A stretch of 64,000 bases of DNA, from contig NZ_FOBW01000011.1 in the NCBI RefSeq assembly GCF_900109925.1, forward strand, positions 1-64,000, in the 5' to 3' direction. Shown here piece by piece: positions 1-64,000 of the stretch (positions within the stretch are counted from its first letter, which is position 1; each line of letters begins with the position of its first letter). The notes under the pieces are model-generated. The model made no database searches. It worked only from the letters and a program-made list of their open reading frames with translations, and had not been told where the DNA came from. The translations under genes were made by a program, and so were the position numbers. Source of the DNA: Mesobacillus persicus (GTDB lineage Bacteria > Bacillota > Bacilli > Bacillales > Cytobacillaceae).

Positions 1-40
1 GGTTAGTCAACTGTACTATTCAACGTCCAAAATCCAACAA

Positions 41-83
41 AAAAAGAAGTGCCCCACCAACTTGCCTGGGGACACTTCTTCTT
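41..83 (-). terminator. Terminator after ftsZ
   Basis: On the minus strand a stem AAGAAGTG(T)CCCC pairs with GGGGCACTTCTT across a 12-nt loop and runs into seven T. It ends the ftsA-ftsZ transcript. Nothing gene-like is seen in bases 1-40. Confidence 0.85.
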
Positions 84-100
84 AAAACTAATTGATTATC

Positions 101-1252
101 TTATCTTCTACGATTCCTATTACGTAGGAACGTTGGAATATCTAACGTATCTTCTACTTGCTGTTGCTGATTAGTGTTACTTCTTTGAGGTTCAGGTTGG
201 CTTTCTTCCCTCTTCACCTCACGCTTCGCTGGACCACCTGTCGTCGGCTTTGTTTGACCTCCAAATACAGGTCTTGAAGCTTTTGGTTGAGCTATAGGGG
301 TGTCATTAAAGCCTGTTGCGATAACCGTAACAATGATTTCATCTTTCAGGTTATCATTAATAACAGAACCGAAAATCATATTTACTTCTTGGTCAGAAGC
401 AGATGCTACAATATCTGCGGCCTCCTGAACCTCGTAAAGGCTAAGGTTAGAACCACCAGTAATGTTCATTAAGACACCTTGTGCACCATCAATAGACGTC
501 TCAAGCAACGGAGAAGAAATAGCCTTCTTTGCCGCTTCAGCAGCACGATTTTCTCCTGCCGCAACCCCGATACCCATTAACGCAGAGCCTTTGTTAGACA
601 TAATCGTCTTAACATCAGCAAAGTCAAGGTTAATCAACCCAGGAACAGCAATCAAATCAGAAATACCTTGGACACCCTGACGCAATACATTATCGGCTTC
701 ACGGAAGGCTTCTAACATAGGAGTGCTCTTGTCCACGATCTCAAGTAATCTGTCGTTCGGGATCACAATTAAGGTATCAACTGCTTCCTTCATTGCCCCG
801 ATTCCACCAGCAGCCTGAGTGGCACGCTTTCTGCCCTCAAACGTGAAAGGTCGAGTTACCACACCAACAGTTAATGCTCCTAGATCTCTGGCGATCTGAG
901 CAATGACTGGAGCAGCTCCTGTACCGGTTCCGCCACCCATTCCAGCTGTGACGAATACCATATCGGCACCCTTTAGTGCTTCTTCAATCTGCTCTTTGCT
1001 CTCTTCAGCAGCTTTTTTCCCGACTTCCGGATTAGCTCCTGCACCTAGTCCACGGGTTAGTTTCCCACCGATTTGCATTTTAATTTCGGCTTTTGAAAGG
1101 TTTAAGGCTTGGGCATCAGTGTTTACTGCAATAAATTCAACACCCTGTACGCCATGCTCAATCATACGATTAACTGCATTATTTCCGCCGCCACCAACAC
1201 CGATTACTTTTATTGTTGCAAGTGAATCTAAATTCGTATCAAACTCCAACAT
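101..1252 (-). CDS. ftsZ: Cell division protein FtsZ
   Basis: Tubulin-like GTPase that polymerises into the cytokinetic Z-ring at midcell and recruits the divisome. The 383 residues carry the glycine-rich nucleotide motif near 19-24, the tubulin signature [10 protein letters not shown] at about 106-115, and a disordered Pro/Gln/Glu-rich linker from about 320. The C-terminal peptide ([13 protein letters not shown]) is the docking site for FtsA, SepF and EzrA. The start is fixed by an AGGAGG box seven bases upstream. It is last in the cluster, 42 bp after ftsA, and is closed by its own terminator. Length and motifs are those of typical Bacillus FtsZ. Confidence 0.99.
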
Positions 1253-1294
1253 GACAAATCCTCCTAATTCGTCGAGATTCCTGTTAGCAAAAAA

Positions 1295-2578
1295 TTACTC
1301 AAAAAAGTAGCCAAGAAATTTTTTAACTCTAGATGGTCCTTTTTCTTCCTGTTGTTTTTCCGGCTTGGTTTTTGGATTCGGCTGTTTTTGGACACGGTTT
1401 TCCTTATATTCCTGTTCAGCAATGGTAGCCTCGACTTGTCTACCTTGCAGCTTAGCATTCTTATAGGCAAATTTTATGAGACCGACAGCAGTTGTGAACT
1501 GTGGTTCACGAACCCCAATATAATCCGGCACAGCCAATCTTACTCGACTTTGGAACATATCTTGCGCTAGTTCTAAAACTCCCTGCATATTGGACATGCC
1601 GCCAGTAAGAACAAATCCTCCTGGCAAATCACGAACCTTCATTTTTCTCAACTCGTCCTGAACTAGCTCAAATATTTCTTCAATACGTGCTTCGACGATA
1701 TCAGCAACTTCCAATTGATTAAACTGTTGTTGCTGATCACTTCCAATGATTCCAACAGTAAAGGTTTCTTCGTCGGAAGCATGGTCATAAAAAGCATGTC
1801 CATGTTTAATTTTAATTTTCTCAGCATCCTCCGTTGAAGTCCTAAGACCAATGGACAAATCCTTAGTTACATGTTCGCCACCTACTGGAATCACCGCAGT
1901 AGCTGCCAGTTGTCCATCTAAGAACCAACCAAGTGTAGTAGAGCCGCCGCCCATATCAATAAGGACGACCCCCATATTCTTCTCATCTTTTGAAAGAGCA
2001 AACGCCCCAGCAGCTAAAGGCTGAAGAACAATATCCAGCACTTCCAATCCTGCTCGTTCCACACAACGTAATGTATTATGTAAAATCGTTTTTGAACCGG
2101 TGATAATGGTTCCTTCCATTTCAAGTCGAACACCAATCATCCCACGTGGATCACTAATTTCATCTAGCCCGTCGACAATAAACTGTCTTGGGATTACATC
2201 GATGATTTCTCGTTCTGGTGGGATTGAAACAACTTGTGCTGCGTCCATTACTCGAGAAACATCTTCGTTCGTAATTTCCCTATTAGGACTAGAAACGGCC
2301 ACAACACCATGGCATGACTGTAGAGTGACGTGATTACCAGTAACCCCAACAATCACCTGACGGATTTCCATCCCTATCATTCTTTCAGCCTGCTCCACTG
2401 CTTGTTTAATAGAATGAACGGTTTCATCTATATCAACGATAGAGCCCTTTCTAAGGCCCTCGGATTTAACGTTACCAACACCGATTATATTCAAAGAGTC
2501 GTTGACCATTTCCCCAATGACTACCTTAACGCTGGATGTACCGATGTCAAGACTAACATATATATCATTGCTGTTCAT
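1295..2578 (-). CDS. ftsA: Cell division protein FtsA
   Basis: Actin-family ATPase that tethers FtsZ filaments to the membrane and recruits later divisome proteins. The N-terminal phosphate-1 motif ([13 protein letters not shown], about 7-19) and the internal adenosine-binding segment ([12 protein letters not shown], about 208-219) are visible. The C-terminus is a short basic amphipathic helix ([11 protein letters not shown]), the usual membrane-targeting sequence, preceded by a charged Gln/Lys/Glu linker. It starts at ATG behind a GGAGGTG site. It lies directly upstream of ftsZ, as in other Firmicutes, and is very probably cotranscribed with it. Confidence 0.98.
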
Positions 2579-2686
2579 TCTCTGGCACCTCCTTTAATTT
2601 AGAACAACAAGCATTATTTCCCTCATTATTTACATACCTTATTCGTCACAATTAGTGATTTCCCTTTTAAAATATCATTTTTTTTT

Positions 2687-3037
2687 CTACTTTTCACCAT
2701 TTGTTGTCCATTTTGTCAAGAGAATCCTTCTAATTACGGCAATATTCTGAAACAATCTTACTCCAAAAGCAAAAACTGCTGCTAAGTACAAGTCTACACC
2801 AAGATGAACACCTAGAAAAGCTAAACTTGCAGCTAATACAATATTAAAAAAGAATCCTGATACAAACACTTTTTCATCGTAAATATTTTGGAGTTGTGCA
2901 CGAATTCCACCGAATAAAGTATCTAATGCCGCCAAAATCGCGATGGAAAGATAATTTGAATATTCTGGTGGGATTCTTATATCAGTTAACAGACCAATAA
3001 TCACTCCAATGACAAGGCCCATAAATGGAAGCCACAT
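2687..3037 (-). CDS. sbp: Small basic membrane protein Sbp (DUF1290)
   Basis: A 116-residue, highly hydrophobic protein with about three predicted membrane segments and a basic C-terminus. It matches the small basic protein found between ylxX and ftsA in Bacillus dcw clusters. Its molecular function is not established. Its ATG shares one base with the TAA stop of the upstream gene, indicating translational coupling. A 108-bp AT-rich gap separates it from ftsA. The assignment rests on length, hydrophobic profile and synteny. Confidence 0.85.
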   Translation of the reverse strand: MWLPFMGLVIGVIIGLLTDIRIPPEYSNYLSIAILAALDTLFGGIRAQLQNIYDEKVFVSGFFFNIVLAASLAFLGVHLGVDLYLAAVFAFGVRLFQNIAVIRRILLTKWTTNGEK

Positions 3038-3768
3038 TATCCGTCGCCTCCTACACCAGTTTCGACAGGCTCCATATACCTAATTCTAATTGTATCCTGA
3101 TATCCAGGAATCATAATGTCCTCTTCTGGTTTCTCCAAGACTACCCTTAAGTTATCAATAAAGAAATCCTCCACAACGGTTGAGATCTCCATTCGCTTGT
3201 ACAGCTTATCCGCTTCCTCAGCATTCTTAGTGATAACTTTTATCTGAATAGGAAGGCGGTTAAGTGAATGACCATCAATCTTGGTTACTGTCCCGATATC
3301 GCGGATAACCGTAGTATTAATCACCCTTTGTTCATCAACTGATAGATGAATGGCTCCATACATATTTAATTCATTAATAAGTCGTTGAAGTAAGCTAGGT
3401 GAAACACGACTCATGGGAACTTCCTGCCCTAATTCATTTACAATCGGCTGAAGTGTAAGAATGATGCCCGGTCCAGTTACTTCGGTTAAACCTGCCTCAC
3501 CTTTCAATTCTTCTAGCGTTTCTTTTAGAAGTTGTTCTTTACTCTGCTCACGCTCATTCTCATATTTTGTGAGCTTATCCTCAATCGTTCGAATTTCATG
3601 TAGCAGTTCTGATTGCAGTTCTTTTTCCCCCATTAAATCATTACGGAGTTCCCACGTATCCCGGGTATCACGGACTTCAGGTTCACTTACAGTTTGAAAC
3701 TGAATGGCAACCATTAACCCGATGATTGAAGCAGTAACGGTGAAATAAACATTCTTTGGGCGCCCCAT
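3037..3768 (-). CDS. ylxX: DUF881 family protein YlxX
   Basis: Membrane-anchored DUF881 protein of unknown function, one of two consecutive paralogues. It has an N-terminal transmembrane segment (about 8-25), then a coiled-coil stretch rich in Glu, Lys and Leu (about 35-85), then the globular DUF881 domain with the recognisable GAIHLSVDEQRVI stretch. I place the start at ATG 3768 (MGRPKNVYF), six bases after an AGGTG box. A GTG three codons upstream overlaps that box and is less likely. It shares one base with sbp and lies 55 bp after ylxW. Confidence 0.85.
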   Translation of the reverse strand: MGRPKNVYFTVTASIIGLMVAIQFQTVSEPEVRDTRDTWELRNDLMGEKELQSELLHEIRTIEDKLTKYENEREQSKEQLLKETLEELKGEAGLTEVTGPGIILTLQPIVNELGQEVPMSRVSPSLLQRLINELNMYGAIHLSVDEQRVINTTVIRDIGTVTKIDGHSLNRLPIQIKVITKNAEEADKLYKRMEISTVVEDFFIDNLRVVLEKPEEDIMIPGYQDTIRIRYMEPVETGVGGDG

Positions 3769-3823
3769 TCCTCTCACCTAACCTTAAACACTTTTTCAAA
3801 TAACTGTTTTACAACCGATGACA

Positions 3824-4528
3824 TCACTTCTTGCCAACAACTGGATCTAAAGTAATGTCACTTTGTTCTTGCAGAGAAAAGATAATTTGGTCATTAACCA
3901 ATTGATCCTTAATACCTCCAGTAATGTTTAGGGCAGCAGAAAGGACTTTCGGTTCTCCAATTGCGGTGATTTCAAACGGCGCAGGGTGTTGATAACCGTC
4001 AACAGTAATAACAGGACCATCACAAAGTATATAAGAATTATGTGACAATCGCTGACCATTAATGGCAATAGCGGATGCCCCAGAAATATATAATTCATTG
4101 ATTACTTTATAGACATGGTGTTCATGTACAAGGTAATTGTTGATGTTGGGTTCATCAGGATTGTATTCCCCGTCAGCAAGAGTTACCTTAACCCCAGCCC
4201 CTTTTACCTTTACCTTCCCTAAGAACATTCTATATTTCTCAGCATCCTCTGCTAGGTTAAAATAAACTTGGGCTTCATTCGCCAACTGAGTTTCGAAATC
4301 CCTAACCATTTCCTGCCTTTTATTTAATTCCTCTTGTAAATCACGGTTTTTTTCTCTTTGTTCATTCAATTCATTCCGGAGACTTAAATTTTTCTCCCAT
4401 TGACTGTCCGTAATTTGCCTACTGCTTTTCCCACTTTCGGTTAGACGATAAGAGTAAGCAATCATAAATCCTAAAATTAAACATACAATGGATAAGACAA
4501 CACGTTTAGTCTTGAGTTTCTTTTTCAA
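3824..4528 (-). CDS. ylxW: DUF881 family protein YlxW
   Basis: Second DUF881 paralogue, about 234 residues. It has a membrane anchor (about 9-27), a long Gln/Glu/Arg-rich coiled coil (about 40-95) and the DUF881 domain (GASAIAINGQRL). The frame is open further upstream, but an ATG start would overlap divIB by 74 bp and add a lysine/leucine-rich tail without a ribosome site. TTG 4528 (LKKKLKTKR) lies six bases after AAGAGG, giving a 23-bp overlap with the divIB end. The start is inferred and the family is clear. Function is unknown; context is division. Confidence 0.83.
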   Translation of the reverse strand: MKKKLKTKRVVLSIVCLILGFMIAYSYRLTESGKSSRQITDSQWEKNLSLRNELNEQREKNRDLQEELNKRQEMVRDFETQLANEAQVYFNLAEDAEKYRMFLGKVKVKGAGVKVTLADGEYNPDEPNINNYLVHEHHVYKVINELYISGASAIAINGQRLSHNSYILCDGPVITVDGYQHPAPFEITAIGEPKVLSAALNITGGIKDQLVNDQIIFSLQEQSDITLDPVVGKK

Positions 4529-5297
4529 GTTCAACCTCTTCAGCTTCCTCTGCTTCAAACGCTTTAAAATACGAACCAACTTCTATGTCGATAACCCCTT
4601 TTTGCATGGGGTCGAGCTGGCTGATTATCGATGGGTAATGAATCATCTTCTCACTAAAGTTTCTCAACGACGCATTCACTTCAAACCCATTATTCATATA
4701 AAGATAAATACGATATGAATCTGTTTCAGATGGGGAATGGTGAATTTCAGAAATGGTACTAATGATTTCTTCCGGTAACTGTTTAAGAGAGGCAATCACT
4801 TCATCTAAAATATCCCCCTCCTCAAACGAAAATAGGATTGGGGCATGGACAGGAATGCCCTGCGTTAAACTGTTTTCCAGCACCCTTCCATTACTGAGAA
4901 CTGGGAAAAACTCACTTTCTTTTGACAAGTAAGCTAGTTTTTCAAATTCCTCTAGTTCAATATTGATGGTGTTAGGAAGGCGAAGAGATACTTTGGCATG
5001 CTCAACCTCAGGAAGACTTTCTAAGCGTGCTTCAGCTTCTTCCTTATTTATTTTCCAGATATTTGTCTCATCCGTAATACCACTACTCTGTTGTATTATT
5101 TCAGTAGCAATCGAATCGTTTCCGCTAACACTAATCTTTTGGACTTTGCTCAGCGGTGACTGGAAATAAATAATGCAAAGAATCATGATAAAAAAAAGCA
5201 AAAGCATCAGAGTTAATCGTCTGTTTGCCTTTTTTTTCCTCTGCTGTTTCAATTTCGGTATCCGATCTTCAATCGAAACAATTTTCCCGTTCTCCAT
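4506..5297 (-). CDS. divIB: Cell division protein DivIB (FtsQ)
   Basis: Bitopic divisome protein that works with DivIC and FtsL to control septal peptidoglycan synthesis. The basic cytoplasmic N-terminus (1-28) is followed by one transmembrane helix (about 29-46). A POTRA domain begins at KVQKISVSGND, then the FtsQ-type beta domain and an acidic Glu/Ala-rich tail. The 263-residue length is typical. It starts at ATG after an AGAGGTGATAAGG stretch. It follows murB after a 195-bp gap containing a hairpin, so it probably also has its own promoter. Its 3' end overlaps ylxW. Confidence 0.95.
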   Translation of the reverse strand: MENGKIVSIEDRIPKLKQQRKKKANRRLTLMLLLFFIMILCIIYFQSPLSKVQKISVSGNDSIATEIIQQSSGITDETNIWKINKEEAEARLESLPEVEHAKVSLRLPNTINIELEEFEKLAYLSKESEFFPVLSNGRVLENSLTQGIPVHAPILFSFEEGDILDEVIASLKQLPEEIISTISEIHHSPSETDSYRIYLYMNNGFEVNASLRNFSEKMIHYPSIISQLDPMQKGVIDIEVGSYFKAFEAEEAEEVELEKETQD

Positions 5298-5382
5298 TCC
5301 TTATCACCTCTTTTACAACAAAATTGAATCTACAGAAATTATGTCATAGGTAGGAACTAGAACTAACTTACGCACAAAAGTG

Positions 5383-5410
5383 AAAACAACGGCACGAAAC
5401 TCATGCCGTT
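5383..5410 (-). terminator. Hairpin after murB
   Basis: On the minus strand AACGGCA pairs with TGCCGTT across a 9-nt loop, followed by GTTTTC. It is a moderate intrinsic terminator that could reduce murB read-through into divIB. Confidence 0.5.
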
Positions 5411-5492
5411 ATTCGCTCAAAATCACATTCTACCAATATTTATCTGATGAATTATTATACCACATTTTTGCCAATTAGCAGTTATTTTCCTC

Positions 5493-6401
5493 TTATTTTC
5501 GGCCAATTATTTCAACTTCTGTTTCCATCTGAACCTCATAAAGATCCCAAATCGTTTTCTTTACATACTCAATAAGGGCGAGAACATCCTCAGCTTTGGC
5601 ATTCCCAGCATTGACAATGAAATTCCCATGCATTTCCGAAATCTGTGCTCCACCAATTGAGTACCCTTTAAGACCAGCTTTTTCAACTAATTGACCTGCG
5701 TAATTGGGTAATGGATTTCTGAAAATACTTCCGGCACACGGCGAACTCCACGGCTGGGTATCTTTTCGATAATCCTTGTTCTTTTTTATTACAGCTTTAA
5801 TGGTTTCTTTATCTCCCTCTTGGAGATTGAATACCGCTTCCACAACCACTCCAGGCCTTACTTTCTGTAGTACAGAGGTTCGGTAGGAAAATTGCATTTC
5901 TTCGCTGCTCAACCATTCCATTTTGCCATCTTCAAATAGAATATAAGCCTCTTCAAGGATACGAGAAATATCTGAACCATGTGCACCTGCATTCATATAT
6001 ACGGCACCACCGACAGAGCCCGGGATTCCGCTAGCGAATTCCAATCCAGACAGCCCTTGCCGACTCATCGCCAATGCTAGAGCAACAATGGATGTTCCAC
6101 TGCCTACCCTCACCTTCGTGCCCTTTACTTCAACTTCATCCAGGCCGGCCCCTAGTTTGATTACAACCCCTTCAATCCCTTTATCCGAAACAAGCAAATT
6201 AGAACCGCGGCCAATTGCGGTCCACTTTATACCTGCCTCTCGGATTTTCGTCATTGCTTTCTCAAGATTTTCAATCGAAGAAGGCTCAACGAACAAGTCT
6301 GCAGGACCACCAATTTTAATCGTGGTATGACTTGCAAGTGGTTCATTCTCTCTAACGGTGCCAATATTCATCTCTTGTAGCTGTTTTGCCAATTCCTTCA
6401 T
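5493..6401 (-). CDS. murB: UDP-N-acetylenolpyruvoylglucosamine reductase MurB
   Basis: FAD- and NADPH-dependent enzyme that reduces UDP-GlcNAc-enolpyruvate to UDP-MurNAc in the cytoplasmic stage of peptidoglycan synthesis. Seen in order: FAD-binding segments [12 protein letters not shown] and [18 protein letters not shown], the catalytic-serine region [10 protein letters not shown], and a C-terminal Glu-containing strand (ETEVEIIG). The 302 residues fit the short Bacillus-type MurB. It lies 218 bp downstream of murG. That gap has no gene and holds what looks like a decayed dispersed repeat. Confidence 0.97.
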
Positions 6402-6438
6402 TAAAATCTTCCTTTCTGCAAGACTGTGTTACCTTGAC

Positions 6439-6538
6439 CGTTGATTCCCCTCCTGGCAAAACGCGTGCTGCTGGGAGTCCTGGAGCTCACAAGCTTCACC
6501 CTTAAGGGAAATCGTCAAGTTTACGCTCCTAATCAACA
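6439..6538. repeat. Degenerate copy of the GC-rich dispersed repeat
   Basis: The stretch begins GTTGATTCCCCTCCTGG and ends CGCTCCTAATCAAC. These ends resemble the GTTGATTTCCGCTCC and CGCTCCAATCAAC ends of the three clear copies in this window. A remnant of the AAGGCTGTT outer end lies to its right (minus-strand reading). The interior no longer matches, so this is a tentative fossil copy in the murG-murB gap. Confidence 0.45.
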
Positions 6539-6619
6539 TAGTAGAAAATCACACTGATCTTTATACAACAGCCTTCAGCGAAATCATTTATCTATCCTAT
6601 GCTTAAAACAGTTATTGGG

Positions 6620-7711
6620 CTACTTAACTAGTTCCTTGATTAAAGAGTGCATTCTATTTGCTGCATCTGGGATGCCTAATGTCTTGGCAGCGGTCTTCAT
6701 ACTCTTTAACTTTTCGTGGTCCGTTAAAATCAGATCAATCTTTTCAACTAGCTTTGGACCCGTCAAATCCTTCTCAAGCAGAAGCTCTGCTGCCTGGTGA
6801 TTGCTTAAAGCTAATGCATTTTTTTCTTGATGATTATCTGTTACATATGGACTTGGAATCAGTATGCTTGGGATACCAAGGGATGTTAATTCTGCAAGTG
6901 TTGTCGCCCCGGCACGTGCAACTGTTAAATCAATACCAGACAAGACTTCAGGCATATTATGAATAAAAGGTTTGATAATGACATTTTCAGGGTTCCCTAT
7001 CAGCTCAACTTCCTTTGCAACCTCATCATAGTGAACATCACCAGTTACATATAAAACTTGATAGGGTTTGTTTCCCATCTCCGTAAGGCTTTTTAAGACA
7101 GCCTCATTAAGAGGTTTAGCACCCCTGCTACCCCCGAAGATAAGAACTGCTGGCTGGTCTGCTTTTAGACCAACTGATGCCCTTCCCTTATTGCCATCTT
7201 GATTTAACACCTCTGAAGCACGTGGGTTTCCAGTCATCACGACTTTATCTTCTGGAAAGAATTGCTTCGCTTCCTCAAAGCAAACCCCAATCCGATCGAC
7301 ATATCGACTTAGAAACTTATTAGTTAATCCAGGAATACTGTTTTGTTCATGAATAATTGTCGGAATCCCCAACTTTGCTGCTGCATATACAACCGGACCA
7401 CATACATAGCCTCCTGTACCAATAACAACATCAGCCTTAAATTCTTTCAATATTTTCTTGCTATCTGATACACCTTTAAGAAATCTTAAGACAGTTTTAA
7501 CATTTTCAACACTTATCTTCCGTCTAAAACCTGTTATATGGATTGACCGGAAATCGATATTCTCTCTTGGCACAAGTTTACTTTCTAAGCCTTTTTCTGT
7601 TCCTATGTAAAGAAACTCAGCTTTATCATCTTGTTTTTGAATTTCTCTTATTAAAGCCAGGGCCGGATAGATATGTCCTCCAGTTCCCCCACCACTAACT
7701 ACAATTCTCAT
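6620..7711 (-). CDS. murG: Lipid II synthase MurG
   Basis: GT28-family glycosyltransferase at the inner membrane face. It adds GlcNAc from UDP-GlcNAc to lipid I to make lipid II. The N-terminal acceptor loop [11 protein letters not shown] (7-17) and the C-domain donor-binding motifs ([27 protein letters not shown]) are all visible. The 363-residue length is standard. It starts with ATG AGA ATT after GAGGTGAGAAA. It follows the spoVE terminator by about 270 bp of AT-rich DNA, so it probably has its own promoter. murB follows. Confidence 0.98.
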
Positions 7712-8012
7712 TTTCTCACCTCATTGAGAGTGTTTCTATACTATTGGAAGAAAAGATAGGTCTTCACAAACACAAGGTCCCTGGAGCCCTATCCTATTTT
7801 ACTATATTCTATACATCTAAGCAGTTTTTAAAAAGATTGTTATTTAAATGTAATATACCCCTAAGCTTTAAATATTTTTGGGAACCATAAAACATTATGA
7901 TAAGAATTGTTAAACGTGTGTAGATTTCCACTCCATCTACAGTATATAAATTAACAATGCACTTTAACACAGCCTATGAACAAAAAGAACCCTGTATCAC
8001 AGGGTCTTAAAA
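7712..8012. other. AT-rich gap between spoVE and murG
   Basis: This 301-bp gap has no supported gene. It contains the spoVE terminator at its right end and a TGTAGAT/ATCTACA inverted repeat near 7918-7940 without a T-run. The murG promoter is presumably here, but I could not pick a convincing one. Confidence 0.6.
7982..8005 (-). terminator. Terminator after spoVE
   Basis: Minus-strand stem ACCCTGT/ACAGGGT with a 3-nt loop, followed by TCTTTTTG. It separates spoVE from murG transcription. Confidence 0.75.
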
Positions 8013-9113
8013 TTAATATCTTGAGTATCGACTTATATTCAAAAGAACTCCAACGGCCATTAACATTAAAGTCAATGAAGACCCCCCATAACTTAAGAAG
8101 GGTAAAGTAATCCCTGTAACCGGCATTAGACCCGTGACAACTCCGATATTGATCATCACTTGAATCGCAACCATCGCAATGATCCCAGTCGCAAGTAGGC
8201 TACCATATAAATCCGGTGCACCTAAGGCAATCCTTATTCCCCTCCAGAGCAGGAGCGAAAACAAGATAAGGACGAAAGATCCTCCAATAAAACCAAGCTC
8301 TTCAGCAATAATTGCAAAGATAAAGTCCGTTTGTGGTTCAGGAAGATAAAAGAACTTTTGCCTACTTTCGCCTAAGCCTAAACCGAATAGGCCACCTGGC
8401 CCAATCGCATATAAGGATTGAATCATTTGAAAGCCAGTTCCGAGCGGGTCTTTCCAAGGGTCTAAAAACGAAGTTATTCGGTCCATCCGGTAAGGTGCTG
8501 AGGCAATTAACGCGACAAACCCAGCAACTCCAAGAAGTCCTAAGTAAACGAAATGACTTATTCTTGCACCTGATATAAAAATCATAACGACACATGTTCC
8601 AACCATTACTGTCCCTGTACCTAGGTCAGGCTGTAACATAATTAGAGCAAACGCAGTAAATACGAGTCCTAGTGATGGGAGCAGGCCAGACTTAAATGAA
8701 GTAATTAGCTTTTGTTTCTCTGACAAGAACTTGGCAAGAAAGGCAATCATCGCTAACTTCATAAATTCCGATGGTTGAACAGAGAAAGCACCGACCCCAA
8801 TCCAGCTTCTCGATCCATTCCGGACGTTCCCAATCCCCGGGATTAAAACAAGCACTAGCAAAACAAAGCACGTAATTAAGATGACTTTTGACCATGTCCT
8901 CCATGTCCAATAATCTACATTCATAATAAAGAACATAGCAATGATTCCGATTACGGCAAACAACATCTGTCTTTTTGCAAAAAAGAAAGAATCGTCGAAT
9001 TTATACTCTGCCCAAATCGCACTGGCACTGTAGACCATCGTCATCCCTACAGCGAGAAGTGAAAAAGTAACAATTAACAAAATAAAGTCGGGGGTAGTTT
9101 TTTTAGTTGGCAA
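8013..9113 (-). CDS. spoVE: Stage V sporulation protein E (SEDS glycosyltransferase)
   Basis: SEDS-family polytopic membrane protein that polymerises lipid II for the spore cortex, partnered with SpoVD. About ten hydrophobic segments are seen, with the SEDS motifs MVYSAS near the N-terminus, PEPQTDFIFAI, and PVTGITLPFLSYGGSS near the C-terminus. I place the start at TTG 9113, giving PTKKTTPDF as residues 2-10, which matches the start of B. subtilis SpoVE as I recall it. It lies six bases after a GAGGTG box; GTG 9122 overlaps that box. It sits between murD and murG. A second SEDS gene, ftsW, lies at 59.4-60.7 kb. Confidence 0.92.
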   Translation of the reverse strand: MPTKKTTPDFILLIVTFSLLAVGMTMVYSASAIWAEYKFDDSFFFAKRQMLFAVIGIIAMFFIMNVDYWTWRTWSKVILITCFVLLVLVLIPGIGNVRNGSRSWIGVGAFSVQPSEFMKLAMIAFLAKFLSEKQKLITSFKSGLLPSLGLVFTAFALIMLQPDLGTGTVMVGTCVVMIFISGARISHFVYLGLLGVAGFVALIASAPYRMDRITSFLDPWKDPLGTGFQMIQSLYAIGPGGLFGLGLGESRQKFFYLPEPQTDFIFAIIAEELGFIGGSFVLILFSLLLWRGIRIALGAPDLYGSLLATGIIAMVAIQVMINIGVVTGLMPVTGITLPFLSYGGSSLTLMLMAVGVLLNISRYSRY

Positions 9114-9208
9114 CTGAAACACCTCGGCTGTTTAGATTCGGGCCTGTACGATGCTTGCCAATCTATCCAGCACACAAAGCGGGTAATTGAATGAATCAAA
9201 GACAAGCC

Positions 9209-10561
9209 CTACTTAAGCTTATGCACCGCTTCGATGAACATGTCTCCCCTGACCTCAAAAGTTTTATATTGATCCCAACTTGCACAAGCAGGGGAAAGCA
9301 GAATCACGTCGCCAGCATCAGATAGTTTGAAAGCTTCAGGAACGGCTTTTTCAACATTATCGACGCGAACGATTGTTTTTATTCCTGCCTCTCTTCCCGC
9401 TGCCTCAATCTTCTCAGCGGTTTGACCAAACGTTACTAGTCCTTTAACACCCTTTAAGGTTGGGATTAGCTCATCAAAGCTATTCCCCCTATCAAGGCCG
9501 CCAGCAAGAAGCACAACAGGTGCTTCAAACGCAGAAAGCGCCTTTTGTGTTGCTAAAATATTTGTAGCTTTTGAGTCATTGTAAAATTTACGCCCCGAAA
9601 CTTCCTCTACATATTGAAGACGATGGCGAACTCCAGTAAACGTTTTTAAGACATGAACGATTGACTCTCGGTCCGCTCCAGCAAGCATTGCAGCTGCTAC
9701 AGCGGACAAGATATTTTCTAAGTTATGAAGTCCAGGAAGAGCAATCTCAGATAACGAGATTACTTTTTCACCATTGCAGAATAACCAGCCATCTTCCACA
9801 AAGGCGCCCCTTTCGAGCGGTTTCTTTGTGGAAAATGGAATCAACTTCGCACGGGAACTTTGAGCAATCTTCACGACTTTTTCCTGGTCGGCATTATATA
9901 TAAAATAATCGCTTTCCTGTTGGTTTTCTGTCAGCTTAGCTTTAGCATGATGATACTCGTTTAACGTTCCATGGTAATCTAAATGAGCCTCATACAAATT
10001 AGTAAGGATTGCAATTTTAGGACGGAAAGCGGAAATCCCCATAAGCTGGAAAGACGACAATTCGATAACAATATGATTGTCGGGATGAGCTTCTTGTGCG
10101 ACACCGGACGCGACGGTTCCAATATTTCCAGCAATTAAAGGTTTCTTTTCGGAAGCTTGTAGCATTTCAAAAACCAAGGTAGTTGTCGTGGTCTTACCGT
10201 TTGTACCTGTAATCCCTATAAAAGGTGCTTCTGAGATTTGGTAAGCAAGCTCAACCTCGGTAATAATAGGGATTTGTTTTTCCATTGCTTTAACAATCAT
10301 TGGGTTATGGTATGGGATCCCAGGGTTCTTGACAACCAATTCAAACCCCTCATCCATAAGCTCAACAGGATGGCCTCCACAAACTACTTTTATTCCCTGT
10401 TCAAGCAGTCCTTGTGCTTCGGGGTTCTCAGCAAGTGGTTTATTATCATTTACTGTCACGAAAGCACCCAGCTTGTGAAGCAGAGCAGCAGCGCTGACAC
10501 CACTTTTGGCTAGACCAAGGACAAGTATTTTTTTATGCTCGTAAGTCGTAACCTGTTTCAC
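9209..10561 (-). CDS. murD: UDP-MurNAc-L-alanine:D-glutamate ligase MurD
   Basis: Cytoplasmic ATP-dependent Mur ligase that adds D-glutamate to UDP-MurNAc-L-Ala. It has an N-terminal Rossmann-like UDP-binding domain ([14 protein letters not shown]), the P-loop [12 protein letters not shown] near 115-126, the central ligase domain ([13 protein letters not shown]), and the C-terminal domain ([20 protein letters not shown]). The 450-residue length is usual. It starts at GTG, nine bases after a GAGGTG box inside the end of mraY. The mraY stop abuts it, so the two are translationally coupled. Confidence 0.98.
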
Positions 10562-11536
10562 TTATACCCACACCTCAATATAGATGCCAATAATGGCAAA
10601 TAATAGTCCTACAGTCCAAAATGTGACAACTACACGCCACTCTGACCAGCCTAGCAGTTCATAATGGTGATGAAGCGGACTCATCCTAAAGATTCTTTTT
10701 CCTGTCAGTTTAAAAGAAATGACTTGAAGGATAACCGACAGCGTTTCAATGACGAATATTCCTCCGATAATTAATAGTAAAAACTCTAGCTTTGCTAAAA
10801 TGGCCACGGTCGCGATGGCACCTCCAAGTGCCAATGATCCCGTGTCCCCCATAAATACTTTTGCCGGATGAGCATTAAAGACCAGGAACCCAAGGACGGC
10901 ACCGACCACTGCAACGGAGAAAATGGAAACTTCATAAAGGGACTGGCTCCATGCAAGAACTGCAAATGCACCGAAGGCAATGGCAGCTGTTCCTGAAACC
11001 AGCCCATCAAGGCCGTCTGTCAAATTAACAGCGTTTGAAAAGCCGACCATCCAGAATATCACAAATAGCACATATCCCCATCCGAGATCAAAAGTGATAT
11101 CTGTTAGTGGGATTGAAATTTCAGTAGAGAAATTACTTTGTTGAAAAATGACATAAAAAATGACTGAAACAATGATTTGTCCTAGCAGTTTCTGTTTTGA
11201 TGTTAATCCTAGATTACGTTTCATTACTACCTTGATAAAATCATCGAGAAAACCCAATAACCCAAAACCAAGTGTTACAAATAATAATAAAAAGGTCTCC
11301 ACGGTTAGACTAGAAAATTTCTGGGTCATGACAATTGTGCTCACAACGATAGACAATAGAATCATTAAACCGCCCATAGTAGGCGTACCTGTTTTCTTTT
11401 GATGAGACTGCGGTCCTTCCTCCCGAATACTCTGTCCGAACTTCAACCTTCGTAAGAATGGAATAAACACTGGAGAAAGGACGACTGTAATTAAAAAGCT
11501 TACGATTATGGTAAAGAAAATGACCTGCTCCAGCAT
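10562..11536 (-). CDS. mraY: Phospho-N-acetylmuramoyl-pentapeptide transferase MraY
   Basis: Integral membrane enzyme that transfers phospho-MurNAc-pentapeptide to undecaprenyl phosphate to form lipid I. About ten transmembrane segments are present. Family motifs include [16 protein letters not shown], the aspartate-rich [31 protein letters not shown] and the HHHYE histidine cluster near the C-terminus. The 324 residues match Bacillus MraY. It starts at ATG after GGAAGGTGGG. murE lies 148 bp upstream and murD abuts downstream. Confidence 0.98.
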
Positions 11537-11684
11537 CCTATTCCCACCTTCCTTCTAGATGGCACACGTCATCCACTATTTCGGTTTTGCTTATTTGATT
11601 GTTTTTGCTTGTAAACCTTTGGGTTAAAGGATAACGAGCTGCTGACTGGTTTCCTTGATTTATTTTATTGTCCATCACTTTATT

Positions 11685-13154
11685 CTATTGTTCCTTTCTC
11701 TGCTTTATTGCTTTTAATGCAATTTCTCTGTCATCAAAATCAAAAATTTTATTTCCAATTTGTTGATAAGTCTCATGTCCTTTTCCTGCAATCAAGATGA
11801 CGTCGCCATCTTCGGCCTGCTCTACAGCAAATTTTATCGCTTCTTCTCGATCGGAGATTTTTACGTAAGTTTTCCCTTTCACGCCTTCCTCCATATCCTC
11901 TAATATGCGCTCAGGGTCTTCACTCCGAGGGTTATCGGACGTAAAGATAGGATTCGACGCATAGTCACATGCAATTTTTGCCATTAGTGGCCGTTTTGTA
12001 CGATCGCGATCCCCACCACAACCAACAACTACAAAAATACGTTTCTCGGCAAACTGCCGTACGGTCATAAGCACATTCTCAAGACTATCCGGTGTATGAG
12101 CATAATCCACGATGACTGAGAAATCCTGTCCCCCATCCACTGGCTCAAATCGACCTGAAACACCCTTTACACTTTCTATGGAAGCAATAATGTCCTCAAG
12201 TGGTAATCCTGAAACGAAGGCAGCACCAATACTTGCTAATACATTATAAATACTAAATTTCCCAATAAGTTGAATTTGTACCTTATGAATTCCTAGAGGG
12301 CTTATCAGATCAAACGATGTTCCGCCTGCCGACATCTGAATATTTTTCGCCTGAAGGTCAGCAGGGTGATCAATTCCATAGGTAAAAGGAATGGCAGCAG
12401 TACTTCTTTCGTACTCCTTACTTGTGGAATCGTCAGCATTAAGCACCGCATATTTAGGTTTGCTTAGGTTAAAGCTGTTACCCAATTGAGAAAACAGTAA
12501 TCCTTTAGCCTTCTTATACTCTTCCATCGTTTTATGATAATCAAGATGATCCTGAGAAAGGTTTGTAAAGACCGCGACATCGTAATCGGTCCCATGAACT
12601 CTTCCATGGACTAGGGCATGGGAGGATACCTCCATGACTGTCGTCTCTACTTTTTCATCGACCATCTGTTTAAAGGTCTTTTGCAAAGTAAGACTTTCCG
12701 GAGTTGTATTTTTAACATCGTATTTGGTATCGGCAATTTTGGTATACATCGTACCAATCAAACCTGTTTTTTGACCAGCATCGGCAAAGATTTTCTCGAT
12801 TAGATGACTAGTTGTTGTTTTGCCATTGGTACCCGTTATCCCAATTAGGTGCAGTTTATGACTTGGCTGCTCATAAAAGGCATCAGCAAGAATAGCCATT
12901 GACCTAATCGTATCTTTAACGACAATAACAGGGACTTTGAGGTTCAACTCTCTCTCTGCAAGGACAGCGACCGCTCCCTTTTCGACGGCTGATTGTGCAA
13001 AATCGTGACCGTCAACCGTATAGCCTTTAATACAAATAAATAAGCTCCCTTGCTTCACATTTCTGTTGTCATTTTCAATTGACGTAATATCAGGATTTTC
13101 TCCTTTAAAGTCCATAAAAGAACCTAAGAAGTTTAGTAGCTTATGTAGTCTCAT
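11685..13154 (-). CDS. murE: UDP-MurNAc-tripeptide synthetase MurE (meso-DAP adding)
   Basis: Mur ligase that adds the third stem-peptide residue. The specificity motif SDNPRSED indicates meso-diaminopimelate rather than lysine (established motif rule). The P-loop [14 protein letters not shown] and the carbamylated-lysine region [12 protein letters not shown] are visible. I place the start at ATG 13154 ([11 protein letters not shown]), behind GGAGAGGA. The frame opens nine codons earlier but without a ribosome site. The 5' leader contains a strong hairpin with a competing pairing (see 13205-13249), so expression may be attenuated. Confidence 0.97.
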
Positions 13155-13204
13155 ATTAATCAAATCCTCTCCAAACAACATGACAATTACTGCTCAATTA
13201 TCGG

Positions 13205-13249
13205 CAATAAAACCCCCACTTCATGGGCAGAAGTGGGGGGAAACTGCCC
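13205..13249 (-). promoter_or_regulatory. murE leader terminator with a competing stem
   Basis: In minus-strand RNA, CCCCCACTTC pairs with GAAGTGGGGG across loop TGCCCAT and is followed by TTTTATT. This is an intrinsic terminator inside the murE leader, about 50 nt before the start codon. Just upstream, GGGCAG (13249-13244) can pair with CTGCCC (13230-13225), which uses the loop and the first stem base. That would form a competing hairpin or pseudoknot. The terminator shape is seen directly; attenuation is inference. Confidence 0.55.
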
Positions 13250-13376
13250 TAAAAATCCATTTCAAGAAATAGAACTTGCTAACAATTCGATTCCACATCC
13301 TGTGGAAGTATCACTTTATTTTACATGATTAGGCTTAATTTAGCCATCTTTGTGTAAGGTACTTGCCAATTCTATT

Positions 13377-13419
13377 AAAAAAAGGGCGGCGATACAAGTC
13401 TTGTTCGCCACCCTTTTTT
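13377..13419 (-). terminator. Terminator after spoVD
   Basis: Stem GGGTGGCGA/TCGCCGCCC with an 11-nt loop, flanked by A and T runs on both sides, ends the spoVD transcript. murE therefore needs a promoter between here and 13250, or read-through. Confidence 0.85.
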
Positions 13420-13471
13420 AAAATGATTAAATCCATTTATATTTAATGGCCTTAAAAGAGTGGTTTCCTCC

Positions 13472-15388
13472 CTACTCTTCCCCCAAATAAATTCTAATGG
13501 TGGACCCCTCTTTCACCTTTACACCCGCTGAGGGTGACTGCTTGACAACCTTGGTTCCTACTCCGCTCGAATCAATCTGTAGGTTCACAAACATTTGCCT
13601 AATTTCACTTTTTGTTAGCCCTAAAAGGTCTGGCACTTCAATCATTGGAGTATCTAACCAAGTAAGTTCTTTTTCTACTTGTTCTTTTCTCGGTTCTACT
13701 TCTAGCGCATGTAAACTATCTTCCATAATATTGCCAACAATTGGAGCTGCGACAACACCACCAAACTGTACGGTCCCTTTTGGATTATCGACCGCGACAT
13801 AGATTACCAACTGAGGGTCATCAGCTGGAGCAAATCCTATGAAAGATACAATATGGTTGTTTTCAAGGTATCTTCCACCCTGCGCTTTTTGAGCGGTTCC
13901 TGTCTTCCCACCAACACGGTAAGATTCTACGAAGGCCCCTTTCCCGGATCCTTGAGCGACAACTGTTTCAAGCGCCCGTCTAATTTCTTTTGATGTCTCC
14001 TCTGAAATGACCTTTCTTTTCTCGACTGGGGATTTTTTCATAACGACTTCCCCTGTGGCTGAATTAACCAACTCTTTAGCGATATATGGAGTGTAGAGCG
14101 TCCCACCATTGACTGCAGCGGAAACGGCTGCTACCTGTTGGATTGGTGTCACGGATACCCCTTGTCCAAAGGCTGTCGTTGCCTGTTCAATCGGTCCTAC
14201 GCGATCAAGTTTAAACAAGATTCCTTTTCCTTCTCCTTGCAAATCGATTCCCGTTTTTTGGCCAAAACCAAAGTCATGTACGTATTTATACAATTTTTCT
14301 TTTCCAAGTCGCTCTCCTAATTCTACAAAGCCAGGGTTGCATGAGTTCTGAACGACCTCTAAGAAGCTTTGCGAGCCATGGCCACCTGATTTCCAGCAAT
14401 GTATTTTTGCCCCTGAAACTTCAACAAAACCTGGGTCATGAAAATGGTCCTCATCAAGATTGACTTTCCCTTCTTCTAATGCAGCTGCTAATGTAATAAT
14501 CTTAAAGGTCGAACCGGGTTCATACGTACTCCAGATAGGAAGATTGCGATTATACACCTCTGCAGGTACGGTTTGAAAGTTAGCCGGATCGAAATTCGGT
14601 CGGCTGGACATTGCAAGAATTTCTCCATTATTTGGATTCATTGCAATTGCAATGATGCCATCTGGATTATACTTTGCTTCAGCTATGTCTAACTCTCTTT
14701 CAACAATCGTCTGAACCCTGCTATCAATAGTCAACTTTAAATCCAAACCATCCACTGGAGGTTGATAATCATCAGCCATATCATCCATCCGTTGCCCCTT
14801 AGCATTCGCATAAAATTGAACCGAGCCTTGTTCTCCTTTTAACTCTTCATCATAATACAATTCGAGCCCCATTAAGCCTTGATTGTCTATACCCGCAAAG
14901 CCAAGAACATGGGACAAATAATCCCCGTAAGGATAGTGCCTTTTAGAATCCTCACCAATATAAACACCCTTTAAGTCGAGGGCTCTAACTTCCTTCGCCT
15001 TTTCATGCGAAATTTTCCTTGCCTCATTAATTCTGACAATCGATTCGCCTTTTGTTATATAGTTGTAGATTGTATCAGTCTTAACGTTCAGAACAGATGC
15101 AAGTTTTTCAGCCGTCTCACCAGGATTGTCAATTTGCCTTGGAACAGCCCAAACGGTCGGCGCACTTATATTCGTAGCTAGGGCAACCCCGTTCCGATCA
15201 GTGATCTCTCCCCTTTTTGGTTCAAAGGGAATATTTCGGCTCCATGAACTTTTTGCCTTATCTGTTAACCAGTCTCCCATAAAAAACTGGACATACCCCA
15301 GCCGTAAATCAATAATTAAAAAAATGAGGATCCCGACAGTTAGGACCAGGGCTAACCTCTTCCTAACTGTCACATTAGAAACACGCAT
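13472..15388 (-). CDS. spoVD: Stage V sporulation protein D (class B penicillin-binding protein)
   Basis: Transpeptidase for spore cortex peptidoglycan, partner of SpoVE. It has an N-terminal membrane anchor (about 10-30), a PBP dimerisation domain, and a transpeptidase domain with the active-site motif STFK (in EPGSTFK), SCN and KTGTAQK. A single C-terminal PASTA domain starts at VPDLLGLTKSEI. The 638-residue length is close to B. subtilis SpoVD. The start has a GGAGG box about 11 bases upstream, slightly long. A good sigma-E promoter lies about 90 bp upstream, consistent with mother-cell expression. Confidence 0.96.
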   Translation of the reverse strand: MRVSNVTVRKRLALVLTVGILIFLIIDLRLGYVQFFMGDWLTDKAKSSWSRNIPFEPKRGEITDRNGVALATNISAPTVWAVPRQIDNPGETAEKLASVLNVKTDTIYNYITKGESIVRINEARKISHEKAKEVRALDLKGVYIGEDSKRHYPYGDYLSHVLGFAGIDNQGLMGLELYYDEELKGEQGSVQFYANAKGQRMDDMADDYQPPVDGLDLKLTIDSRVQTIVERELDIAEAKYNPDGIIAIAMNPNNGEILAMSSRPNFDPANFQTVPAEVYNRNLPIWSTYEPGSTFKIITLAAALEEGKVNLDEDHFHDPGFVEVSGAKIHCWKSGGHGSQSFLEVVQNSCNPGFVELGERLGKEKLYKYVHDFGFGQKTGIDLQGEGKGILFKLDRVGPIEQATTAFGQGVSVTPIQQVAAVSAAVNGGTLYTPYIAKELVNSATGEVVMKKSPVEKRKVISEETSKEIRRALETVVAQGSGKGAFVESYRVGGKTGTAQKAQGGRYLENNHIVSFIGFAPADDPQLVIYVAVDNPKGTVQFGGVVAAPIVGNIMEDSLHALEVEPRKEQVEKELTWLDTPMIEVPDLLGLTKSEIRQMFVNLQIDSSGVGTKVVKQSPSAGVKVKEGSTIRIYLGEE

Positions 15389-15474
15389 ATATTGAACATA
15401 CCTCCTTCATAAATCGCCAATCGCCTTTATGTCTGCAAACAATAAAGCTTTTTTTGCTCTACATTGCTCGTTCA

Positions 15475-15501
15475 AATATATGCTTGTACTAGATTCAATA
15501 T
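15475..15501 (-). promoter_or_regulatory. Sigma-E promoter of spoVD
   Basis: Minus strand: -35 ATATT (15501-15497), 14-nt spacer, -10 CATATATT (15482-15475). The sigma-E consensus is ATATT then CATACANT, so seven of eight -10 positions match. spoVD is a known sigma-E gene in B. subtilis. Confidence 0.65.
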
Positions 15502-15639
15502 AACAACAAATGAGCCCACCTCGTTCATCGTTACAAAGCAATTTTATTTATGTTAAAAGAATTTTGATATTTAATGTGAATGATTAATTTAGTTTTAAAT
15601 CGATTGTAATCCTACGGTTCTCTCCTTTTAAACAAGCAT

Positions 15640-15767
15640 GTTGATTTCCGCTCCAGACGCTTGCTTTCCGCGGGGCGGGCGGTGAGCCTCCTCGTCGCTG
15701 CGCTCCTGCGGGGTCTCACCTGTCCCGCTGCTCCCGCAGGAGTCAAGCGTCTTCCGCTCCAATCAAC
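15640..15767. repeat. GC-rich dispersed repeat, copy 1
   Basis: A 128-bp GC-rich block in the pbpB-spoVD gap, bounded by GTTGATT and AATCAAC. The interior motifs CTTTCCGCGGGGCG, GGTGAGCCTCCTCGTCG and GTCTCACCTGTCCCGCTG recur almost unchanged at 26.6 and 45.5 kb. It can fold on itself (GGTGAG/CTCACC, CTCCTGCGGG/CCCGCAGGAG). It encodes no protein. Its base composition differs strongly from flanking AT-rich DNA, which fits a MITE-like or REP-like element. It separates the spoVD promoter from the pbpB end. Confidence 0.9.
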
Positions 15768-15822
15768 GGTTAGCAAAATCAATATCACTTAAACAGAGCC
15801 TATAGATAAAAAAAACAGAGGA

Positions 15823-18111
15823 TTAGTCTGTTACGACTTCCTCTGTTTCGCTACTGGTATTAGAGTTGGCTTCTACATTCTGATTTTCTGCATCGCCTTC
15901 TTCACTGTCTGCCATCTCTTCCTCTTCCTCTTCTTTTTCTTTCTGATGAAGGGGCGGGGTTAGTTCAACGATTAAATATTCCCCTTTGGCGACAGCAGTT
16001 CCCGGCTTGATATTTTGCTTACTTACGAAACCATTGCCAGCCTTGTTTAATTTTAATTCAGCAATTTCTGCGAACTTCATGGTATCTCTTAACGACCACT
16101 CGCTCATATCAGGAGTGATTACCTCGTCCCCTGATGTTTTCAAGAGTACTTTTTCCCCTTCTAAAGTAATCATACCCGCTTCAGGTAATTGTCGCTCGAC
16201 GTTTGTCCCCTTGCCTACTACTACTGGATTTAGGCCTTTTTCCTGAAGAGTTACGACTGCTTCCTGCACATTCTTCCCACTAACATCAGGGATTTCATTG
16301 GAGGTTGCCTTTCCGATGGTAGAAGGCTGAATATTTAAGTATTGCAAACTGCTTTTCATCACAGGTTTAAAAATCATTGAAACAGGAATAGATCCGTTTG
16401 TGCTTTCATCAATTTGAGGTTGCTGAACCGCCACGTAAACGATTAACTCTGGGTTATCAGTAGGAGCCATTCCTAAAAAGGAGAATAGAAAGTTCTCATG
16501 TCCTGTTAAATACTTCCCATCGCTTCCCGGTATTTGCGCTGTACCTGTTTTTCCGGCAACACGGTATCCGTCAATCTTATAGTTCCCACCTGTGCCATGG
16601 TCTTCATCGGTAATTGTCGTTTCAAGAATTTCCCTAACCCGCTTGGCCGTTTCAGGAGATATTGGGGTACCTACTACTTCCGGCTCAATTTGTTTTACAA
16701 CCTCACCAGTAGTTGAATCAAGAATCTTATCAATCACATGTGGTTTCATCATTTTTCCATCATTTGCAATAGCTGTTGTAGCTGTGACTAGCTGGATAGG
16801 AGTCATAGTTGTTCCTTGTCCAAACGATGTCGTGATTTTTTCGATTGGCCATTGGTATTGAATCTTACCTACAACCTCATTCGGCAAGTCAATTCCCGTC
16901 GGTTGATCAAACCCGAAGGAAGTTAAATAATTCCGATAAGCATCTAAACCAAGCTTTTCATTTACTAATTTCGCTACGGCAACATTTGAGGAACGTTGGA
17001 TTCCTTCAAGGTATGAAATCGTTCCCCACCCTCTGCCGTAATTATGATCACGAATAGGTACCGACTTTGGAGTGACACGATAGGAACCAGATTCAAAGGT
17101 TTCGTTAGGATTAAAAACATTTTCTTCTACGGCTGCTGCCAATGTGAAAACTTTCATGGTTGACCCTGGCTCAATGGTTGTTTCGATGATTTCATTATGC
17201 CAGCTTTGAGCAATTCCCTCTCTCGTTTGTGGATGGAAAGTCGGCCTTTGTCCCATTGCAAGAATGTCACCGGTTTTTGCATCGGCTACAAGCGCAATGA
17301 TTTTTTTGGGTTTATATTCTTCGTCTACACGATTAATGGCATCTTCAAGGAAGGTCTGAATTTTTTTATCAATAGTTAAGTACACGTCATTCCCATTTTT
17401 CGCAGGGGTTACCTTCTTTTCTCCATCAGGAAGTAAAAAGCCCCACAAATCACTCTCTACTTCTAACGATCCATTTTTACCCGTAAGCTCCTCATTAAGG
17501 CTTTGTTCGATCCCTAATTGCCCGATTGTTTCCGTTTGACCATTTTCATTTTCCTTTTCCCTTTTTTCAACAAATCCTATTAAGTGTGAAGAGAAGATTC
17601 CATTTGGATAAAATCGCTTGGAACTCTTGATAAAAGTAATACCTGGCAGTTCTTCTTTTTCTAATTCACTTTTAATTTGATGAGAGATGTCTCTTCCAGC
17701 CACACCGAATTCAACTTGAAAGGCCCCATCTTTTGTTAGTCGTTCGATGATTTCCTCTTCATCCATCTCAATATATTTAGCTAAAACCTTAGCTGTCTTG
17801 GCAGGGTCATCGACATGCCTCGGCTTCTCCGGGTTTGTAGTTACGGTGTCGTCAAGAATCGCCACAAGCGTATAGGCACTTGCATCCTCAGCAATTACCT
17901 CTGCGTTTCGATCGAAAATGGTTCCTCTTACCGCTTCAATTACCGTTTCATTCGCGTACTTTTGTTGAGCCCGTGCAGCTAGGGCTTGACCATGGGCTTC
18001 ACCAGTGATTTGGATTGATAAAAATCGGTAAATTAAGATAAAAAAGAGCAGGCTGAATAGGAAAAATAATCCCGCTGCTCCTACGTTCATATTAGGTTGT
18101 TTCTTGTTCAT
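15823..18111 (-). CDS. pbpB: Penicillin-binding protein 2B (FtsI)
   Basis: Essential class B transpeptidase of the divisome, acting with the SEDS protein FtsW at the septum. It has an N-terminal membrane helix (about 11-30), a dimerisation domain, transpeptidase motifs STMK (in EPGSTMK), SSN and KTGTAQ, and two C-terminal PASTA domains (starting IPDVSGKNVQEA and TPDMSEWSLRDT). A low-complexity acidic tail follows (EKEEEEEEMADSEEG). The 762 residues are slightly longer than usual because of that tail. Its ATG shares one base with the ftsL stop, so the two are coupled. Confidence 0.97.
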   Translation of the reverse strand: MNKKQPNMNVGAAGLFFLFSLLFFILIYRFLSIQITGEAHGQALAARAQQKYANETVIEAVRGTIFDRNAEVIAEDASAYTLVAILDDTVTTNPEKPRHVDDPAKTAKVLAKYIEMDEEEIIERLTKDGAFQVEFGVAGRDISHQIKSELEKEELPGITFIKSSKRFYPNGIFSSHLIGFVEKREKENENGQTETIGQLGIEQSLNEELTGKNGSLEVESDLWGFLLPDGEKKVTPAKNGNDVYLTIDKKIQTFLEDAINRVDEEYKPKKIIALVADAKTGDILAMGQRPTFHPQTREGIAQSWHNEIIETTIEPGSTMKVFTLAAAVEENVFNPNETFESGSYRVTPKSVPIRDHNYGRGWGTISYLEGIQRSSNVAVAKLVNEKLGLDAYRNYLTSFGFDQPTGIDLPNEVVGKIQYQWPIEKITTSFGQGTTMTPIQLVTATTAIANDGKMMKPHVIDKILDSTTGEVVKQIEPEVVGTPISPETAKRVREILETTITDEDHGTGGNYKIDGYRVAGKTGTAQIPGSDGKYLTGHENFLFSFLGMAPTDNPELIVYVAVQQPQIDESTNGSIPVSMIFKPVMKSSLQYLNIQPSTIGKATSNEIPDVSGKNVQEAVVTLQEKGLNPVVVGKGTNVERQLPEAGMITLEGEKVLLKTSGDEVITPDMSEWSLRDTMKFAEIAELKLNKAGNGFVSKQNIKPGTAVAKGEYLIVELTPPLHQKEKEEEEEEMADSEEGDAENQNVEANSNTSSETEEVVTD

Positions 18112-18479
18112 TATTCTTGCACAACCTTAACATTATTTTCATTAAGGCTTAACCCTAGTTTTTCTGCCTGTTCTTTTATACGTTCATAACGGCTTAGTTC
18201 ACTGATTTGCATTTCCAAGTCACCATTTACTTTTTTCTGTTCCTGGATGGAAGCCTCAACAAGCTGGATTTCTTTATTTACCTCATAAATAGACGCTTGT
18301 TTAGAAAGGATAAATGCCGCTCCAATGCTGAACAATATTCCAATTGTGAGGATGATAACCCTTTCTCCAGGGGACAGCCAGGCTGTTTTCTTATGCGCGA
18401 CCGTTTTCGGCGCAATTGGTGTCTGCTGGTGCGACTGCTGCTGTTCTTCCTGCTGAAATTTTTTAGCAAGATTGCTCAT
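18111..18479 (-). CDS. ftsL: Cell division protein FtsL
   Basis: Small bitopic divisome protein that forms a coiled-coil complex with DivIC and DivIB. The 122 residues have a Gln-rich cytoplasmic N-terminus, one transmembrane segment (about 40-60) and an extracytoplasmic heptad region ending LSRYERIKEQAEKLGLSL, the typical FtsL C-terminal signature. It starts at ATG after AGGAGGAAATAGG. It sits between rsmH and pbpB, the conserved order. Confidence 0.93.
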   Translation of the reverse strand: MSNLAKKFQQEEQQQSHQQTPIAPKTVAHKKTAWLSPGERVIILTIGILFSIGAAFILSKQASIYEVNKEIQLVEASIQEQKKVNGDLEMQISELSRYERIKEQAEKLGLSLNENNVKVVQE

Positions 18480-18535
18480 CCTATTTCCTCCTGTTTTTAA
18501 ATGGTTATTGGTTTACCAAGAGACTTTAGATACTA

Positions 18536-19468
18536 TTAAAGCTTTTCAGCGATTCTTAATTTTGCGGAACGGGCTCGGTTGTTGGCTTCAAGTTCTTCCT
18601 CAGAAGGAAGGATTGGCTTTCTCGTAATTAATTTAACCGTCGGCTTGAATTCCTCTGGAATAATTGGTAAACCAGGAGGCAATGGTGGTATCTCACTTGC
18701 CTTCTTAAAAGTTACCTTACAAATTCGATCCTCCAACGAATGGAAGGTGATGACGCTGATGCGCCCCCCCTTCCCCAATAAGCTCATCGCTTGTTCGAGG
18801 GAATCTTCAAAAACCCCAAGCTCATCATTGACAGCAATTCGAATCGCTTGGAAAACTCGTTTAGCAGGGTGACCACCTGTTCTTCTTGCTGGAGCTGGAA
18901 TGGCCTCTTTTATGAGATCCACCAATTCTCCCGTTGTACTAATCGGTTTTTCAGCTCGAGCAGCTTCAATTTTCCTAACAATTTGCTTCGAAAACTTTTC
19001 TTCTCCATATCGGAAGAAAATTTTGACTAACTGCTCGTATGTCCAGGTATTAACAACTTCATATGCGGAAACCTCTGCATCCTGATCCATTCTCATATCG
19101 AGAGGAGCATCGTGATGATAGCTAAATCCACGCTCAGGAGTATCTAGCTGTGGTGAAGAAACACCAAGATCGTATAGAATCCCATCAACCTGATAAACTC
19201 CCCGCAACTCTAGTTCTTCTTTTAAATGAAGAAAATTACTTTTGATAATCGTTAACCTATTACCAAACCTCGCCAATTTTTCCTGAGCATTCTGAATCGC
19301 TGTTTCATCTTGGTCAAAAGCATATAATTTTCCGTTATCAGAGAGCTTAGATAAAATCAATTCACTATGCCCTGCACCACCGAGAGTACAATCCACATAA
19401 ATGCCATCCGGGTCTATATTCAGCCCAGAAACCGCCTCTTCAAGCAATACTGTTGTGTGTTTAAACAT
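18536..19468 (-). CDS. rsmH: 16S rRNA (cytosine1402-N4)-methyltransferase RsmH
   Basis: SAM-dependent methyltransferase of the ribosome P-site base C1402. N-terminal [10 protein letters not shown] and the SAM motif [11 protein letters not shown] (about 25-35) are followed by the family-specific [25 protein letters not shown] and [15 protein letters not shown] blocks. The 310-residue length is standard. It starts at ATG after GGAAAGGAG. It follows mraZ by 48 bp and precedes ftsL, as in nearly all dcw clusters. Confidence 0.98.
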
Positions 19469-19516
19469 GTTTGTCTCCTTTCCAATCGACAGGGGTAATA
19501 CTAAAGAATATCACCT

Positions 19517-19948
19517 CTAAATATCGAACCCAATCATATTTTCCGCAATTTCAGCAAAAGATTCCTCTGATTGTACGAAATATTCTTCCCAAATGGTTTT
19601 GCTCCATATTTCAATCCGATTGGAAACCCCTAAAATGACACACTCTTTTTCCAGCTTGGCATATTGCAGAAGCGTGGATGGGATGTTTACTCTTCCTTGT
19701 TTGTCAATTTCACTCTCGGTAGCACCTGAAAAGAAAAACCGGGTAAATGCACGCGCATCTTTTTTAGTTAGTGGAAGTCCTTTTAGCTTTTCCTCTATAA
19801 CAGACCACTCAGAGGTGGGGTAGCCAAATAAACATTGATCAAGACCACGAGTGATGATGAACATCTCCCCTAGGCCTTCACGCAATTTAGCGGGAACGAT
19901 TAAGCGACCTTTATTATCAATACTATGATGATATTCGCCCATGAACAT
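19517..19948 (-). CDS. mraZ: Transcriptional regulator MraZ
   Basis: Two-domain SpoVT/AbrB-fold DNA-binding protein that represses the dcw operon. Two copies of the DXXXR element are visible ([14 protein letters not shown] and [14 protein letters not shown]). The true start is ATG 19948 ([11 protein letters not shown]), behind GTGGGG; an upstream GTG is part of that box. The 143 residues match the family. Its own upstream region has three GTGG boxes at exact 10-bp spacing, so autoregulation is likely. Confidence 0.97.
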
Positions 19949-19980
19949 ACCCGCAAACCCCACTTTCTAAATACAATTTA

Positions 19981-20028
19981 CCACAATCACCCACTTTCCT
20001 CCACATATTTTTAAATATTCTCCCCCAC
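19981..20028 (-). promoter_or_regulatory. MraZ operator: 10-bp-phased GTGG boxes
   Basis: On the minus strand GTGG occurs at 20004-20001, 19994-19991 and 19984-19981, exactly 10 bp apart. A further GTGGGGG is at 20028-20022. MraZ proteins are known to bind direct TGGGN/GTGGG repeats with 10-bp period upstream of mraZ. The sites lie 33-80 bp upstream of the start. Confidence 0.7.
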
Positions 20029-20096
20029 TCCTCCTATTCCTGCAAAACGGCTATTTTTACATCGATGTTTTCATCTACAAAACCATAGTTTATTCT

Positions 20097-20125
20097 ACAA
20101 AAAAAAGACCCCCGTAACGGAGTCT
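20097..20125 (-). terminator. Terminator after bshC
   Basis: Minus-strand stem AGACTCCG/CGGGGGTCT with one mismatch, running into eight T. It overlaps the bshC stop codon and insulates mraZ. Confidence 0.7.
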
Positions 20126-21758
20126 AAATTTTGATAACCTTATGGGTTCCATCGAAGGAAAAAGGTAAGGATAAGAGTTCAGAGAAGAAATCCAAACCGT
20201 ACTTGTTTAAAAAGAAGTATGGATTCCAAATCCTTTCCTGTGGGGAGCCGTTCGGCCTAAGTGCATTCTCTACCCTGCCAAACTTTCTTAATACATCATC
20301 ATGCTTACGGCATACGGATTCATGTATTTTCTTCTCCATAAATTCAATCTGATTCAAAAGAATCTGTTCATTCTTCTCAAGCAACGGAAGTAGCACCTTG
20401 TCGAGTTGTTCCGTTTTCTCGCGAATCATTTTATATTGATTCAACAGTTGATCCTTTGTTTCTACAAATAATTCTTCAAGCTCTCGATCCTTTAATGACT
20501 CGATAAACTTTAGTTCGTATTTACTGGTTCCCGATTCCAAGATCTCCTGGAGGTTTAGGTTTAGCTCATCAATATCCGTTTCTATTGACCGGTCAAGCAA
20601 TGTGATATTAAGTCTAGGAACAAGAGGTGGAATTTTCAACCCGAAATGTTCAAACACAAGCTTAAGTTCTGCCCAGTAGGCTATTTCTCCAGGACCACCA
20701 ATGAATGCGATGGTTGGAAACAGCCATTCCTGCATCAAAGGTCTCGTAACCACGTTATTGCTAAGTCTTTCAGGAAATTCATTCGCAATTTCGAGAAGCT
20801 CTTCTACTGAAAATACCTTCCCACCGTTTTTACCAGTAAAGGTACCTGTAATATCATCATATTGTAGAAGTACCCGTTCCTTGGTCTCTTCGTCATTGTA
20901 AAAAAGATTCGCAGCATCTTCAGCAATATCCATTACGGGTTTAAAATCCACCTTGCTTGTTTCCTGCTGTTGGATAAGCACATTCCGCGTAATCTCTTTT
21001 TGATTCGAAATCTGCCGAATAAAAAACTCCTTTTCTATCTTTCGGAGCTCTTTATCACCGGAATCGATAATCAATAATCCTTGTTCCTTAAATAGTTCCA
21101 TAATAATCGTCGCAAAAAAATCCACGAAGGTAAGAGAACTCCCTAAGGCTTTCTCGGTAAATTCGCGAAGACTTTTTGTATGACTCGTTTCCCCAAAGGA
21201 CTCAATAATATCTTCAATCCAAGATTTACAGGCATCCTTATCCAAGTGAGTTTCCGAAATCATCTTCCTTTCATGATGTTTTTCAGGATAACTCCATTTT
21301 TCGGGTTTTTGTTTCCTAAGCCCATACACATGATTTACTTCTTGGTAATCATGATCTTCTCCGGCAATCCAAAACACTGGGACAACCGGAACACCTAATT
21401 CGCGCTCCTTTTGTTCTGCCAACTTAATAATCGAAATTACTTTATGTACTGAATATAATGGACCGGTAAGAAGACCAGCCTGCTGACCCCCAATAACTGC
21501 AACACTATTTTCAAGTTTAAGTTTTTCAATGTTTTTTGATACCTGAATTGAAGAAGGAAACTTTGACATAAAACCTTCGATATGTTGAGCAAGCTCTTGC
21601 CTATAGAATTTCCTCTCTGATAACTCCGCGAGGCGCAAGCTATAATCAGAATCTACTTGAAAATTATAATGAAAAAAGTTCTGAATTTCTGCATTTCCAT
21701 CAAGGTATCCTGTAGCAAACCGGTTAGCTGCCGGGAGTGAGAGATTCAAAATCTCCAT
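20124..21758 (-). CDS. bshC: Bacillithiol biosynthesis cysteine ligase BshC
   Basis: Proposed to add cysteine to glucosaminyl-malate in the last step of bacillithiol synthesis, the main low-molecular-weight thiol of Bacillaceae. The 544-residue protein has the BshC features: a Rossmann-like N-terminal half with VAVIGGQQAGLLTGPLYSVHK and VFWIAGEDHDYQEVNHVY, and a long coiled-coil region (about 380-480). The C-terminal block RVENALRPNGSPQERIWNP is typical. It starts at ATG after GAAAGGAAG. It lies just upstream of mraZ, as yllA does in B. subtilis. Confidence 0.96.
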   Translation of the reverse strand: MEILNLSLPAANRFATGYLDGNAEIQNFFHYNFQVDSDYSLRLAELSERKFYRQELAQHIEGFMSKFPSSIQVSKNIEKLKLENSVAVIGGQQAGLLTGPLYSVHKVISIIKLAEQKERELGVPVVPVFWIAGEDHDYQEVNHVYGLRKQKPEKWSYPEKHHERKMISETHLDKDACKSWIEDIIESFGETSHTKSLREFTEKALGSSLTFVDFFATIIMELFKEQGLLIIDSGDKELRKIEKEFFIRQISNQKEITRNVLIQQQETSKVDFKPVMDIAEDAANLFYNDEETKERVLLQYDDITGTFTGKNGGKVFSVEELLEIANEFPERLSNNVVTRPLMQEWLFPTIAFIGGPGEIAYWAELKLVFEHFGLKIPPLVPRLNITLLDRSIETDIDELNLNLQEILESGTSKYELKFIESLKDRELEELFVETKDQLLNQYKMIREKTEQLDKVLLPLLEKNEQILLNQIEFMEKKIHESVCRKHDDVLRKFGRVENALRPNGSPQERIWNPYFFLNKYGLDFFSELLSLPFSFDGTHKVIKI

Positions 21759-21862
21759 GTAAAGTCTTCCTTTCTCGTAACAGTTTTCACTCTATGTAGT
21801 ATAGCATTGTTGGTTTCGAAAAGAAAAAGACTTTGATTTGGAGAATCTAAAAATATTTCCAT

Positions 21863-22258
21863 TTATAGCATTAGGACTATCCCAGAGACTCGCTGAACCA
21901 TACCATAGATAATTAGAACAATATAAGCCGTGAAAAAAAGCAAAAAATTCATCCGCCAGTACCCTTTAAATACCCTAAAATAATCAATTTCCTGACGATA
22001 TTTCCAATGATAAATAACAAAGATAATACCCATAAATATTAAGATAAGAAGAATTAACCAAAGAAATGACTTTTCCCAAATCACTAGAATTAAAAAGTGA
22101 TTCGATACAATTAACAATAAAGTGCTGAAATCAATGGCTCTTTGAACGGACCGTTTGTGGTTTTTTGTTAATTGTTTACTAAAAATAAATATGAGTACAT
22201 AGCCAACCAATGGCAAAGTCACTAATGTAGCTACAGCAACTGATAGAAAACCGGTCAC
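21863..22258 (-). CDS. DUF3397 membrane protein
   Basis: A 131-residue integral membrane protein with four predicted helices. It matches the DUF3397 family commonly found between panE and bshC in Bacillus. Function is unknown. It starts at GTG overlapping the panE stop by 4 bp, so it is translated from the panE message. The central basic loop (KNHKRSVQR) is the only strongly charged stretch. Confidence 0.75.
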   Translation of the reverse strand: MTGFLSVAVATLVTLPLVGYVLIFIFSKQLTKNHKRSVQRAIDFSTLLLIVSNHFLILVIWEKSFLWLILLILIFMGIIFVIYHWKYRQEIDYFRVFKGYWRMNFLLFFTAYIVLIIYGMVQRVSGIVLML

Positions 22259-23157
22259 ACAGAACCCTCCTTTTGATATTCTATTCCTTTAATAAGTTGA
22301 TAATAATTGTAGATTAATGGAGCCGTCATTTGTTTATTTTGCGCCTCTTCAAGTAAGTAGCCCAAGATTGAATCCACTTCTGTCTCTCTTCCCGCTTCAA
22401 TATCCTTTAGCATTGATGACCTGTTTGTCGAGGTTTTTTCACAAACAGATACAACATTTCCAAAGTGGTCATCTTTATCCTTTAGATGGAGGACCTTAGC
22501 AACTTCATCGAATAATTGAATAACTATTTGATAAAAAAAGGGATTTCGAATGAGTGTTCCATTTTCGACCCGAAATGCTGCTGTTAATGGATTAATAACC
22601 GCATTGACAATCAACTTTTTAACAAGGATTTCCTGAAAGTCCGGTTCTAAGGTGAGTTGAAAACCCTCTGGGCATGTACGAACTAAGTTCTCGAGAAGGG
22701 TTTTATTACCCTTAAATACAGATGTTCTTGTAACACCATGTCCGTTATGAGATACCGTATTTCCATTTAACCTTGCTGCACCATGCTCAACAGACCCGAG
22801 ATAAATATTTTCAACCTTTAGGTCAGAAAGCAGTTTCAAATGTCCCATACCGTTTTGTAAGAACAATAGGGTCCCTTTACCCTCACTGTATTCGCTCATT
22901 TGTGGCAAAATCGATTGGAGTTGATACTGTTTCACTGTTATGATAGTCAGGTCTTCAGCACCTACCCATAACTCTATTGGTTTTGCAGTTACTTTTCCGA
23001 CTTCAGACAGACCTCCATCAATCAAGTGAATCCCACGTGATTGAATCATTTCAGCTTGGTCACTAGTACGTGTATAAAGTGTTACTTCATGTTTTTGGTT
23101 TAAATAATAGGAAAATAACAAACCGATGGCCCCTGCTCCAATTATCGCAATTTTCAT
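22255..23157 (-). CDS. panE: 2-dehydropantoate 2-reductase (PanE/ApbA family)
   Basis: NADPH-dependent reductase that makes pantoate for coenzyme A synthesis. The N-terminal nucleotide motif is IIGAGAIGLLFSYYL. Later blocks include LLFLQNGMGH, the catalytic-lysine segment VKKLIVNAVINPLTA (about 190-204), and the C-terminal EVDSILGYLLEEA. The 300-residue length is normal. It corresponds to ylbQ. In B. subtilis its neighbour is ylbP; here 12 kb of accessory DNA lies between them. Weak substrate-level doubt remains because the family has several members per genome. Confidence 0.9.
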   Translation of the reverse strand: MKIAIIGAGAIGLLFSYYLNQKHEVTLYTRTSDQAEMIQSRGIHLIDGGLSEVGKVTAKPIELWVGAEDLTIITVKQYQLQSILPQMSEYSEGKGTLLFLQNGMGHLKLLSDLKVENIYLGSVEHGAARLNGNTVSHNGHGVTRTSVFKGNKTLLENLVRTCPEGFQLTLEPDFQEILVKKLIVNAVINPLTAAFRVENGTLIRNPFFYQIVIQLFDEVAKVLHLKDKDDHFGNVVSVCEKTSTNRSSMLKDIEAGRETEVDSILGYLLEEAQNKQMTAPLIYNYYQLIKGIEYQKEGSV

Positions 23158-23300
23158 TAATAGACCCCTATTCGTTTCTTTACCTATATTTTAACAGATA
23201 GGCACAAACCTTGGGGGTCTTTTTCACTACATAATCTATTGCTGTTTCTGCAACAACTAATCCATAGCAGTGACTTGTTGCTACCTATTTAATCAACAGA

Positions 23301-23329
23301 AAAAGGCATGACTTTGTGTCATGCCCTTT
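23301..23329 (-). terminator. Terminator after rpiA
   Basis: Minus-strand perfect 8-bp stem GGCATGAC/GTCATGCC followed by TTTTTC. It closes the sugar-acid operon before panE. Confidence 0.85.
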
Positions 23330-23342
23330 CGCCGAACCAATA

Positions 23343-24032
23343 TCATTTTTTCTTGTGAAGAACCTCTATACCCTTATCACCGCTAATAATGATTGTATCT
23401 GTTATATTAATGAATAAACCCGTCTCAACCACTCCGAGCAATTGCTTTAATTCCTTATGTAAAAGCCCGGGGTCAGCAATCAAGTTGAAATCACAATCCA
23501 AAATATAGTTTCCATTATTAGAGACAAAAACGCTACCTTCTCTTTCTCTTAAAACTGGTGTGGCGCCCATTTCGGAAATTTTTCTAGCTGTTACTTCCCA
23601 ACCAAACGGCAGAACTTCAACAGGTAAAGGGAACTTGCCTAGTTGAGACACAAGCTTCGATTGATCAGCCACGATAATTAATTTCTGCGAATTGGCATCA
23701 ACAATTTTTTCTCTCACAAGGGAACCACCGCCTCCCTTTGTGAGATTAAAATCTTTGTCAATTTCATCTGCACCATCGATAGCCAAATCCATCGATTGAA
23801 CTTGAGAAAAGTCGGTAAGTGGGATGTTGAAATCTTTTGCCCACCCCTCTGTCCGTTTTGATGAGGGAATCCCTTTTACATTTAAGCCCTGTTCAACTAA
23901 TTCACCCAGTTTTTTCAGCGTCCAGTAGACGGTGGAGCCTGAACCTAATCCAAGCACCATACCATCCTTAATAAACTCAACTGCCTTTTCACCAGCTGCT
24001 TTTTTGTTTAAGTCACCATCGATTTTTTCCAT
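23343..24032 (-). CDS. rpiA: Ribose-5-phosphate isomerase A
   Basis: Aldose-ketose isomerase interconverting ribose-5-phosphate and ribulose-5-phosphate. Family motifs are complete: GLGSGSTVYW (about 28-37), SSKRTEG, DGADEID (86-92), and KGGGGSLVREK with the catalytic Glu at about 108. The length of 229 is typical. It is the last gene of the galactonate-type operon, five bases after the HPr-like gene, so it is coexpressed with sugar-acid catabolism. B. subtilis uses the unrelated RpiB, so an A-type enzyme in this setting is unusual. Its role in the pathway is not obvious. Confidence 0.93.
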   Translation of the reverse strand: MEKIDGDLNKKAAGEKAVEFIKDGMVLGLGSGSTVYWTLKKLGELVEQGLNVKGIPSSKRTEGWAKDFNIPLTDFSQVQSMDLAIDGADEIDKDFNLTKGGGGSLVREKIVDANSQKLIIVADQSKLVSQLGKFPLPVEVLPFGWEVTARKISEMGATPVLREREGSVFVSNNGNYILDCDFNLIADPGLLHKELKQLLGVVETGLFINITDTIIISGDKGIEVLHKKK

Positions 24033-24037
24033 CAGGA

Positions 24038-24310
24038 TTACCCCACATTTGAACTGAGGTAATGAACCACCTCATCCATTGCTTCCTGACAATCACTACC
24101 AACTGCTTTAACTACGATTTTGTCACCATTTTTTAGATTCAAATTGATTAAACCAAGAAAGCTTTTGAGGTTAATTTCATAGGGGGTTCCTCTTACAACC
24201 TTCTTAAGGTAAATTTCAGCCTCAAATTTCTGTGTTGCTTTACTGACTTCAATAATCGTAACCTTTTCGGAAATATTGACAACAATTTCTTTTTCACTGC
24301 AATGTTCCAT
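24038..24310 (-). CDS. HPr-like protein lacking the active-site histidine
   Basis: A 90-residue protein with the HPr fold pattern. The regulatory-serine region is preserved (INLKSFLGLINLNL, Ser about 50, equivalent to HPr Ser46), as is the C-terminal helix pattern. The N-terminal loop that carries His15 and Arg17 in HPr (GIHARPA) is replaced by a shorter segment (NISEKVTIIEVSKATQKF) with no histidine. It therefore cannot carry phosphate in the sugar PTS. By analogy with B. subtilis Crh, it may act only through Ser phosphorylation and CcpA; that is inference. It starts at ATG 24310 after AAGGAGG and lies between the dehydrogenase and rpiA. Confidence 0.75.
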   Translation of the reverse strand: MEHCSEKEIVVNISEKVTIIEVSKATQKFEAEIYLKKVVRGTPYEINLKSFLGLINLNLKNGDKIVVKAVGSDCQEAMDEVVHYLSSNVG

Positions 24311-24325
24311 CAATTTTCCTCCTTA

Positions 24326-25318
24326 CTATTTCTCATTTAAAGTTACTTTTTCTTTAACAGCCTTATTAACAAGATAAGTTGGATAATAACCAGATAAAAC
24401 ATCTGCTACATTTTCGGCTGTCTTGCGTTTCAATTCAGCCTCAGCTTCTACAGAGTAAAAAGCTGAATGTGGATTTAAAATGACATTGTCCATCTTCAAT
24501 AACGGATTTTCTTGTTCCACCGGTTCAACCTCGAGTACATCCAAACCAGCACCAGCAATTTTCCCCTCTTGTAATGCCTGGATCAATGCTTTTTCATCAA
24601 TAACTGGACCACGTGCCGTATTGATGATAAAGGCTTCTTTTTTCATCTTATTGAACTGATCATGACTAATCATGCCTTGAGTATGTTGGTTTAAGGGTGT
24701 GTGGACTGAAATATAGTCAGATTGCTCACAGAGCTGATCTAAACTTACTAATTCAACATTCATGTTTTTTGCCACTGCTTCCGGGACGAATGGATCGTAT
24801 GCAATTACGTTTATACCAAACGCTTGAGCTTTTTTGGCAACTGTTTGCGGAATATTTCCAAATCCAACCAATCCTAATGTACGTCCTCTTAAGCGGAAAA
24901 TCGGAACAGCTACTTTAAAATCCCAGTTGCCATTTTTCACAGCATTATTCATCAGTGTTACCTTTCTTACACTAGAAAGAAGTAATGCCATCGCATGGTC
25001 CGATACTTCATCTAAACAATAATCTGTTACATTCCCAACAATAATACCCTTTTCTGTTGCAGCATCGATATCAATCGTATTAAAGCCTACACCATAACGA
25101 GAAATAACCTTGCAATTTTCAAGGTTTTCAATCACTTTACGTGAAATTGGCGCATATTGATTAATGAGTGCATCAGCATCCTTACAAGCGTCAATCACCT
25201 CGTCTTCGGTTTTACATTGTGCAAAGGTTAACTTAATTCCAAGCTTGTTTAATACTTGTTCTTCCGGGACGAAAGTATCGTATTCATAATCCGTCACTAC
25301 TACCTTAAACTCGCTCAT
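24326..25318 (-). CDS. D-2-hydroxyacid dehydrogenase family protein (CtBP-like)
   Basis: NAD-binding D-isomer-specific 2-hydroxyacid dehydrogenase of 330 residues. The Rossmann segment GLVGFGNIPQTVAKKAQAFG is about 148-167. The catalytic Arg (NTARGPVID), Glu (LEVEPVEQENP) and His (LNPHSAFYS) are all present. The N-terminal half resembles the C-terminal-binding-protein/phosphoglycerate-dehydrogenase group. The substrate cannot be read from sequence. It lies between dgoD and the HPr-like gene in the same operon, so a sugar-acid or 2-ketoacid intermediate is the likely target. It is not part of the classical De Ley-Doudoroff galactonate route. Confidence 0.88.
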   Translation of the reverse strand: MSEFKVVVTDYEYDTFVPEEQVLNKLGIKLTFAQCKTEDEVIDACKDADALINQYAPISRKVIENLENCKVISRYGVGFNTIDIDAATEKGIIVGNVTDYCLDEVSDHAMALLLSSVRKVTLMNNAVKNGNWDFKVAVPIFRLRGRTLGLVGFGNIPQTVAKKAQAFGINVIAYDPFVPEAVAKNMNVELVSLDQLCEQSDYISVHTPLNQHTQGMISHDQFNKMKKEAFIINTARGPVIDEKALIQALQEGKIAGAGLDVLEVEPVEQENPLLKMDNVILNPHSAFYSVEAEAELKRKTAENVADVLSGYYPTYLVNKAVKEKVTLNEK

Positions 25319-25366
25319 TTTTGCCTTCCTCCTCTAGTGATGTTTGATCTTAAACGTTTTTCAGCA

Positions 25367-26515
25367 TTACCACTCAGCAATTGAACCATCTTTATGACGC
25401 CATACAGGATTTTTCCAATTGTGGCCAATCTCTGCCTGTTTTCGTACAAATTCTTCATTAATTGAAACCCCGAGACCAGGTTTTTTCAACATATCTACGT
25501 AGCCATCTTTATACTCAAATACTTGAGGATCATTTAGATAATCAAGTAAATCGCTGCCTTGATTATAGTGGATTCCGAGGCTTTGTTCCTGAATAACCGC
25601 ATTGTGGGAGGTTGCGTCCACCTGAAGACATGAAGCCAAAGCAATCGGTCCTAATGGGCAATGGGGTGCTACTGCTACATCATAAGCCTCCGCCATCGCA
25701 AAAATTTTCTTACATTCCGTTATTCCGCCAGCATGGGACAAATCTGGTTGAATAATATCCACATAGCCGTCCTCTAGTAACTTTTTAAAATCCCATCTTG
25801 AGAACATTCGCTCCCCTGTAGCTATTGGAATGTTTGTTGCCCGAGCCACTTCCCTTAATGCCTCATTATTCTCAGGCAAAACAGGCTCTTCTATAAACAT
25901 AGGTCTGAACGGTTCTAACTCTTTTGCTAAAATTTTCGCCATTGGCTTATGTACACGACCGTGAAAATCAATGCCAATTCCGAAATCGTCACCGACAGCT
26001 TCTCGAACAGCAGCAATTCTTTCGATGACTTCATCAATCTTTTTATATGAATCGATATACTGAAGTTCCTCAGTTCCATTCATTTTTATCGCCGTAAACC
26101 CAGCATCCGCTTTTTCTTTCGCTGCCTTTCCTACATCACTAGGGCGATCTCCACCCACCCACGAATAAACACGGATTGAATCACGACAAGCTCCACCCAT
26201 TAATTCTGATACAGGAGCATTATAGTACTTTCCTTTAATATCCCATAAAGCTTGGTCAATCCCGGCAATGGCGCTCATCGTAATTGGACCCCCACGGTAA
26301 AATCCAGCACGGTACATCGTTTGCCAATGATCCTCAATTCTCATAGGATCTTTGCCAATAAGATAATCACTAAATTCCTCAACGGCTGCCTTTACTGTCG
26401 CTGCTCGACCTTCTACGACTGGTTCTCCCCACCCAAAAAGCCCTTCATCTGTTTCAATTTTTAAAAATAGCCATCTTGGTGGGACAATAAATGTTTCTAG
26501 TTTCGTAATTTTCAT
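25367..26515 (-). CDS. dgoD: D-galactonate dehydratase DgoD
   Basis: Enolase-superfamily enzyme converting D-galactonate to 2-dehydro-3-deoxy-D-galactonate. The 382 residues align along their whole length with E. coli DgoD as I remember it. Metal ligands Asp183 (GIDFHGR), Glu209 (FIEEPV) and Glu235 (ATGERM), and catalytic His185 and His285 (APHCPLG), fall at the same numbers. The conserved stretches [11 protein letters not shown] and [13 protein letters not shown] support isofunction. It starts at ATG after GGGAGATTTCT. A 384-bp repeat-filled gap separates it from the upstream aldolase gene. Confidence 0.95.
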
Positions 26516-26580
26516 AGAAATCTCCCGCCCTTCTATATGTTAGACTGTTTCATAAATTTGTTGCTATTGAACAATAGTAG

Positions 26581-26833
26581 GTCGATTTCCGCTCCAGGCG
26601 CTTGCTTTCCGCGGGGCGTGCGGTGAGCCTGGCCAGCTCCAGCGCCTAGCCCCTCGAGTCGCTTCAGTCCGTCAGTTGAAGTCAAAGAACGACTTCATCT
26701 GCCGGCCCTCCAGCGCTTGTCGGGGCTGACCAAGGCGCATCCGCTTTTCTATCTCCTCGTCGCTTGCGCTCCTGCGGGGTCTCACCTGTCCCGCTGCTCC
26801 CGCAGGAGTCAAGCGCCTTAGGCTCCAATCAAC
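26581..26833. repeat. GC-rich dispersed repeat, copy 2, with a nested repeat
   Basis: It begins GTCGATTTCCGCTCCAGGCG and ends GGCTCCAATCAAC. The left part (to 26630) and right part (from 26755) are collinear with copy 1, but a foreign block of about 124 bp interrupts them. The gap 26516-26899 between the aldolase gene and dgoD holds only this element and its AT-rich shoulders (ACTGTTTC on the left, AAAACAGTT on the right). Confidence 0.9.
26631..26754. repeat. Second repeat family nested inside copy 2
   Basis: This insert starts GGCCAGCTCCAGCGCCTAGC and contains CCCCTCGAGTCGCTTCAG, GCGCTTGTCGGGGCTGACC and GCATCCGCTTTTC. It has self-complementary parts (AAGTCAAAGAACGACTT). I recognise it as a different dispersed family common in Bacillaceae. 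It splits the flanking repeat at GTGAGCCT | CCTCGTCG. No clear long target duplication is visible. Confidence 0.8.
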
Positions 26834-26899
26834 CAGTATTCACAACTAAAAACAGTTAAAAGCGAATATCGCGACATTCATTGTAAAAAGAGCAACTAC

Positions 26900-27547
26900 T
26901 TATTTCCCTCTAGCCCGTTGAATTCTCTTTACAAACTCTTTAGAGATTTCTGTTATCGCTTCATAACGTTCTTCGGCAATGGCTTTCCCATCGACAAGTG
27001 AACCTCCAGCACCTACAGCTACGGCACCATTTTTAATAAAGGTTTCGACATTGTCCACGCTAACACCGCCAGTTGGCATCATTGGAATATGACCAAGTGG
27101 GCCTTGTAAATCCTTTATGTAATTTTCACCCAGAGCAGCTCCAGGGAAAACCTTTAATAAATCAGCTCCGGCAGAATAAGCTTGGACGATTTCAGTCGGT
27201 GTCATTACACCTGGAATCGAAATTCTTCCATATCGATTCGTTATTTGGACAGTCTCTGGATCGAAAATAGGACAGAATATAAAATCCGATCCTGCGTCAA
27301 TCGCACTTTTCGCAGAAACAGCATCTAAAACAGTACCCGCCCCAACCAGAACTCGGTCCTGGTACTTTTCTTTCAATTCTTTAATCATATCGAGTGCACC
27401 CGGAGTATCGAGCGTTATTTCTAGAGCTCCCGTTCCACCTTCAACCAGTGCTTCCGCAATATAATTAATTTGAGATTTCTTTGGTCTACGAATTACAGCT
27501 ACAAGACCAGACTCTTTTAGTCGAATTAAATTTTCCCATTTTTTCAT
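26900..27547 (-). CDS. 2-dehydro-3-deoxy-phosphogalactonate/gluconate aldolase
   Basis: Class I aldolase of the KDPG/KDPGal family. It cleaves the phosphorylated 2-keto-3-deoxy acid to pyruvate and D-glyceraldehyde-3-phosphate. Catalytic Glu43 (LEITLDTPG) and Schiff-base Lys132 (LLKVFPGAALG) are present, with GAGTVLD and MPTGGV phosphate-binding segments. At 215 residues it matches Eda/DgoA. Stereochemistry cannot be told from sequence. The neighbouring dgoD favours the galacto form. It starts 24 bp after the kinase gene and is cotranscribed with it. Confidence 0.93.
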   Translation of the reverse strand: MKKWENLIRLKESGLVAVIRRPKKSQINYIAEALVEGGTGALEITLDTPGALDMIKELKEKYQDRVLVGAGTVLDAVSAKSAIDAGSDFIFCPIFDPETVQITNRYGRISIPGVMTPTEIVQAYSAGADLLKVFPGAALGENYIKDLQGPLGHIPMMPTGGVSVDNVETFIKNGAVAVGAGGSLVDGKAIAEERYEAITEISKEFVKRIQRARGK

Positions 27548-27571
27548 TATCTTAGTCCCTCCAATAATACC

Positions 27572-28537
27572 TTAGCGTTTTACGTCTCTTGCTTCACCGG
27601 TAGGCGTCATGAATTGTTCTACCGCTTTAAATGTCGGTAGTCCTTCAACATCACCACTTGTCCCCACAACCATTGCACCAATAGCATTTGCTCGCCTTAC
27701 TACTGTTTGTAGTGGTTCATTTCGAAGGATTCCACTAATGATTCCTGCAGCAAAACCGTCACCGGCCCCAACTGGGTCGACAATTTGTTTTACAGGAAAG
27801 CCTTCAACATAAGCTTTTTCATTCTTACTATGTACATAAGCCCCTTTGCTACCCAGCTTAATAATAATCGTTTTATCAGCGTCGCCCATTAGTGCTTCAG
27901 CAACCTTCTCAACCTCTGTTTCTCCAGTCATCATTTGGCCTTCATCTAACCCTGGGAGAATAATGTCTGCACTAGCTGCAATTTCAATAAACACTTCTCT
28001 AGCGCGTTCAACTGACCAAAGCTTTAAACGCAGATTCGGATCGAATACAATCTTCATGTCATTCTTCTTTGCGATTTCAATCGCCTTCATTACGGCTTGG
28101 TAACTAGAATCACTTAATGCTGGCGTAATTCCAGAGATATGTAGGATCTTCGCTTGTGCTATGTACTCTTCATTTAAATCATCTGGGCCAATTAAACTAG
28201 CCGCAGATCCTTTTCGGTAATAATAAACATTCACATCGTCTGGAGACAACTGTTCTTTAAAAAGCAGCCCAGTTGGTGCTTTATCCGTAAAAAGACAGGA
28301 AGATGTATCAACATCTTCCCCACGGATGTATTTCTGAATGTATCGACCAAAGGGATCATCCCCCAATTTACTGAACCACCCTACAGAATGACCCAGTCTA
28401 GACAGTCCAATTGCAACATTTGATTCTGCTCCACCAATTCGCTTTGGAAATTGATGAACATATTCAAGTGATAGCATTTGTTCTGGTTGAAAAAGAACCA
28501 TGGTTTCACCAAACGTAAATACATCTAATTTTTTCAT
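27572..28537 (-). CDS. kdgK: 2-dehydro-3-deoxygluconokinase/galactonokinase (PfkB family)
   Basis: Ribokinase-family kinase that phosphorylates 2-keto-3-deoxy sugar acids at C6. N-terminal GGAESNVAIGLSRLG and C-terminal DPVGAGDGFAAG (catalytic Asp about 260) are the two PfkB signatures. The YYYRKGSAAS segment is typical of KdgK. I start it at ATG 28537 (MKKLDVFTFGE); a TTG three codons earlier is less likely. At 321 residues it is normal in length. It links DgoD to the aldolase in the same operon. It is not homologous to E. coli DgoK. Confidence 0.92.
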   Translation of the reverse strand: MKKLDVFTFGETMVLFQPEQMLSLEYVHQFPKRIGGAESNVAIGLSRLGHSVGWFSKLGDDPFGRYIQKYIRGEDVDTSSCLFTDKAPTGLLFKEQLSPDDVNVYYYRKGSAASLIGPDDLNEEYIAQAKILHISGITPALSDSSYQAVMKAIEIAKKNDMKIVFDPNLRLKLWSVERAREVFIEIAASADIILPGLDEGQMMTGETEVEKVAEALMGDADKTIIIKLGSKGAYVHSKNEKAYVEGFPVKQIVDPVGAGDGFAAGIISGILRNEPLQTVVRRANAIGAMVVGTSGDVEGLPTFKAVEQFMTPTGEARDVKR

Positions 28538-28577
28538 GATACACAACCTTTTTTATGGTTATATTTAAATTTATTTC

Positions 28578-29849
28578 TTAACCAATAAACATTAACGTAA
28601 TCCATGGAATGAAAGTAATAAATAATAAGGTAATCAACATCGCAATTAGGAATGGGATAACCGCCCTTGATAATTTCTCCATTGGAACGCCCGATATACC
28701 TGAAGCAACAAATAGGTTAACCCCTACTGGTGGAGTAAAGAATCCAATTGCAAGGTTAACAACCATTAAAATCCCAAAGTGAACAGGGTCAACACCAATT
28801 TGGACGACAATAGGCAATAAAATCGGAGTTAAGATAATGATTGCGGCTAGTGTATCCATAAACATCCCGACAATTAATAATAGTACAGTAATAAGTAAGA
28901 TGATTACTGTTGGATTAGTTGAAATACTCATCAACCAGCCTGCAATTTGGTTCGGAATCTGTTCAATGGTTAATAATCGTCCAAAAGCATTTGCCGCCCC
29001 TACGATAATTAATACAGTTGCTGTCGTTAATGCAGAATCGTAGATTACTTTAGGAAGATCCTTGATTTTAAGTTCACGATATAAAACCGTTGCAGCAAAA
29101 AGTCCATAAACAACAGCGACAACAGCCGCTTCTGTCGGTGTAAAAATACCACCGTAAATTCCTCCTAAGATAATAACGGGAATGAGGATAGCCCATTTAG
29201 CCTCCCATGTTGCCGTCCAAATTTTCTTAAAGGAAGTCTTTTCATCTAATCCCTTATAGCCCATTTTCTTTGAGTAGTACCATGCCCATAGGATCATCGC
29301 AAGTCCAACTAAGATACCTGGAACAATCCCTGAGATAAATAAATCACCGATGGAAACATTTCCTGTGACTCCATACATAACCATTGGAATACTTGGAGGA
29401 ATAATAACCCCGATAGATCCAGCTGCAGCTACAACTGCGGCCGCAAACTTTTTATCATAACCCTGTCTTACCATTGCTGGGATCATGATTCCACCAATTG
29501 CTGCTACGGTCGCAGGACCTGAACCAGAAATGGCAGCAAAAAACATACAAGTAACGATTGTAGCAATGGCAAAACCACCTGTTTTATTTCCGACTATCGC
29601 ATTCGCCACACTAAATAACCGTTCCGATATTCCGCCCTTCCCCATAATTTCACCGGCAAGAATGAAGAATGGAACAGCCATTAATGGGAACGAATCAACG
29701 GATGTAACTAATTCTTTCGCTAAAAACTCTAATGGTAGGCTGCCTGAAAACACAATTGTAACAAGCGTTGCCAAACCAAGTGCGATACCAATTGGTACAC
29801 TTAAAAATAATAAAAGTGCAAAACCACCAAATAAGACGGCAGTAGTCAT
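28578..29849 (-). CDS. dctM: TRAP transporter large permease DctM
   Basis: Large membrane subunit of a tripartite ATP-independent periplasmic-type transporter, which imports carboxylates with Na+ or H+. The 423 residues have about 12-13 hydrophobic segments. Family motifs include PLMAVPFFILAGEIMGKGG, SGSGPATVAAIGGIMIP and GIPNQ-like/FTPPVGVNLF blocks. It follows dctQ by 19 bp and precedes kdgK by 40 bp. The substrate is inferred to be galactonate or a related sugar acid from the operon. It replaces the MFS transporter DgoT of enterobacteria. Confidence 0.95.
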   Translation of the reverse strand: MTTAVLFGGFALLLFLSVPIGIALGLATLVTIVFSGSLPLEFLAKELVTSVDSFPLMAVPFFILAGEIMGKGGISERLFSVANAIVGNKTGGFAIATIVTCMFFAAISGSGPATVAAIGGIMIPAMVRQGYDKKFAAAVVAAAGSIGVIIPPSIPMVMYGVTGNVSIGDLFISGIVPGILVGLAMILWAWYYSKKMGYKGLDEKTSFKKIWTATWEAKWAILIPVIILGGIYGGIFTPTEAAVVAVVYGLFAATVLYRELKIKDLPKVIYDSALTTATVLIIVGAANAFGRLLTIEQIPNQIAGWLMSISTNPTVIILLITVLLLIVGMFMDTLAAIIILTPILLPIVVQIGVDPVHFGILMVVNLAIGFFTPPVGVNLFVASGISGVPMEKLSRAVIPFLIAMLITLLFITFIPWITLMFIG

Positions 29850-29868
29850 TTCGTAACCCCCTAGATGA

Positions 29869-30393
29869 TTAGGAATTTCCTAAAATATGATCTGCTTCAG
29901 TTGCCTCTTTAAATTCACCTTTACCTAGTAACGTCTTGATTAGTTTAACCAAATTTTGGAGAAGTCTGATTAGCGTTAGACCCATTCCAATTGGTGTAGC
30001 CATATAGACTAATCCCATTGGAATCTGATTCGCTGGGGATTTTTGGCCAAATTCCAATAGCCTCGTTGCAATATCGTAGCCATAAATGATTACAAAAACT
30101 GCAAAAGCAATGAAGAGTAGATTTGAGATGATATTAAGGATGACCTGACCTTTTTCTTTAAATAGAAGAAGAACAGCATCTACCTTTACATGTCGTTGTT
30201 TTTTCACACCATAACTGATACCAATATAAACCAACCAAATGAAGCAGTAACGTGCAATCTCTTCGGACCAGGATAGTGAAGCATCAAACTGCCTCATTAC
30301 AACTTGTAAAAAGATTACTGCTACCATAATTGAGGATAAGATTGTCAGTAACACTTCTTCTATATGTTCATCAAGCCAGCGGATGATTTTCAT
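29869..30393 (-). CDS. dctQ: TRAP transporter small permease DctQ
   Basis: Small membrane subunit with four predicted helices in 174 residues. The characteristic SWSEEIARYCFIWLVYIGISYGV stretch spans about 39-61, and GLVYMATPIGMGL is also conserved. It pairs with DctM and is needed for DctP docking. It starts at ATG after AAAGGAGA. The 142-bp gap upstream contains a terminator-like hairpin after dctP. Confidence 0.93.
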   Translation of the reverse strand: MKIIRWLDEHIEEVLLTILSSIMVAVIFLQVVMRQFDASLSWSEEIARYCFIWLVYIGISYGVKKQRHVKVDAVLLLFKEKGQVILNIISNLLFIAFAVFVIIYGYDIATRLLEFGQKSPANQIPMGLVYMATPIGMGLTLIRLLQNLVKLIKTLLGKGEFKEATEADHILGNS

Positions 30394-30472
30394 ATTAATC
30401 TCCTTTACTTACTGAAAATTTAACATTCTATCGTATTCGTACAGAGGGGAAAGTCCAAAAAATAAACCTTAA

Positions 30473-30512
30473 GAGAAAAACGACTTTGAGGAATGCTCCT
30501 CCCCAAAGTCGT
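30473..30512 (-). terminator. Hairpin between dctP and dctQ
   Basis: Minus-strand stem ACGACTTTG/CAAAGTCGT with inner AGGA/TCCT pairing, followed by TTTTTCTCTT. It is expected to end most dctP transcripts, letting only part read through to dctQM and the enzymes. Confidence 0.75.
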
Positions 30513-30535
30513 TCGTTTTTTTCATTATTACTGAA

Positions 30536-31576
30536 TTACTGAGCGGCTTCGATTGCATCGTATACTTCTTGGACAAGGTCCGCTCCAACTTGGTCAGCAT
30601 ACTTATCAATAACTGGTTGAACCAATTCTTTCATTTCTGCATGAGCTTCCGGGGAAACTTCAGTAAAAGTCATACCATTTTCTTGAAGTGCCTCTAAGCT
30701 TTCTGCATTTGTTTTACGGTTAAGCTCTCGGTTGTGTTGACCAGCCTCAACAGCTGCATCTTTTACAATTTGCTGTTGCTCTTCAGTCAAACTATCAAAG
30801 AATGACTTGCTCATTAAGAAAACAAACGGGCTATAGATATGATGTGTGTTTGATACGTGATCTTGAACTTCATAGTACTTTTGTAGGTTAATTGTTGCAT
30901 AAGGATTTTCTTGTCCATCCACAGTTCCCTGTTGCATCGCAGTAAACAGTTCTCCGAATGCCATTGGAGTTGGGTTTGCGCCTAGAGCTTGGAATGCCTC
31001 AAGGTGAACTTGGTTTTCCATTGTTCTTAATTTTAGACCTTTGAAATCAGCTGCAGTCGCGATTGGACGTACACTGTTTGTAACATCACGGAATCCATTT
31101 TCCCAGTAAGCAAGACCAACTAAGTTTTGGTCTTCAAGCATACCAAGGAATTTCTGTCCAACTTCACCATCTAATACTGTGTCAGCTACTTCTTCACTCG
31201 GGAAAAGGAATGGGAAGTCAAATACAGCAAATTCAGGAACAAAGTTGACTAGTGGTGCAGTAGAAGGAATCGTAACTTCTTGTGAACCTAATTGCAATGC
31301 CTCTGTCATTGTACGGTCATCACCTAGCTGAGAGCTGTGATACGTTTCTACTTCGATTTGGCCGTTTGTTCTTTCTTCAACAAGTTCTTTGAACTTCAAT
31401 AGAGATTGATATTGTGGGTGTGCGTCATTTAAACCAATTCCAGCGCGGATTTTTTTTGCCTCACCTGTATCGCCACCAGTATCTCCTGCGTTGTCAGTGT
31501 CAGTGTCGCCACCACCACAAGCCGCAAGGAAAAGTACCATAAATGCTGCCATTAATAAAGATAAAGTCTTTTTCAT
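30536..31576 (-). CDS. dctP: TRAP transporter solute-binding lipoprotein DctP
   Basis: Extracytoplasmic substrate-binding protein of the TRAP system. It has a lipoprotein signal with lipobox LAAC (Cys20) followed by a Gly/Asp-rich linker. The DctP-fold signatures include HPQYQSLLKFKELVEERTNGQIEV and the substrate-binding segment LKLRTMENQVHLEAFQALGANPTPM with the conserved Arg that binds carboxylates (about residue 185). The 346-residue length is typical. It is first in the operon, downstream of two cre-like sites and several palindromes. Confidence 0.95.
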   Translation of the reverse strand: MKKTLSLLMAAFMVLFLAACGGGDTDTDNAGDTGGDTGEAKKIRAGIGLNDAHPQYQSLLKFKELVEERTNGQIEVETYHSSQLGDDRTMTEALQLGSQEVTIPSTAPLVNFVPEFAVFDFPFLFPSEEVADTVLDGEVGQKFLGMLEDQNLVGLAYWENGFRDVTNSVRPIATAADFKGLKLRTMENQVHLEAFQALGANPTPMAFGELFTAMQQGTVDGQENPYATINLQKYYEVQDHVSNTHHIYSPFVFLMSKSFFDSLTEEQQQIVKDAAVEAGQHNRELNRKTNAESLEALQENGMTFTEVSPEAHAEMKELVQPVIDKYADQVGADLVQEVYDAIEAAQ

Positions 31577-31621
31577 TTTGTGAATCCCCCTGAATCTTTT
31601 GATGTATTTTGTTCAACCGCC

Positions 31622-31640
31622 TTCCTATTAATAGTAGGAA
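31622..31640. promoter_or_regulatory. Palindrome TTCCTA-N7-TAGGAA
   Basis: Inverted repeat with perfect 6-bp arms, 46 bp upstream of dctP, next to a second repeat GGAAG-N4-CTTCC at 31645-31658. It lies in the expected leader or promoter zone. Operator function is inferred. Confidence 0.4.
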
Positions 31641-31660
31641 CACGGGAAGTACCCTTCCAG

Positions 31661-31674
31661 TGAAAGCGTTGTCT
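31661..31674 (+). promoter_or_regulatory. cre-like site 1 upstream of dctP
   Basis: TGAAAGCGTTGTCT matches 13 of 14 positions of the CcpA consensus TGWAANCGNTNWCA. It lies 85 bp upstream of the dctP start codon. Confidence 0.6.
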
Positions 31675-31816
31675 CAAATGTGTGAGCATCATCATAATCG
31701 TATGACTAAGAGCTGCTTACCACTTTTTCAACAAGAAGTTTCCGTTTATTCATAATGATAGGTTTCCCACCACACTTGAAAATATCCATTATCAGCTAAC
31801 ACCGGATCCAATGTCG

Positions 31817-31830
31817 CGATAACGCTTTCA
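31817..31830 (-). promoter_or_regulatory. cre-like site 2
   Basis: On the minus strand TGAAAGCGTTATCG matches 13 of 14 consensus positions and shares TGAAAGCGTT with site 1 in opposite orientation. The two are 142 bp apart. Confidence 0.55.
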
Positions 31831-31833
31831 ATA

Positions 31834-31851
31834 ATTTCACAATCGTGAAAT
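31834..31851. promoter_or_regulatory. Palindrome ATTTCAC-N4-GTGAAAT
   Basis: Perfect 7-bp arms around AATC. It starts three bases after cre-like site 2. It is a candidate operator for the divergently encoded RpiR-type regulator. Confidence 0.45.
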
Positions 31852-31927
31852 GTCCTTGCGGAAAATGAGATTCCTGCTGAACAAACTTTCTGCATCCTGC
31901 TGCTGTAAACCCTTCCAACTGGATTTG

Positions 31928-31942
31928 CGAAATATTATTTCG
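31928..31942. promoter_or_regulatory. Palindrome CGAAAT-ATT-ATTTCG
   Basis: Perfect 6-bp arms around ATT. The GAAAT/ATTTC half-sites resemble the previous palindrome, suggesting two sites for one regulator. Confidence 0.45.
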
Positions 31943-32160
31943 TATGAACTCATTTTATATTAAAATATTTTTTATTACAAGAAATTTTTTTTATTATTTC
32001 TTTTAAAATAAAAAAATTTTTTTAACACAAAGTCATGCTATTATTACTACATTCAACCCTATGTAACTTCCCTCTTTTTTTCCCTGAAACAAAAAATAGT
32101 AATATACAGCTTTTGTCATGTAAAATAAAAACATGAACTATCCATAAGGAGCAATTGACT

Positions 32161-33018
32161 ATGACAGATTTACAGGCACCTCCTTGTTTTACACGGATTC
32201 GTGCAATTTACCCACAACTTAGTGAAAAAGAAAAAACGATAGCCACTCTTATTCTCAACGAACCAGAAAAAATTATTCATTCAACGATTAGTGAAATTGC
32301 AGGAGATTTAAATGTAGCCGATGCAACCGTATTTCGTTTTTGTAAGCGCTTAGGCTTTAAAGGATATCAAGCGCTGAAAATTGCACTTGCTTCAGAAAAC
32401 ACCTCCCCAATTACTGAAATACATGAAAAAATTACTGAACACGATGATGAAGAGGCCATTATAAGGAAAATCTTCAAATCCAATATCAGAACGTTGGAAG
32501 ATACGGTTCAAGTAATCAATATGGAGCATTTCAGAGAAGCTACGAAAGCATTGATATCAGCACGGAAAATTGATTTTTATGGTAGTGGTGGATCCGGTGC
32601 TATTGCTATGGACGCACACCATAAATTCCTTCGAAGCGGTTTGCTCTCAAGTTGTTACAACGATTCACATTTACAATTAATGAGTGCTGCCCAATTATCT
32701 AAAGGTGATGTGGTTGTTTGCATTTCCCATTCAGGAACAAGTAAGGATATTATTGAGGTTTTAAAAGTGGCAAAGTTAAATGGAGTAAAAACTATAGGAA
32801 TTACACATTATGCTGACACACCCGTTACACAATTAGCAGACATCTCACTGCTAACTGTTTCCGAGGAAACAGAATTTCGCTCAGAAGCACTTGCTTCTCG
32901 CCTAGCACAACTGAGCATTATTGATGCTCTTTATGTAAGCGTTTGTTTTCAGATGAAAGATGAAGTAAAAACATCTTTACAAAAGTTACGTAAGGCTATT
33001 TCAGTCAAAAGGATTTAG
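32161..33018 (+). CDS. MurR/RpiR family transcriptional regulator
   Basis: Sugar-phosphate-responsive regulator. It has an N-terminal HTH_6 domain (about 10-80; KIIHSTISEIAGDLNVADAT then VFRFCKRLGFKGYQ) and a C-terminal SIS domain (about 120-260; IDFYGSGGSGAIA, VVVCISHSGTSKDI). I start it at ATG 32161, nine bases after AAGGAG; TTG two codons earlier is too close to that box. It is transcribed divergently from dctP and is the likely local regulator. A phosphorylated 2-keto-3-deoxy acid is a reasonable effector, but this is inferred. Confidence 0.92.
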   Translation: MTDLQAPPCFTRIRAIYPQLSEKEKTIATLILNEPEKIIHSTISEIAGDLNVADATVFRFCKRLGFKGYQALKIALASENTSPITEIHEKITEHDDEEAIIRKIFKSNIRTLEDTVQVINMEHFREATKALISARKIDFYGSGGSGAIAMDAHHKFLRSGLLSSCYNDSHLQLMSAAQLSKGDVVVCISHSGTSKDIIEVLKVAKLNGVKTIGITHYADTPVTQLADISLLTVSEETEFRSEALASRLAQLSIIDALYVSVCFQMKDEVKTSLQKLRKAISVKRI

Positions 33019-33032
33019 TTCTGGCGTTTAAA

Positions 33033-33073
33033 AGAGCCTTCAGTCATTGCACAAGGACTGAAGGCTCTTTTCT
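33033..33073 (+). terminator. Terminator after the RpiR-type gene
   Basis: Perfect 13-bp stem AGAGCCTTCAGTC/GACTGAAGGCTCT followed by TTTTCTT. The downstream arm coincides with the left end of an AT-rich dispersed repeat. Confidence 0.9.
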
Positions 33074-33250
33074 TAACCTTTGTTGCTTTTGGATATATGT
33101 AGACGAGGATAATATCTTTACAAAGCAAAATAGCAATCTACATATAAGCAAAGAGCTTGCAAACATACTAAAACGTAGATAATTAGCTTATTACGTTAAA
33201 ATCGGCTTTAGGATTTTAACTAGCATCCTTGCGATTCAGCCTTTAATTTA
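33061..33250. repeat. AT-rich dispersed repeat, copy 1
   Basis: It shares the module AGCTTGCAAACATA ... TTAGCTTAT ... ACGTTA ... GGCTTTAGGATTTTAA with two other places in the window (34.6 and 43.2 kb). The left end AAGGCTCTTTTC ... TTTGTTGCTTTT resembles the outer end of GC-rich repeat copy 3. It is non-coding and lies between two convergent genes. Confidence 0.7.
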
Positions 33251-33279
33251 GGTTGTTTGCAACTATCACTTTCAACCGT

Positions 33280-33810
33280 TTAAGCTAGAAATATCGCCCC
33301 ATAGGCTAATGCACCGACAATAACGAAGGCCGGATGCACCTTCCACTTTTCGAGCAAAATAAAGCTCGCAATAATTAAAATAAGCGTTTGTAAGATTCCT
33401 ATCCCCTCATAAGCGGTAGTAAAGAAGTTTAGTGTCATAACTCCTAGTAAAACAGCAATGGTTGGCCGTACATAATTTGTCATTCTTTTTACTTTAGGAG
33501 AATCTTTATGACGATGTAATACACTTAGAAGGATAATCATGAGAATAAGTGAAGGAGCTACGGTAGCAAAAACGCCAATGGCCGCCCCTAAAATACCTCC
33601 TTGTTGAAATCCAATGTAACCTGCCATTTTCGTTGCAATTGGGCCAGGTAGTGCATTGCCCATAGCCAAGACTTCACTAAATTCTGTGACAGAGAGCCAA
33701 CCGTATCGATCGACGACCTCATTTTCAACAAGGGGTATCGAAGCCGGTCCCCCTCCATATCCAACTATACCGGGGATAAAAAAGGCAAGGAAAATGTGCC
33801 AATAGATCAT
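33280..33810 (-). CDS. Chromate transporter family protein, second half
   Basis: One of two adjacent short CHR-family membrane proteins that together equal a full-length ChrA. The 176 residues carry the family motif GGGPASIPLVENEVV near 19-33 and MGNALPGPIATKMAGYIG, with about five to six helices. Short paired CHR proteins act as a heterodimeric chromate exporter in B. subtilis (YwrB/YwrA). It overlaps the upstream partner by 4 bp (ATGA). The substrate is taken from the family and has not been shown here. Confidence 0.9.
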   Translation of the reverse strand: MIYWHIFLAFFIPGIVGYGGGPASIPLVENEVVDRYGWLSVTEFSEVLAMGNALPGPIATKMAGYIGFQQGGILGAAIGVFATVAPSLILMIILLSVLHRHKDSPKVKRMTNYVRPTIAVLLGVMTLNFFTTAYEGIGILQTLILIIASFILLEKWKVHPAFVIVGALAYGAIFLA

Positions 33811-34382
33811 AGCCCTCCCCCTTTTTCTACATTCTCATTACCTTTACGGGTCTTATCTTTCCTTACCAAGGCAAATAGTAATAAAGCACCGATTAGTATC
33901 GCAGGGTGAAAATGAAAAACTTCTAATAGTACAAAACTTGCACCAACAATCAAACATGCATTTCTGATGCCTAGTGTATTTCTCGATTTTTTAAAGAAAT
34001 CCCATGTTAAGGTTGCTAGCATGACACCGACCACCGGCACAACCGCTTTTGTCATCCCAGACACCCATGGAAGGTTCTTAAAAGAAGAAAGGGACGTCAA
34101 CAAGATAATCATTAAAATAATTGTCGGCGTAATTGTTGCAAATACGGCATTCATCATACCGATTATCCCCGCTACTCGGTACCCTATATAACCTGCCATC
34201 TTTGTAGCAATCGGCCCAGGAAGTGTGTTTCCTAAAGCTAATACATCTGCAAAATCATCTTCATTCATCCATTTATACCTCTCGACCACCTCTTTATGGA
34301 CGAGCGGAATCGATGAAGGCCCTCCTCCATAACCTAACATTCCGACTCGAAAGAACGCCAAAAACAAATCAACCTGCTTCAT
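33807..34382 (-). CDS. Chromate transporter family protein, first half
   Basis: CHR-family protein of 191 residues, paralogous to its downstream partner. It carries GGGPSSIPLVHKEVVERY and LALGNTLPGPIATKMAGYIGYR, then hydrophobic segments and a charged tail (RKDKTRKGNENVEKGG). The two genes are coupled by a 4-bp overlap. They lie between the sugar-acid regulator and ylbP, part of the segment that interrupts the ylbP-panE neighbourhood. Confidence 0.9.
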   Translation of the reverse strand: MKQVDLFLAFFRVGMLGYGGGPSSIPLVHKEVVERYKWMNEDDFADVLALGNTLPGPIATKMAGYIGYRVAGIIGMMNAVFATITPTIILMIILLTSLSSFKNLPWVSGMTKAVVPVVGVMLATLTWDFFKKSRNTLGIRNACLIVGASFVLLEVFHFHPAILIGALLLFALVRKDKTRKGNENVEKGGGL

Positions 34383-35169
34383 GATTCCCTCACACCTTCT
34401 ATTTAAATTTCCTTAATTTCCTAAAAAAGGGATATAGGAGCTATCCTCAGCACTAACCGCTACGAACCATAATCTTAGAAGCTAATGTATTGGTTATAAC
34501 TTTCTTACTGAAACCAATTTTATACATTTCCCTTCCTATCTTAATCTTTCAACCATTATAATACATTTAGCGGTAATAATTCCTTACAATCTTCAGAAAA
34601 TGGGGGTAAAGGACTAGCAGCCATTATAAAAGGGTCTTATCTTAAACTTTATTAGAAAGCGACTTAAGCATCGTTACAGAGCCAAAGGGGGATGTAAAAA
34701 TAGGAAAAGAGCTTGCAAACATATTCATACATTCAAAATTAGCTTATCTTACGTTATTTTACTTTAGGATCTTTAAACAGCAATTCTTACGATAACAGCC
34801 TTTTAAAATGATTGCTTCTTTCTTTGCATCTAAGTTATTATGAGTTTACAAAAACCTTAAAAAAAATGTCTATGCTCATGAAAAACATTGATGGGTTTTT
34901 GATTGAAGTAGCATGAGTTAGTTTCGAAAAATGGCACTTGGATGTAGGAAAGAGATTTATTCTATTAAGAGTGGATCTGCGAGAGGTAAATAGTAGGGCA
35001 GGACTATTGTTGTCACTAATTATGCAAAAGTTGGTAAACGCTTTCTTCACTAATAAGTGCAGAACTTTTTATTTTTTTGTAATATAATAAAAATAAATAC
35101 TATTAAGCTGCTAAGGATTTTTGTAAGGATTCATTTAGCAGAATCACGCACTAAACAGGGGGACTTACG
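34383..35169. other. Gene-poor gap between chrA pair and ylbP
   Basis: This 787-bp region has no supported protein gene. It holds an AT-rich dispersed repeat (34629-34806), a weak cre-like sequence near 35034-35047, a TATAAT at about 35082 with no clear -35, and a CTGCTAA/TTAGCAG inverted repeat near 35107-35143. A 70-codon open frame at 34838-35050 lacks any recognisable feature. Confidence 0.6.
34629..34806. repeat. AT-rich dispersed repeat, copy 2
   Basis: It contains AAAGAGCTTGCAAACATAT, AATTAGCTTATCTTACGTTA and TTTAGGATCTTTAA in the same order and spacing as the copies at 33.1 and 43.3 kb. It is the most diverged on its left side. It ends near ACGATAACAGCC. Confidence 0.65.
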
Positions 35170-35652
35170 TTGGCAAAAAGTGTAGAAAAACTTAAAATTA
35201 ACTATAAAACGCTTGAGGAATTCAAGAAGTTCAAACAATATGGCCGGCAAGAATTATCCATGCTTGAAGACCTCGAGGCAAACATGATTGAAAATGACAG
35301 CGAATCTCCATTCTATGGAATTTACTTTGGGGATAGGCTTGTTGCTAGGATGAGCCTCTATCAAATCCAGGCTCAATTTGATCGGTATTTCGATCCTGCA
35401 CAAGACTATTATGAGCTATGGAAGCTTGAAGTTCTGCCTGATTACCAAGGTAAAGGATATGGAAAAGCACTCGTGGAGTTTGCAAAATCTCTTGGACTAC
35501 CAATTAAAACGAACGGTAGAGTTAATTCATCTGATTTTTGGGCTTCCATGGGCTTTACACCCGTCACTTATGAAGTAGAACGAGATAGAGGAGAGAATCC
35601 GTTCGTTTGGTTCCCGGAAGGTGTCAAAGAGCAAGTTCATGAGTCAAACTAA
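35170..35652 (+). CDS. ylbP: GNAT family N-acetyltransferase YlbP
   Basis: GCN5-related acetyltransferase of 160 residues. The acetyl-CoA-binding motif is LEVLPDYQGKGYGKALVEFA (about 94-113), after a beta-rich N-terminal half (SPFYGIYFGDRLVARMSLY). The acceptor is unknown. It starts at TTG (MAKSVEKLKIN), behind an AGGGGGA box. Position next to gerR and rpmF identifies it as ylbP. A bidirectional terminator separates it from convergent gerR. Confidence 0.88.
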   Translation: MAKSVEKLKINYKTLEEFKKFKQYGRQELSMLEDLEANMIENDSESPFYGIYFGDRLVARMSLYQIQAQFDRYFDPAQDYYELWKLEVLPDYQGKGYGKALVEFAKSLGLPIKTNGRVNSSDFWASMGFTPVTYEVERDRGENPFVWFPEGVKEQVHESN

Positions 35653-35683
35653 AGAGTAGCTACAAAATACATCCAATCAAACC

Positions 35684-35717
35684 AAAGCGCCTATAGATTC
35701 ATTCCATAGGCGCTTTT
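35684..35717. terminator. Bidirectional terminator between ylbP and gerR
   Basis: Stem AAAGCGCCTAT/ATAGGCGCTTT with A and T runs on either side serves both convergent genes. Confidence 0.85.
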
Positions 35718-35730
35718 ACTTTTAATCGCA

Positions 35731-36294
35731 TCATTTTTCTTTCGTGCCTACCATTCTTCTTGCACGCTCCATTATTTCCACCAAAGCCTTATGGTCTCCT
35801 TCTATGGACTTTAGTTCTGACTTAAGCTTTTTATTCTCGTTAGACAAGTAATAGAGTTCTTCCTCCATTGCCTTGATTCGTTCTTCATATTTCGTCACTC
35901 TCTCTACTTGACCGTTTGTATTGTTCAACTTCTCTTGAATTCCATCTAAAAATACTTTCACGGTTTCAATTGTAAGATTTTCTGCACCCTCATTAAGTTC
36001 TGCTGCATCCTCTACTTCTTGTTCAACCGCCGAAGAATCCTCAACGTCTGGCTTCTTAGCTTGTTTTTTTAAGTCTTTACGTTGTTTTTTTGCAAGTTCA
36101 ATACCTGTTTGGTACTGTTTACGAACAAATGAGTTCCAACGAAATCCGCAGGCAGCTCCTGTACGAGAAAGGCGCTTTCCAACTTCTTCAAACGCCTTGA
36201 GCTGAGTTCCCCCTTCTCTTATATGTCGCAACACTGTTTCAGCGAGTAGTAAATCTTCATCCTCTGTCCAAGCATCCTGACGAGTAATAGGCAT
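35731..36294 (-). CDS. gerR: RsfA/GerR family sporulation transcription factor
   Basis: Myb/SANT-like DNA-binding regulator of sporulation, 187 residues. The N-terminal domain [20 protein letters not shown] ... [18 protein letters not shown] is diagnostic for the RsfA/YlbO group. It is followed by an acidic linker and a C-terminal coiled coil (about 125-175). In B. subtilis the gene at this position, ylbO (gerR), acts in the mother cell. A CATACAAT -10-like sequence lies about 80 bp upstream. It starts at ATG after AGGAGGG. Confidence 0.88.
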
Positions 36295-36371
36295 TCATAT
36301 CCCTCCTAGTTTTTTATTCATTCATATGCATCTACTAGGAAAGATAGAATGGATTTTAAATGTAGGAGTTA

Positions 36372-36379
36372 ATTGTATG
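36372..36379 (-). promoter_or_regulatory. Sigma-E-type -10 element upstream of gerR
   Basis: Minus-strand CATACAAT exactly matches the sigma-E -10 consensus CATACANT. The corresponding -35 (AATAGG, about 15 nt upstream) is only a partial match. Confidence 0.4.
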
Positions 36380-36392
36380 TAAAAATGAATGA

Positions 36393-37148
36393 TTACCTAT
36401 TTAAAAATTCCTCAACTTTTTGGTGATGAATTTCCTTCCCCCATAAAATTGCACAATTCCTCGCCTCAGATTCAATCCTTTCAAGAATTGAGGAATCTGA
36501 CCACTTTTTGCGCAAAATCGCCACGTAGGCAGCTAAAACCTCTACCTCTTTATCGAGTAATTTTTCTAAAAAGGCAACACACTGTTCGTATGGATCTCCT
36601 TCGAAAACTAGGTCAAGGTATCCTAAAGCACTGAGTTCATCGGTATCCATTAAACTACCGTCGGTAAGAATTTTTAAAGCGGTAGAACTCGGAAACTTTT
36701 CAAATAGAATCGTCCCTCCGCCCCAACCAGTTGTAATGGCTAGGTTCCCTTGAACAAAGCCCGCTTTTATCCCCTTTCTACCAAGGCGGAAATCACATGC
36801 AGTTGCTATCTCACATCCTCCACCTACGGCACTTCCATTCATTAGAGCAATGGTTGGTTTTGGCAGTAGGAGAAGTTTACTTATGATTTTTGCCATCTTT
36901 GACAACATTGGATAGGCATCTTCTTCCGTTTTTAATAGATGAAAAACAGATAAATCTCCCCCGGAACAAAAAGCCTTGTCTCCTGTACTAGTAATAACAA
37001 GAGCTTTGACATCCTCATTACTCGCTAACGATATCGCCTTATTCAGTCCATCCATAACTTCATCATTGACAGCATTTCTTTTATCCGGCCTATTTATCGT
37101 GTAGATTAATAGACCACTGGCCTCTTTAGTTATCGTATATGGTTCCAT
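36393..37148 (-). CDS. Enoyl-CoA hydratase/isomerase family protein
   Basis: Crotonase-fold protein of 251 residues. Oxyanion-hole elements are visible: CSGGDLSVFH (about 65-74) and NGSAVGGGCEIATACDFRLG (about 109-128). Reaction and substrate cannot be read. The conserved Glu pair of true hydratases is not clearly present, so hydrolase or decarboxylase activity is possible. The start is ATG 37148 (MEPYTITKE), behind AAAGGAG; the upstream frame is spurious. It lies between rpmF, with its own terminator, and gerR. No ylb counterpart at this site is known to me. Confidence 0.85.
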   Translation of the reverse strand: MEPYTITKEASGLLIYTINRPDKRNAVNDEVMDGLNKAISLASNEDVKALVITSTGDKAFCSGGDLSVFHLLKTEEDAYPMLSKMAKIISKLLLLPKPTIALMNGSAVGGGCEIATACDFRLGRKGIKAGFVQGNLAITTGWGGGTILFEKFPSSTALKILTDGSLMDTDELSALGYLDLVFEGDPYEQCVAFLEKLLDKEVEVLAAYVAILRKKWSDSSILERIESEARNCAILWGKEIHHQKVEEFLNR

Positions 37149-37218
37149 ATCGTAACTCCTTTCAAACAAATTCATCATTATTATCCATTTTACTAATTTG
37201 TTGTGTAAGAAGGCACGC

Positions 37219-37247
37219 AAAAAAGCACAGGAAGCGTCCTGTGCTTT
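37219..37247 (-). terminator. Terminator after rpmF
   Basis: Stem AGCACAGGA/TCCTGTGCT with a 4-nt loop and flanking A/T runs ends the ylbN-rpmF transcript. Confidence 0.88.
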
Positions 37248-37273
37248 TCAAGGTGAAATCTTTATAGTGTTAA

Positions 37274-37447
37274 TTAGTCATTAACAACTTCTTTGCCTTT
37301 GTATGTTCCGCATTCTTTACAAACACGGTGAGCTAATTTCATTTCACCGCAGTTTGGGCATGCAACCATGCCTGGAACTTGCAATTTGAAATGAGTACGG
37401 CGTTTTCTTTTTGCAGTTTTAGACGTTCTTCTAAATGGTACAGCCAT
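37274..37447 (-). CDS. rpmF: 50S ribosomal protein L32
   Basis: Ribosomal protein L32 of 57 residues, starting [20 protein letters not shown] at ATG 37447 behind AAGGAGG. It carries the zinc ribbon CPNCGE ... CKECGTYKG, so it is the four-cysteine (C+) form. It follows ylbN (DUF177) by 112 bp, the conserved arrangement in bacteria. The pair is driven by a consensus promoter upstream of ylbN. Confidence 0.99.
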
Positions 37448-37559
37448 TCTTCCCACCTCCTTAAAGAGTTTTAAAGGTAGTTGTTTAGTAATACCTCCAC
37501 TGGGGACGTTTCACTTTATGAGGCCAGTCCAACTGAGCCTTCATTTTTGTTCAGGTGAC

Positions 37560-38084
37560 TCAATCTTTCGTTGAATCATTTTGTTCGAAGAACTTCGCGA
37601 GACCAGCAAGTCTAGGATCAACCTTTTGTTGCTTTTCTTCATCACGAATAACTTCCCAGTCCTTTCCTGACTGAGGAGCTCCATCCTTGCTTTGGTCATC
37701 CTCACAGAAGACCTGCATCGGAATCTCTAGCAAGAGGATTTCTCTAATGACAGGCATTAAGTCGATTGCCTCACCCTGTACTTGGTGCACTTCCTCATCT
37801 GTTTCGAATTCAGGAGACCCAAGTAAAAAGGTTTCGGTTGTTTCGACATTAACTGGATATTTGACATCTACCAATGTACGAGAACAAGGAAGGATAAGAT
37901 AACCTTCAATACGAATATGAAAGGTCACTTTCGTTGCACTGATGTCAACCCTGCCCTTTATATGCATCGGCGACACTTCACGAATAGACTGATCAACTTC
38001 CTTAATCTCATCTACCCGAATGACTTCGTCAACCGAAAAGTCCTTGTTTCGATATTTTTGTAACTGACTCATTGTCCATTTCAT
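37560..38084 (-). CDS. ylbN: DUF177 (YceD) family protein YlbN
   Basis: Predicted 23S rRNA accumulation/ribosome-associated protein of the YceD/DUF177 family, almost always upstream of rpmF. The 174 residues start MKWTMSQLQKYRNKDF at ATG 38084 after TTGGGGTGA. The two conserved features are the ILPCSRTLVDVKYPV strand and the C-terminal DPRLAGLAKFFEQ. The B. subtilis gene at this place is ylbN. Biochemistry is poorly known. Confidence 0.92.
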   Translation of the reverse strand: MKWTMSQLQKYRNKDFSVDEVIRVDEIKEVDQSIREVSPMHIKGRVDISATKVTFHIRIEGYLILPCSRTLVDVKYPVNVETTETFLLGSPEFETDEEVHQVQGEAIDLMPVIREILLLEIPMQVFCEDDQSKDGAPQSGKDWEVIRDEEKQQKVDPRLAGLAKFFEQNDSTKD

Positions 38085-38110
38085 AGAATCACCCCAAGGC
38101 AACAAAGGTA

Positions 38111-38139
38111 ATTATAGCTTTCGCTTACCTATTTGTCAA
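38111..38139 (-). promoter_or_regulatory. Consensus sigma-A promoter of ylbN-rpmF
   Basis: Minus strand: -35 TTGACA (38139-38134), 17-nt spacer, -10 TATAAT (38116-38111). Both hexamers are perfect. It shares its -35 with the divergent tmcAL promoter. Confidence 0.88.
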
Positions 38140-38161
38140 TATTTTTTCTTTACAGTATAAT
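38133..38161 (+). promoter_or_regulatory. Sigma-A promoter of tmcAL
   Basis: Plus strand: -35 TTGTCA (38133-38138), 17-nt spacer, -10 TATAAT (38156-38161). Its -35 overlaps that of the ylbN promoter by five bases. Confidence 0.8.
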
Positions 38162-38278
38162 GTAGACGTTGTCACGAAAATTTAAACAAATTTCGGGTTG
38201 GATGTTTAATTATCCATCTCTGGCTAATCAGGTGAAAAAAAATTTTGGGAACTCCCATACAATATTAGGTGAAAAATA

Positions 38279-39487
38279 ATGAAAGCTGTCGGTGTAATTG
38301 TAGAATATAATCCTTTCCATAATGGCCATAAATTCCATCTTACTCAAGCAAAAGAACATGCGAATGCTGATATTGTCATTGCTGTCATGAGCGGAAATTT
38401 TCTGCAAAGGGGAGAACCAGCACTTGTGTCTAAGTGGGCTAGAACGGAAATGGCGTTGAAAGGAGGCGCTGATTTAGTCTTTGAAATCCCCTACCAGTTT
38501 GCAACTCAGAACGCAGATCTATTTGCAAGCGGTGCAGTCTCACTATTGGGTGCTGCAAAATGCCAATTCATCTGTTTTGGCAGTGAGGATGGAGACATTG
38601 AATCATTCTTAGAAACCCATCAATTTCTAAAAGATCATGATTTTGAATTCCAACAAAAGGTCAAAGAATATATTGGTCATGGGGTTAGCTATCCAAAAGC
38701 CCTTTCCCTAAGCTTCAATGATCTGTCTCCAAATAAAAAGGTGCTTGACTTAACCAAACCCAACAACATCCTTGGCATTCAATATGTTACCGCAATACAC
38801 GATCAAAAGCTACCTATTAAACCTATCACAATTACTAGAAAAAATGCCAATTATCACGATCAGCATTTCGCGTCTGAATCCATTGCGAGTGCAACTAGCA
38901 TTCGGAAATCCCTTTTTACACAAAATGGGGAACTGTCAGGGCTACAATCCTATCTTCCTCCGACAACTTATGATTTACTCCTTAAATATAAAAAAGAATA
39001 CGGGCAATTCCATTCTTGGGAGGACTATTGGGCATTATTAAAATATAAATTACTCCAAAGTAGTCCACAGGAATTGAGGGATATCCATGAAGTTGAAGAA
39101 GGTCTTGAGAATAGGCTATTGCAAGCAGCCTTATTAGCGGAAACCTTCCAAGAATTCATGGAACAAATTAAGACAAAGAGGTATACTTGGACAAGGCTTC
39201 AACGGGTCTGTCTCCACATTTTAATGAATGTAAAAAAGGTGGAAATGCCCAAAAATAAGACAGCCAACTATTTAAGACTTCTTGGTATGTCCGGAAGCGG
39301 GAGAGAATATTTAAATAAAGAAAAAAAAAATTTCGGTCTCCCCCTTGTTTCAAAATCTTCTGCTAGTAAAACGGAGCTCGACCTAGATATTCGTTCATCT
39401 AGATTATATGCATTGGGCGCAACTGGCGAAAATCAAAGTCGCTTATTAAAGCTAGAATTTACGCAGCCGCCCATTCAAGTGAAATAA
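38279..39487 (+). CDS. tmcAL: tRNA(Met) cytidine acetate ligase TmcAL
   Basis: ATP-dependent ligase that uses acetate to form N4-acetylcytidine at the wobble position of elongator tRNA-Met. The nucleotidyltransferase HIGH-like motif is VEYNPFHNGHKFHL (about 8-21). VMSGNFLQRGEPALVSKWAR and later SATSIRKSLF blocks are family-typical. The 402 residues match B. subtilis YlbM. It starts at ATG seven bases after AGGTGA, about 110 nt downstream of its promoter. The leader can fold a CGAAAATTT/AAATTTCG hairpin. Confidence 0.95.
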   Translation: MKAVGVIVEYNPFHNGHKFHLTQAKEHANADIVIAVMSGNFLQRGEPALVSKWARTEMALKGGADLVFEIPYQFATQNADLFASGAVSLLGAAKCQFICFGSEDGDIESFLETHQFLKDHDFEFQQKVKEYIGHGVSYPKALSLSFNDLSPNKKVLDLTKPNNILGIQYVTAIHDQKLPIKPITITRKNANYHDQHFASESIASATSIRKSLFTQNGELSGLQSYLPPTTYDLLLKYKKEYGQFHSWEDYWALLKYKLLQSSPQELRDIHEVEEGLENRLLQAALLAETFQEFMEQIKTKRYTWTRLQRVCLHILMNVKKVEMPKNKTANYLRLLGMSGSGREYLNKEKKNFGLPLVSKSSASKTELDLDIRSSRLYALGATGENQSRLLKLEFTQPPIQVK

Positions 39488-39538
39488 AATAAACATAATA
39501 AGCTGGACCAATCCGGTCTAAAAATGACCATGCAGAAA

Positions 39539-39575
39539 AGGCAGAAACGTCTATAGATAACGTTTCTGCCTTTTC
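39539..39575 (+). terminator. Terminator after tmcAL
   Basis: Stem AGGCAGAAACGT/ACGTTTCTGCCT (approximate ends) followed by TTTTCTTC. Confidence 0.88.
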
Positions 39576-39604
39576 TTCTTCAGGAGTTTGGTTCTAACTG
39601 TGGG

Positions 39605-39855
39605 AATTTGCTCTTATCGGTTAGGCGCTAAGGTTAAAACACTTTGAATCTGATAAATAGAGGGAAGAATTCCCCTTAATTAGCAATTGGCATTGAAAAT
39701 GGTTTAAATAGAGGGAAGAATTCCCCTTATTTGACTCGAATAACATGAAGATAGGTGTTTTTGTTTTGTATAGAGGGAAAATTTCCCTCTATTTCCCTCA
39801 AAACGAGCTCTAATCTGCATTTAACGGTAAAATCTCCCCTTATTTATTAGCTGAT
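39605..39855. repeat. Palindromic array A (inverted copy of array B)
   Basis: Four imperfect palindromes of the type AGAGGGAA-AATTCCCCT are centred near 39668, 39719, 39781 and 39832, with intervals of 51, 62 and 51 bp. The third, AGGGAAAATTTCCCT, is nearly perfect. The spacers are alignable, as reverse complement, with those of array B at 44.7-44.9 kb. The element sits between convergent tmcAL and sepM and contains no gene. Confidence 0.8.
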
Positions 39856-39914
39856 TACTAAATTTAGGACAGGACATGTTCTTTTTTGAAAACTGAGATG
39901 AGCTAGAAGAGCCT

Positions 39915-40928
39915 TTATTTAAGTTGCTCGAGGTAATTTACGGCTTCCTCAAATGTATCAATCGGAACTATTTTCATATTTGTATTAATGTCTTTTGCAG
40001 TCCTTACAGCAGCCTCATAATTAGAGCCATTTGCTCCTTCTTCATTAGGTGCTAGAAAGATATCAGCCCCGGCTTTATCTGCTGCTACTACTTTTTTTTC
40101 AATTCCACCTATTCGGCCAACTGTTCCATCTGAAGACATGGTCCCTGTTCCGGCAATTTCATACCCGTTTGTTAAATCTGTTTCAATTAACTGGTTGTAA
40201 ATTTCAAGGGAGAACATTAATCCTGCCGATGGTCCACCAATTTCATCTGTTCGAACATTTACTTCTGGGGTCACCTTAATCTCTTTGTCATCAACAAGAG
40301 AGATTCCAATTCCCACTTTTTCACTTGTCTCATTAAATTGTTTTAAAGGAAGGGTGATGTCTTGATTGTCATCCTTGTTTTGAACAGTCAGTGTGACGGT
40401 TTCTCCCAGCTTCTTTTTGCCCACATATTCTATAAACTCTGTCGAAGAGGAGAATGGTTTGCCGTCAACTTGGACAATCCGATCACCGACCATTAACTTC
40501 CCGTCTGCTGGCATTTCAGGGATGACCTGCAGAACATACACTCCATTATAGTCATACTCAATAGGTAAGCCCGCCTTTTTATAAGCCACCTCAATCGCAT
40601 TTATTTTAGAACTGTCCATCATATGTAGCTGCCTAGCAGTGTATTCTTCATCCGTTTCATTCTCTGCCCTAATCTCCTCTAGGGGATGAATTTCTTGATA
40701 GTCACTGAGCTTGGCCATTAGGTAAGAGTAGATATTGGCTCGCCCCATCCTAATCGTGGTAAGCATGAAGCTCCCTTCTTCCTCAAACCCTCCCTCCACT
40801 TCAATGATTGGTTCAAGTTCCTTGGCCATTCCTGGTTTAGAAACATAATAAGGCAAATAATAAAATGAACTAGCAAACAGGAGGACAGCAAGTATAAGTG
40901 TTAGTCGAACTGATCCCATTTTTTTCAT
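39915..40928 (-). CDS. ylbL: SepM-family PDZ/Lon-type serine protease (YlbL)
   Basis: Membrane-anchored serine protease of about 337 residues. It has an N-terminal transmembrane helix (about 5-25) and a central PDZ domain (VLQVIPEMPADGKLMVGDR). The C-terminal Lon-like domain shows the Ser/Lys dyad: GGPSAGLMFSL for the serine and VGRIGGIEKKVVAADKAGAD for the lysine. The start is ATG 40928, overlapping the ylbK stop by 4 bp (ATGA). In B. subtilis YlbL is implicated in division control after DNA damage; in streptococci SepM processes a peptide pheromone. The target here is unknown. Confidence 0.92.
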   Translation of the reverse strand: MKKMGSVRLTLILAVLLFASSFYYLPYYVSKPGMAKELEPIIEVEGGFEEEGSFMLTTIRMGRANIYSYLMAKLSDYQEIHPLEEIRAENETDEEYTARQLHMMDSSKINAIEVAYKKAGLPIEYDYNGVYVLQVIPEMPADGKLMVGDRIVQVDGKPFSSSTEFIEYVGKKKLGETVTLTVQNKDDNQDITLPLKQFNETSEKVGIGISLVDDKEIKVTPEVNVRTDEIGGPSAGLMFSLEIYNQLIETDLTNGYEIAGTGTMSSDGTVGRIGGIEKKVVAADKAGADIFLAPNEEGANGSNYEAAVRTAKDINTNMKIVPIDTFEEAVNYLEQLK

Positions 40929-41716
40929 GATGTAGGGCGCTCCTTCCATTGCTCGATAAACTGATGGATTTTCCCGATATTCTTCCTTGTTTCTTCCTCA
41001 CCAATGGCAATAATCTCATCTATATTTTTAAAGGCTTTAGAACTATACATTTCCGTCCGAGGTCTTAACATAATATCAGATGCGATTTCCCGATTTGAAA
41101 CAAGCTCCATTTGCATAATGTCTATACTTTGCATAATGACATCGAAAATCGAGGAAATCTCAGCATTCCTATTTACATGTGATACATCGACAGCAATGAT
41201 AATATCCGCTCCCATCTCCTTTGCTACAGAAACGGGAATCCTATCAATAACCCCTCCATCAATCAGGAGGCGACCATTTAGTTTTTCAGGCGTGAAAATC
41301 CCCGGGATGGAAATACTTGCTCTCACCGCATCCGCTATCGGTCCCTCTTTGAACACTACTTTCTCTCCAGAAACCAGGTCCGTCGTTACAACAGCAGTAG
41401 GTATATCAAGATCTTGGATTTCTTTTCCATGAGTGAAAATCCGAATTAAGTCCTTCACTCTGTTTCCAGCTATAAATCCCATTTTGGGTACGGTAAAGTC
41501 CAAGTAATATTTTCTTTTAAAAGCCTTTGAAAGCTTATAAAGCCTATCTATATCCAATCCGGCTCCATAAAAACATCCTACCATTGCACCCATGCTGCTC
41601 CCAGCCACCATATCAATCGGGATTCCCTCTTCCCGTAGCACTTTAATGACACCTAAGTGTGCAAATCCACGAGCCCCACCAGAGCCCAGGGCCAAACCAA
41701 TTTTTGGACGCTGCAA
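40925..41716 (-). CDS. ylbK: Patatin-like phospholipase YlbK
   Basis: Patatin-fold serine hydrolase of 263 residues. Oxyanion motif GSGGARGFAHLGV (about 12-24), nucleophile motif GSSMGA (about 39-44) and catalytic Asp in LIDGGVIDRIP are all present, giving a complete Ser-Asp dyad. It starts at TTG (MQRPKIGLALG) behind GGGGGAA. It is coupled to ylbL downstream, as in B. subtilis. The physiological lipid substrate is unknown. Confidence 0.93.
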   Translation of the reverse strand: MQRPKIGLALGSGGARGFAHLGVIKVLREEGIPIDMVAGSSMGAMVGCFYGAGLDIDRLYKLSKAFKRKYYLDFTVPKMGFIAGNRVKDLIRIFTHGKEIQDLDIPTAVVTTDLVSGEKVVFKEGPIADAVRASISIPGIFTPEKLNGRLLIDGGVIDRIPVSVAKEMGADIIIAVDVSHVNRNAEISSIFDVIMQSIDIMQMELVSNREIASDIMLRPRTEMYSSKAFKNIDEIIAIGEEETRKNIGKIHQFIEQWKERPTS

Positions 41717-41960
41717 GAAAAATTCCCCCTTTAATCCTTCAATAAACTTTTGGTCTATTTTGCATACCTGTGAGCATATTGATTTTATATGAGGACAAGG
41801 TGTATGTAGCTAAAACCACTCTATTCTTTATATATGGTTCAGATGCAAAGTGCAGTACCTGTTGACCATATATAAATCCACACTAGTCTGATGAATATTT
41901 CTTATTTTATCATTGTTTCATCATGTTTCACAGCAGATGACCTGCGGAGGGAGGATATAC

Positions 41961-43187
41961 GTGCTTAAATCAAAAATGAAAACGGCAGTACTTGCTAGTT
42001 CTGTTACGGTGATGGCTGTCTCAATGATTATTTTTCCGCAGGAATCATTAGACGCGTCCATTCGGGGATTAAATATGTGGTGGGAGATTGTTTTTCCTTC
42101 CTTGCTACCCTTCTTCATTGTTTCGGAATTGTTAATTGGCTTTGGTGTTGTTAAATTTATTGGTGTTCTTTTAGAGCCCCTAATGAGACCGCTTTTTCGT
42201 GTACCTGGAGTTGGCGGGTTTGTTTGGGCTATGAGTATGGCCTCAGGCACACCATCCGGTGCCAAACTGACGGCCACCTTACGGCAAGATGGACAATTAA
42301 CAAAATTAGAAGCGGAAAGACTAGTTTCCTTTACCAATTCTTCCAATCCAATTTTCATCTTTGGAGCGGTTGCCGTGGGATTTTTTCACAACCCACAGCT
42401 AGGCGTTATCCTTGCACTCGCGCACTATCTTGGAATTATAACAGTAGGCTTGGTGATGAGGTTTCATGGAAAAGAAGAGAATCATAAGGTAGGTGGTAAG
42501 AAGAAAAAGCTCTCCATCCGCGATGCGTTCGTCGCCCTACATAAAACACGCATTAAAGACGAGCGTCCAATTGGACAGTTGCTTGGGGATGCTGTTATGT
42601 CATCCATTCAGACCCTGCTGATGATTGGCGGCTTCATTATTATCTTTTCTGTAATTAATAAATTGTTATACCTATTAGGTGCAACCGCGTTTTTTGCAGG
42701 CTTTATTGCTTACCTTTTAGAGTTGGTCGGTTTAAATGACATGTTAAGCATGGCCTTTATATCAGGCCTTTTTGAAATAACCATGGGAAGTCAGATGGCC
42801 AGTCAGGTTCAAGAGGCGACCTTGTTCCAACAAACCATCATCACTAGCTTTTTTCTTGGTTTTAGTGGCTTTAGTATTCAAGCACAGGTAGCTAGCCTTC
42901 TTGCAAAAACAGATGTACGCTTTCAGCCTTTCTTTATTTCAAGGATTCTTCATGGCTTTTTTGGAGCCATATACGCTGTCCTTTTATGGAAACCAATTTA
43001 TTTGCGTTTTCTAGAAGATGAGCAATCATCCAATGCGATGCCAGTTATGAATAGACTCTTTGAGGAAGGAACGAAAATGGCAGATTTTCACCTTACCCTT
43101 TCGCAAATTGGACCACTTGTAACTATTATGTCTCTTATCATCTATATCCTACTTTATTATAAAAGGACACAAAACGTACTCAAATAA
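41961..43187 (+). CDS. ylbJ: Sporulation integral membrane protein YlbJ
   Basis: Polytopic membrane protein required for efficient spore formation (B. subtilis YlbJ, mother-cell expressed). The 408 residues contain nucleoside-recognition/Gate domains: FPSLLPFFIVSELLIGFGVV and MASGTPSGAKLTATLRQDG are typical. About eight hydrophobic segments are present. The start is GTG 41961, behind GGAGGGAGG; upstream ATG candidates have no ribosome site. It is opposite in strand to its neighbours, as in B. subtilis. Confidence 0.92.
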   Translation: MLKSKMKTAVLASSVTVMAVSMIIFPQESLDASIRGLNMWWEIVFPSLLPFFIVSELLIGFGVVKFIGVLLEPLMRPLFRVPGVGGFVWAMSMASGTPSGAKLTATLRQDGQLTKLEAERLVSFTNSSNPIFIFGAVAVGFFHNPQLGVILALAHYLGIITVGLVMRFHGKEENHKVGGKKKKLSIRDAFVALHKTRIKDERPIGQLLGDAVMSSIQTLLMIGGFIIIFSVINKLLYLLGATAFFAGFIAYLLELVGLNDMLSMAFISGLFEITMGSQMASQVQEATLFQQTIITSFFLGFSGFSIQAQVASLLAKTDVRFQPFFISRILHGFFGAIYAVLLWKPIYLRFLEDEQSSNAMPVMNRLFEEGTKMADFHLTLSQIGPLVTIMSLIIYILLYYKRTQNVLK

Positions 43188-43214
43188 AAAGCGAGCCTTC
43201 TCGGCTCGCTTTTC
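43188..43214 (+). terminator. Terminator after ylbJ
   Basis: Stem AAAGCGAGCC/GGCTCGCTTT with a 5-nt loop, overlapping the ylbJ end. Confidence 0.85.
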
Positions 43215-43223
43215 ACCTTATTT

Positions 43224-43382
43224 ATTGGCTCTTTGCTCAAAATTGTTGCTTTTTTGTAGATGAATAGGACTTTTATCTTTAATATAAGAGAAAAGAACTT
43301 GCAAAAATTACTATTACGTACAAAATAGCTTATCTTGCGTTAATTTCGGCTTTAGGGACTTAACATTCTATACGAAATTAGC

Positions 43383-43384
<2 letters not shown>
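43224..43384. repeat. AT-rich dispersed repeat, copy 3
   Basis: It starts TTGGCTCTTTGCTC ... TTGTTGCTTTT, then AAAGAACTTGCAAAAATTA, AATAGCTTATCTTGCGTTAA, TCGGCTTTAGGGACTTAA, and ends ACGAAATTAGCC at the coaD stop. It fills the convergent ylbJ-coaD gap. Confidence 0.68.
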
Positions 43385-43865
<481 letters not shown>

Positions 43866-44438
43866 TTAAATTTCCCCCTCTTCGCCCTTTTTATATGTAA
43901 ATACTGTAACTCCAATAATACCATATTCTTCATGTCTTATTTGCTGATATCTACCTATTTTTGGAGGAAGTTTTGTTTCAGAGCCATGTTCACAAACAAT
44001 CACACCATTTTCTTTAAGAAGGCTAGCATCATCCATCATTTCCATCAGCTTAATTAATTGCTGTTTTTTATATGGAGGATCCAAAAAGATATAATCAAAA
44101 CTTAAATCTCGTTTTTGTACAGCTTTTAACGCTCTAGACGCTTCATTTCGATAAACCTCTGCTTGTTCATCTAGATTACAGAAACGTAGATTCTCATTAA
44201 TTGTCTGGACTGCTTTCCGGTCTAAATCTACAAAGATAACTCTTTCAAGACCTCGACTTAGCCCCTCAATGCCTAGACCTCCACTTCCTGCAAACAAGTC
44301 GAGACCTAGTCCACCATTAAAATATGGACCAATCATATTAAAAATCGCTTCTTTTACCTTATCAGTCGTTGGCCTAGTTGAGTTTCCGGGAACCGCTTTC
44401 AACCCCCGCCCCTTTAAGGTACCTGATACAACCCTCAT
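43866..44438 (-). CDS. rsmD: 16S rRNA (guanine966-N2)-methyltransferase RsmD
   Basis: SAM-dependent methyltransferase of 16S rRNA G966. It shows RVVSGTLKGRGLKAVPG at the N-terminus, the SAM motif LDLFAGSGGLGIEGLSRG, and the catalytic motif IFLDPPYKK. The 190 residues start at ATG 44438 after AAAGGGG. It is coupled to coaD. The csfG-like RNA begins about 110 bp upstream on the opposite strand. Confidence 0.97.
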   Translation of the reverse strand: MRVVSGTLKGRGLKAVPGNSTRPTTDKVKEAIFNMIGPYFNGGLGLDLFAGSGGLGIEGLSRGLERVIFVDLDRKAVQTINENLRFCNLDEQAEVYRNEASRALKAVQKRDLSFDYIFLDPPYKKQQLIKLMEMMDDASLLKENGVIVCEHGSETKLPPKIGRYQQIRHEEYGIIGVTVFTYKKGEEGEI

Positions 44439-44513
44439 CACATAAACCCCTTTAACCTCTAAATCACTTCTACCTTATCCTACCACATGAAAAAAAATAT
44501 AATCAAAAAATGT

Positions 44514-44542
44514 GTATAAGCTGGACCATTATGGAAATAATG
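44514..44542 (+). promoter_or_regulatory. Sigma-F-type promoter of the small RNA
   Basis: GTATA (44514-44518), 14-nt spacer, GGAAATAATG (44533-44542). The sigma-F consensus is GYATA then GGNNANAMTR; every specified position matches. The -35 also reads TGTATA, compatible with sigma-G. Confidence 0.7.
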
Positions 44543-44547
44543 TAAGT

Positions 44548-44699
44548 AACAACATCAATTCGAGGATGTTGTTGCCAACCGCGGAGAAGACTTACGTTTC
44601 CCCATAAGTTCTTCCTCCGGTTTCTCCTCTCCCTTTGCCTTCTGTCCCAATGATGGGATATAGAAGGACCCTGCAGAAATGCAGGGTTTTCTTTTTTTT
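44548..44699 (+). ncRNA. csfG: CsfG-like sporulation small RNA
   Basis: About 150 nt with no convincing reading frame and four consecutive hairpins. H1 is AACAACATC/GATGTTGTT (44548-44573). H2 is a long imperfect stem with a CGTTTCCCCA loop (about 44577-44622). H3 is CCTTCT/AGAAGG enclosing TCCC/GGGA (44638-44667). The last is a terminator. A single-stranded pyrimidine tract (TTTCTCCTCTCCCTTTG) between H2 and H3 and the C-rich loop could pair with Shine-Dalgarno sequences. In B. subtilis the forespore RNA CsfG, controlled by sigma-F and sigma-G, is located between ylbG and ylbH(rsmD) as I recall. Position and promoter type agree. Identity by sequence was not checked. Confidence 0.72.
44668..44699 (+). 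terminator. Terminator of the csfG-like RNA
   Basis: Perfect 8-bp stem ACCCTGCA/TGCAGGGT with a GAAA tetraloop and TTTCTTTTTTTT tail. Confidence 0.93.
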
Positions 44700-44945
44700 A
44701 TAGGCTTTATAGAATAAGCGGAGATTTTCCGGCTAAATACAGAATGGAGCTCATTTCTAGGTAAATAAGGGGAAATTCTCCGGTTATGCAAAGCAAAACA
44801 CCATATTTTCATGTTTTTCGAGTCAATAAGCGGAATTTCTCCGTCTATTTGAGCTATTTTTTATAAAAATTACTAATTAAGCGGAATTCTTCCGCTAATA
44901 TTCAGACCGGGTCCTTAACCTAATCCCCTAACCAATAAGAGCCTT
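44700..44945. repeat. Palindromic array B
   Basis: Four palindromes of type AAGCGGAA-TTCTTCCGCT are centred near 44725, 44776, 44837 and 44888 (intervals 51, 61, 51 bp). The fourth is perfect (AGCGGAATTCTTCCGCT). Spacers such as TTCATGTTTTTCGAGTCAAT and AATGGAGCTCATTT align with the reverse complement of array A. It lies between the csfG terminator and the ylbG terminator, that is, between convergent transcripts. Confidence 0.8.
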
Positions 44946-45002
44946 TTCGAAACACTAGTCAAAGCTCACTTACCAAAACCCTTTATGTACGAACACTCAG
45001 TA

Positions 45003-45050
45003 AAAAAGCGCAAGCTCCTCATCCGATTTGAATGAAGATGCTAGCGCTTT
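45003..45050 (-). terminator. Terminator after ylbG
   Basis: Long imperfect minus-strand stem AAAGCGCTAGCATCTTCAT paired with ATGAGGAGCTTGCGCTTT, then TTT. Confidence 0.8.
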
Positions 45051-45326
45051 TTATATTCCCATTTTATAGTCATATTCCTTTGCTTTATCCGGTGCCGAGT
45101 TTTCAAATTCCATTTTTAAGTATGGCTTATAGGATGGCTCTACTTTTTTTACAAAAGAGTATGAACTAATCTTCTGAATGAGAGCATCCGTGTCTTCTAA
45201 ATCACAGTACAAGACTACATACTTAAGCTTTCTCGACACATAATGCACATTGCCAAACCTTCTTAGCATTTTAGCTTGCTTTAATGAGTAAAGCCAAACT
45301 ATGATTCCTTGTCTTTGACCTATCAT
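45051..45326 (-). CDS. ylbG: DUF2129 family protein YlbG
   Basis: Small cytoplasmic protein of 91 residues, UPF0298/DUF2129. It has the conserved stretches [26 protein letters not shown] and [15 protein letters not shown]. Function is unknown. It starts at ATG after GAAGGGGAAAG. It sits between ylbF and the csfG-like RNA. The upstream gap is occupied by GC-rich repeat copy 3. Confidence 0.9.
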
Positions 45327-45402
45327 ATTCTTTCCCCTTCAGAACATATACTTGTACCTAGTTTATCACATGAAACCTATTTTTTACAATCTTGCTTTAT
45401 TT

Positions 45403-45638
45403 TTAGTAAGGCTGTTTTCGTTATGTTTGTTGCTTTTAAACAAGGGGTGGTTGATTTGCGCTCCAGGATGCTCGCTTTCCGCGGGGCGTGCGGTGAGCCT
45501 CCTCGTCGCCACGGCTCCTGTGGGGTCTCACCTGTCCCGCTGCTCCCGCAGGAGTCTCGCACCTTCCACTCCAATCAACCTGTTTTATCTATATGTATAA
45601 CCATATAAAACAAATCTTTTAGAAAACAGCCTTAGTAA
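45403..45638. repeat. GC-rich dispersed repeat, copy 3, with outer inverted ends
   Basis: The GC-rich core 45450-45579 (GTTGATT ... AATCAAC) is collinear with copies 1 and 2. It is embedded in AT-rich arms that end in a near-perfect 17-bp inverted repeat, TTAGTAAGGCTGTTTTC at 45403-45419 and GAAAACAGCCTTAGTAA at 45622-45638 (one mismatch). This gives the best view of the complete element, about 235 bp. No open frame inside is credible. Confidence 0.88.
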
Positions 45639-45641
45639 ATG

Positions 45642-45670
45642 AAAAAAAGAGTATGGAAAGCTCCATACTC
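45642..45670 (-). terminator. Terminator after ylbF
   Basis: Minus-strand stem GAGTATGGA/TCCATACTC followed by seven T, abutting the ylbF stop. Confidence 0.85.
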
Positions 45671-45671
45671 A

Positions 45672-46112
45672 TTAACAACCGCAGCTACCACCGCTACCAC
45701 AGCCACCACCGCAAGAGGAACCCGTATCAAAAAACGGACTCCCAGTCGGGACTTTAACGCTTGCTGAAACAGATCGCCCAATTAGCACACTAATTTCATC
45801 AAGAAGGCCTTGGACATCATTTTCCGCTTTCTTAAACTCGGCAACAGCTTCATCTAGGTCTACATCCCTTTTAAGTACCCGAATCTGTGTCATAACTTCC
45901 TTGTAATCAGGATGATATTTACCAAACCTTTGCACTTCTTCGTAACGCTCCTTCATTTTCACGAAGGCCTTAATCTTAGTCTGCGTTTCAACGCTGGACT
46001 TCACTCTATATAAACACTGTCGGTAATTCTCTGCTATGTCAGAATCTAGTACCATTTGAACCAATTCTTCTGCTTTTTCTAAAAGTTCTATTCTTTCGAT
46101 TGTAGCAAGCAT
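45672..46112 (-). CDS. ylbF: YlbF/RicF family regulator
   Basis: Subunit of the Y-complex (YlbF, YmcA, YaaT), which directs RNase Y mRNA maturation and affects competence, biofilm and sporulation in B. subtilis. The 146-residue helical protein has the Com_YlbF fold (VDLDEAVAEFKKAENDVQGLL). It ends in a Gly/Cys-rich tail with four cysteines (CGGGCGSGGSCGC). The Ric complex carries iron-sulphur clusters, so the tail may contribute ligands (inference). It starts at ATG after GGAGGTGGG. Confidence 0.92.
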   Translation of the reverse strand: MLATIERIELLEKAEELVQMVLDSDIAENYRQCLYRVKSSVETQTKIKAFVKMKERYEEVQRFGKYHPDYKEVMTQIRVLKRDVDLDEAVAEFKKAENDVQGLLDEISVLIGRSVSASVKVPTGSPFFDTGSSCGGGCGSGGSCGC

Positions 46113-46204
46113 GTTTCGCCCACCTCCGTTTCATATTTTAACATGAAAACAGTGGAAAAGCGAAGTTCTAAAATGAAATAAGCTTCCTAGGTTAGAAAGA
46201 AGCT

Positions 46205-46444
46205 TTAAGTTTGCGTGTTCATATTAGCAAACATCTGCATCATCATCGAAGCCATTTGAACCCCATTCGAAAATTTTTGCACTTGATGTGGAATGGTCTT
46301 CTCATAATAATTCATAGCAGCAATCTCCATTGTCGAAATATCTCTCGGATCTCTAGCTAGTTTTCTATACCAATGAGGATTGATTCGAATAAATTCATGT
46401 AACTCTTTTTGTGTTTGAATTTGCTCTAGTACGTCTTTTCTCAA
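46205..46444 (-). CDS. ylbE: YlbE-like protein
   Basis: A 79-residue protein of the YlbE family, function unknown. The core IRINPHWYRKLARDPRD (about 19-35) is conserved. The C-terminus is Met-rich (MASMMMQMFANMN). It starts at TTG nine bases after AGGAGG. It lies between ylbD and ylbF, 15 bp after the ylbD stop, and is probably cotranscribed with ylbD. Confidence 0.85.
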   Translation of the reverse strand: MRKDVLEQIQTQKELHEFIRINPHWYRKLARDPRDISTMEIAAMNYYEKTIPHQVQKFSNGVQMASMMMQMFANMNTQT

Positions 46445-46459
46445 ACCAATACTCCTCCT

Positions 46460-46873
46460 TTAGTCTTTTCTAAAAGAAAAGGGGTGTTGAGGGGCCTCGT
46501 TTTTTGGACTATTGCTTGGTGGTTGATTCCCCTGAAATTGTCCAAGAACTCCTTGAATCGCTGCGATTGCCTGGCTTATATTGCCTATCTGTCCTTGGAG
46601 CTGGTCTTGGTCCATATTCTTAACAGCATTCATTACTTTAGACATCCAATCACCGCTAGTTTTCGTTTCATCCGCTTTCTTCTCTTCTTTAGATTTATGA
46701 CTTCCCTCACGGTAACTATCCCAGCGCGCATCGTCTTCACCGAGCAAGTACCACTCCTCGTATAATTCCTGCCAAGTTACATCCCCATTTCTTACTTCTT
46801 TAATAAGATTAGGATTCTCTTTAACAAACATCTTAAATTGTTGCACTGATGGATGGAGTTTTTTATCTGCCAT
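46460..46873 (-). CDS. ylbD: Spore coat protein YlbD
   Basis: YlbD family spore-coat-associated protein of about 137 residues. The N-terminal domain HPSVQQFKMFVKENPNLIKEV ... WQELYEEWYLLGEDD is characteristic. The middle is charged. The C-terminal part is Gln-rich and low in complexity (LQGQIGNISQAIAAIQGVL, then NQPPSNSPKNE). The start is ATG 46873 after AGGTGACGG. Transcribed with ylbE. Confidence 0.88.
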   Translation of the reverse strand: MADKKLHPSVQQFKMFVKENPNLIKEVRNGDVTWQELYEEWYLLGEDDARWDSYREGSHKSKEEKKADETKTSGDWMSKVMNAVKNMDQDQLQGQIGNISQAIAAIQGVLGQFQGNQPPSNSPKNEAPQHPFSFRKD

Positions 46874-47048
46874 GTCCGTCACCTCACCTTGTTACAATTG
46901 CCTACAATAATTTATGTGTTACGATAAAAAAGGTGATTCTTATTATTAGGAACTTTCCATCAGCAGACCTTTTACTGCCTATAAAACTGCGTTAAAATGG
47001 TCAAAGGATTGGCTTACAAAAGTGGAACTAGAAAGAGGTTAAAAAAAG

Positions 47049-47534
47049 ATGAAAGATAATGAATTAAACTCCTTACTGGAAGAATGTTTGCTACTAGCAA
47101 GTGAAGAGGACCAAAACATCATTAGAAATATTCTAACCGGTGTGAAGCAAAAGCTTGAGAAAAAAGATGAAACGTATATTGGGAATATCCTTCAGTTTGA
47201 GAAAAAAATTGAGGATAATACATATGAACTGACTATTCCCGTTTCATCACTGATTAACAATAATCTTGATATCGTACATGGTGGAATCACAGCAACCGTT
47301 ATCGATACTGCTATGGGAATGATGGCCGCCAATACTCTACCTGCAGGTTATGCTTGCGTCACAACTCAACTAAATATTCATTACTTAGCGCCAGGAGTGG
47401 GAAAAGAAATAACATGTAAAGCCCGATTTGTTCACCAAGGTTCAAAAACAATCGTAATGGAATCCGATGTCCATCGGGATGATGGCAAAAAAATTGCCCA
47501 TGCAACAGGTAGCTTCTTTATAGTAAAAAAATAA
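47049..47534 (+). CDS. PaaI-type hotdog-fold thioesterase
   Basis: Hotdog-fold acyl-CoA thioesterase of 161 residues. The active-site helix HGGITATVIDTAMGMMAAN (about 76-94, with HGG and Asp) and the LNIHYLAPGVGKEITCKARF strand are typical of the PaaI group. The N-terminal 40 residues are helical and charged. The substrate is unknown. It is divergent from ylbD and has no counterpart in the B. subtilis ylb block that I know of. The start is ATG after AGAGGT. Confidence 0.87.
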   Translation: MKDNELNSLLEECLLLASEEDQNIIRNILTGVKQKLEKKDETYIGNILQFEKKIEDNTYELTIPVSSLINNNLDIVHGGITATVIDTAMGMMAANTLPAGYACVTTQLNIHYLAPGVGKEITCKARFVHQGSKTIVMESDVHRDDGKKIAHATGSFFIVKK

Positions 47535-47607
47535 GCAAAGGGGGAAATTCCTTTGCTTTTCTCTTTTAATAGTATATTAAGTTCTTTTCTCGAACATGGT
47601 TGCAGTC

Positions 47608-48645
47608 TTATTTTATGAAATTCTGAGTGTAGTATTTATTATAAACACCAACACCCAAATGTGTGAACTCCACATTGAGAAGTGATTCGCGATGACCTTT
47701 ACTGTTTAGCCACCCTTCTACAACAGCAGGGGCATCCGTATAATGCGCCGCAATGTTTTCACCTGCAAGTTGATAGAATACATTTCCTGCGTCTAAACGA
47801 TCTGAAAGGCTACCATACTTTTCTGATATATGAGCAAAGTAGTTCGCTTCCTTCATCTCCTTACTATGTGCATAAGCCACCTCAGCTGTACTCTCATCCC
47901 AATGCAACCTCACCCGCTTATGCCTTGTCCGTATCACATTCGTTATATCAAGTATCTGTAATTCCGCTCCAACCTCAATTTTTCTCCACTCACTATCCTG
48001 AATTTCTTGTGGTTTAATGATTTCGCCTCGATAAATCATTTCATAAGGTTGATGTTTAACGAGAGTCTCCCCATCTATAAATCTTACACTCGAAAGATTT
48101 CCAGTAAAACGATCAATATACAGTTGAGCATGAATATCACCCACATTTATTAATGGCCTATACAATATATCCTCTTCTGTAAGCTCAAATTGATAGGAAT
48201 TGTCCTTTATATTTATAGGGACTTGGGCCTGGATTGAATTGATTTTATGATATTGGTCTATAGATAGCCCAATCTTAAATGGGGCTGTATTAACTGCATT
48301 TCCAATCGCATATAGGGTAACAACTTTATTGTTTAACACTCCCGCTTGAACATAATGATTTAGATCAAAGTTATATATAAACCAAGTATAGCCATAAGCA
48401 GATGAATCTTTCCTAGCAGGTGCCCCGAGTTTTTGAATTAATGACTGAACATCTTCACCAACTAAGGTGCCTAGGCTTTCCGCAGGCAAACCTAGGGCGG
48501 CATTTAGAGGGGATTCTTTTTTTTCTACGTCTATTATATTCTCTGCAGTATGACTACCTTTCTCCTCATGATTGTCAAAAGCAAACTGAAAGCCTATGTA
48601 TAAAATGACAGATGCAATTAAAAATATCCCAATAACAGGTCTCAG
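47608..48645 (-). CDS. ylbC: CAP-domain secreted/membrane protein YlbC, CTG start
   Basis: A 345-residue protein with an N-terminal membrane or signal helix (VIGIFLIASVILYIGFQF, about 4-21) and two central CAP-associated repeats. The C-terminal CAP (SCP-like) domain shows AYAHSKEMKEANYFAH, GENIAAH and GHRESLL. An ATG/GTG/TTG start first appears only at 48489, after the helix. The frame is open to an in-frame TAA at 48660-48658. CTG 48645 lies six bases after GGAGGG, with no other conventional start between. The length then agrees with B. subtilis YlbC as I recall it. Function is unknown. Confidence 0.82.
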   Translation of the reverse strand: MRPVIGIFLIASVILYIGFQFAFDNHEEKGSHTAENIIDVEKKESPLNAALGLPAESLGTLVGEDVQSLIQKLGAPARKDSSAYGYTWFIYNFDLNHYVQAGVLNNKVVTLYAIGNAVNTAPFKIGLSIDQYHKINSIQAQVPINIKDNSYQFELTEEDILYRPLINVGDIHAQLYIDRFTGNLSSVRFIDGETLVKHQPYEMIYRGEIIKPQEIQDSEWRKIEVGAELQILDITNVIRTRHKRVRLHWDESTAEVAYAHSKEMKEANYFAHISEKYGSLSDRLDAGNVFYQLAGENIAAHYTDAPAVVEGWLNSKGHRESLLNVEFTHLGVGVYNKYYTQNFIK

Positions 48646-48732
48646 AGAATTCCCTCCTTAATTTAGATGATTTTATTTCTTGAATGGGGATGACCTATTA
48701 TTATTTTATCATTTATGATTATTACTTTAACG

Positions 48733-48761
48733 AAAAAAAAGGCGCATATAAGCACCTTTTT
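48733..48761 (-). terminator. Terminator after the CBS-domain gene
   Basis: Minus-strand stem AAGGTGC/GCGCCTT (one G-T pair) followed by TTTTTT. Confidence 0.7.
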
Positions 48762-48778
48762 CCCTAGTTCTATATAAG

Positions 48779-49210
48779 TTACTGTAGCTGACTTTTATCT
48801 GTCTCAGAAATTTCAGATAGAGCAACTTCTGCCTTCTTGTCCATTTTAGGATTAACCGCTAAATCTCCTAATGATACAATTCCTACAAGTTTATCCCCTT
48901 CGACAATAGGAAGACGACGGATTTGGTGTTCGGCCATTATATTTGCTGCTTCATCAGTTGTAGTTTCTGGTGTAATCGTAATTAGATGGTCACTCATGAC
49001 CTCTTCCACTTTAGAGGATCCAGGGTTCTTCTCAGCCACTCCCCGAATAACTAGATCCCTATCTGTAATCATACCTACAAGTCTCTCTCCATCTACAATT
49101 GGGATGGCACCTACATCGAATTCCTTCATTTTTACGGCAACCTCATAAACATTATCGAGTAATGAACAGGTTTCTACATCTGTCGTCATAATTTCGCGAA
49201 TCTTTGCCAT
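48779..49210 (-). CDS. ylbB: CBS-domain protein (YlbB)
   Basis: Two tandem CBS motifs forming one Bateman module. CBS1 covers about 5-60 (IMTTDVETCSLLDNVYEVAVKM, MITDRDLVIRG) and CBS2 about 70-125 (MSDHLITITPETTTDEAA, GIVSLGDLAV). Such proteins usually sense adenine nucleotides; the ligand here is unknown. The 143 residues start at ATG 49210, nine bases after AAGGAG. The position next to ylbA and ylbC identifies it as ylbB. Confidence 0.9.
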   Translation of the reverse strand: MAKIREIMTTDVETCSLLDNVYEVAVKMKEFDVGAIPIVDGERLVGMITDRDLVIRGVAEKNPGSSKVEEVMSDHLITITPETTTDEAANIMAEHQIRRLPIVEGDKLVGIVSLGDLAVNPKMDKKAEVALSEISETDKSQLQ

Positions 49211-49287
49211 TTCTGCCAACTCCTTCGTTTAAATCTCTTACTTTTATAGAATCTCCTTTAAAAAACAATTTATGCCAGCATAATACA

Positions 49288-49316
49288 TTGCAACTTTTTC
49301 GTATTTTTACTATTAT
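49288..49316 (+). promoter_or_regulatory. Sigma-A promoter of ylbA
   Basis: TTGCAA (49288-49293), 17-nt spacer, TATTAT (49311-49316), about 60 bp before the ylbA start. Confidence 0.55.
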
Positions 49317-49376
49317 TGATAAGGAGAAGGTTCCATTAAGTAGCATACTGCTTCTATGTGTTTAGGAGGGATGAGG

Positions 49377-49736
49377 ATGATTTTTGAAAATACCGGATTG
49401 GAAAAGTTCAAAGCCGATCTGAATAGGTTAGACGAACTCATGGAGGATTATGGGTTAGAACGGCATGGCCAGTGGGATTACGAAAGGGTCACATATGACC
49501 GTAGGTTTGATTTAAAAGAGGGTACATACTATCTTCGCGTTCAGGGGTATGCGGTCGAAGGAGATGTAGGTGCTCATAAAGCTGTCATTCAATTGATGGC
49601 TCCCGTTATTGGGAAGCACTATTATCCACATGGTATCGAATATGGGGAAAATGAACACTTTCCAAAATCATTATTAAGTCAATGTGAAAAAATCCTTAGT
49701 GATGTTAAGGAAAATGTCGAGAAAGTTGCCCTATAA
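49377..49736 (+). CDS. ylbA: YugN-like family protein YlbA
   Basis: A 119-residue cytoplasmic protein of the YugN family, function unknown. The sequence WDYERVTYDRRFDLKEGTYY and the GKHYYPHGIEYGE stretch are the recognisable blocks. I place the start at ATG 49377 (MIFENTGLEKF), six bases after an AGGAGGG box. Earlier in-frame ATGs touch or precede that box. It is closed by a strong terminator. Confidence 0.86.
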   Translation: MIFENTGLEKFKADLNRLDELMEDYGLERHGQWDYERVTYDRRFDLKEGTYYLRVQGYAVEGDVGAHKAVIQLMAPVIGKHYYPHGIEYGENEHFPKSLLSQCEKILSDVKENVEKVAL

Positions 49737-49743
49737 GCTAATG

Positions 49744-49772
49744 GAAAAAGGCGCATTTTTGCGCCTTTTTTT
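49744..49772 (+). terminator. Terminator after ylbA
   Basis: Stem AAAAAGGCGCA/TGCGCCTTTTT around a T-rich loop with a long T tail. Confidence 0.9.
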
Positions 49773-49882
49773 CAAACCCAATTTAGAAAACTTAAATATC
49801 CATACTTTTGTTGTGGACTCTACTAAATACGAATATAATGGAAAGGTGATAAACCCTCTTTATCATAGAAAGGAGTCCACCG

Positions 49883-50941
49883 TTGACTAGATTCTTTACC
49901 AAAAGAAATATAACCGTTCTTATAGCTATACTCCTTATAGCATTATTAATCTATATCATTCTTCCCGTTTCTGTTCCGTTAATAGGTGCACTATTAACAG
50001 CAATGGTTCTTGAACCCATTGTGCGATTTTTACAGGAACGAATGAATATTGGCCGTAAATTTTCGGTCACAATTACGTTTATTGCTTTTTTAATATTAAT
50101 TAGCTTTTCTGGATACATTATTACGACAAAAGTGATTACAGAAGCTGTGAACGTGGTTGAAAACGCTCCAAAATATATTAACGATATAACCAATGTTTGG
50201 TTTGATGCCCAGGACCGTTTTGTGGAGGCTGCAAAGGATTTCCCAGACGAATTAGTTGAAGAAATCAATGATCGCGGGGAAATCTTTCTAATAAATGTTC
50301 GGGATGACTTACTAGCTCTGATTAATATTAATAATCTCAAGACAATCCTGACGAATATTCCAAACTTCCTCGTCAGTTTTATTGTCTACTTAATTGCCCT
50401 CTTCCTCTTCCTACTAGACTTACCGCGTCTTAGGAAAGGATTTTATAGCTTTCTTTCGGATAAAACAGCCGAAAAGGTCGATTTTATGACATCAAGGCTT
50501 GCTTATGTGATTACTGGGTTTTTCAAGGCTCAGTTCCTAGTTAGTGTTATTATCTTTGTAGTATCGTTAATTGGTCTATTTTTGATTGTTCCTGAGGTTG
50601 CCTTATTCATGTCTCTAGTTATTTGGGTAATTGATTTTATTCCTATTATAGGATCCATTGCCATATTAGGCCCGTGGGCTCTTTTCCACCTTTTAACAGG
50701 GGATATTATTATTGGAACGAAACTAGCTATATTAGCTGCTGTCCTCTTAATTATTAGGAGAACCGTAGAACCAAAGGTAATGGGTACTCATATTGGCTTG
50801 TCCCCATTAGCTACTCTAATTGCAATGTACCTAGGATTAAAGTTGTTAGGCATGGCTGGATTCATTATCGGTCCTCTATTAGTGATTGGATTTAATACCG
50901 CTAGGGAAGCTGGAATAATCAAATTGAATTTCAAAATCTGA
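49883..50941 (+). CDS. AI-2E family transporter / YtvI-like sporulation membrane protein
   Basis: Polytopic membrane protein of the AI-2E/UPF0118 family, 352 residues with seven to eight helices and a large extracytoplasmic segment (about 80-155). The family signature PIIGSIAILGPWALFHLLTGD is near 253-273, and EPKVMGTHIGLSPLATLIAMYLGLK (counted as about 295-319) precedes the last helices. It resembles the YtvI branch, which is sporulation-linked, but the branch call is tentative. It starts at TTG after AAAGGAG. It lies between ylbA and the ctaG region. Confidence 0.8.
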   Translation: MTRFFTKRNITVLIAILLIALLIYIILPVSVPLIGALLTAMVLEPIVRFLQERMNIGRKFSVTITFIAFLILISFSGYIITTKVITEAVNVVENAPKYINDITNVWFDAQDRFVEAAKDFPDELVEEINDRGEIFLINVRDDLLALININNLKTILTNIPNFLVSFIVYLIALFLFLLDLPRLRKGFYSFLSDKTAEKVDFMTSRLAYVITGFFKAQFLVSVIIFVVSLIGLFLIVPEVALFMSLVIWVIDFIPIIGSIAILGPWALFHLLTGDIIIGTKLAILAAVLLIIRRTVEPKVMGTHIGLSPLATLIAMYLGLKLLGMAGFIIGPLLVIGFNTAREAGIIKLNFKI

Positions 50942-50966
50942 CCGGACATCATGTCCGGTTTTTTTA
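50941..50966 (+). terminator. Terminator after the AI-2E/YtvI gene
   Basis: Stem ACCGGACAT/ATGTCCGGT with one unpaired base and seven T, starting inside the stop codon. Confidence 0.9.
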
Positions 50967-51059
50967 TTGTTTTAGTCCCCCCTGTTATAACCATTCTAGA
51001 AACTTCGACTCCATACCTTCCACACCGGATCAGTAATCAACATACAATTTTAAAAGACA

Positions 51060-51089
51060 AAAAAAAAAGCTACCTACTGGCAGCTTTTT
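51060..51089 (-). terminator. Terminator after the DUF420 gene
   Basis: Minus-strand stem AAAAAGCTGCC/GGTAGCTTTTT followed by a long T run. Confidence 0.75.
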
Positions 51090-51103
51090 ACTAGTAATAT
51101 TAT

Positions 51104-51574
51104 TTAACTCCCAAGAATTGCTTTAATTAAGGATGTTGTTTCTCCACCATGGTAGAAAACATACAATAGCAGATATACGGCCACACCAGTGATTCCTGTG
51201 AAGAACCAAACAATGCTAGTTACTGGGCCTAGCTTTCGATGGAGAGCAAGTCGGTTTTTATAACCAGACCATAGCGAGATAATCCCTAAGATTGCACCAG
51301 TTGTGGCAAGGATAATATGAAATATTAGAAACACTGTGTAATAGATCTCAATATCAGCTGGTCCGCCAAACGATGTATTCCCGATAAAGAGCGTTCTCGA
51401 AGCATAAATAATAAAGAAAATCACAGCAAAAATTCCCGCAAGTGTCATTGTCTTTTTGTGTTTCTCAATATTCTTCTGTTTAATTTGCCACCACCCAATG
51501 GCGACAGTAATAGCACTGAGCACAATGAAAAACGTACTAATCGTTGGCAAAAGTGGAAGGCTTTGCATGCTCAT
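51104..51574 (-). CDS. ctaM: DUF420 membrane protein (CtaM/YozB-like)
   Basis: Four-helix membrane protein of 156 residues. Conserved histidines fall in the KHKKTM, IFHIILA and ALHRKLG segments. The Staphylococcus homologue CtaM is required for maturation of the haem-copper oxidase; the B. subtilis homologue is YozB. Its place next to ctaG supports an oxidase-assembly role. It starts at ATG after GAGAGGAAA. The gene symbol is by homology and context. Confidence 0.8.
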   Translation of the reverse strand: MSMQSLPLLPTISTFFIVLSAITVAIGWWQIKQKNIEKHKKTMTLAGIFAVIFFIIYASRTLFIGNTSFGGPADIEIYYTVFLIFHIILATTGAILGIISLWSGYKNRLALHRKLGPVTSIVWFFTGITGVAVYLLLYVFYHGGETTSLIKAILGS

Positions 51575-51614
51575 TTTCCTCTCTCTATTATTTCTAATTT
51601 ATATTTTTAGTCTA

Positions 51615-52526
51615 TTATTCGGTTGTCCGAGGTTGTTGCTGATGATATAGTGCTAACTCTTCCTTCTCCTTCTCCCGTTCGCTATTGTACCAACTGAAGA
51701 ACGCGTAAGCTAGGACCACTCCATATACAATTTCCTGAATAATTTTCATTAATACTCCGCCTAGTCGTTGATCTTCAATTAAAGATAGAGAACTAAACAT
51801 CTCAGGCCCACTTAGATTTAGTGTAGCAAGAGTGGATGGTGGTACGCACAGTGCAAGAGCTTGTCCCCATGCAGTCGGATCCGCAAAGGTTGCATACATA
51901 GGTGTTTCCGCGAAAATGATTAATGCACAGGCTGGAGTTAACAAGACTCCATCGGCAAATATATAGCCGACTTTCTTCAAACCGGACAAAGACTGTTGCT
52001 CAGGTAAAACATTAAGTAATGGCCACCACATGGCGATTGAAAAAATAAACAACACCGAAGTAAACACAGCATGCAACCACATATCTGTTTTAACTACATC
52101 AAATATTAACGGAATATGATAAAGCGAAAACATACCGTTAAATAATATAAGTGCAATTAAAGGTTTAGTTATAAAAGCAAACAGTGGCTTAATGACGCGT
52201 GTGTTTATCAAATTCCTCCAAAGCCAATCAGGTAACCCAAAGATAAGCAAGGGCGGTATGACAAGGTATAGCGTTGCCATTTGTACCATATGAGCATAAA
52301 ACGTGATGTGCCCCAACAAGTCAAGAGGCGACCCCTTTATCACATATAGCAAAATAATTCCTACAGTAAAATATGTTGTCTGTTTTGCCGTAGCTTTTTG
52401 GCCACCTTTAAACCGTGGATAGTACTTGAATACTATCAGGTAATAGAACGCCAAAATGAGAAGTATGCAAACAAAATAGACAGGACTCCAGTTTGCTCTA
52501 AAACCGAAGAGATCAAGAGAAAACAT
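51615..52526 (-). CDS. ctaG: Cytochrome c oxidase assembly factor CtaG
   Basis: Bacillus-type CtaG (caa3_CtaG family), a polytopic protein needed for caa3 oxidase assembly, not homologous to the mitochondrial Cox11 type. The 303 residues have about seven helices, with GHITFYAHMVQMATLYLVIPPLLIFG (about 86-111) and the histidine-containing MFSLYHIPLIFD as family blocks. It starts at ATG after AGAGGTGA. A terminator precedes it (52636-52659), so it is transcribed apart from ctaCDEF. Confidence 0.93.
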   Translation of the reverse strand: MFSLDLFGFRANWSPVYFVCILLILAFYYLIVFKYYPRFKGGQKATAKQTTYFTVGIILLYVIKGSPLDLLGHITFYAHMVQMATLYLVIPPLLIFGLPDWLWRNLINTRVIKPLFAFITKPLIALILFNGMFSLYHIPLIFDVVKTDMWLHAVFTSVLFIFSIAMWWPLLNVLPEQQSLSGLKKVGYIFADGVLLTPACALIIFAETPMYATFADPTAWGQALALCVPPSTLATLNLSGPEMFSSLSLIEDQRLGGVLMKIIQEIVYGVVLAYAFFSWYNSEREKEKEELALYHQQQPRTTE

Positions 52527-52635
52527 GACAAAATCACCTCTATTATTAGAAAACCTTTTATACTATTATACCTGTTCTGACAAGCTATCCGCAATGAAAC
52601 AGAATATTCTACTCAATATTGAAACTAACAAAGAA

Positions 52636-52659
52636 AAAATCGGCAAATATGCCGATTTT
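52636..52659 (-). terminator. Terminator after ctaF
   Basis: Perfect 10-bp stem AAAATCGGCA/TGCCGATTTT with a 4-nt loop, then TTTC on the minus strand. Confidence 0.9.
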
Positions 52660-52678
52660 CCCTTTTAGAAATATTAAA

Positions 52679-53014
52679 TTACCACCAAACAATTGTAACA
52701 AATGCTAAAACAGTTACAAAGCCAACTAGAGCGCCTGAGTAAAGAAATAGCGCAGGAGCCTCATGTCCTTTGTGACTCATATGCATGAAGTAGTACAATT
52801 GGAAAATTACCTGAACAACAGCCAAAAGTAGAATGAATGGTACCGTAAACCATTTGGATAAATCACCAAATCCGACCGCAGCAAAAGCAATCAACGTCAA
52901 GAAGATCATTAGAGTAAAGGTGACAACCTGGTATCTCATTTCCTCTGCATTCTTTTTGCGTCGGTACTCGATATCAACTTTTGGGTTACCTGTAGTTGGT
53001 TGTTGATTTGCCAT
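52679..53014 (-). CDS. ctaF: Cytochrome caa3 oxidase subunit IV
   Basis: Small membrane subunit of the caa3 oxidase, 111 residues with three helices. The sequence QVIFQLYYFMHMSHKG is the conserved block of COX4-type bacterial subunits. It starts at ATG four bases after the ctaE stop, in the conserved order ctaC-D-E-F. Confidence 0.95.
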   Translation of the reverse strand: MANQQPTTGNPKVDIEYRRKKNAEEMRYQVVTFTLMIFLTLIAFAAVGFGDLSKWFTVPFILLLAVVQVIFQLYYFMHMSHKGHEAPALFLYSGALVGFVTVLAFVTIVWW

Positions 53015-53017
53015 CAG

Positions 53018-53647
53018 TTATCCCACCATTCCCATTAGATATACAACTGTAAAGATAAATACCCACACCACATCAATAAAGTGCCAGTAAAGACTTGCTA
53101 CATAAAACTTTGGTGCATTATAAAGGCTTAGTCCACGCTTAGCATTTCGAATCATCAAGCTTATAATCCATAAAAGACCGAAAGCAACGTGAGCCCCATG
53201 GAAACCTACAAGAGTATAAAAAGCAGAACCAAATGCACTACTTGTAAAAGTATGATTATATTCATGTACATAATGATTAAACTCGTAAATTTCTAAGCCA
53301 AGGAAAGTAAGACCCAATAATACAGTTATTCCAAGCCAAAGCTGCATCTTTTTGAAGGCAAAGTTTTTCATATGGTACATTGCATATACACTTGTCAATG
53401 AACTAGTTAAAAGCAGCATCGTCATTAAGAATACAAGCGGCATTTCAAATAGGTCCTTCGCAAGATAATGGTCTCCTGTAGGAACCTTATCTTTCAACGC
53501 AAGATAGGTTGCGAAGAGGGAAGCAAATAGTACCGTTTCTCCTCCTAAAAAGAACCAAAAGCCTAAAAATTTATTTTTCGCTTCAAGGGTGGCTTTCTCA
53601 GGCGACGCAGGCCAGGTCTCATTCGTCATTTTTTCTTCAGCGTGCAT
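53018..53647 (-). CDS. ctaE: Cytochrome caa3 oxidase subunit III
   Basis: Heptahelical-family subunit III with five visible helices in 209 residues. Conserved parts include FFLGGETVLFASLFATYL and GFHGAHVAFGLLWI, and YWHFIDVVWVFIFTVVYL near the C-terminus. Its ATG shares one base with the ctaD stop, so it is coupled. It stabilises the catalytic core. Confidence 0.97.
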   Translation of the reverse strand: MHAEEKMTNETWPASPEKATLEAKNKFLGFWFFLGGETVLFASLFATYLALKDKVPTGDHYLAKDLFEMPLVFLMTMLLLTSSLTSVYAMYHMKNFAFKKMQLWLGITVLLGLTFLGLEIYEFNHYVHEYNHTFTSSAFGSAFYTLVGFHGAHVAFGLLWIISLMIRNAKRGLSLYNAPKFYVASLYWHFIDVVWVFIFTVVYLMGMVG

Positions 53648-55515
53648 TATGCCTTTCCCCCCTTATCTTTGTCATCAATTAAATCTTCTTTATGGATATG
53701 GAAACCATGGTCGTCCTTGATTGAACGTACGAGCATTGATAGTAAAGTAATTGCCATTCCAACAACCAATACTGGTAGTCCCCAAGCGTAATCTACACGG
53801 TACATCGCACCAAAGGCAGCAATGAACAATCCTAATGAAATCATGAATGGAATAAATGAACTATTTGGCATATGGATATCTCCAAGCGGTTCAGCAGGAG
53901 TCATCTCTTTCTTACCTTCCATCTTTTCAATCCAGTAAGCATCCAAACCACGAACTAAAGGAAGCTGCTTGAAGTTATAGAATGGTGGTGGTGAAGAAAT
54001 CGCCCATTCAAGAGTACGTCCATCGCCCCATGGATCATTACCAACCTTAACATTCTTCACGCTAGTGATGACAATATTCCATAATAGAACGATGACGGCT
54101 ACAGCCATAAAGAAAGCCCCAATAGTGGAAACCAAGTTACCGATTTCCAAACCTTGGTTAGGTAAGAAAGTGAAGATACGACGTGGCATCCCCATCAAAC
54201 CAAGGAAGTGTTGAATAAAGAATGTTAAATGGAAGCCGATTAAGAATAACCAGAACGTGATTTTTCCTAAAAACTCATCTAACATCGTACCAAACATTTT
54301 TGGCCAGTAATAATGGGTACCTGCTAAAAGTGAAAGCACGACCCCTCCAATAATAACGTAGTGGAAGTGAGCTACTACAAAGTACGTATCATGGTATTGA
54401 TAGTCAGCAGCTGCTACTGCTAGCATAACCCCTGTTACCCCACCTGCGACAAAGGATGGCACAAACGCAACAGCGTACATCATTGGTGTAGTGAATTTAA
54501 TGCTTCCTCCCCACATCGTGAAGAGCCAGTTAAAGATCTTAATCCCAGTAGGGACAGCAATGGCCATAGTAGCAACGGCAAAAATTGCATTTGCAATTGG
54601 TCCTAAACCAGTTGTGAACATGTGGTGAGCCCAAACCATGAACCCTAAAAATCCAATTAATACAGTGGCAAAAACCATTGAAGAATATCCAAACAAACGC
54701 TTTCTAGAGAATGTAGAAATAATATCTGAGAAAATCCCGAAAGCTGGTAAAACTAGAATATAAACTTCAGGGTGTCCGAAAATCCAGAATAAGTGCTCCC
54801 AGATAACTGTATTCCCACCCATGGTGTGATCAAAGAAATTTGAACCAAATAAACGATCAAACATCATAAAGAATAAACCGACTGTTAATGCTGGGAATGC
54901 GAATAAAATTAATGCCGATGCAACAAATGTAGTCCATGTAAATAACGGCATTCTCATATACGTCATACCCGGAGCACGCATATTAATAATTGTTACAAGG
55001 AAGTTAATCCCCGCAATCAATGTACCTGCACCAGAAATCTGTAATCCAAGTGCATAAAAGTCGATTCCATGACCTTCTGAAGCAAGTGACAGTGAAGCAT
55101 ACGAAGTCCAACCTGCATCAGGAGCTCCACCTAGGAACCATGAAAGATTTAGAAAAACTCCTCCAAAGAAAAACAACCAAAAACCTAAAGAATTTAAGAA
55201 TGGAAAAGCAACGTCCCGAGCGCCAATTTGTAATGGTACGATTGCATTCATAAATGCAAATAACAGTGGCATTGCCGCAAGGAAAATCATCGTTGTTCCA
55301 TGCATTGTTAATACTTCATTATAGAAGCCTGCGCTTACAAAATTATTATCTGGAATAGCTAGCTGAATGCGGATCACCATAGCTTCTAATCCACCGAGAA
55401 TAAAGAAGAATCCGCCGGCTATTAAGTATAGGATCGCGATTTTTTTATGGTCAACAGTGGTTAAGTAGTCCCATATTACAGCGCCTACCCCTTTTTTTTG
55501 AGCATAGGTACTCAC
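53647..55515 (-). CDS. ctaD: Cytochrome caa3 oxidase subunit I
   Basis: Catalytic subunit that reduces O2 at the haem a3-CuB centre and pumps protons. Seen: low-spin haem ligand region MHGTTMIF, the CuB/cross-linked Tyr motif GHPEVYILVLPAFG, WAHHMFT with the two CuB His, and HFHYVIIGG with the haem a and a3 His. The 622 residues are as in B. subtilis. It starts at GTG behind GGAGGT. It is followed without gap by ctaE. Confidence 0.99.
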   Translation of the reverse strand: MSTYAQKKGVGAVIWDYLTTVDHKKIAILYLIAGGFFFILGGLEAMVIRIQLAIPDNNFVSAGFYNEVLTMHGTTMIFLAAMPLLFAFMNAIVPLQIGARDVAFPFLNSLGFWLFFFGGVFLNLSWFLGGAPDAGWTSYASLSLASEGHGIDFYALGLQISGAGTLIAGINFLVTIINMRAPGMTYMRMPLFTWTTFVASALILFAFPALTVGLFFMMFDRLFGSNFFDHTMGGNTVIWEHLFWIFGHPEVYILVLPAFGIFSDIISTFSRKRLFGYSSMVFATVLIGFLGFMVWAHHMFTTGLGPIANAIFAVATMAIAVPTGIKIFNWLFTMWGGSIKFTTPMMYAVAFVPSFVAGGVTGVMLAVAAADYQYHDTYFVVAHFHYVIIGGVVLSLLAGTHYYWPKMFGTMLDEFLGKITFWLFLIGFHLTFFIQHFLGLMGMPRRIFTFLPNQGLEIGNLVSTIGAFFMAVAVIVLLWNIVITSVKNVKVGNDPWGDGRTLEWAISSPPPFYNFKQLPLVRGLDAYWIEKMEGKKEMTPAEPLGDIHMPNSSFIPFMISLGLFIAAFGAMYRVDYAWGLPVLVVGMAITLLSMLVRSIKDDHGFHIHKEDLIDDKDKGGKA

Positions 55516-55540
55516 AATTTTACCTCCATTTCTTCCCCTG

Positions 55541-56608
55541 TTATTCTTGAACTTTTAAGCCCATCAAGTATTGAGTAACGGCATCAATTTCCTCATCTGA
55601 TAAGTTATATTTACCAGTCATCTTATTTCCTGGCTTATATTCTTCAGGATCTTTTAGCCAATTCTTAATATTTTCTTCATTATTTTCTAGGATACCTGCA
55701 ACAAGTGTGCGATTCCCAAAGTCTGTTAAGTTAGGACCCATACGTGCTTGCTCAGGAGTTGTGTTTGCAGGTGTAACTGCGTGACAACCAATACAGCTAT
55801 TATTAAAGACTTCCTGACCAGCTTGAGCTGTTGCAGTTTCAGCTTGAACAGGTTCTGTTACATTTTGCATATCTGCTACCCACTGATCGAATTCAGCACG
55901 TGGAAGTGCTTTTACTTTGAAATCCATTAATGCATGTGAAGGACCACAAAGCTCTGCACATTTTCCGTAGAAAATCCCCCCAGCTTCGTCAGCCTTTGTT
56001 TGGTCAAATTCAAGCCAGAACTTGTTTACATTATCCGTGTTTGTATCCATTTTTCCACCAACAGGAGGAATCCAGAACGAGTGCTTAACGTCTGAAGCCT
56101 TTAAATTAAAGTAAACCTTTTCACCAGTTGGCACGATTAAATCCTGACTGGTAACAATCTCTTCATTTGGATACTCAAATTCCCACCAATATAAATTGGC
56201 ACGTACATTTACGATTAGCGCCTCAGATTCACCCTCTTCAGCTTTCTGATCCATCTCAGATACATCTGCAAGTTTAAACGTTGCAGAAACAGTTGGAACA
56301 GCAAGAACGACTAATAATAGAATCGGGATAACCGTCCATATTATTTCTAACGTGTGACTTCCCTCAACTTGCTTTGGAATTTCATCTTCACTTTTCCGGC
56401 GAAAACGAACCATAACCAAAATAAATATTATTGCTACTACAACAATTACCCCTACCATGATTGCAGTGCTGAGCACCATCAAATCATATTGGATTTGCGC
56501 AACCTCACCTGCCGGTTGTAACGCGGACAGAAAAGGTTCTCCACATCCGGCCAATAGTGCTACGACCGCTAACAATGGTAGCAAACGCCATTTACCTAGC
56601 CTTTTCAT
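55541..56608 (-). CDS. ctaC: Cytochrome caa3 oxidase subunit II with fused cytochrome c
   Basis: Lipoprotein subunit (lipobox LLAGC, Cys22) with two transmembrane helices and a CuA domain (GKCAELCGPSHALMDF). A C-terminal cytochrome c domain carries CIGCH haem attachment and a later Met (GNKMTG) as ligand. The fused haem domain defines the oxidase as caa3-type. The 355-residue length is typical. It starts at ATG after AGAGGGG, is the first gene of ctaCDEF, and follows ctaB by 138 bp. Confidence 0.99.
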   Translation of the reverse strand: MKRLGKWRLLPLLAVVALLAGCGEPFLSALQPAGEVAQIQYDLMVLSTAIMVGVIVVVAIIFILVMVRFRRKSEDEIPKQVEGSHTLEIIWTVIPILLLVVLAVPTVSATFKLADVSEMDQKAEEGESEALIVNVRANLYWWEFEYPNEEIVTSQDLIVPTGEKVYFNLKASDVKHSFWIPPVGGKMDTNTDNVNKFWLEFDQTKADEAGGIFYGKCAELCGPSHALMDFKVKALPRAEFDQWVADMQNVTEPVQAETATAQAGQEVFNNSCIGCHAVTPANTTPEQARMGPNLTDFGNRTLVAGILENNEENIKNWLKDPEEYKPGNKMTGKYNLSDEEIDAVTQYLMGLKVQE

Positions 56609-56746
56609 AGATTTTTAAACCCCTCTTTCTTATAAAATTCATTAAATAATTCTGAATAAAATATGGATAAATCCTCCCCATAGTTTACGGAGAGAATGGC
56701 CCAGCAAACTTAAAAACTTAGTATAGTGAAAAAAATATTAGCCACT

Positions 56747-57685
56747 TTATATGAGTGTGACAATTACCATAGCAACAAATAAAATCGTTAAGTATTGTAA
56801 TGAATAGACAAACATCAATTTTGCCCATTTAATATCATCTTTAAATTTCCGAGCAAAAACACCTAAGAATAACCACCCTACATTAAGTAACGAGGCAATA
56901 ACTATGAAGGTCACTCCTAGTTCTGTAAGTAAGAACGGCAGCGGGAGAAGAGCAATAATCCAAAGCATAATCGATTTCTTTGTCTTTTCAAACCCTTTTA
57001 CTACAGGAAGCATGGGAATACCAGCAGCACGGTACTCCTCCACTCTCCTCATTGCAAGCGCATAAAAATGTGGAGGCTGCCAGATAAACATGATTAAAAA
57101 CAGCACCCAGGCCATTAGATCAAGATTAGCATCTACTGCTGCCCACCCGATTAATGGAGGTACCGCTCCGGATATACTCCCAACAATCGTGTTGGATACG
57201 TAAAGACGCTTTGACCACAAACTATACAGAACAACATAGCTAAAGACCCCAATCAGCCCGATTATACCAGCTGTAACAGTGGTCATAAATAAAAGTATGG
57301 AACCAACACCAATGAATAAGAAACCAAGTAACGCCACTTTTCCCGGTTGGATTTTACCTGTGACAGTAGGTCTACCTTTCGTTCTTTCCATTAAGGGGTC
57401 AATATCACGGTCTATATAATTATTTAAACTACATGAGCCAGCAATTATTAAAGAAGATCCTATCAATGTTAAAAAGACGATATCTAAGTTTCCTAAGAAC
57501 CGCATGCCACTAAAATGCAATGCAAGCCATAGTCCAGTAAATGTTGTAATTGCATTCGAATTGACAATCCCGACTTTAATCAAAGCAAGAAAATCTTTAA
57601 ATGCTGTTGTCTCAGACACACTTGCGTTCAATGCCTGCTGGTTCCCGTCCATAACAGCTTCATTAAAAACCTTAGGACTCGACAT
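56747..57685 (-). CDS. ctaB: Protohaem IX farnesyltransferase (haem O synthase)
   Basis: UbiA-superfamily integral membrane enzyme attaching a farnesyl group to haem B. The prenyl-diphosphate-binding Asp motifs [15 protein letters not shown] and the later DDIKWAK region are visible, with about eight to nine helices. The 312 residues are typical. It starts at ATG after GGAGGAGAGG. It supplies haem O to CtaA, encoded divergently across a long control region. Confidence 0.96.
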
Positions 57686-58309
57686 TCCCTCTCCTCCTTC
57701 ATCATTAAATTCTTATTCTAATTCAACCGTTTAAATTAATCTAGATTTGATGTCTTTTTTTTGCACCTTTTCCACTATTTACACTGTAGAAAAGGTATTA
57801 AATGTTTGTGTAGGAAAATAAACTCTCTTGTTGTATATTAAATCACACTTTACACTTTTTTTGTGTACTTTTTTTGAACAAATTGCAATGTTTTATTCAA
57901 AAGAAGTGATGAATGCCTTAGTTTAAAAGGATTTCAACATTTCTACCTGATGGTTTCTGTATCCAACCAAGTTCGAGCCATCTACTAGATCTTCACTTAA
58001 TATATTTATTAACGTATATAGATTATTATCCTCAAGAAATTATCCTTCGCTTTTCATTTCATTTATATTTCTACCAAATTCGTTGGAATGAATCAATTAT
58101 TTTGCCTAAATATTCAGGCATTTTTTGAGTATTGAATAATAGGAGCATATTGTGTAGTATCGATTAGGGGCCAATACTGCTTTCTGTCTTTTTATGAAAA
58201 AATCAGTTATGATAGATTCGAATTACCCACTTTAAGACCCATCATCATTATACTTGTCTAGGAATTATATGACAACTTATCCAACTTTTAAACAAGCAGG
58301 TGAACTTTA
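57686..58309. other. Divergent control region ctaB / ctaA
   Basis: This 624-bp AT-rich region has no supported gene. It contains a CCTTTTC/GAAAAGG inverted repeat (about 57767-57797), T-rich tracts with TTTGTGT, and a possible TTGAGT-N17-TATTGT promoter towards ctaA (58125-58153). In B. subtilis this region binds ResD; I did not find an unambiguous ResD site. Confidence 0.55.
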
Positions 58310-59278
58310 TTGAAACGCTCTTTGAAATGGCTGGCTGTCTTAACTACAATTGGTATGCTTTTTGTTCTCCTCGGCGGGGCGCTTGTCACAAAAACTGAAT
58401 CTGGGATGGGCTGCGGACGTTCATGGCCACTTTGCAATGGGGAACTTGTTCCAACAGATATCACTCCAGAGTTAGTCATTGAACTTGCCCATCGTCTAGT
58501 ATCAGGTGCGCTAGGAATTATGGTTCTCATTCTCGCAATTTGGTCTTGGAAAGCGATTGGTCATATTCGCGAAACAAAATTTTTAGCGTTCTTATCTTTC
58601 TTTTTTATCTTACTCCAAGGTCTTATCGGTGCGGCTGCTGTAATATGGGGTCAAAATGACTTTGTCTTAGCAATTCATTTCGGAATTTCACTTATATCCT
58701 TTGCAGCAGTGTTTCTATTGACCTTACTGATTTTTGAGGTAGATAAAAAATTCAATGCAGAGAAGGTCATTATCGACAAGCGTATGACCACTCACATCAT
58801 TGGAATTACCGTTTATAGCTTTATTGTTGTTTATACAGGAGCACTTGTTAGACACACCAACGCGAGCCTTGTTTGTCCAGACTGGCCACTATGTGTAAAC
58901 TCTACCCCGGGTTTACCTGAAAATTTATATCAATGGGTACAGATGGGACATCGGGCAGCAGCAGGTTTAATCTTTATTTGGATTGCCTATGCAACATTTT
59001 TAGCAATTCGTAATTATAAACACCAAAGAGTTGTTTATTGGTCGTGGATTATAGCCTTTATTTTAGTATCACTTCAAGTGATTTCTGGGGCATTAGTTAT
59101 CTTTTCAAGGCTTAATCTTTATATTGCACTTGGACATGCTTTCTTTATTTCCTGCCTGTTTGGCGTCCTCAGTTACCTAATCTTACTGGTGTCTAGGAAT
59201 AAAAAAAATTCACAATCTCTCTCAAAGCCAAATGCATTTGAGCAAGAAGAACGTAAGACTGTTCCCCCTGCTCAATAA
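58310..59278 (+). CDS. ctaA: Haem A synthase CtaA
   Basis: Membrane enzyme converting haem O to haem A. Four conserved haem-ligand histidines are present, in [26 protein letters not shown] and ALGHAFFIS. There are two Cys pairs in extracytoplasmic loops (CGRSWPLC and CPDWPLC). The 322-residue protein has eight helices. It starts at TTG ([11 protein letters not shown]) after AGGTGAAC. It is divergent to ctaB. Unlike B. subtilis, the next gene is ftsW rather than pycA. Confidence 0.97.
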
Positions 59279-59339
59279 AGATGGTTCCGCGAAAAGCGTG
59301 TATTTTGACGACGATAGTCACCCTATTAGTAGATTAAAG

Positions 59340-59376
59340 AAAAAGAAGCGACAGATTCATCTGCCGCTTCTTTTTT
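59340..59376 (+). terminator. Terminator after ctaA
   Basis: Stem AAAAAGAAGCG-A-CAGA / TCTG-C-CGCTTCTTTTT with a 4-nt loop. It may serve both convergent genes. Confidence 0.88.
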
Positions 59377-59448
59377 ACCTTATTGTACTCACCAGGGCTA
59401 TTTCGCTCCAATCCCCCTAGTATCACTTTTGGCCCCAGTGTTTTTTTA

Positions 59449-60651
59449 TCAGGATTTTACCCTATAAACAGTATTCCTTGGCTCTCGCGAAGGAACAGGG
59501 GTAGGTTTAGGTTCTTTTGTCTTTTTATATTTCTCTTCATAATGAACAAACATAGAAACGTTAACTAATATCCCTACAGCAATCGCCATTTGAAGAAGGG
59601 ATGAACCCCCATAGCTTACAAATGGAAGGGGAACTCCGGTTAACGGGATAACTCCGGTGGCTCCGCCGAGGTTTACAAAAGACTGGATTCCAATCATGCT
59701 CGAAATACCTATTGCTAGTAAACTTCCAAATGGATCTTTACATCTGAGCCCAATATAAATCCCTCTTAAAACAAGATAACCAAGGCACAAGAGGACAAAG
59801 CCCACTCCAAAGATACCTAGTTCTTCAGAGATGATTGCAATGATAAAATCTGTGTGAGCCTCGGGTAGATAGCCAAGCTTTTGAACACTTTGGCCTAGCC
59901 CTAGACCATTTACCCCACCAGAACCAATGGCATAATATGAATTTGCTAGCTGATAGCCAGACTTTAACTCGTCGGCAAACGGATCACTATAAGAGGTTAG
60001 TCGGTTCAGCCTTGTTTCAGAAAAGATTTCATCCTTCATTATGAGGGATGCCGGAGCTATAAGGCACATAATAATCATAACAAGTTTAATGATATTTTTG
60101 AGATTCATTCCGGAAGATACAATAATTGATCCTGCAATCAGAAAAATAATACCAGCTGTTCCAAAATCAGGCTGTATGGCTACGAGAAGGAAAACAATTG
60201 CTAGATAAAACAGGGGCGGCGCTACTCCTCTGTCGAACTCATTGATATAAGACTGTTTTTTTGAATAAACAGCGGATAGATAAATAATGACACTGAGCTT
60301 GGCAAATTCAGCAGGTTGGATACTTCTAGCGCCAAGTTCAATCCAACTTAGTGCATTATTCGCTACCTTACCGACAATAAAAAGTACCGCTAATCCTACA
60401 AGTGAAATAACGACCATTGGCAAAAGAAATTTTGTACTTTTCATTGCCTTATATGGTATGAGTGCTGCAATTATGAAAAAGACTAAAGCAATAAGTAGAT
60501 TAAATTTCTGTTTTTCATAAAAAAAATCACTTGGCACTTCATATCGTGTCACTAGGCTTGCACTGTATACCATCACTAGTCCAAACAAAGACAAGAGGGT
60601 AACAACAATGATCAAAGAATAATCATATGACTTAAATATTTTTTTTAACAT
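59449..60651 (-). CDS. ftsW: Cell division SEDS glycosyltransferase FtsW
   Basis: SEDS-family peptidoglycan polymerase of the divisome, partner of PBP2B. The 400 residues have about ten helices and motifs MVYSAS, IQPDFGTAGI, LPEAHTDFIIAI and PLTGVPLPFVSYGGSS. A cytoplasmic tail (EEKYKKTKEPKPTPVPSREP) is longer than in SpoVE. The location next to ylaN identifies it as ftsW. It starts at ATG after GGGGAAGAG. Confidence 0.95.
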   Translation of the reverse strand: MLKKIFKSYDYSLIIVVTLLSLFGLVMVYSASLVTRYEVPSDFFYEKQKFNLLIALVFFIIAALIPYKAMKSTKFLLPMVVISLVGLAVLFIVGKVANNALSWIELGARSIQPAEFAKLSVIIYLSAVYSKKQSYINEFDRGVAPPLFYLAIVFLLVAIQPDFGTAGIIFLIAGSIIVSSGMNLKNIIKLVMIIMCLIAPASLIMKDEIFSETRLNRLTSYSDPFADELKSGYQLANSYYAIGSGGVNGLGLGQSVQKLGYLPEAHTDFIIAIISEELGIFGVGFVLLCLGYLVLRGIYIGLRCKDPFGSLLAIGISSMIGIQSFVNLGGATGVIPLTGVPLPFVSYGGSSLLQMAIAVGILVNVSMFVHYEEKYKKTKEPKPTPVPSREPRNTVYRVKS

Positions 60652-60731
60652 CGTCTCTTCCCCATCTTCTATGTTGTATTATGTATTCTAATTAAAACCA
60701 TGAAAGTCCTGCATTTAGGGGAGGAAAGTTT

Positions 60732-60771
60732 AAAAAAACTCAAACAATTCTCTAGAACTGTTTGAGTTTTT
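60732..60771 (-). terminator. Terminator after ylaN
   Basis: Stem ACTCAAACA/TGTTTGAGT with an AT-rich loop and T runs on both sides. Confidence 0.85.
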
Positions 60772-60777
60772 GTAATC

Positions 60778-61062
60778 TTATTTTCTAGTCGAAGCTTCAT
60801 GAAGTGCGGACAGTTCTCTTTCTAATTCACCAAGTAAGGATTTCCCTTCCGCTTCTTCTATCAAGCCAAGTCGAACTGCAAAATCTATTTCCCTTGATAA
60901 GCCAAACATTTGCGTGTCCAAAACTTCTTCATAGAGAGGGCATTGGGGCATAGTAAGGTTATCCATTTGCACTTTTATTAGCTTTAATATTTTATCAGCG
61001 TCAGCCTTTAGTAAGGCCTGGGCTTTCTCTTGATGATTAATAATCATTTCAGACGCCAACAT
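60778..61062 (-). CDS. ylaN: YlaN family protein
   Basis: Small helical cytoplasmic protein of 94 residues. The YlaN signature [20 protein letters not shown] is at about 38-57. In B. subtilis it is needed under iron limitation and has been linked to Fur control (reported as a Fur antirepressor). It starts at ATG after GGGGGGATCA, downstream of a TTGCAT-N17-TAAAAT promoter. Confidence 0.93.
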
Positions 61063-61103
61063 TGATCCCCCCGTTTCCGAGCTTTAACCAATCCTATCTA
61101 TAA

Positions 61104-61132
61104 ATTTTACTCTTTACTGTGCAAAAATGCAA
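61104..61132 (-). promoter_or_regulatory. Sigma-A promoter of ylaN
   Basis: Minus strand: TTGCAT (61132-61127), 17-nt spacer, TAAAAT (61109-61104), about 42 bp before the start codon. Confidence 0.6.
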
Positions 61133-61175
61133 GAATAATAAGGATTCCGAAAATATGCAAATCTAATTTAAGAAA

Positions 61176-61204
61176 ATGACAATTATAGCAATTAAAGATA
61201 TACT
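61176..61204 (+). promoter_or_regulatory. Sigma-A promoter of ylaL
   Basis: ATGACA (61176-61181), 17-nt spacer, TATACT (61199-61204), about 34 bp before the start codon. Confidence 0.5.
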
Positions 61205-61237
61205 TGTTTGGAATAACTTTATTGGGGAGGGAACCAA

Positions 61238-61735
61238 TTGGAAACGATTATTCCTATTACAGGCAAAGTCAATTATCAGATAACCCTAGACCCAGGTGTT
61301 TGGATATTCGATGATCGAAAAGTAGAGTTGGATACATATTTTCAAAGAACCGAAGAGCAAGATAATGAACTTGAAAAATATACTAAGTCCATCTCCAAAC
61401 ACTGGGACCGGGAAATCATGGAAGGCGCAGTCTTTCCACCTACACTCAAAAGCGAACGAAAATTTGAGAAGCAAAGACTACTTGAAGGTTCATTCGGGAT
61501 TCCATTTAAATCTTTTCTGCTTAATGCAGAGCCTCATGATAACGCTAAAACACTCCTCATTAAGCATGCGGCTGGTGAGTCGGAAATGCCACTCAGCGAA
61601 GCCTTAGAGCTTATCCTAGGGTTTTCTAAAGAAGGGAAGCCATTAAAGGACGATGGGCCTGTCCATGTTTATTATGGTGACGGTTCCAACCAACAGACTC
61701 CAATTACAGGAGTTAAACAATTTATAATAAAATAG
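61238..61735 (+). CDS. ylaL: Conserved hypothetical protein YlaL
   Basis: A 165-residue soluble protein without a recognisable catalytic motif. It matches the YlaL family by position next to ylaK and ylaN and by composition. It has N-terminal beta strands (VNYQITLDPGVWIFDDRKVEL), an acidic helical segment, and a compact C-terminal half ending in GVKQFIIK. It starts at TTG (METIIPITGK) behind GGGGAGGG. Function unknown. Confidence 0.75.
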   Translation: METIIPITGKVNYQITLDPGVWIFDDRKVELDTYFQRTEEQDNELEKYTKSISKHWDREIMEGAVFPPTLKSERKFEKQRLLEGSFGIPFKSFLLNAEPHDNAKTLLIKHAAGESEMPLSEALELILGFSKEGKPLKDDGPVHVYYGDGSNQQTPITGVKQFIIK

Positions 61736-61753
61736 CGGGCGATAAAAGCCCGC
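61731..61753. terminator. Hairpin between ylaL and ylaK
   Basis: Perfect stem AGCGGGC/GCCCGCT with a 7-nt loop between convergent genes. T runs are short on both strands, so termination is moderate. Confidence 0.6.
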
Positions 61754-63091
61754 TTATTTCAAGAGGTCTGCTGCAAGTTGTGCCAATGCAGACCTCTCTC
61801 CTTTTATTAGTTTAACGTGGCCAGCAATCTGTTGCCCCTTAAATTTCTCGACCACATATGTAAGTCCATTGTTATATGCGTCGAGGTATGGATGATCAAT
61901 TTGATCAGGGTCGCCCATTAGCACAATCTTACTTCGTTCCCCTACACGTGTTAAGATGGTTTTTACTTCATGTTTTGTTAGGTTCTGAGCCTCGTCAATA
62001 ATGATAAATTGTTCAGGGATGCTTCTGCCCCTAATATAGGTAAGGGCTTCAACTTCAATTGAACCCATCCCCGCCAAGATGGCATCCAGTTCACCAGGTT
62101 TTTTTGTATTAAACAAAAACTCGAGATTATCAAAAATCGGTTGCATCCATGGCCTGAGCTTTTCTTGTTTTTCTCCCGGTAGGAATCCCAGGTCTTTGCC
62201 AACAGGAACGATTGGACGGGCAACAAATAACTTTTTATACTCCCCTAAATCTTCGGTTTGAAATAGCCCTGTTGCTAGTGTAAGTAATGTTTTCCCTGTG
62301 CCTGCCCTTCCAGTTAAGGTGACTAACGGGATATCGTCTCTTAACAAGAGCTCAAGTGCCATAATCTGCTGAACATTCCTTGCTCTAATCCCCCATATCT
62401 GTTTACCCTCATGGTCAAAAACCAATTTCTTCATTTTTGTTTTTTTCTTGTCCACCATCCCAATCGCCGAAGATGAACTACCGAGGCTGTCTTTTAGGAT
62501 GACGAATTGGTTCGAATATAGCTTGTAACCGGGAATCTCAGATAGTGCCAGCTCCCCATTTACGTAAAATCGGTTTAAAGTTTCCGCATCCACATAAATT
62601 TCTTCAAAACCAGTGTAAAGACCATCCATCTCCACCACTCTATCACTGAGGAAATCCTCTGAGGTAAGTCCGATAGCATCCGCCTTAACCCTTACCAATG
62701 CATCCTTACTTACAAGGATAACTGGCCGGCCAACCTCTTTTGTTTGTTCCTCTAGTGAAAGATTTTTGGCAACCGCAAGAATTCTGTTATCATTTGTTTT
62801 TTCAACAAAGACCTCTTGAAGCTGATGGAACGAGCGGTGATTCAATTCAATTCTTAGTGTACCGCCGTTTTCAAGATGGATTTTTTCATGAAGCTTACCT
62901 GTTTCTCTTAGTCCGTCAATAATTCTGGAAACCTGCCTGGCATTCCGACCAATCTCGTCCATATACCGTTTTTTAGAATCGACTTCTTCTAGGACCACAG
63001 CCGGAATTACTACTTCGTTATCTTGGAAAGAAAAAATTGCGTATGGATCCTGTAGCAGGACATTCGTATCAAGTACATATATTTTTGTCAA
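61754..63091 (-). CDS. ylaK: PhoH family ATPase with PIN domain (YlaK)
   Basis: PIN-PhoH fusion protein of about 445 residues. The N-terminal PIN nuclease-like domain (YVLDTNVLLQDP, then DSKKR and TNDNRILAVA with conserved acids, about 1-140) is followed by an ATPase domain with Walker A LTGRAGTGKTLL and Walker B FIIIDEAQNLT. Such proteins are thought to be RNA helicase/RNases. The start is TTG 63091 (MTKIYVLDTN), seven bases after GGGAGG; an upstream GTG is part of that box. Confidence 0.93.
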   Translation of the reverse strand: MTKIYVLDTNVLLQDPYAIFSFQDNEVVIPAVVLEEVDSKKRYMDEIGRNARQVSRIIDGLRETGKLHEKIHLENGGTLRIELNHRSFHQLQEVFVEKTNDNRILAVAKNLSLEEQTKEVGRPVILVSKDALVRVKADAIGLTSEDFLSDRVVEMDGLYTGFEEIYVDAETLNRFYVNGELALSEIPGYKLYSNQFVILKDSLGSSSSAIGMVDKKKTKMKKLVFDHEGKQIWGIRARNVQQIMALELLLRDDIPLVTLTGRAGTGKTLLTLATGLFQTEDLGEYKKLFVARPIVPVGKDLGFLPGEKQEKLRPWMQPIFDNLEFLFNTKKPGELDAILAGMGSIEVEALTYIRGRSIPEQFIIIDEAQNLTKHEVKTILTRVGERSKIVLMGDPDQIDHPYLDAYNNGLTYVVEKFKGQQIAGHVKLIKGERSALAQLAADLLK

Positions 63092-63172
63092 AATCTTGCC
63101 TCCCACCTTCTTGTTTTTCTGGCGCCGCTAACATCACCATCAGCAGAGACTTTGGTAAAATATATGTTTTCC

Positions 63173-63203
63173 TGTATAAAGATAGAATTTATTTTGCACA
63201 ATA
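63173..63203 (+). promoter_or_regulatory. Candidate sigma-G promoter of ylaJ
   Basis: TGTATA (63173-63178), 18-nt spacer, CACAATA (63197-63203), similar to the forespore consensus TGNATA then CATNNTA. It lies about 100 bp upstream of the ylaJ start. Confidence 0.4.
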
Positions 63204-63304
63204 CCATGTAAGCAAGTCTTTTTTTCTTCTGTTTCAATTAGTTCTGGTTCTAATTTATCCAATCTTATGGAACAGATTAAGAATTTTTCGGGGGTGTTCT
63301 ATTC

Positions 63305-63895
63305 ATGAAAAAAGTAGTAAGCTTGTTGTGTTTGGTACTATTCATTTCAGGCTGTGGTGCAGGAAATGATACTTCTCAAGAGGAGCAAGAGCATCGCGTT
63401 AATGTGCAAGACTCTACGAATGGACAAATAAACAGAGAAGAAAGTGAAGATAGATCAAGACATCTTGCAAAACTAGCCGAGGGAATTCCCGAAGTAGACA
63501 ATGCTACTGTCGTAGTAATTGGAGATTTTGCCGTTGTTGGCATTGATGTCAATGAAGATTTAGATCGCTCAGAAGTTGGATCAATCAAGTACTCCGTTTC
63601 TGAAAGCATGAAAGATGATCCACATGGCGCAAATGCCATGGTTATCGCTGATCCTGACCTGACCGCACGGCTAAAGGAAGTTGCAGAGGACTTTAGCAAT
63701 GGTTCCCCTATACAAGGGATTATGAACGAACTTGCCGACATTACCGGTAGAATCATGCCAGAGGTACCAGCTGATAACCTTGAACCTCACCCAAAGAACC
63801 CAACAGAGGAACCAGAAGATAAGTTAAATGAGAGCGAAGAGAATAAGTTAGATAAAACCCAGAATCAACAATCAAATTATCATAAAGAAAATTAA
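63305..63895 (+). CDS. ylaJ: YhcN/YlaJ family sporulation lipoprotein
   Basis: Spore lipoprotein of 196 residues implicated in germination in B. subtilis. The lipoprotein signal has lipobox ISGC (Cys17). The YhcN/YlaJ domain (LAKLAEGIPEVDNATVVVIG ... AVVGIDVNEDL ... GANAMVIADPDLTARL) spans about 45-150. The tail is Pro/Glu/Asn-rich and disordered. The start is ATG after GGGGGTG, with a possible forespore promoter upstream. Confidence 0.93.
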   Translation: MKKVVSLLCLVLFISGCGAGNDTSQEEQEHRVNVQDSTNGQINREESEDRSRHLAKLAEGIPEVDNATVVVIGDFAVVGIDVNEDLDRSEVGSIKYSVSESMKDDPHGANAMVIADPDLTARLKEVAEDFSNGSPIQGIMNELADITGRIMPEVPADNLEPHPKNPTEEPEDKLNESEENKLDKTQNQQSNYHKEN

Positions 63896-63910
63896 TCGCA
63901 GAACAAAAGA

Positions 63911-63938
63911 AAGCTTAGTCGCTTGACTAAGCTTTTCT
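63911..63938 (+). terminator. Terminator after ylaJ
   Basis: Perfect 10-bp stem AAGCTTAGTC/GACTAAGCTT with a 4-nt loop and TTCTT. The stem also covers the stop of the opposite-strand gene, so it is shared by both. Confidence 0.85.
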
Positions 63939-63998
63939 TATGGCGTTCATAACCTGATTATCTAGCCGAGTAGCAGCCGCTGGATCGTAGGTTTTATC
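63927..63998 (-). CDS. C-terminal end of an unidentified gene (partial)
   Basis: A minus-strand frame enters from beyond the window and reads DKTYDPAAATRLDNQVMNAI and then RKA before a TAG at 63929-63927. The stop lies inside the ylaJ terminator stem, as expected for a convergent gene. Only 23 residues are visible, too few to name. In B. subtilis ylaI would be next, but I cannot confirm it. Confidence 0.45.
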   Translation of the reverse strand, partial: DKTYDPAAATRLDNQVMNAIRKA

Positions 63999-64000
63999 GT

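Follow-up and report, generated by a model that had tools for sequence, protein, structure and literature searches.

Dispersed four-palindrome arrays of Mesobacillus persicus are linked to a gene for a nuclease-like protein

Introduction

What kind of element keeps four palindromes at intervals of 51, 61 or 62 and 51 bp is the question raised by two arrays in a stretch of Mesobacillus persicus DNA of 64,000 nucleotides, which as a whole is referred to here as the window. A sequence-only reading had likened the arrays to the REP/BIME clusters of enterobacteria and suggested that they bind gyrase or a nucleoid protein or stabilise RNA ends. We report that they belong to a dispersed family that is linked to a nuclease-like gene, which that reading had overlooked.

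Results

Two arrays with matching geometry

Array A occupies positions 39656–39844 on the minus strand (profile match of 183.6 bits at 39645–39848, minus strand), while array B occupies positions 44713–44900 on the plus strand (183.9 bits at 44709–44904, plus strand). Each consists of four imperfect 25-bp palindromes, which in array A run along the minus strand as P1 (39820–39844), P2 (39769–39793), P3 (39707–39731) and P4 (39656–39680) with a spacing of 51, 62 and 51 bp, and in array B along the plus strand as P1 (44713–44737), P2 (44764–44788), P3 (44825–44849) and P4 (44876–44900) with a spacing of 51, 61 and 51 bp. The centres reported previously (39668, 39719, 39781 and 39832; 44725, 44776, 44837 and 44888) were exact on re-check, and the proposed reverse-complement kinship of the two arrays was borne out by two alignments, one of 128 nt with 76% identity and one of 69 nt with 80%. 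A scan for four GGAN5TCC sites at intervals of 51 ± 1, 60–63 and 51 ± 1 bp with at most two mismatches found just two matches in the window, which are arrays A and B, and no match in 20 Markov-1 copies of the window.

A dispersed family in which sites and spacing are kept

The arrays are members of a dispersed family of approximately 190 bp. This Mesobacillus-like genome has at least 46 of its copies, and array matches occur in 111 of 193 genomes from the same taxonomic family. The further copies that the sequence-only reading had called for were found and have the same spacing: in an alignment of 61 copies, which excludes L151 and four copies that are damaged in this genome (L003, L029, L033 and L039), 30 are spaced exactly 51/61/51 bp and 56 are within 1 bp of it at every interval. 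Across the order, four GGAN5TCC sites at the exact offsets with at most one mismatch are present in 36 of 397 genomes, with no match for the reversed-pattern control; by eye, L045 and some of these order-wide matches have different spacers and constitute type II. Palindrome matches in the genome number 226 against 8 in the control, and solitary palindromes are rare, as all 50 places among the matches listed lie within arrays by eye.

In the 61 copies, some mismatches within the palindromes are themselves conserved: position 6 of P1 is G.G in 50 copies and position 7 of P2 is G.G in 32. Because the palindromes hold fixed mismatches, it is the sites and their spacing, rather than the pairing, that appear to be kept, which weakens the RNA hairpin as the conserved feature and speaks against the suggested stabilisation of RNA ends. 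Covariation within palindromes is slightly above that in shuffles (0.098 versus 0.072), an excess that kinship of the sequences can give without structure. A DNA-level platform for a protein fits these data better than an RNA hairpin does.

Genomic context of the arrays

Array A lies between a gene for a PRK13670 nucleotidyltransferase (38279–39487, plus strand) and one for a SepM-family protease (39915–40949, minus strand). Array B lies between rsmD (43866–44441, minus strand) and a PRK02886-family gene (45051–45326, minus strand), directly upstream of the ylbH leader RNA (RF00516; 44579–44696, minus strand; 106.7 bits), which adjoins its P1 side and is context outside the element. Both arrays had been placed in convergent gaps, which is correct for array A but not for array B, whose flanking genes are co-directional. 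The enrichment in convergent gaps was confirmed at the level of the family: among 65 loci, a few of which are near-duplicates and hence not all independent, the 51 classifiable copies comprise 25 in convergent, 24 in tandem and 2 in divergent gaps, compared with 11, 79 and 15 of 105 background gaps. In tandem gaps the array is on the same strand as the genes in 14 cases and on the opposite strand in 10, with no clear preference. No convincing clustering in a fixed chromosomal region was seen by eye in the matches listed for three complete genomes. Rfam gave nothing above the gathering score at the arrays, with only the ylbH leader nearby and rRNA in other loci. A weak sub-threshold match to sraA (E 0.3) falls on the array of L036.

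That the arrays are a REP/BIME counterpart acting through gyrase, or a stabiliser or terminator of RNA 3′ ends, would agree with their enrichment in convergent and depletion in divergent gaps, with the foldable palindromes and with the slight excess of pair counts over shuffles. Any insertion, however, is expected to be depleted from promoters, and the conserved mismatches, the constant spacing across differing spacers, the lack of a clear strand preference in tandem gaps and the absence of the REP partner make this reading very unlikely. The partner, RAYT (TnpA-REP), is a Y1 HUH transposase, usually with one linked protein gene per genome. Y1 transposases are found in each of seven genomes of the genus, but these include G002, which has no array, and G003, which has one weak match. 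None of the 22 Y1 loci in the seven genomes has such palindromes within the approximately 3.3 kb around it, so that Y1 was rejected as the partner and the usual partner drops out of the REP/BIME comparison. It is extremely improbable that the arrays are REPIN-like elements moved by a RAYT.

The linked nuclease-like gene

The array is 3′ of the nuclease-like gene in all 48 gene loci fetched, four of which have broken gene copies. The distance from the last aligned codon to the array is 2–12 bp in 47 of the 48, and in L271 the array is displaced by approximately 180 bp. In L257, the array behind the gene is irregular and longer. Arrays were found in 60 of 60 genomes with the gene and in 51 of 133 without it (Fisher 2.8e-19), a comparison that leaves out three of the 63 genomes with a protein match (G018, G019 and G020), whose sole match is a distant homologue. 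Of these three, G018 and G020 have arrays and G019 has none. Genomes mostly contain a single copy of the gene.

The protein of approximately 220 amino acids has an N-terminal DUF559-like domain, i.e., of the restriction-endonuclease fold, and a C-terminal winged-helix-like part. Its matches to Pfam DUF559 (PF04480) are just below threshold (19.5 and 18.7 bits versus a cut-off of 20.6, E ~1e-3), and comparison with solved structures gave no nuclease match and only seven weak ones (E 0.06 or worse), in the C-terminal part. D69 and E82 are invariant among 31 aligned proteins, in which the putative catalytic motif by eye is ExD (23 array-I proteins) or ExQ (8 distant proteins) instead of ExK. The gene is under purifying selection, with a median pairwise dN/dS of 0.12 at a median dS of 0.53 (903 pairs of 43 proteins).

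Identity of the protein is unrelated to that of CoaD (rho −0.05 over 41 genomes). For instance, the protein of this genome is 91% identical to that of G341, which belongs to another family, with CoaD at 71%, and 83% identical to that of the congeneric G001, with CoaD at 93%. These comparisons suggest that the unit may have been transferred between lineages. Phages and plasmids yielded no array, and the sole protein match among them was a homologue with 43% identity on a plasmid of Paenibacillus; viral contigs were searched with the protein query only.

Gene remnants and insertion sites

Array A is flanked on its P4 side by a remnant of the gene's 3′ end (39597–39655, plus strand; score 26, reached by 0 of 100 shuffles), where alignment with gene units extends 48 bp beyond the profile edge, and on its P1 side by a remnant of the post-array tail (39845–39914, minus strand; score 27, 0 of 100 shuffles), the end of which is inexact, as the alignment continues to 39931 within the neighbouring gene. 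Array B likewise has a 3′-end gene remnant on its P4 side (44901–44942, minus strand; score 31, 0 of 100 shuffles), with the alignment extending 38 bp beyond the profile edge, but no tail could be recognised on the P1 side (33 of 101); it is 93% identical to the gene-adjacent copy of its own genome (G000:C33:50043-50244), where the gene lies at G000:C33:49392-50051. Since each retains a piece of the gene's 3′ end, A and B are best read as non-autonomous derivatives of a mobile unit of gene plus array.

Of the 40 arrays of the genome surveyed, 15 have a gene remnant scoring above all 100 shuffles, including A, B and the gene-adjacent copy itself, 25 have none at that level, and 16 have a detectable tail. 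Copying anchored at the tail with truncation on the gene side is not the rule in this survey, as the tail is present in only 16 of 40 and array B has a gene remnant yet no tail. Among the matches listed, 31 of 39 reach the end of the tail and gene-side ends vary, both ends being set by the query's own limits.

In L042, the nearest of 80 named relatives, neither site A nor site B has a detectable array, and the gaps have diverged too far for junctions to be placed exactly. At a type I site, G154 has a different insertion together with a remnant of the gene and no array, and comparison of L042 and G154 yielded neither a clean empty site nor a target duplication for type I. In G151, a type II unit is absent and the junction is diverged. 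No terminal inverted repeats or target duplication were seen at A or B. Some type I copies are enclosed by TAACGGGTTC repeats, and an element with these terminal repeats was rejected as the general carrier, since it encloses merely a subset of copies.

Type II arrays lie inside short units, mostly of 268–280 bp, with 26-bp terminal repeats (GGCTCTGTTAT...). The flanking 8 bp match at six or more positions in 7 of 18 copies (L220b, L222, L224, L226, L227, L228 and L231), and the other 11 have 1–5 of 8 flanking bases equal and often poorly matched ends. L226 and L227 have identical flanks. In these terminal inverted repeats and 8-bp target duplications, the type II arrays have the features of MITEs, and some arrays are therefore moved by other machinery. 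That the arrays in general are passive internal sequence of ordinary MITEs, moved by transposases acting at terminal inverted repeats, would draw on these units and on the copies between TAACGGGTTC repeats, but the different units have the array in common and not the ends, passive DNA is not expected to hold 51/61/51 bp across differing spacers, and an array stands behind the gene in all 48 loci fetched; we regard this explanation as quite unlikely.

A protein that has ceased to be a nuclease and instead covers the arrays and gives the nucleoid its shape, with the arrays kept by the host for that purpose, also deserves consideration. Such an architectural role is consistent with the very constant geometry across families and with a mostly single-copy gene under purifying selection, and polymerisation that needs a constant repeat size has already been proposed for 52-nt repeats (PMC8161180). 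It is at odds with the patchy presence of arrays within one genus (none in G002, one weak match in G003 and at least nine in the other genomes), with the lack of detectable arrays at sites A and B in L042, with protein identities unrelated to those of CoaD and with the absence of a fixed chromosomal region by eye among the matches listed for three complete genomes, and we consider it unlikely.

Distant homologues with another motif

Downstream of homologues at 33–43% identity, four GGAN7TCC sites are found within 13–126 bp in 8 of 12 loci, at a spacing of 50–51/61–63/50–51 bp, and the pattern is missing in the other 4. The pattern occurs in 0 of 984 control windows and 0 of 12 reversed loci, the motif having been chosen on the very 12 loci scored. 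Whether the G-class array coevolves with its protein was examined on one such protein, that of L268, most of whose unique residues are in a C-terminal extension. The homologue of Paenibacillus cellulosilyticus (L264) is flanked by 51-bp tandem repeats of 8.5 and 13.6 copies.

Discussion

We propose that the family probably centres on a nuclease-like protein that is mobile and brings along a putative binding platform, of which arrays A and B would be dispersed non-autonomous copies. The full unit would comprise a promoter-like sequence and leader (by eye), the gene of approximately 220 codons' worth of protein, a few bp, the array of approximately 190 bp and a tail of approximately 50–60 bp. 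The array may serve as a double-stranded DNA platform with four dimer-type sites at 51, 61 and 51 bp, in which sites 1–2 would face sites 3–4 around a central dyad. The protein of the adjacent gene most likely binds the sites via its winged helix, and a symmetric complex could then assemble and place the nuclease domains either on the array or next to it. Breaks made at that point might be repaired so that the array and a varying stretch of the neighbouring unit are copied.

The arrays resemble REP, BIME and REPIN elements in being short palindromic intergenic units with many, non-autonomous copies, few in divergent gaps, and in having a linked protein gene that is mostly present once per genome. 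They differ in their partner, which is DUF559-like and ends in a winged-helix-like part instead of being a Y1 HUH transposase, and in form: in place of a single 20–40-bp palindrome or an inverted pair, there is a fixed four-site double-stranded array, with no solitary site among the matches listed. Tn7 offers a possible parallel in domain order and multi-site ends: in its TnsA, a winged helix comes after a domain of the restriction-endonuclease fold, and the transposon ends bear several protein sites. No transposase gene was seen as a regular neighbour of the arrays, TnsB having had no dedicated search. A 190-bp repeated element is reportedly described in the B. subtilis genome paper. Yeast mitochondrial GC clusters are linked to endonuclease genes. 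These clusters are palindromic non-autonomous mobile DNA with merging, shuffling and horizontal transfer (PMC4478555), and differ from the arrays as short single palindromes of a eukaryotic organelle. The elements bcr1–bcr18 are described as dispersed mobile-like repeats of 100–400 bp in the B. cereus group only, with bcr1 averaging 39 per strain and a possible TTTAT-linked mechanism (PMC6542083); they are alike in dispersal and are set apart from the arrays by this description.

Subirana and Messeguer (2021; PMC8161180) described tandem repeats of 52 nt in Bacillus and Paenibacillus that have no assigned function, and reported no evidence for a protein that interacts with them specifically (PMC8161180, section 3.2). 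These repeats partly resemble the arrays in a constant period of approximately 51–52 bp, variable sequence only partly conserved between strains, and short motifs often accompanied by their own reverse inside one repeat (PMC8161180). The outer intervals of 51 bp agree, whereas the arrays have four sites, an inverted pair order and, in most copies, a 61-bp centre, and the consensus sequences of Table 1 (PMC8161180) are unlike the array motifs; the only direct link is the 51-bp repeats flanking the P. cellulosilyticus homologue. As a tentative extension, which we hold possible but somewhat doubtful, the units may form a selfish two-part class in Bacillota, in which each DUF559-like winged-helix lineage would have its own array behind the gene, of four sites at 51/61/51 bp or with a 51–52-bp period depending on the lineage, array copies would spread by cutting and copying, the unit would move between families, and the class would supply the missing partner of the Bacillus and Paenibacillus 51–52-bp repeats.

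The link between gene and array suggests a protein partner for a puzzling kind of repeat, which thereby becomes a gene-plus-site system open to testing: there is a candidate protein and a site of exactly defined geometry, and both occur in natural variants. The fixed spacing despite differing spacers is a natural experiment on DNA measuring by protein complexes. If the proposal is true, a restriction-endonuclease-fold protein acting with a symmetric platform of eight half-sites would add to HUH transposases and ordinary transposons a new route by which short repeats spread through the genomes of bacteria.

Four-Site Geometry and Family of the Arrays

Arrays A (39656-39844, minus strand) and B (44713-44900, plus strand) are real and each consists of four imperfect palindromes of 25 bp with the pattern AATAAGCGGA-N5-TCCGCTTATT (P1-P4 in array order), set at intervals of 51/62/51 and 51/61/51 bp, respectively. 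Within the 64-kb window this geometry fits A and B only, and it is found in 0 of 20 Markov copies of the window. Comparison of the two sequences bears out the sequence-only reading that they are reverse-complement relatives; that both lie between convergent genes is true of A but not of B, whose neighbors are co-directional and which immediately precedes the ylbH leader RNA and rsmD.

The proposal that the genome holds more such elements was borne out by at least 46 copies found with two sequence queries; among the 40 own-genome matches listed, 36 keep four sites and 22 the exact 51/61/51 spacing. The spacing recurs in an alignment of 61 copies from the window's own and related genomes (L003, L029, L033, L039 and L151 excluded as damaged or split), where 30 are exactly 51/61/51 and 56 are within 1 bp at every interval, despite between-copy identity of often merely 70-80%. 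The palindrome pattern occurs 226 times vs. 8 in the control, and all 50 occurrences among the matches listed are in arrays by eye. Within the family, a sequence profile finds matches in 111 of 193 genomes and 17 of 25 genera; nearly all of the matches listed span 186-191 bp.

Of 397 genomes of the order, 36 contain a spacer-blind pattern of four GGAN5TCC sites at offsets 0/51/112/163 (one mismatch allowed), as against none in the reversed control. In some of these matches the spacers are, by eye, clearly different (type II, arrays like A and B being type I), as they are in the array of L045 (11759-11950) in Bacillus sp. FJAT-27251, the sole array-bearing locus among 80 named SepM loci; the named genome closest to the window by SepM protein is Mesobacillus maritimus (80%). 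Because the geometry is held though spacers differ, the spacing itself is conserved, and array geometry is under constraint. The array also has a dyad of its own, sites 1-2 facing sites 3-4, seen in asymmetric cores.

G-G mismatches that recur inside the palindromes argue against an RNA hairpin as the conserved feature of the array: G stands opposite G at position 6 of P1 in 50 of 61 copies and at position 7 of P2 in 32 of 61. For the C/G switch at position 7, sharing is greater across the array than within palindromes and peaks between the P1 and P3 right halves. Palindrome pairing does exceed that of shuffles (78.6 vs. 76.4% paired; covariation 0.098 vs. 0.072), an excess that can be obtained from related sequences without structure.

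Genomic Placement

The suggested enrichment in convergent gaps was confirmed: of the 51 classifiable arrays of 65 loci (14 being unclassifiable), 25 lie in convergent, 24 in tandem (14 on the same strand, 10 on the opposite one) and 2 in divergent gaps, vs. 11, 79 and 15 of 105 background gaps. Weighting by gap length keeps both the convergent enrichment (p 9e-6) and the divergent depletion (p 6e-6), p values that are optimistic because some loci are near-duplicates.

A Linked Gene and Its Derivatives

An ORF abutting the array was seen in two genomes. Its product of ~220 residues has a sub-threshold DUF559 match in mid-protein (residues 68-142); residues ~150-215 weakly match winged-helix-type regions. 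Matches to this linked protein are found in 63 of 193 family genomes; with three genomes that carry a distant homologue only left out, arrays are present in 60 of 60 genomes with the gene vs. 51 of the 133 remaining genomes. In all 48 loci fetched for best matches (30, the own-genome copy and 17 more, four of which are broken gene copies), an array lies behind the gene in opposite orientation, 2-12 bp from the last aligned codon in 47. The array of L271 is displaced ~180 bp from the gene, and a ~35-bp repeat in nearly six copies (1303-1520) lies between them; the array behind the gene in L257 is irregular and longer. In 12 of 31 loci the gene is also preceded by an array, in the same orientation and 75-97% identical. 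The own-genome gene (C33:49392-50051) adjoins array copy L002, which shares 93% identity with B. By eye, L234-L263 share a conserved promoter-like TTGACA...TATTAAACT ~250-450 bp upstream of the gene start, with a long leader and, further upstream, hairpin-like sequence.

With 12 gene ends picked randomly from 41 as queries, 15 of 40 own-genome arrays matched the gene 3'-end on their P4 side above all 100 shuffles. These are the array adjoining the gene and 14 others, including A and B. The other 25 gave no match above the 100 shuffles. The tail opposite the gene side is recognizable in 16 of 40; A is one of these, B is not. When one copy was compared with 12 sister genomes, the tail end was reached in 31 of 39 among the matches listed and gene-side ends varied over 150 bp; as both ends are fixed by the query's own limits, no truncation rule is drawn. 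As judged from these remnants, A and B are non-autonomous offspring of a gene-plus-array unit.

Vehicles and Apparent Movement Between Lineages

Type II arrays (L223 1911-2189; L214-L233) lie within a unit that mostly measures 268-280 bp and is bounded by 26-bp terminal repeats (GGCTCTGTTAT...), none of which were seen in L045. Some copies have 8-bp duplications, 6-8 of 8 flanking bases matching in 7 of 18 copies, and one unit is missing at the equivalent position in a sister genome. Some type I copies (L030, L032, L036, L037, L133 and L126) are enclosed by TAACGGGTTC repeats, forming units of ~550-830 bp. The array module is thus carried by several vehicles. In L242 (2535-3051), TAACGGGTTC repeats surround a unit without an array, and the array of L217 (3244-5068) is interrupted by a gene (ORF 3550-4773, minus strand) resembling that of an IS110-type transposase. 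One site differs between sister genomes (L343 3479-3617 vs. L223 13901-14290), which holds an array unit in G152 and, in G154, another insertion and an array-less remnant of the gene.

Across 41 genomes, the own protein is 80-91% identical to its homologues, with no correlation to CoaD identity (rho -0.05): its closest homologue, which is in another family, is 91% identical at a CoaD identity of 71% (G341), while same-genus homologues are 83-84% identical at 86-93%. By these sequence comparisons, the gene-plus-array unit appears to move between lineages and species. The linked protein is under selection (903 pairs, median dS 0.53, dN/dS 0.12). Phage and plasmid records contained neither protein match nor array, the one exception being a 43% homologue encoded by a plasmid of Paenibacillus cellulosilyticus; a protein search of viral contigs gave no match to the linked protein.

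A 2021 paper (PMC8161180) describes 52-nt tandem repeats in Bacillus whose length is constant while their sequence varies; it reports no evidence of a specifically interacting protein and proposes that small RNAs or a protein yet to be identified are involved. The consensus sequences in that paper are unlike the present motif, so that identity of the two phenomena is a hypothesis. No paper on a gene-array pair of the present kind was found among the open-licence PubMed Central titles and abstract beginnings listed.

A Second Protein Subfamily with Its Own Motif

Homologues of 33-43% identity were first read as array-free from a failed GGAN5TCC pattern, a reading overturned by arrays with a 13-bp core (GGAC...ATCC or GGAA...TGTCC) behind them. 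Eight of 12 distant-homologue loci precede four-site arrays at 50-51/61-63/50-51 bp, and 2 of 12 also have one upstream of the gene. This pattern is found in none of 984 control windows, each 420 bp long, and in none of 12 reversed sequences; these controls test chance rather than independent prediction, as the core was derived from the same loci. By eye, L284 and L289 seem to be degenerate or variant cases, and no such array was seen in L287. On the Paenibacillus plasmid (L264 2328-4379), 51-bp tandem repeats flank the 43% homologue on both sides (8.5 and 13.6 copies); they have a palindromic core, in a region without annotated features. In L286, L289 and L290, the region behind the gene is tandemly repeated three to four times with periods of 193, 244 and 193 bp, each tandem unit corresponding to about one four-site array.

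Protein binding, cutting and the mode of copying of the unit are putative. The strongest argument that the linked protein reads the array comes from the two diverged proteins, whose genes are followed by arrays of one and the same geometry but each with a different motif.
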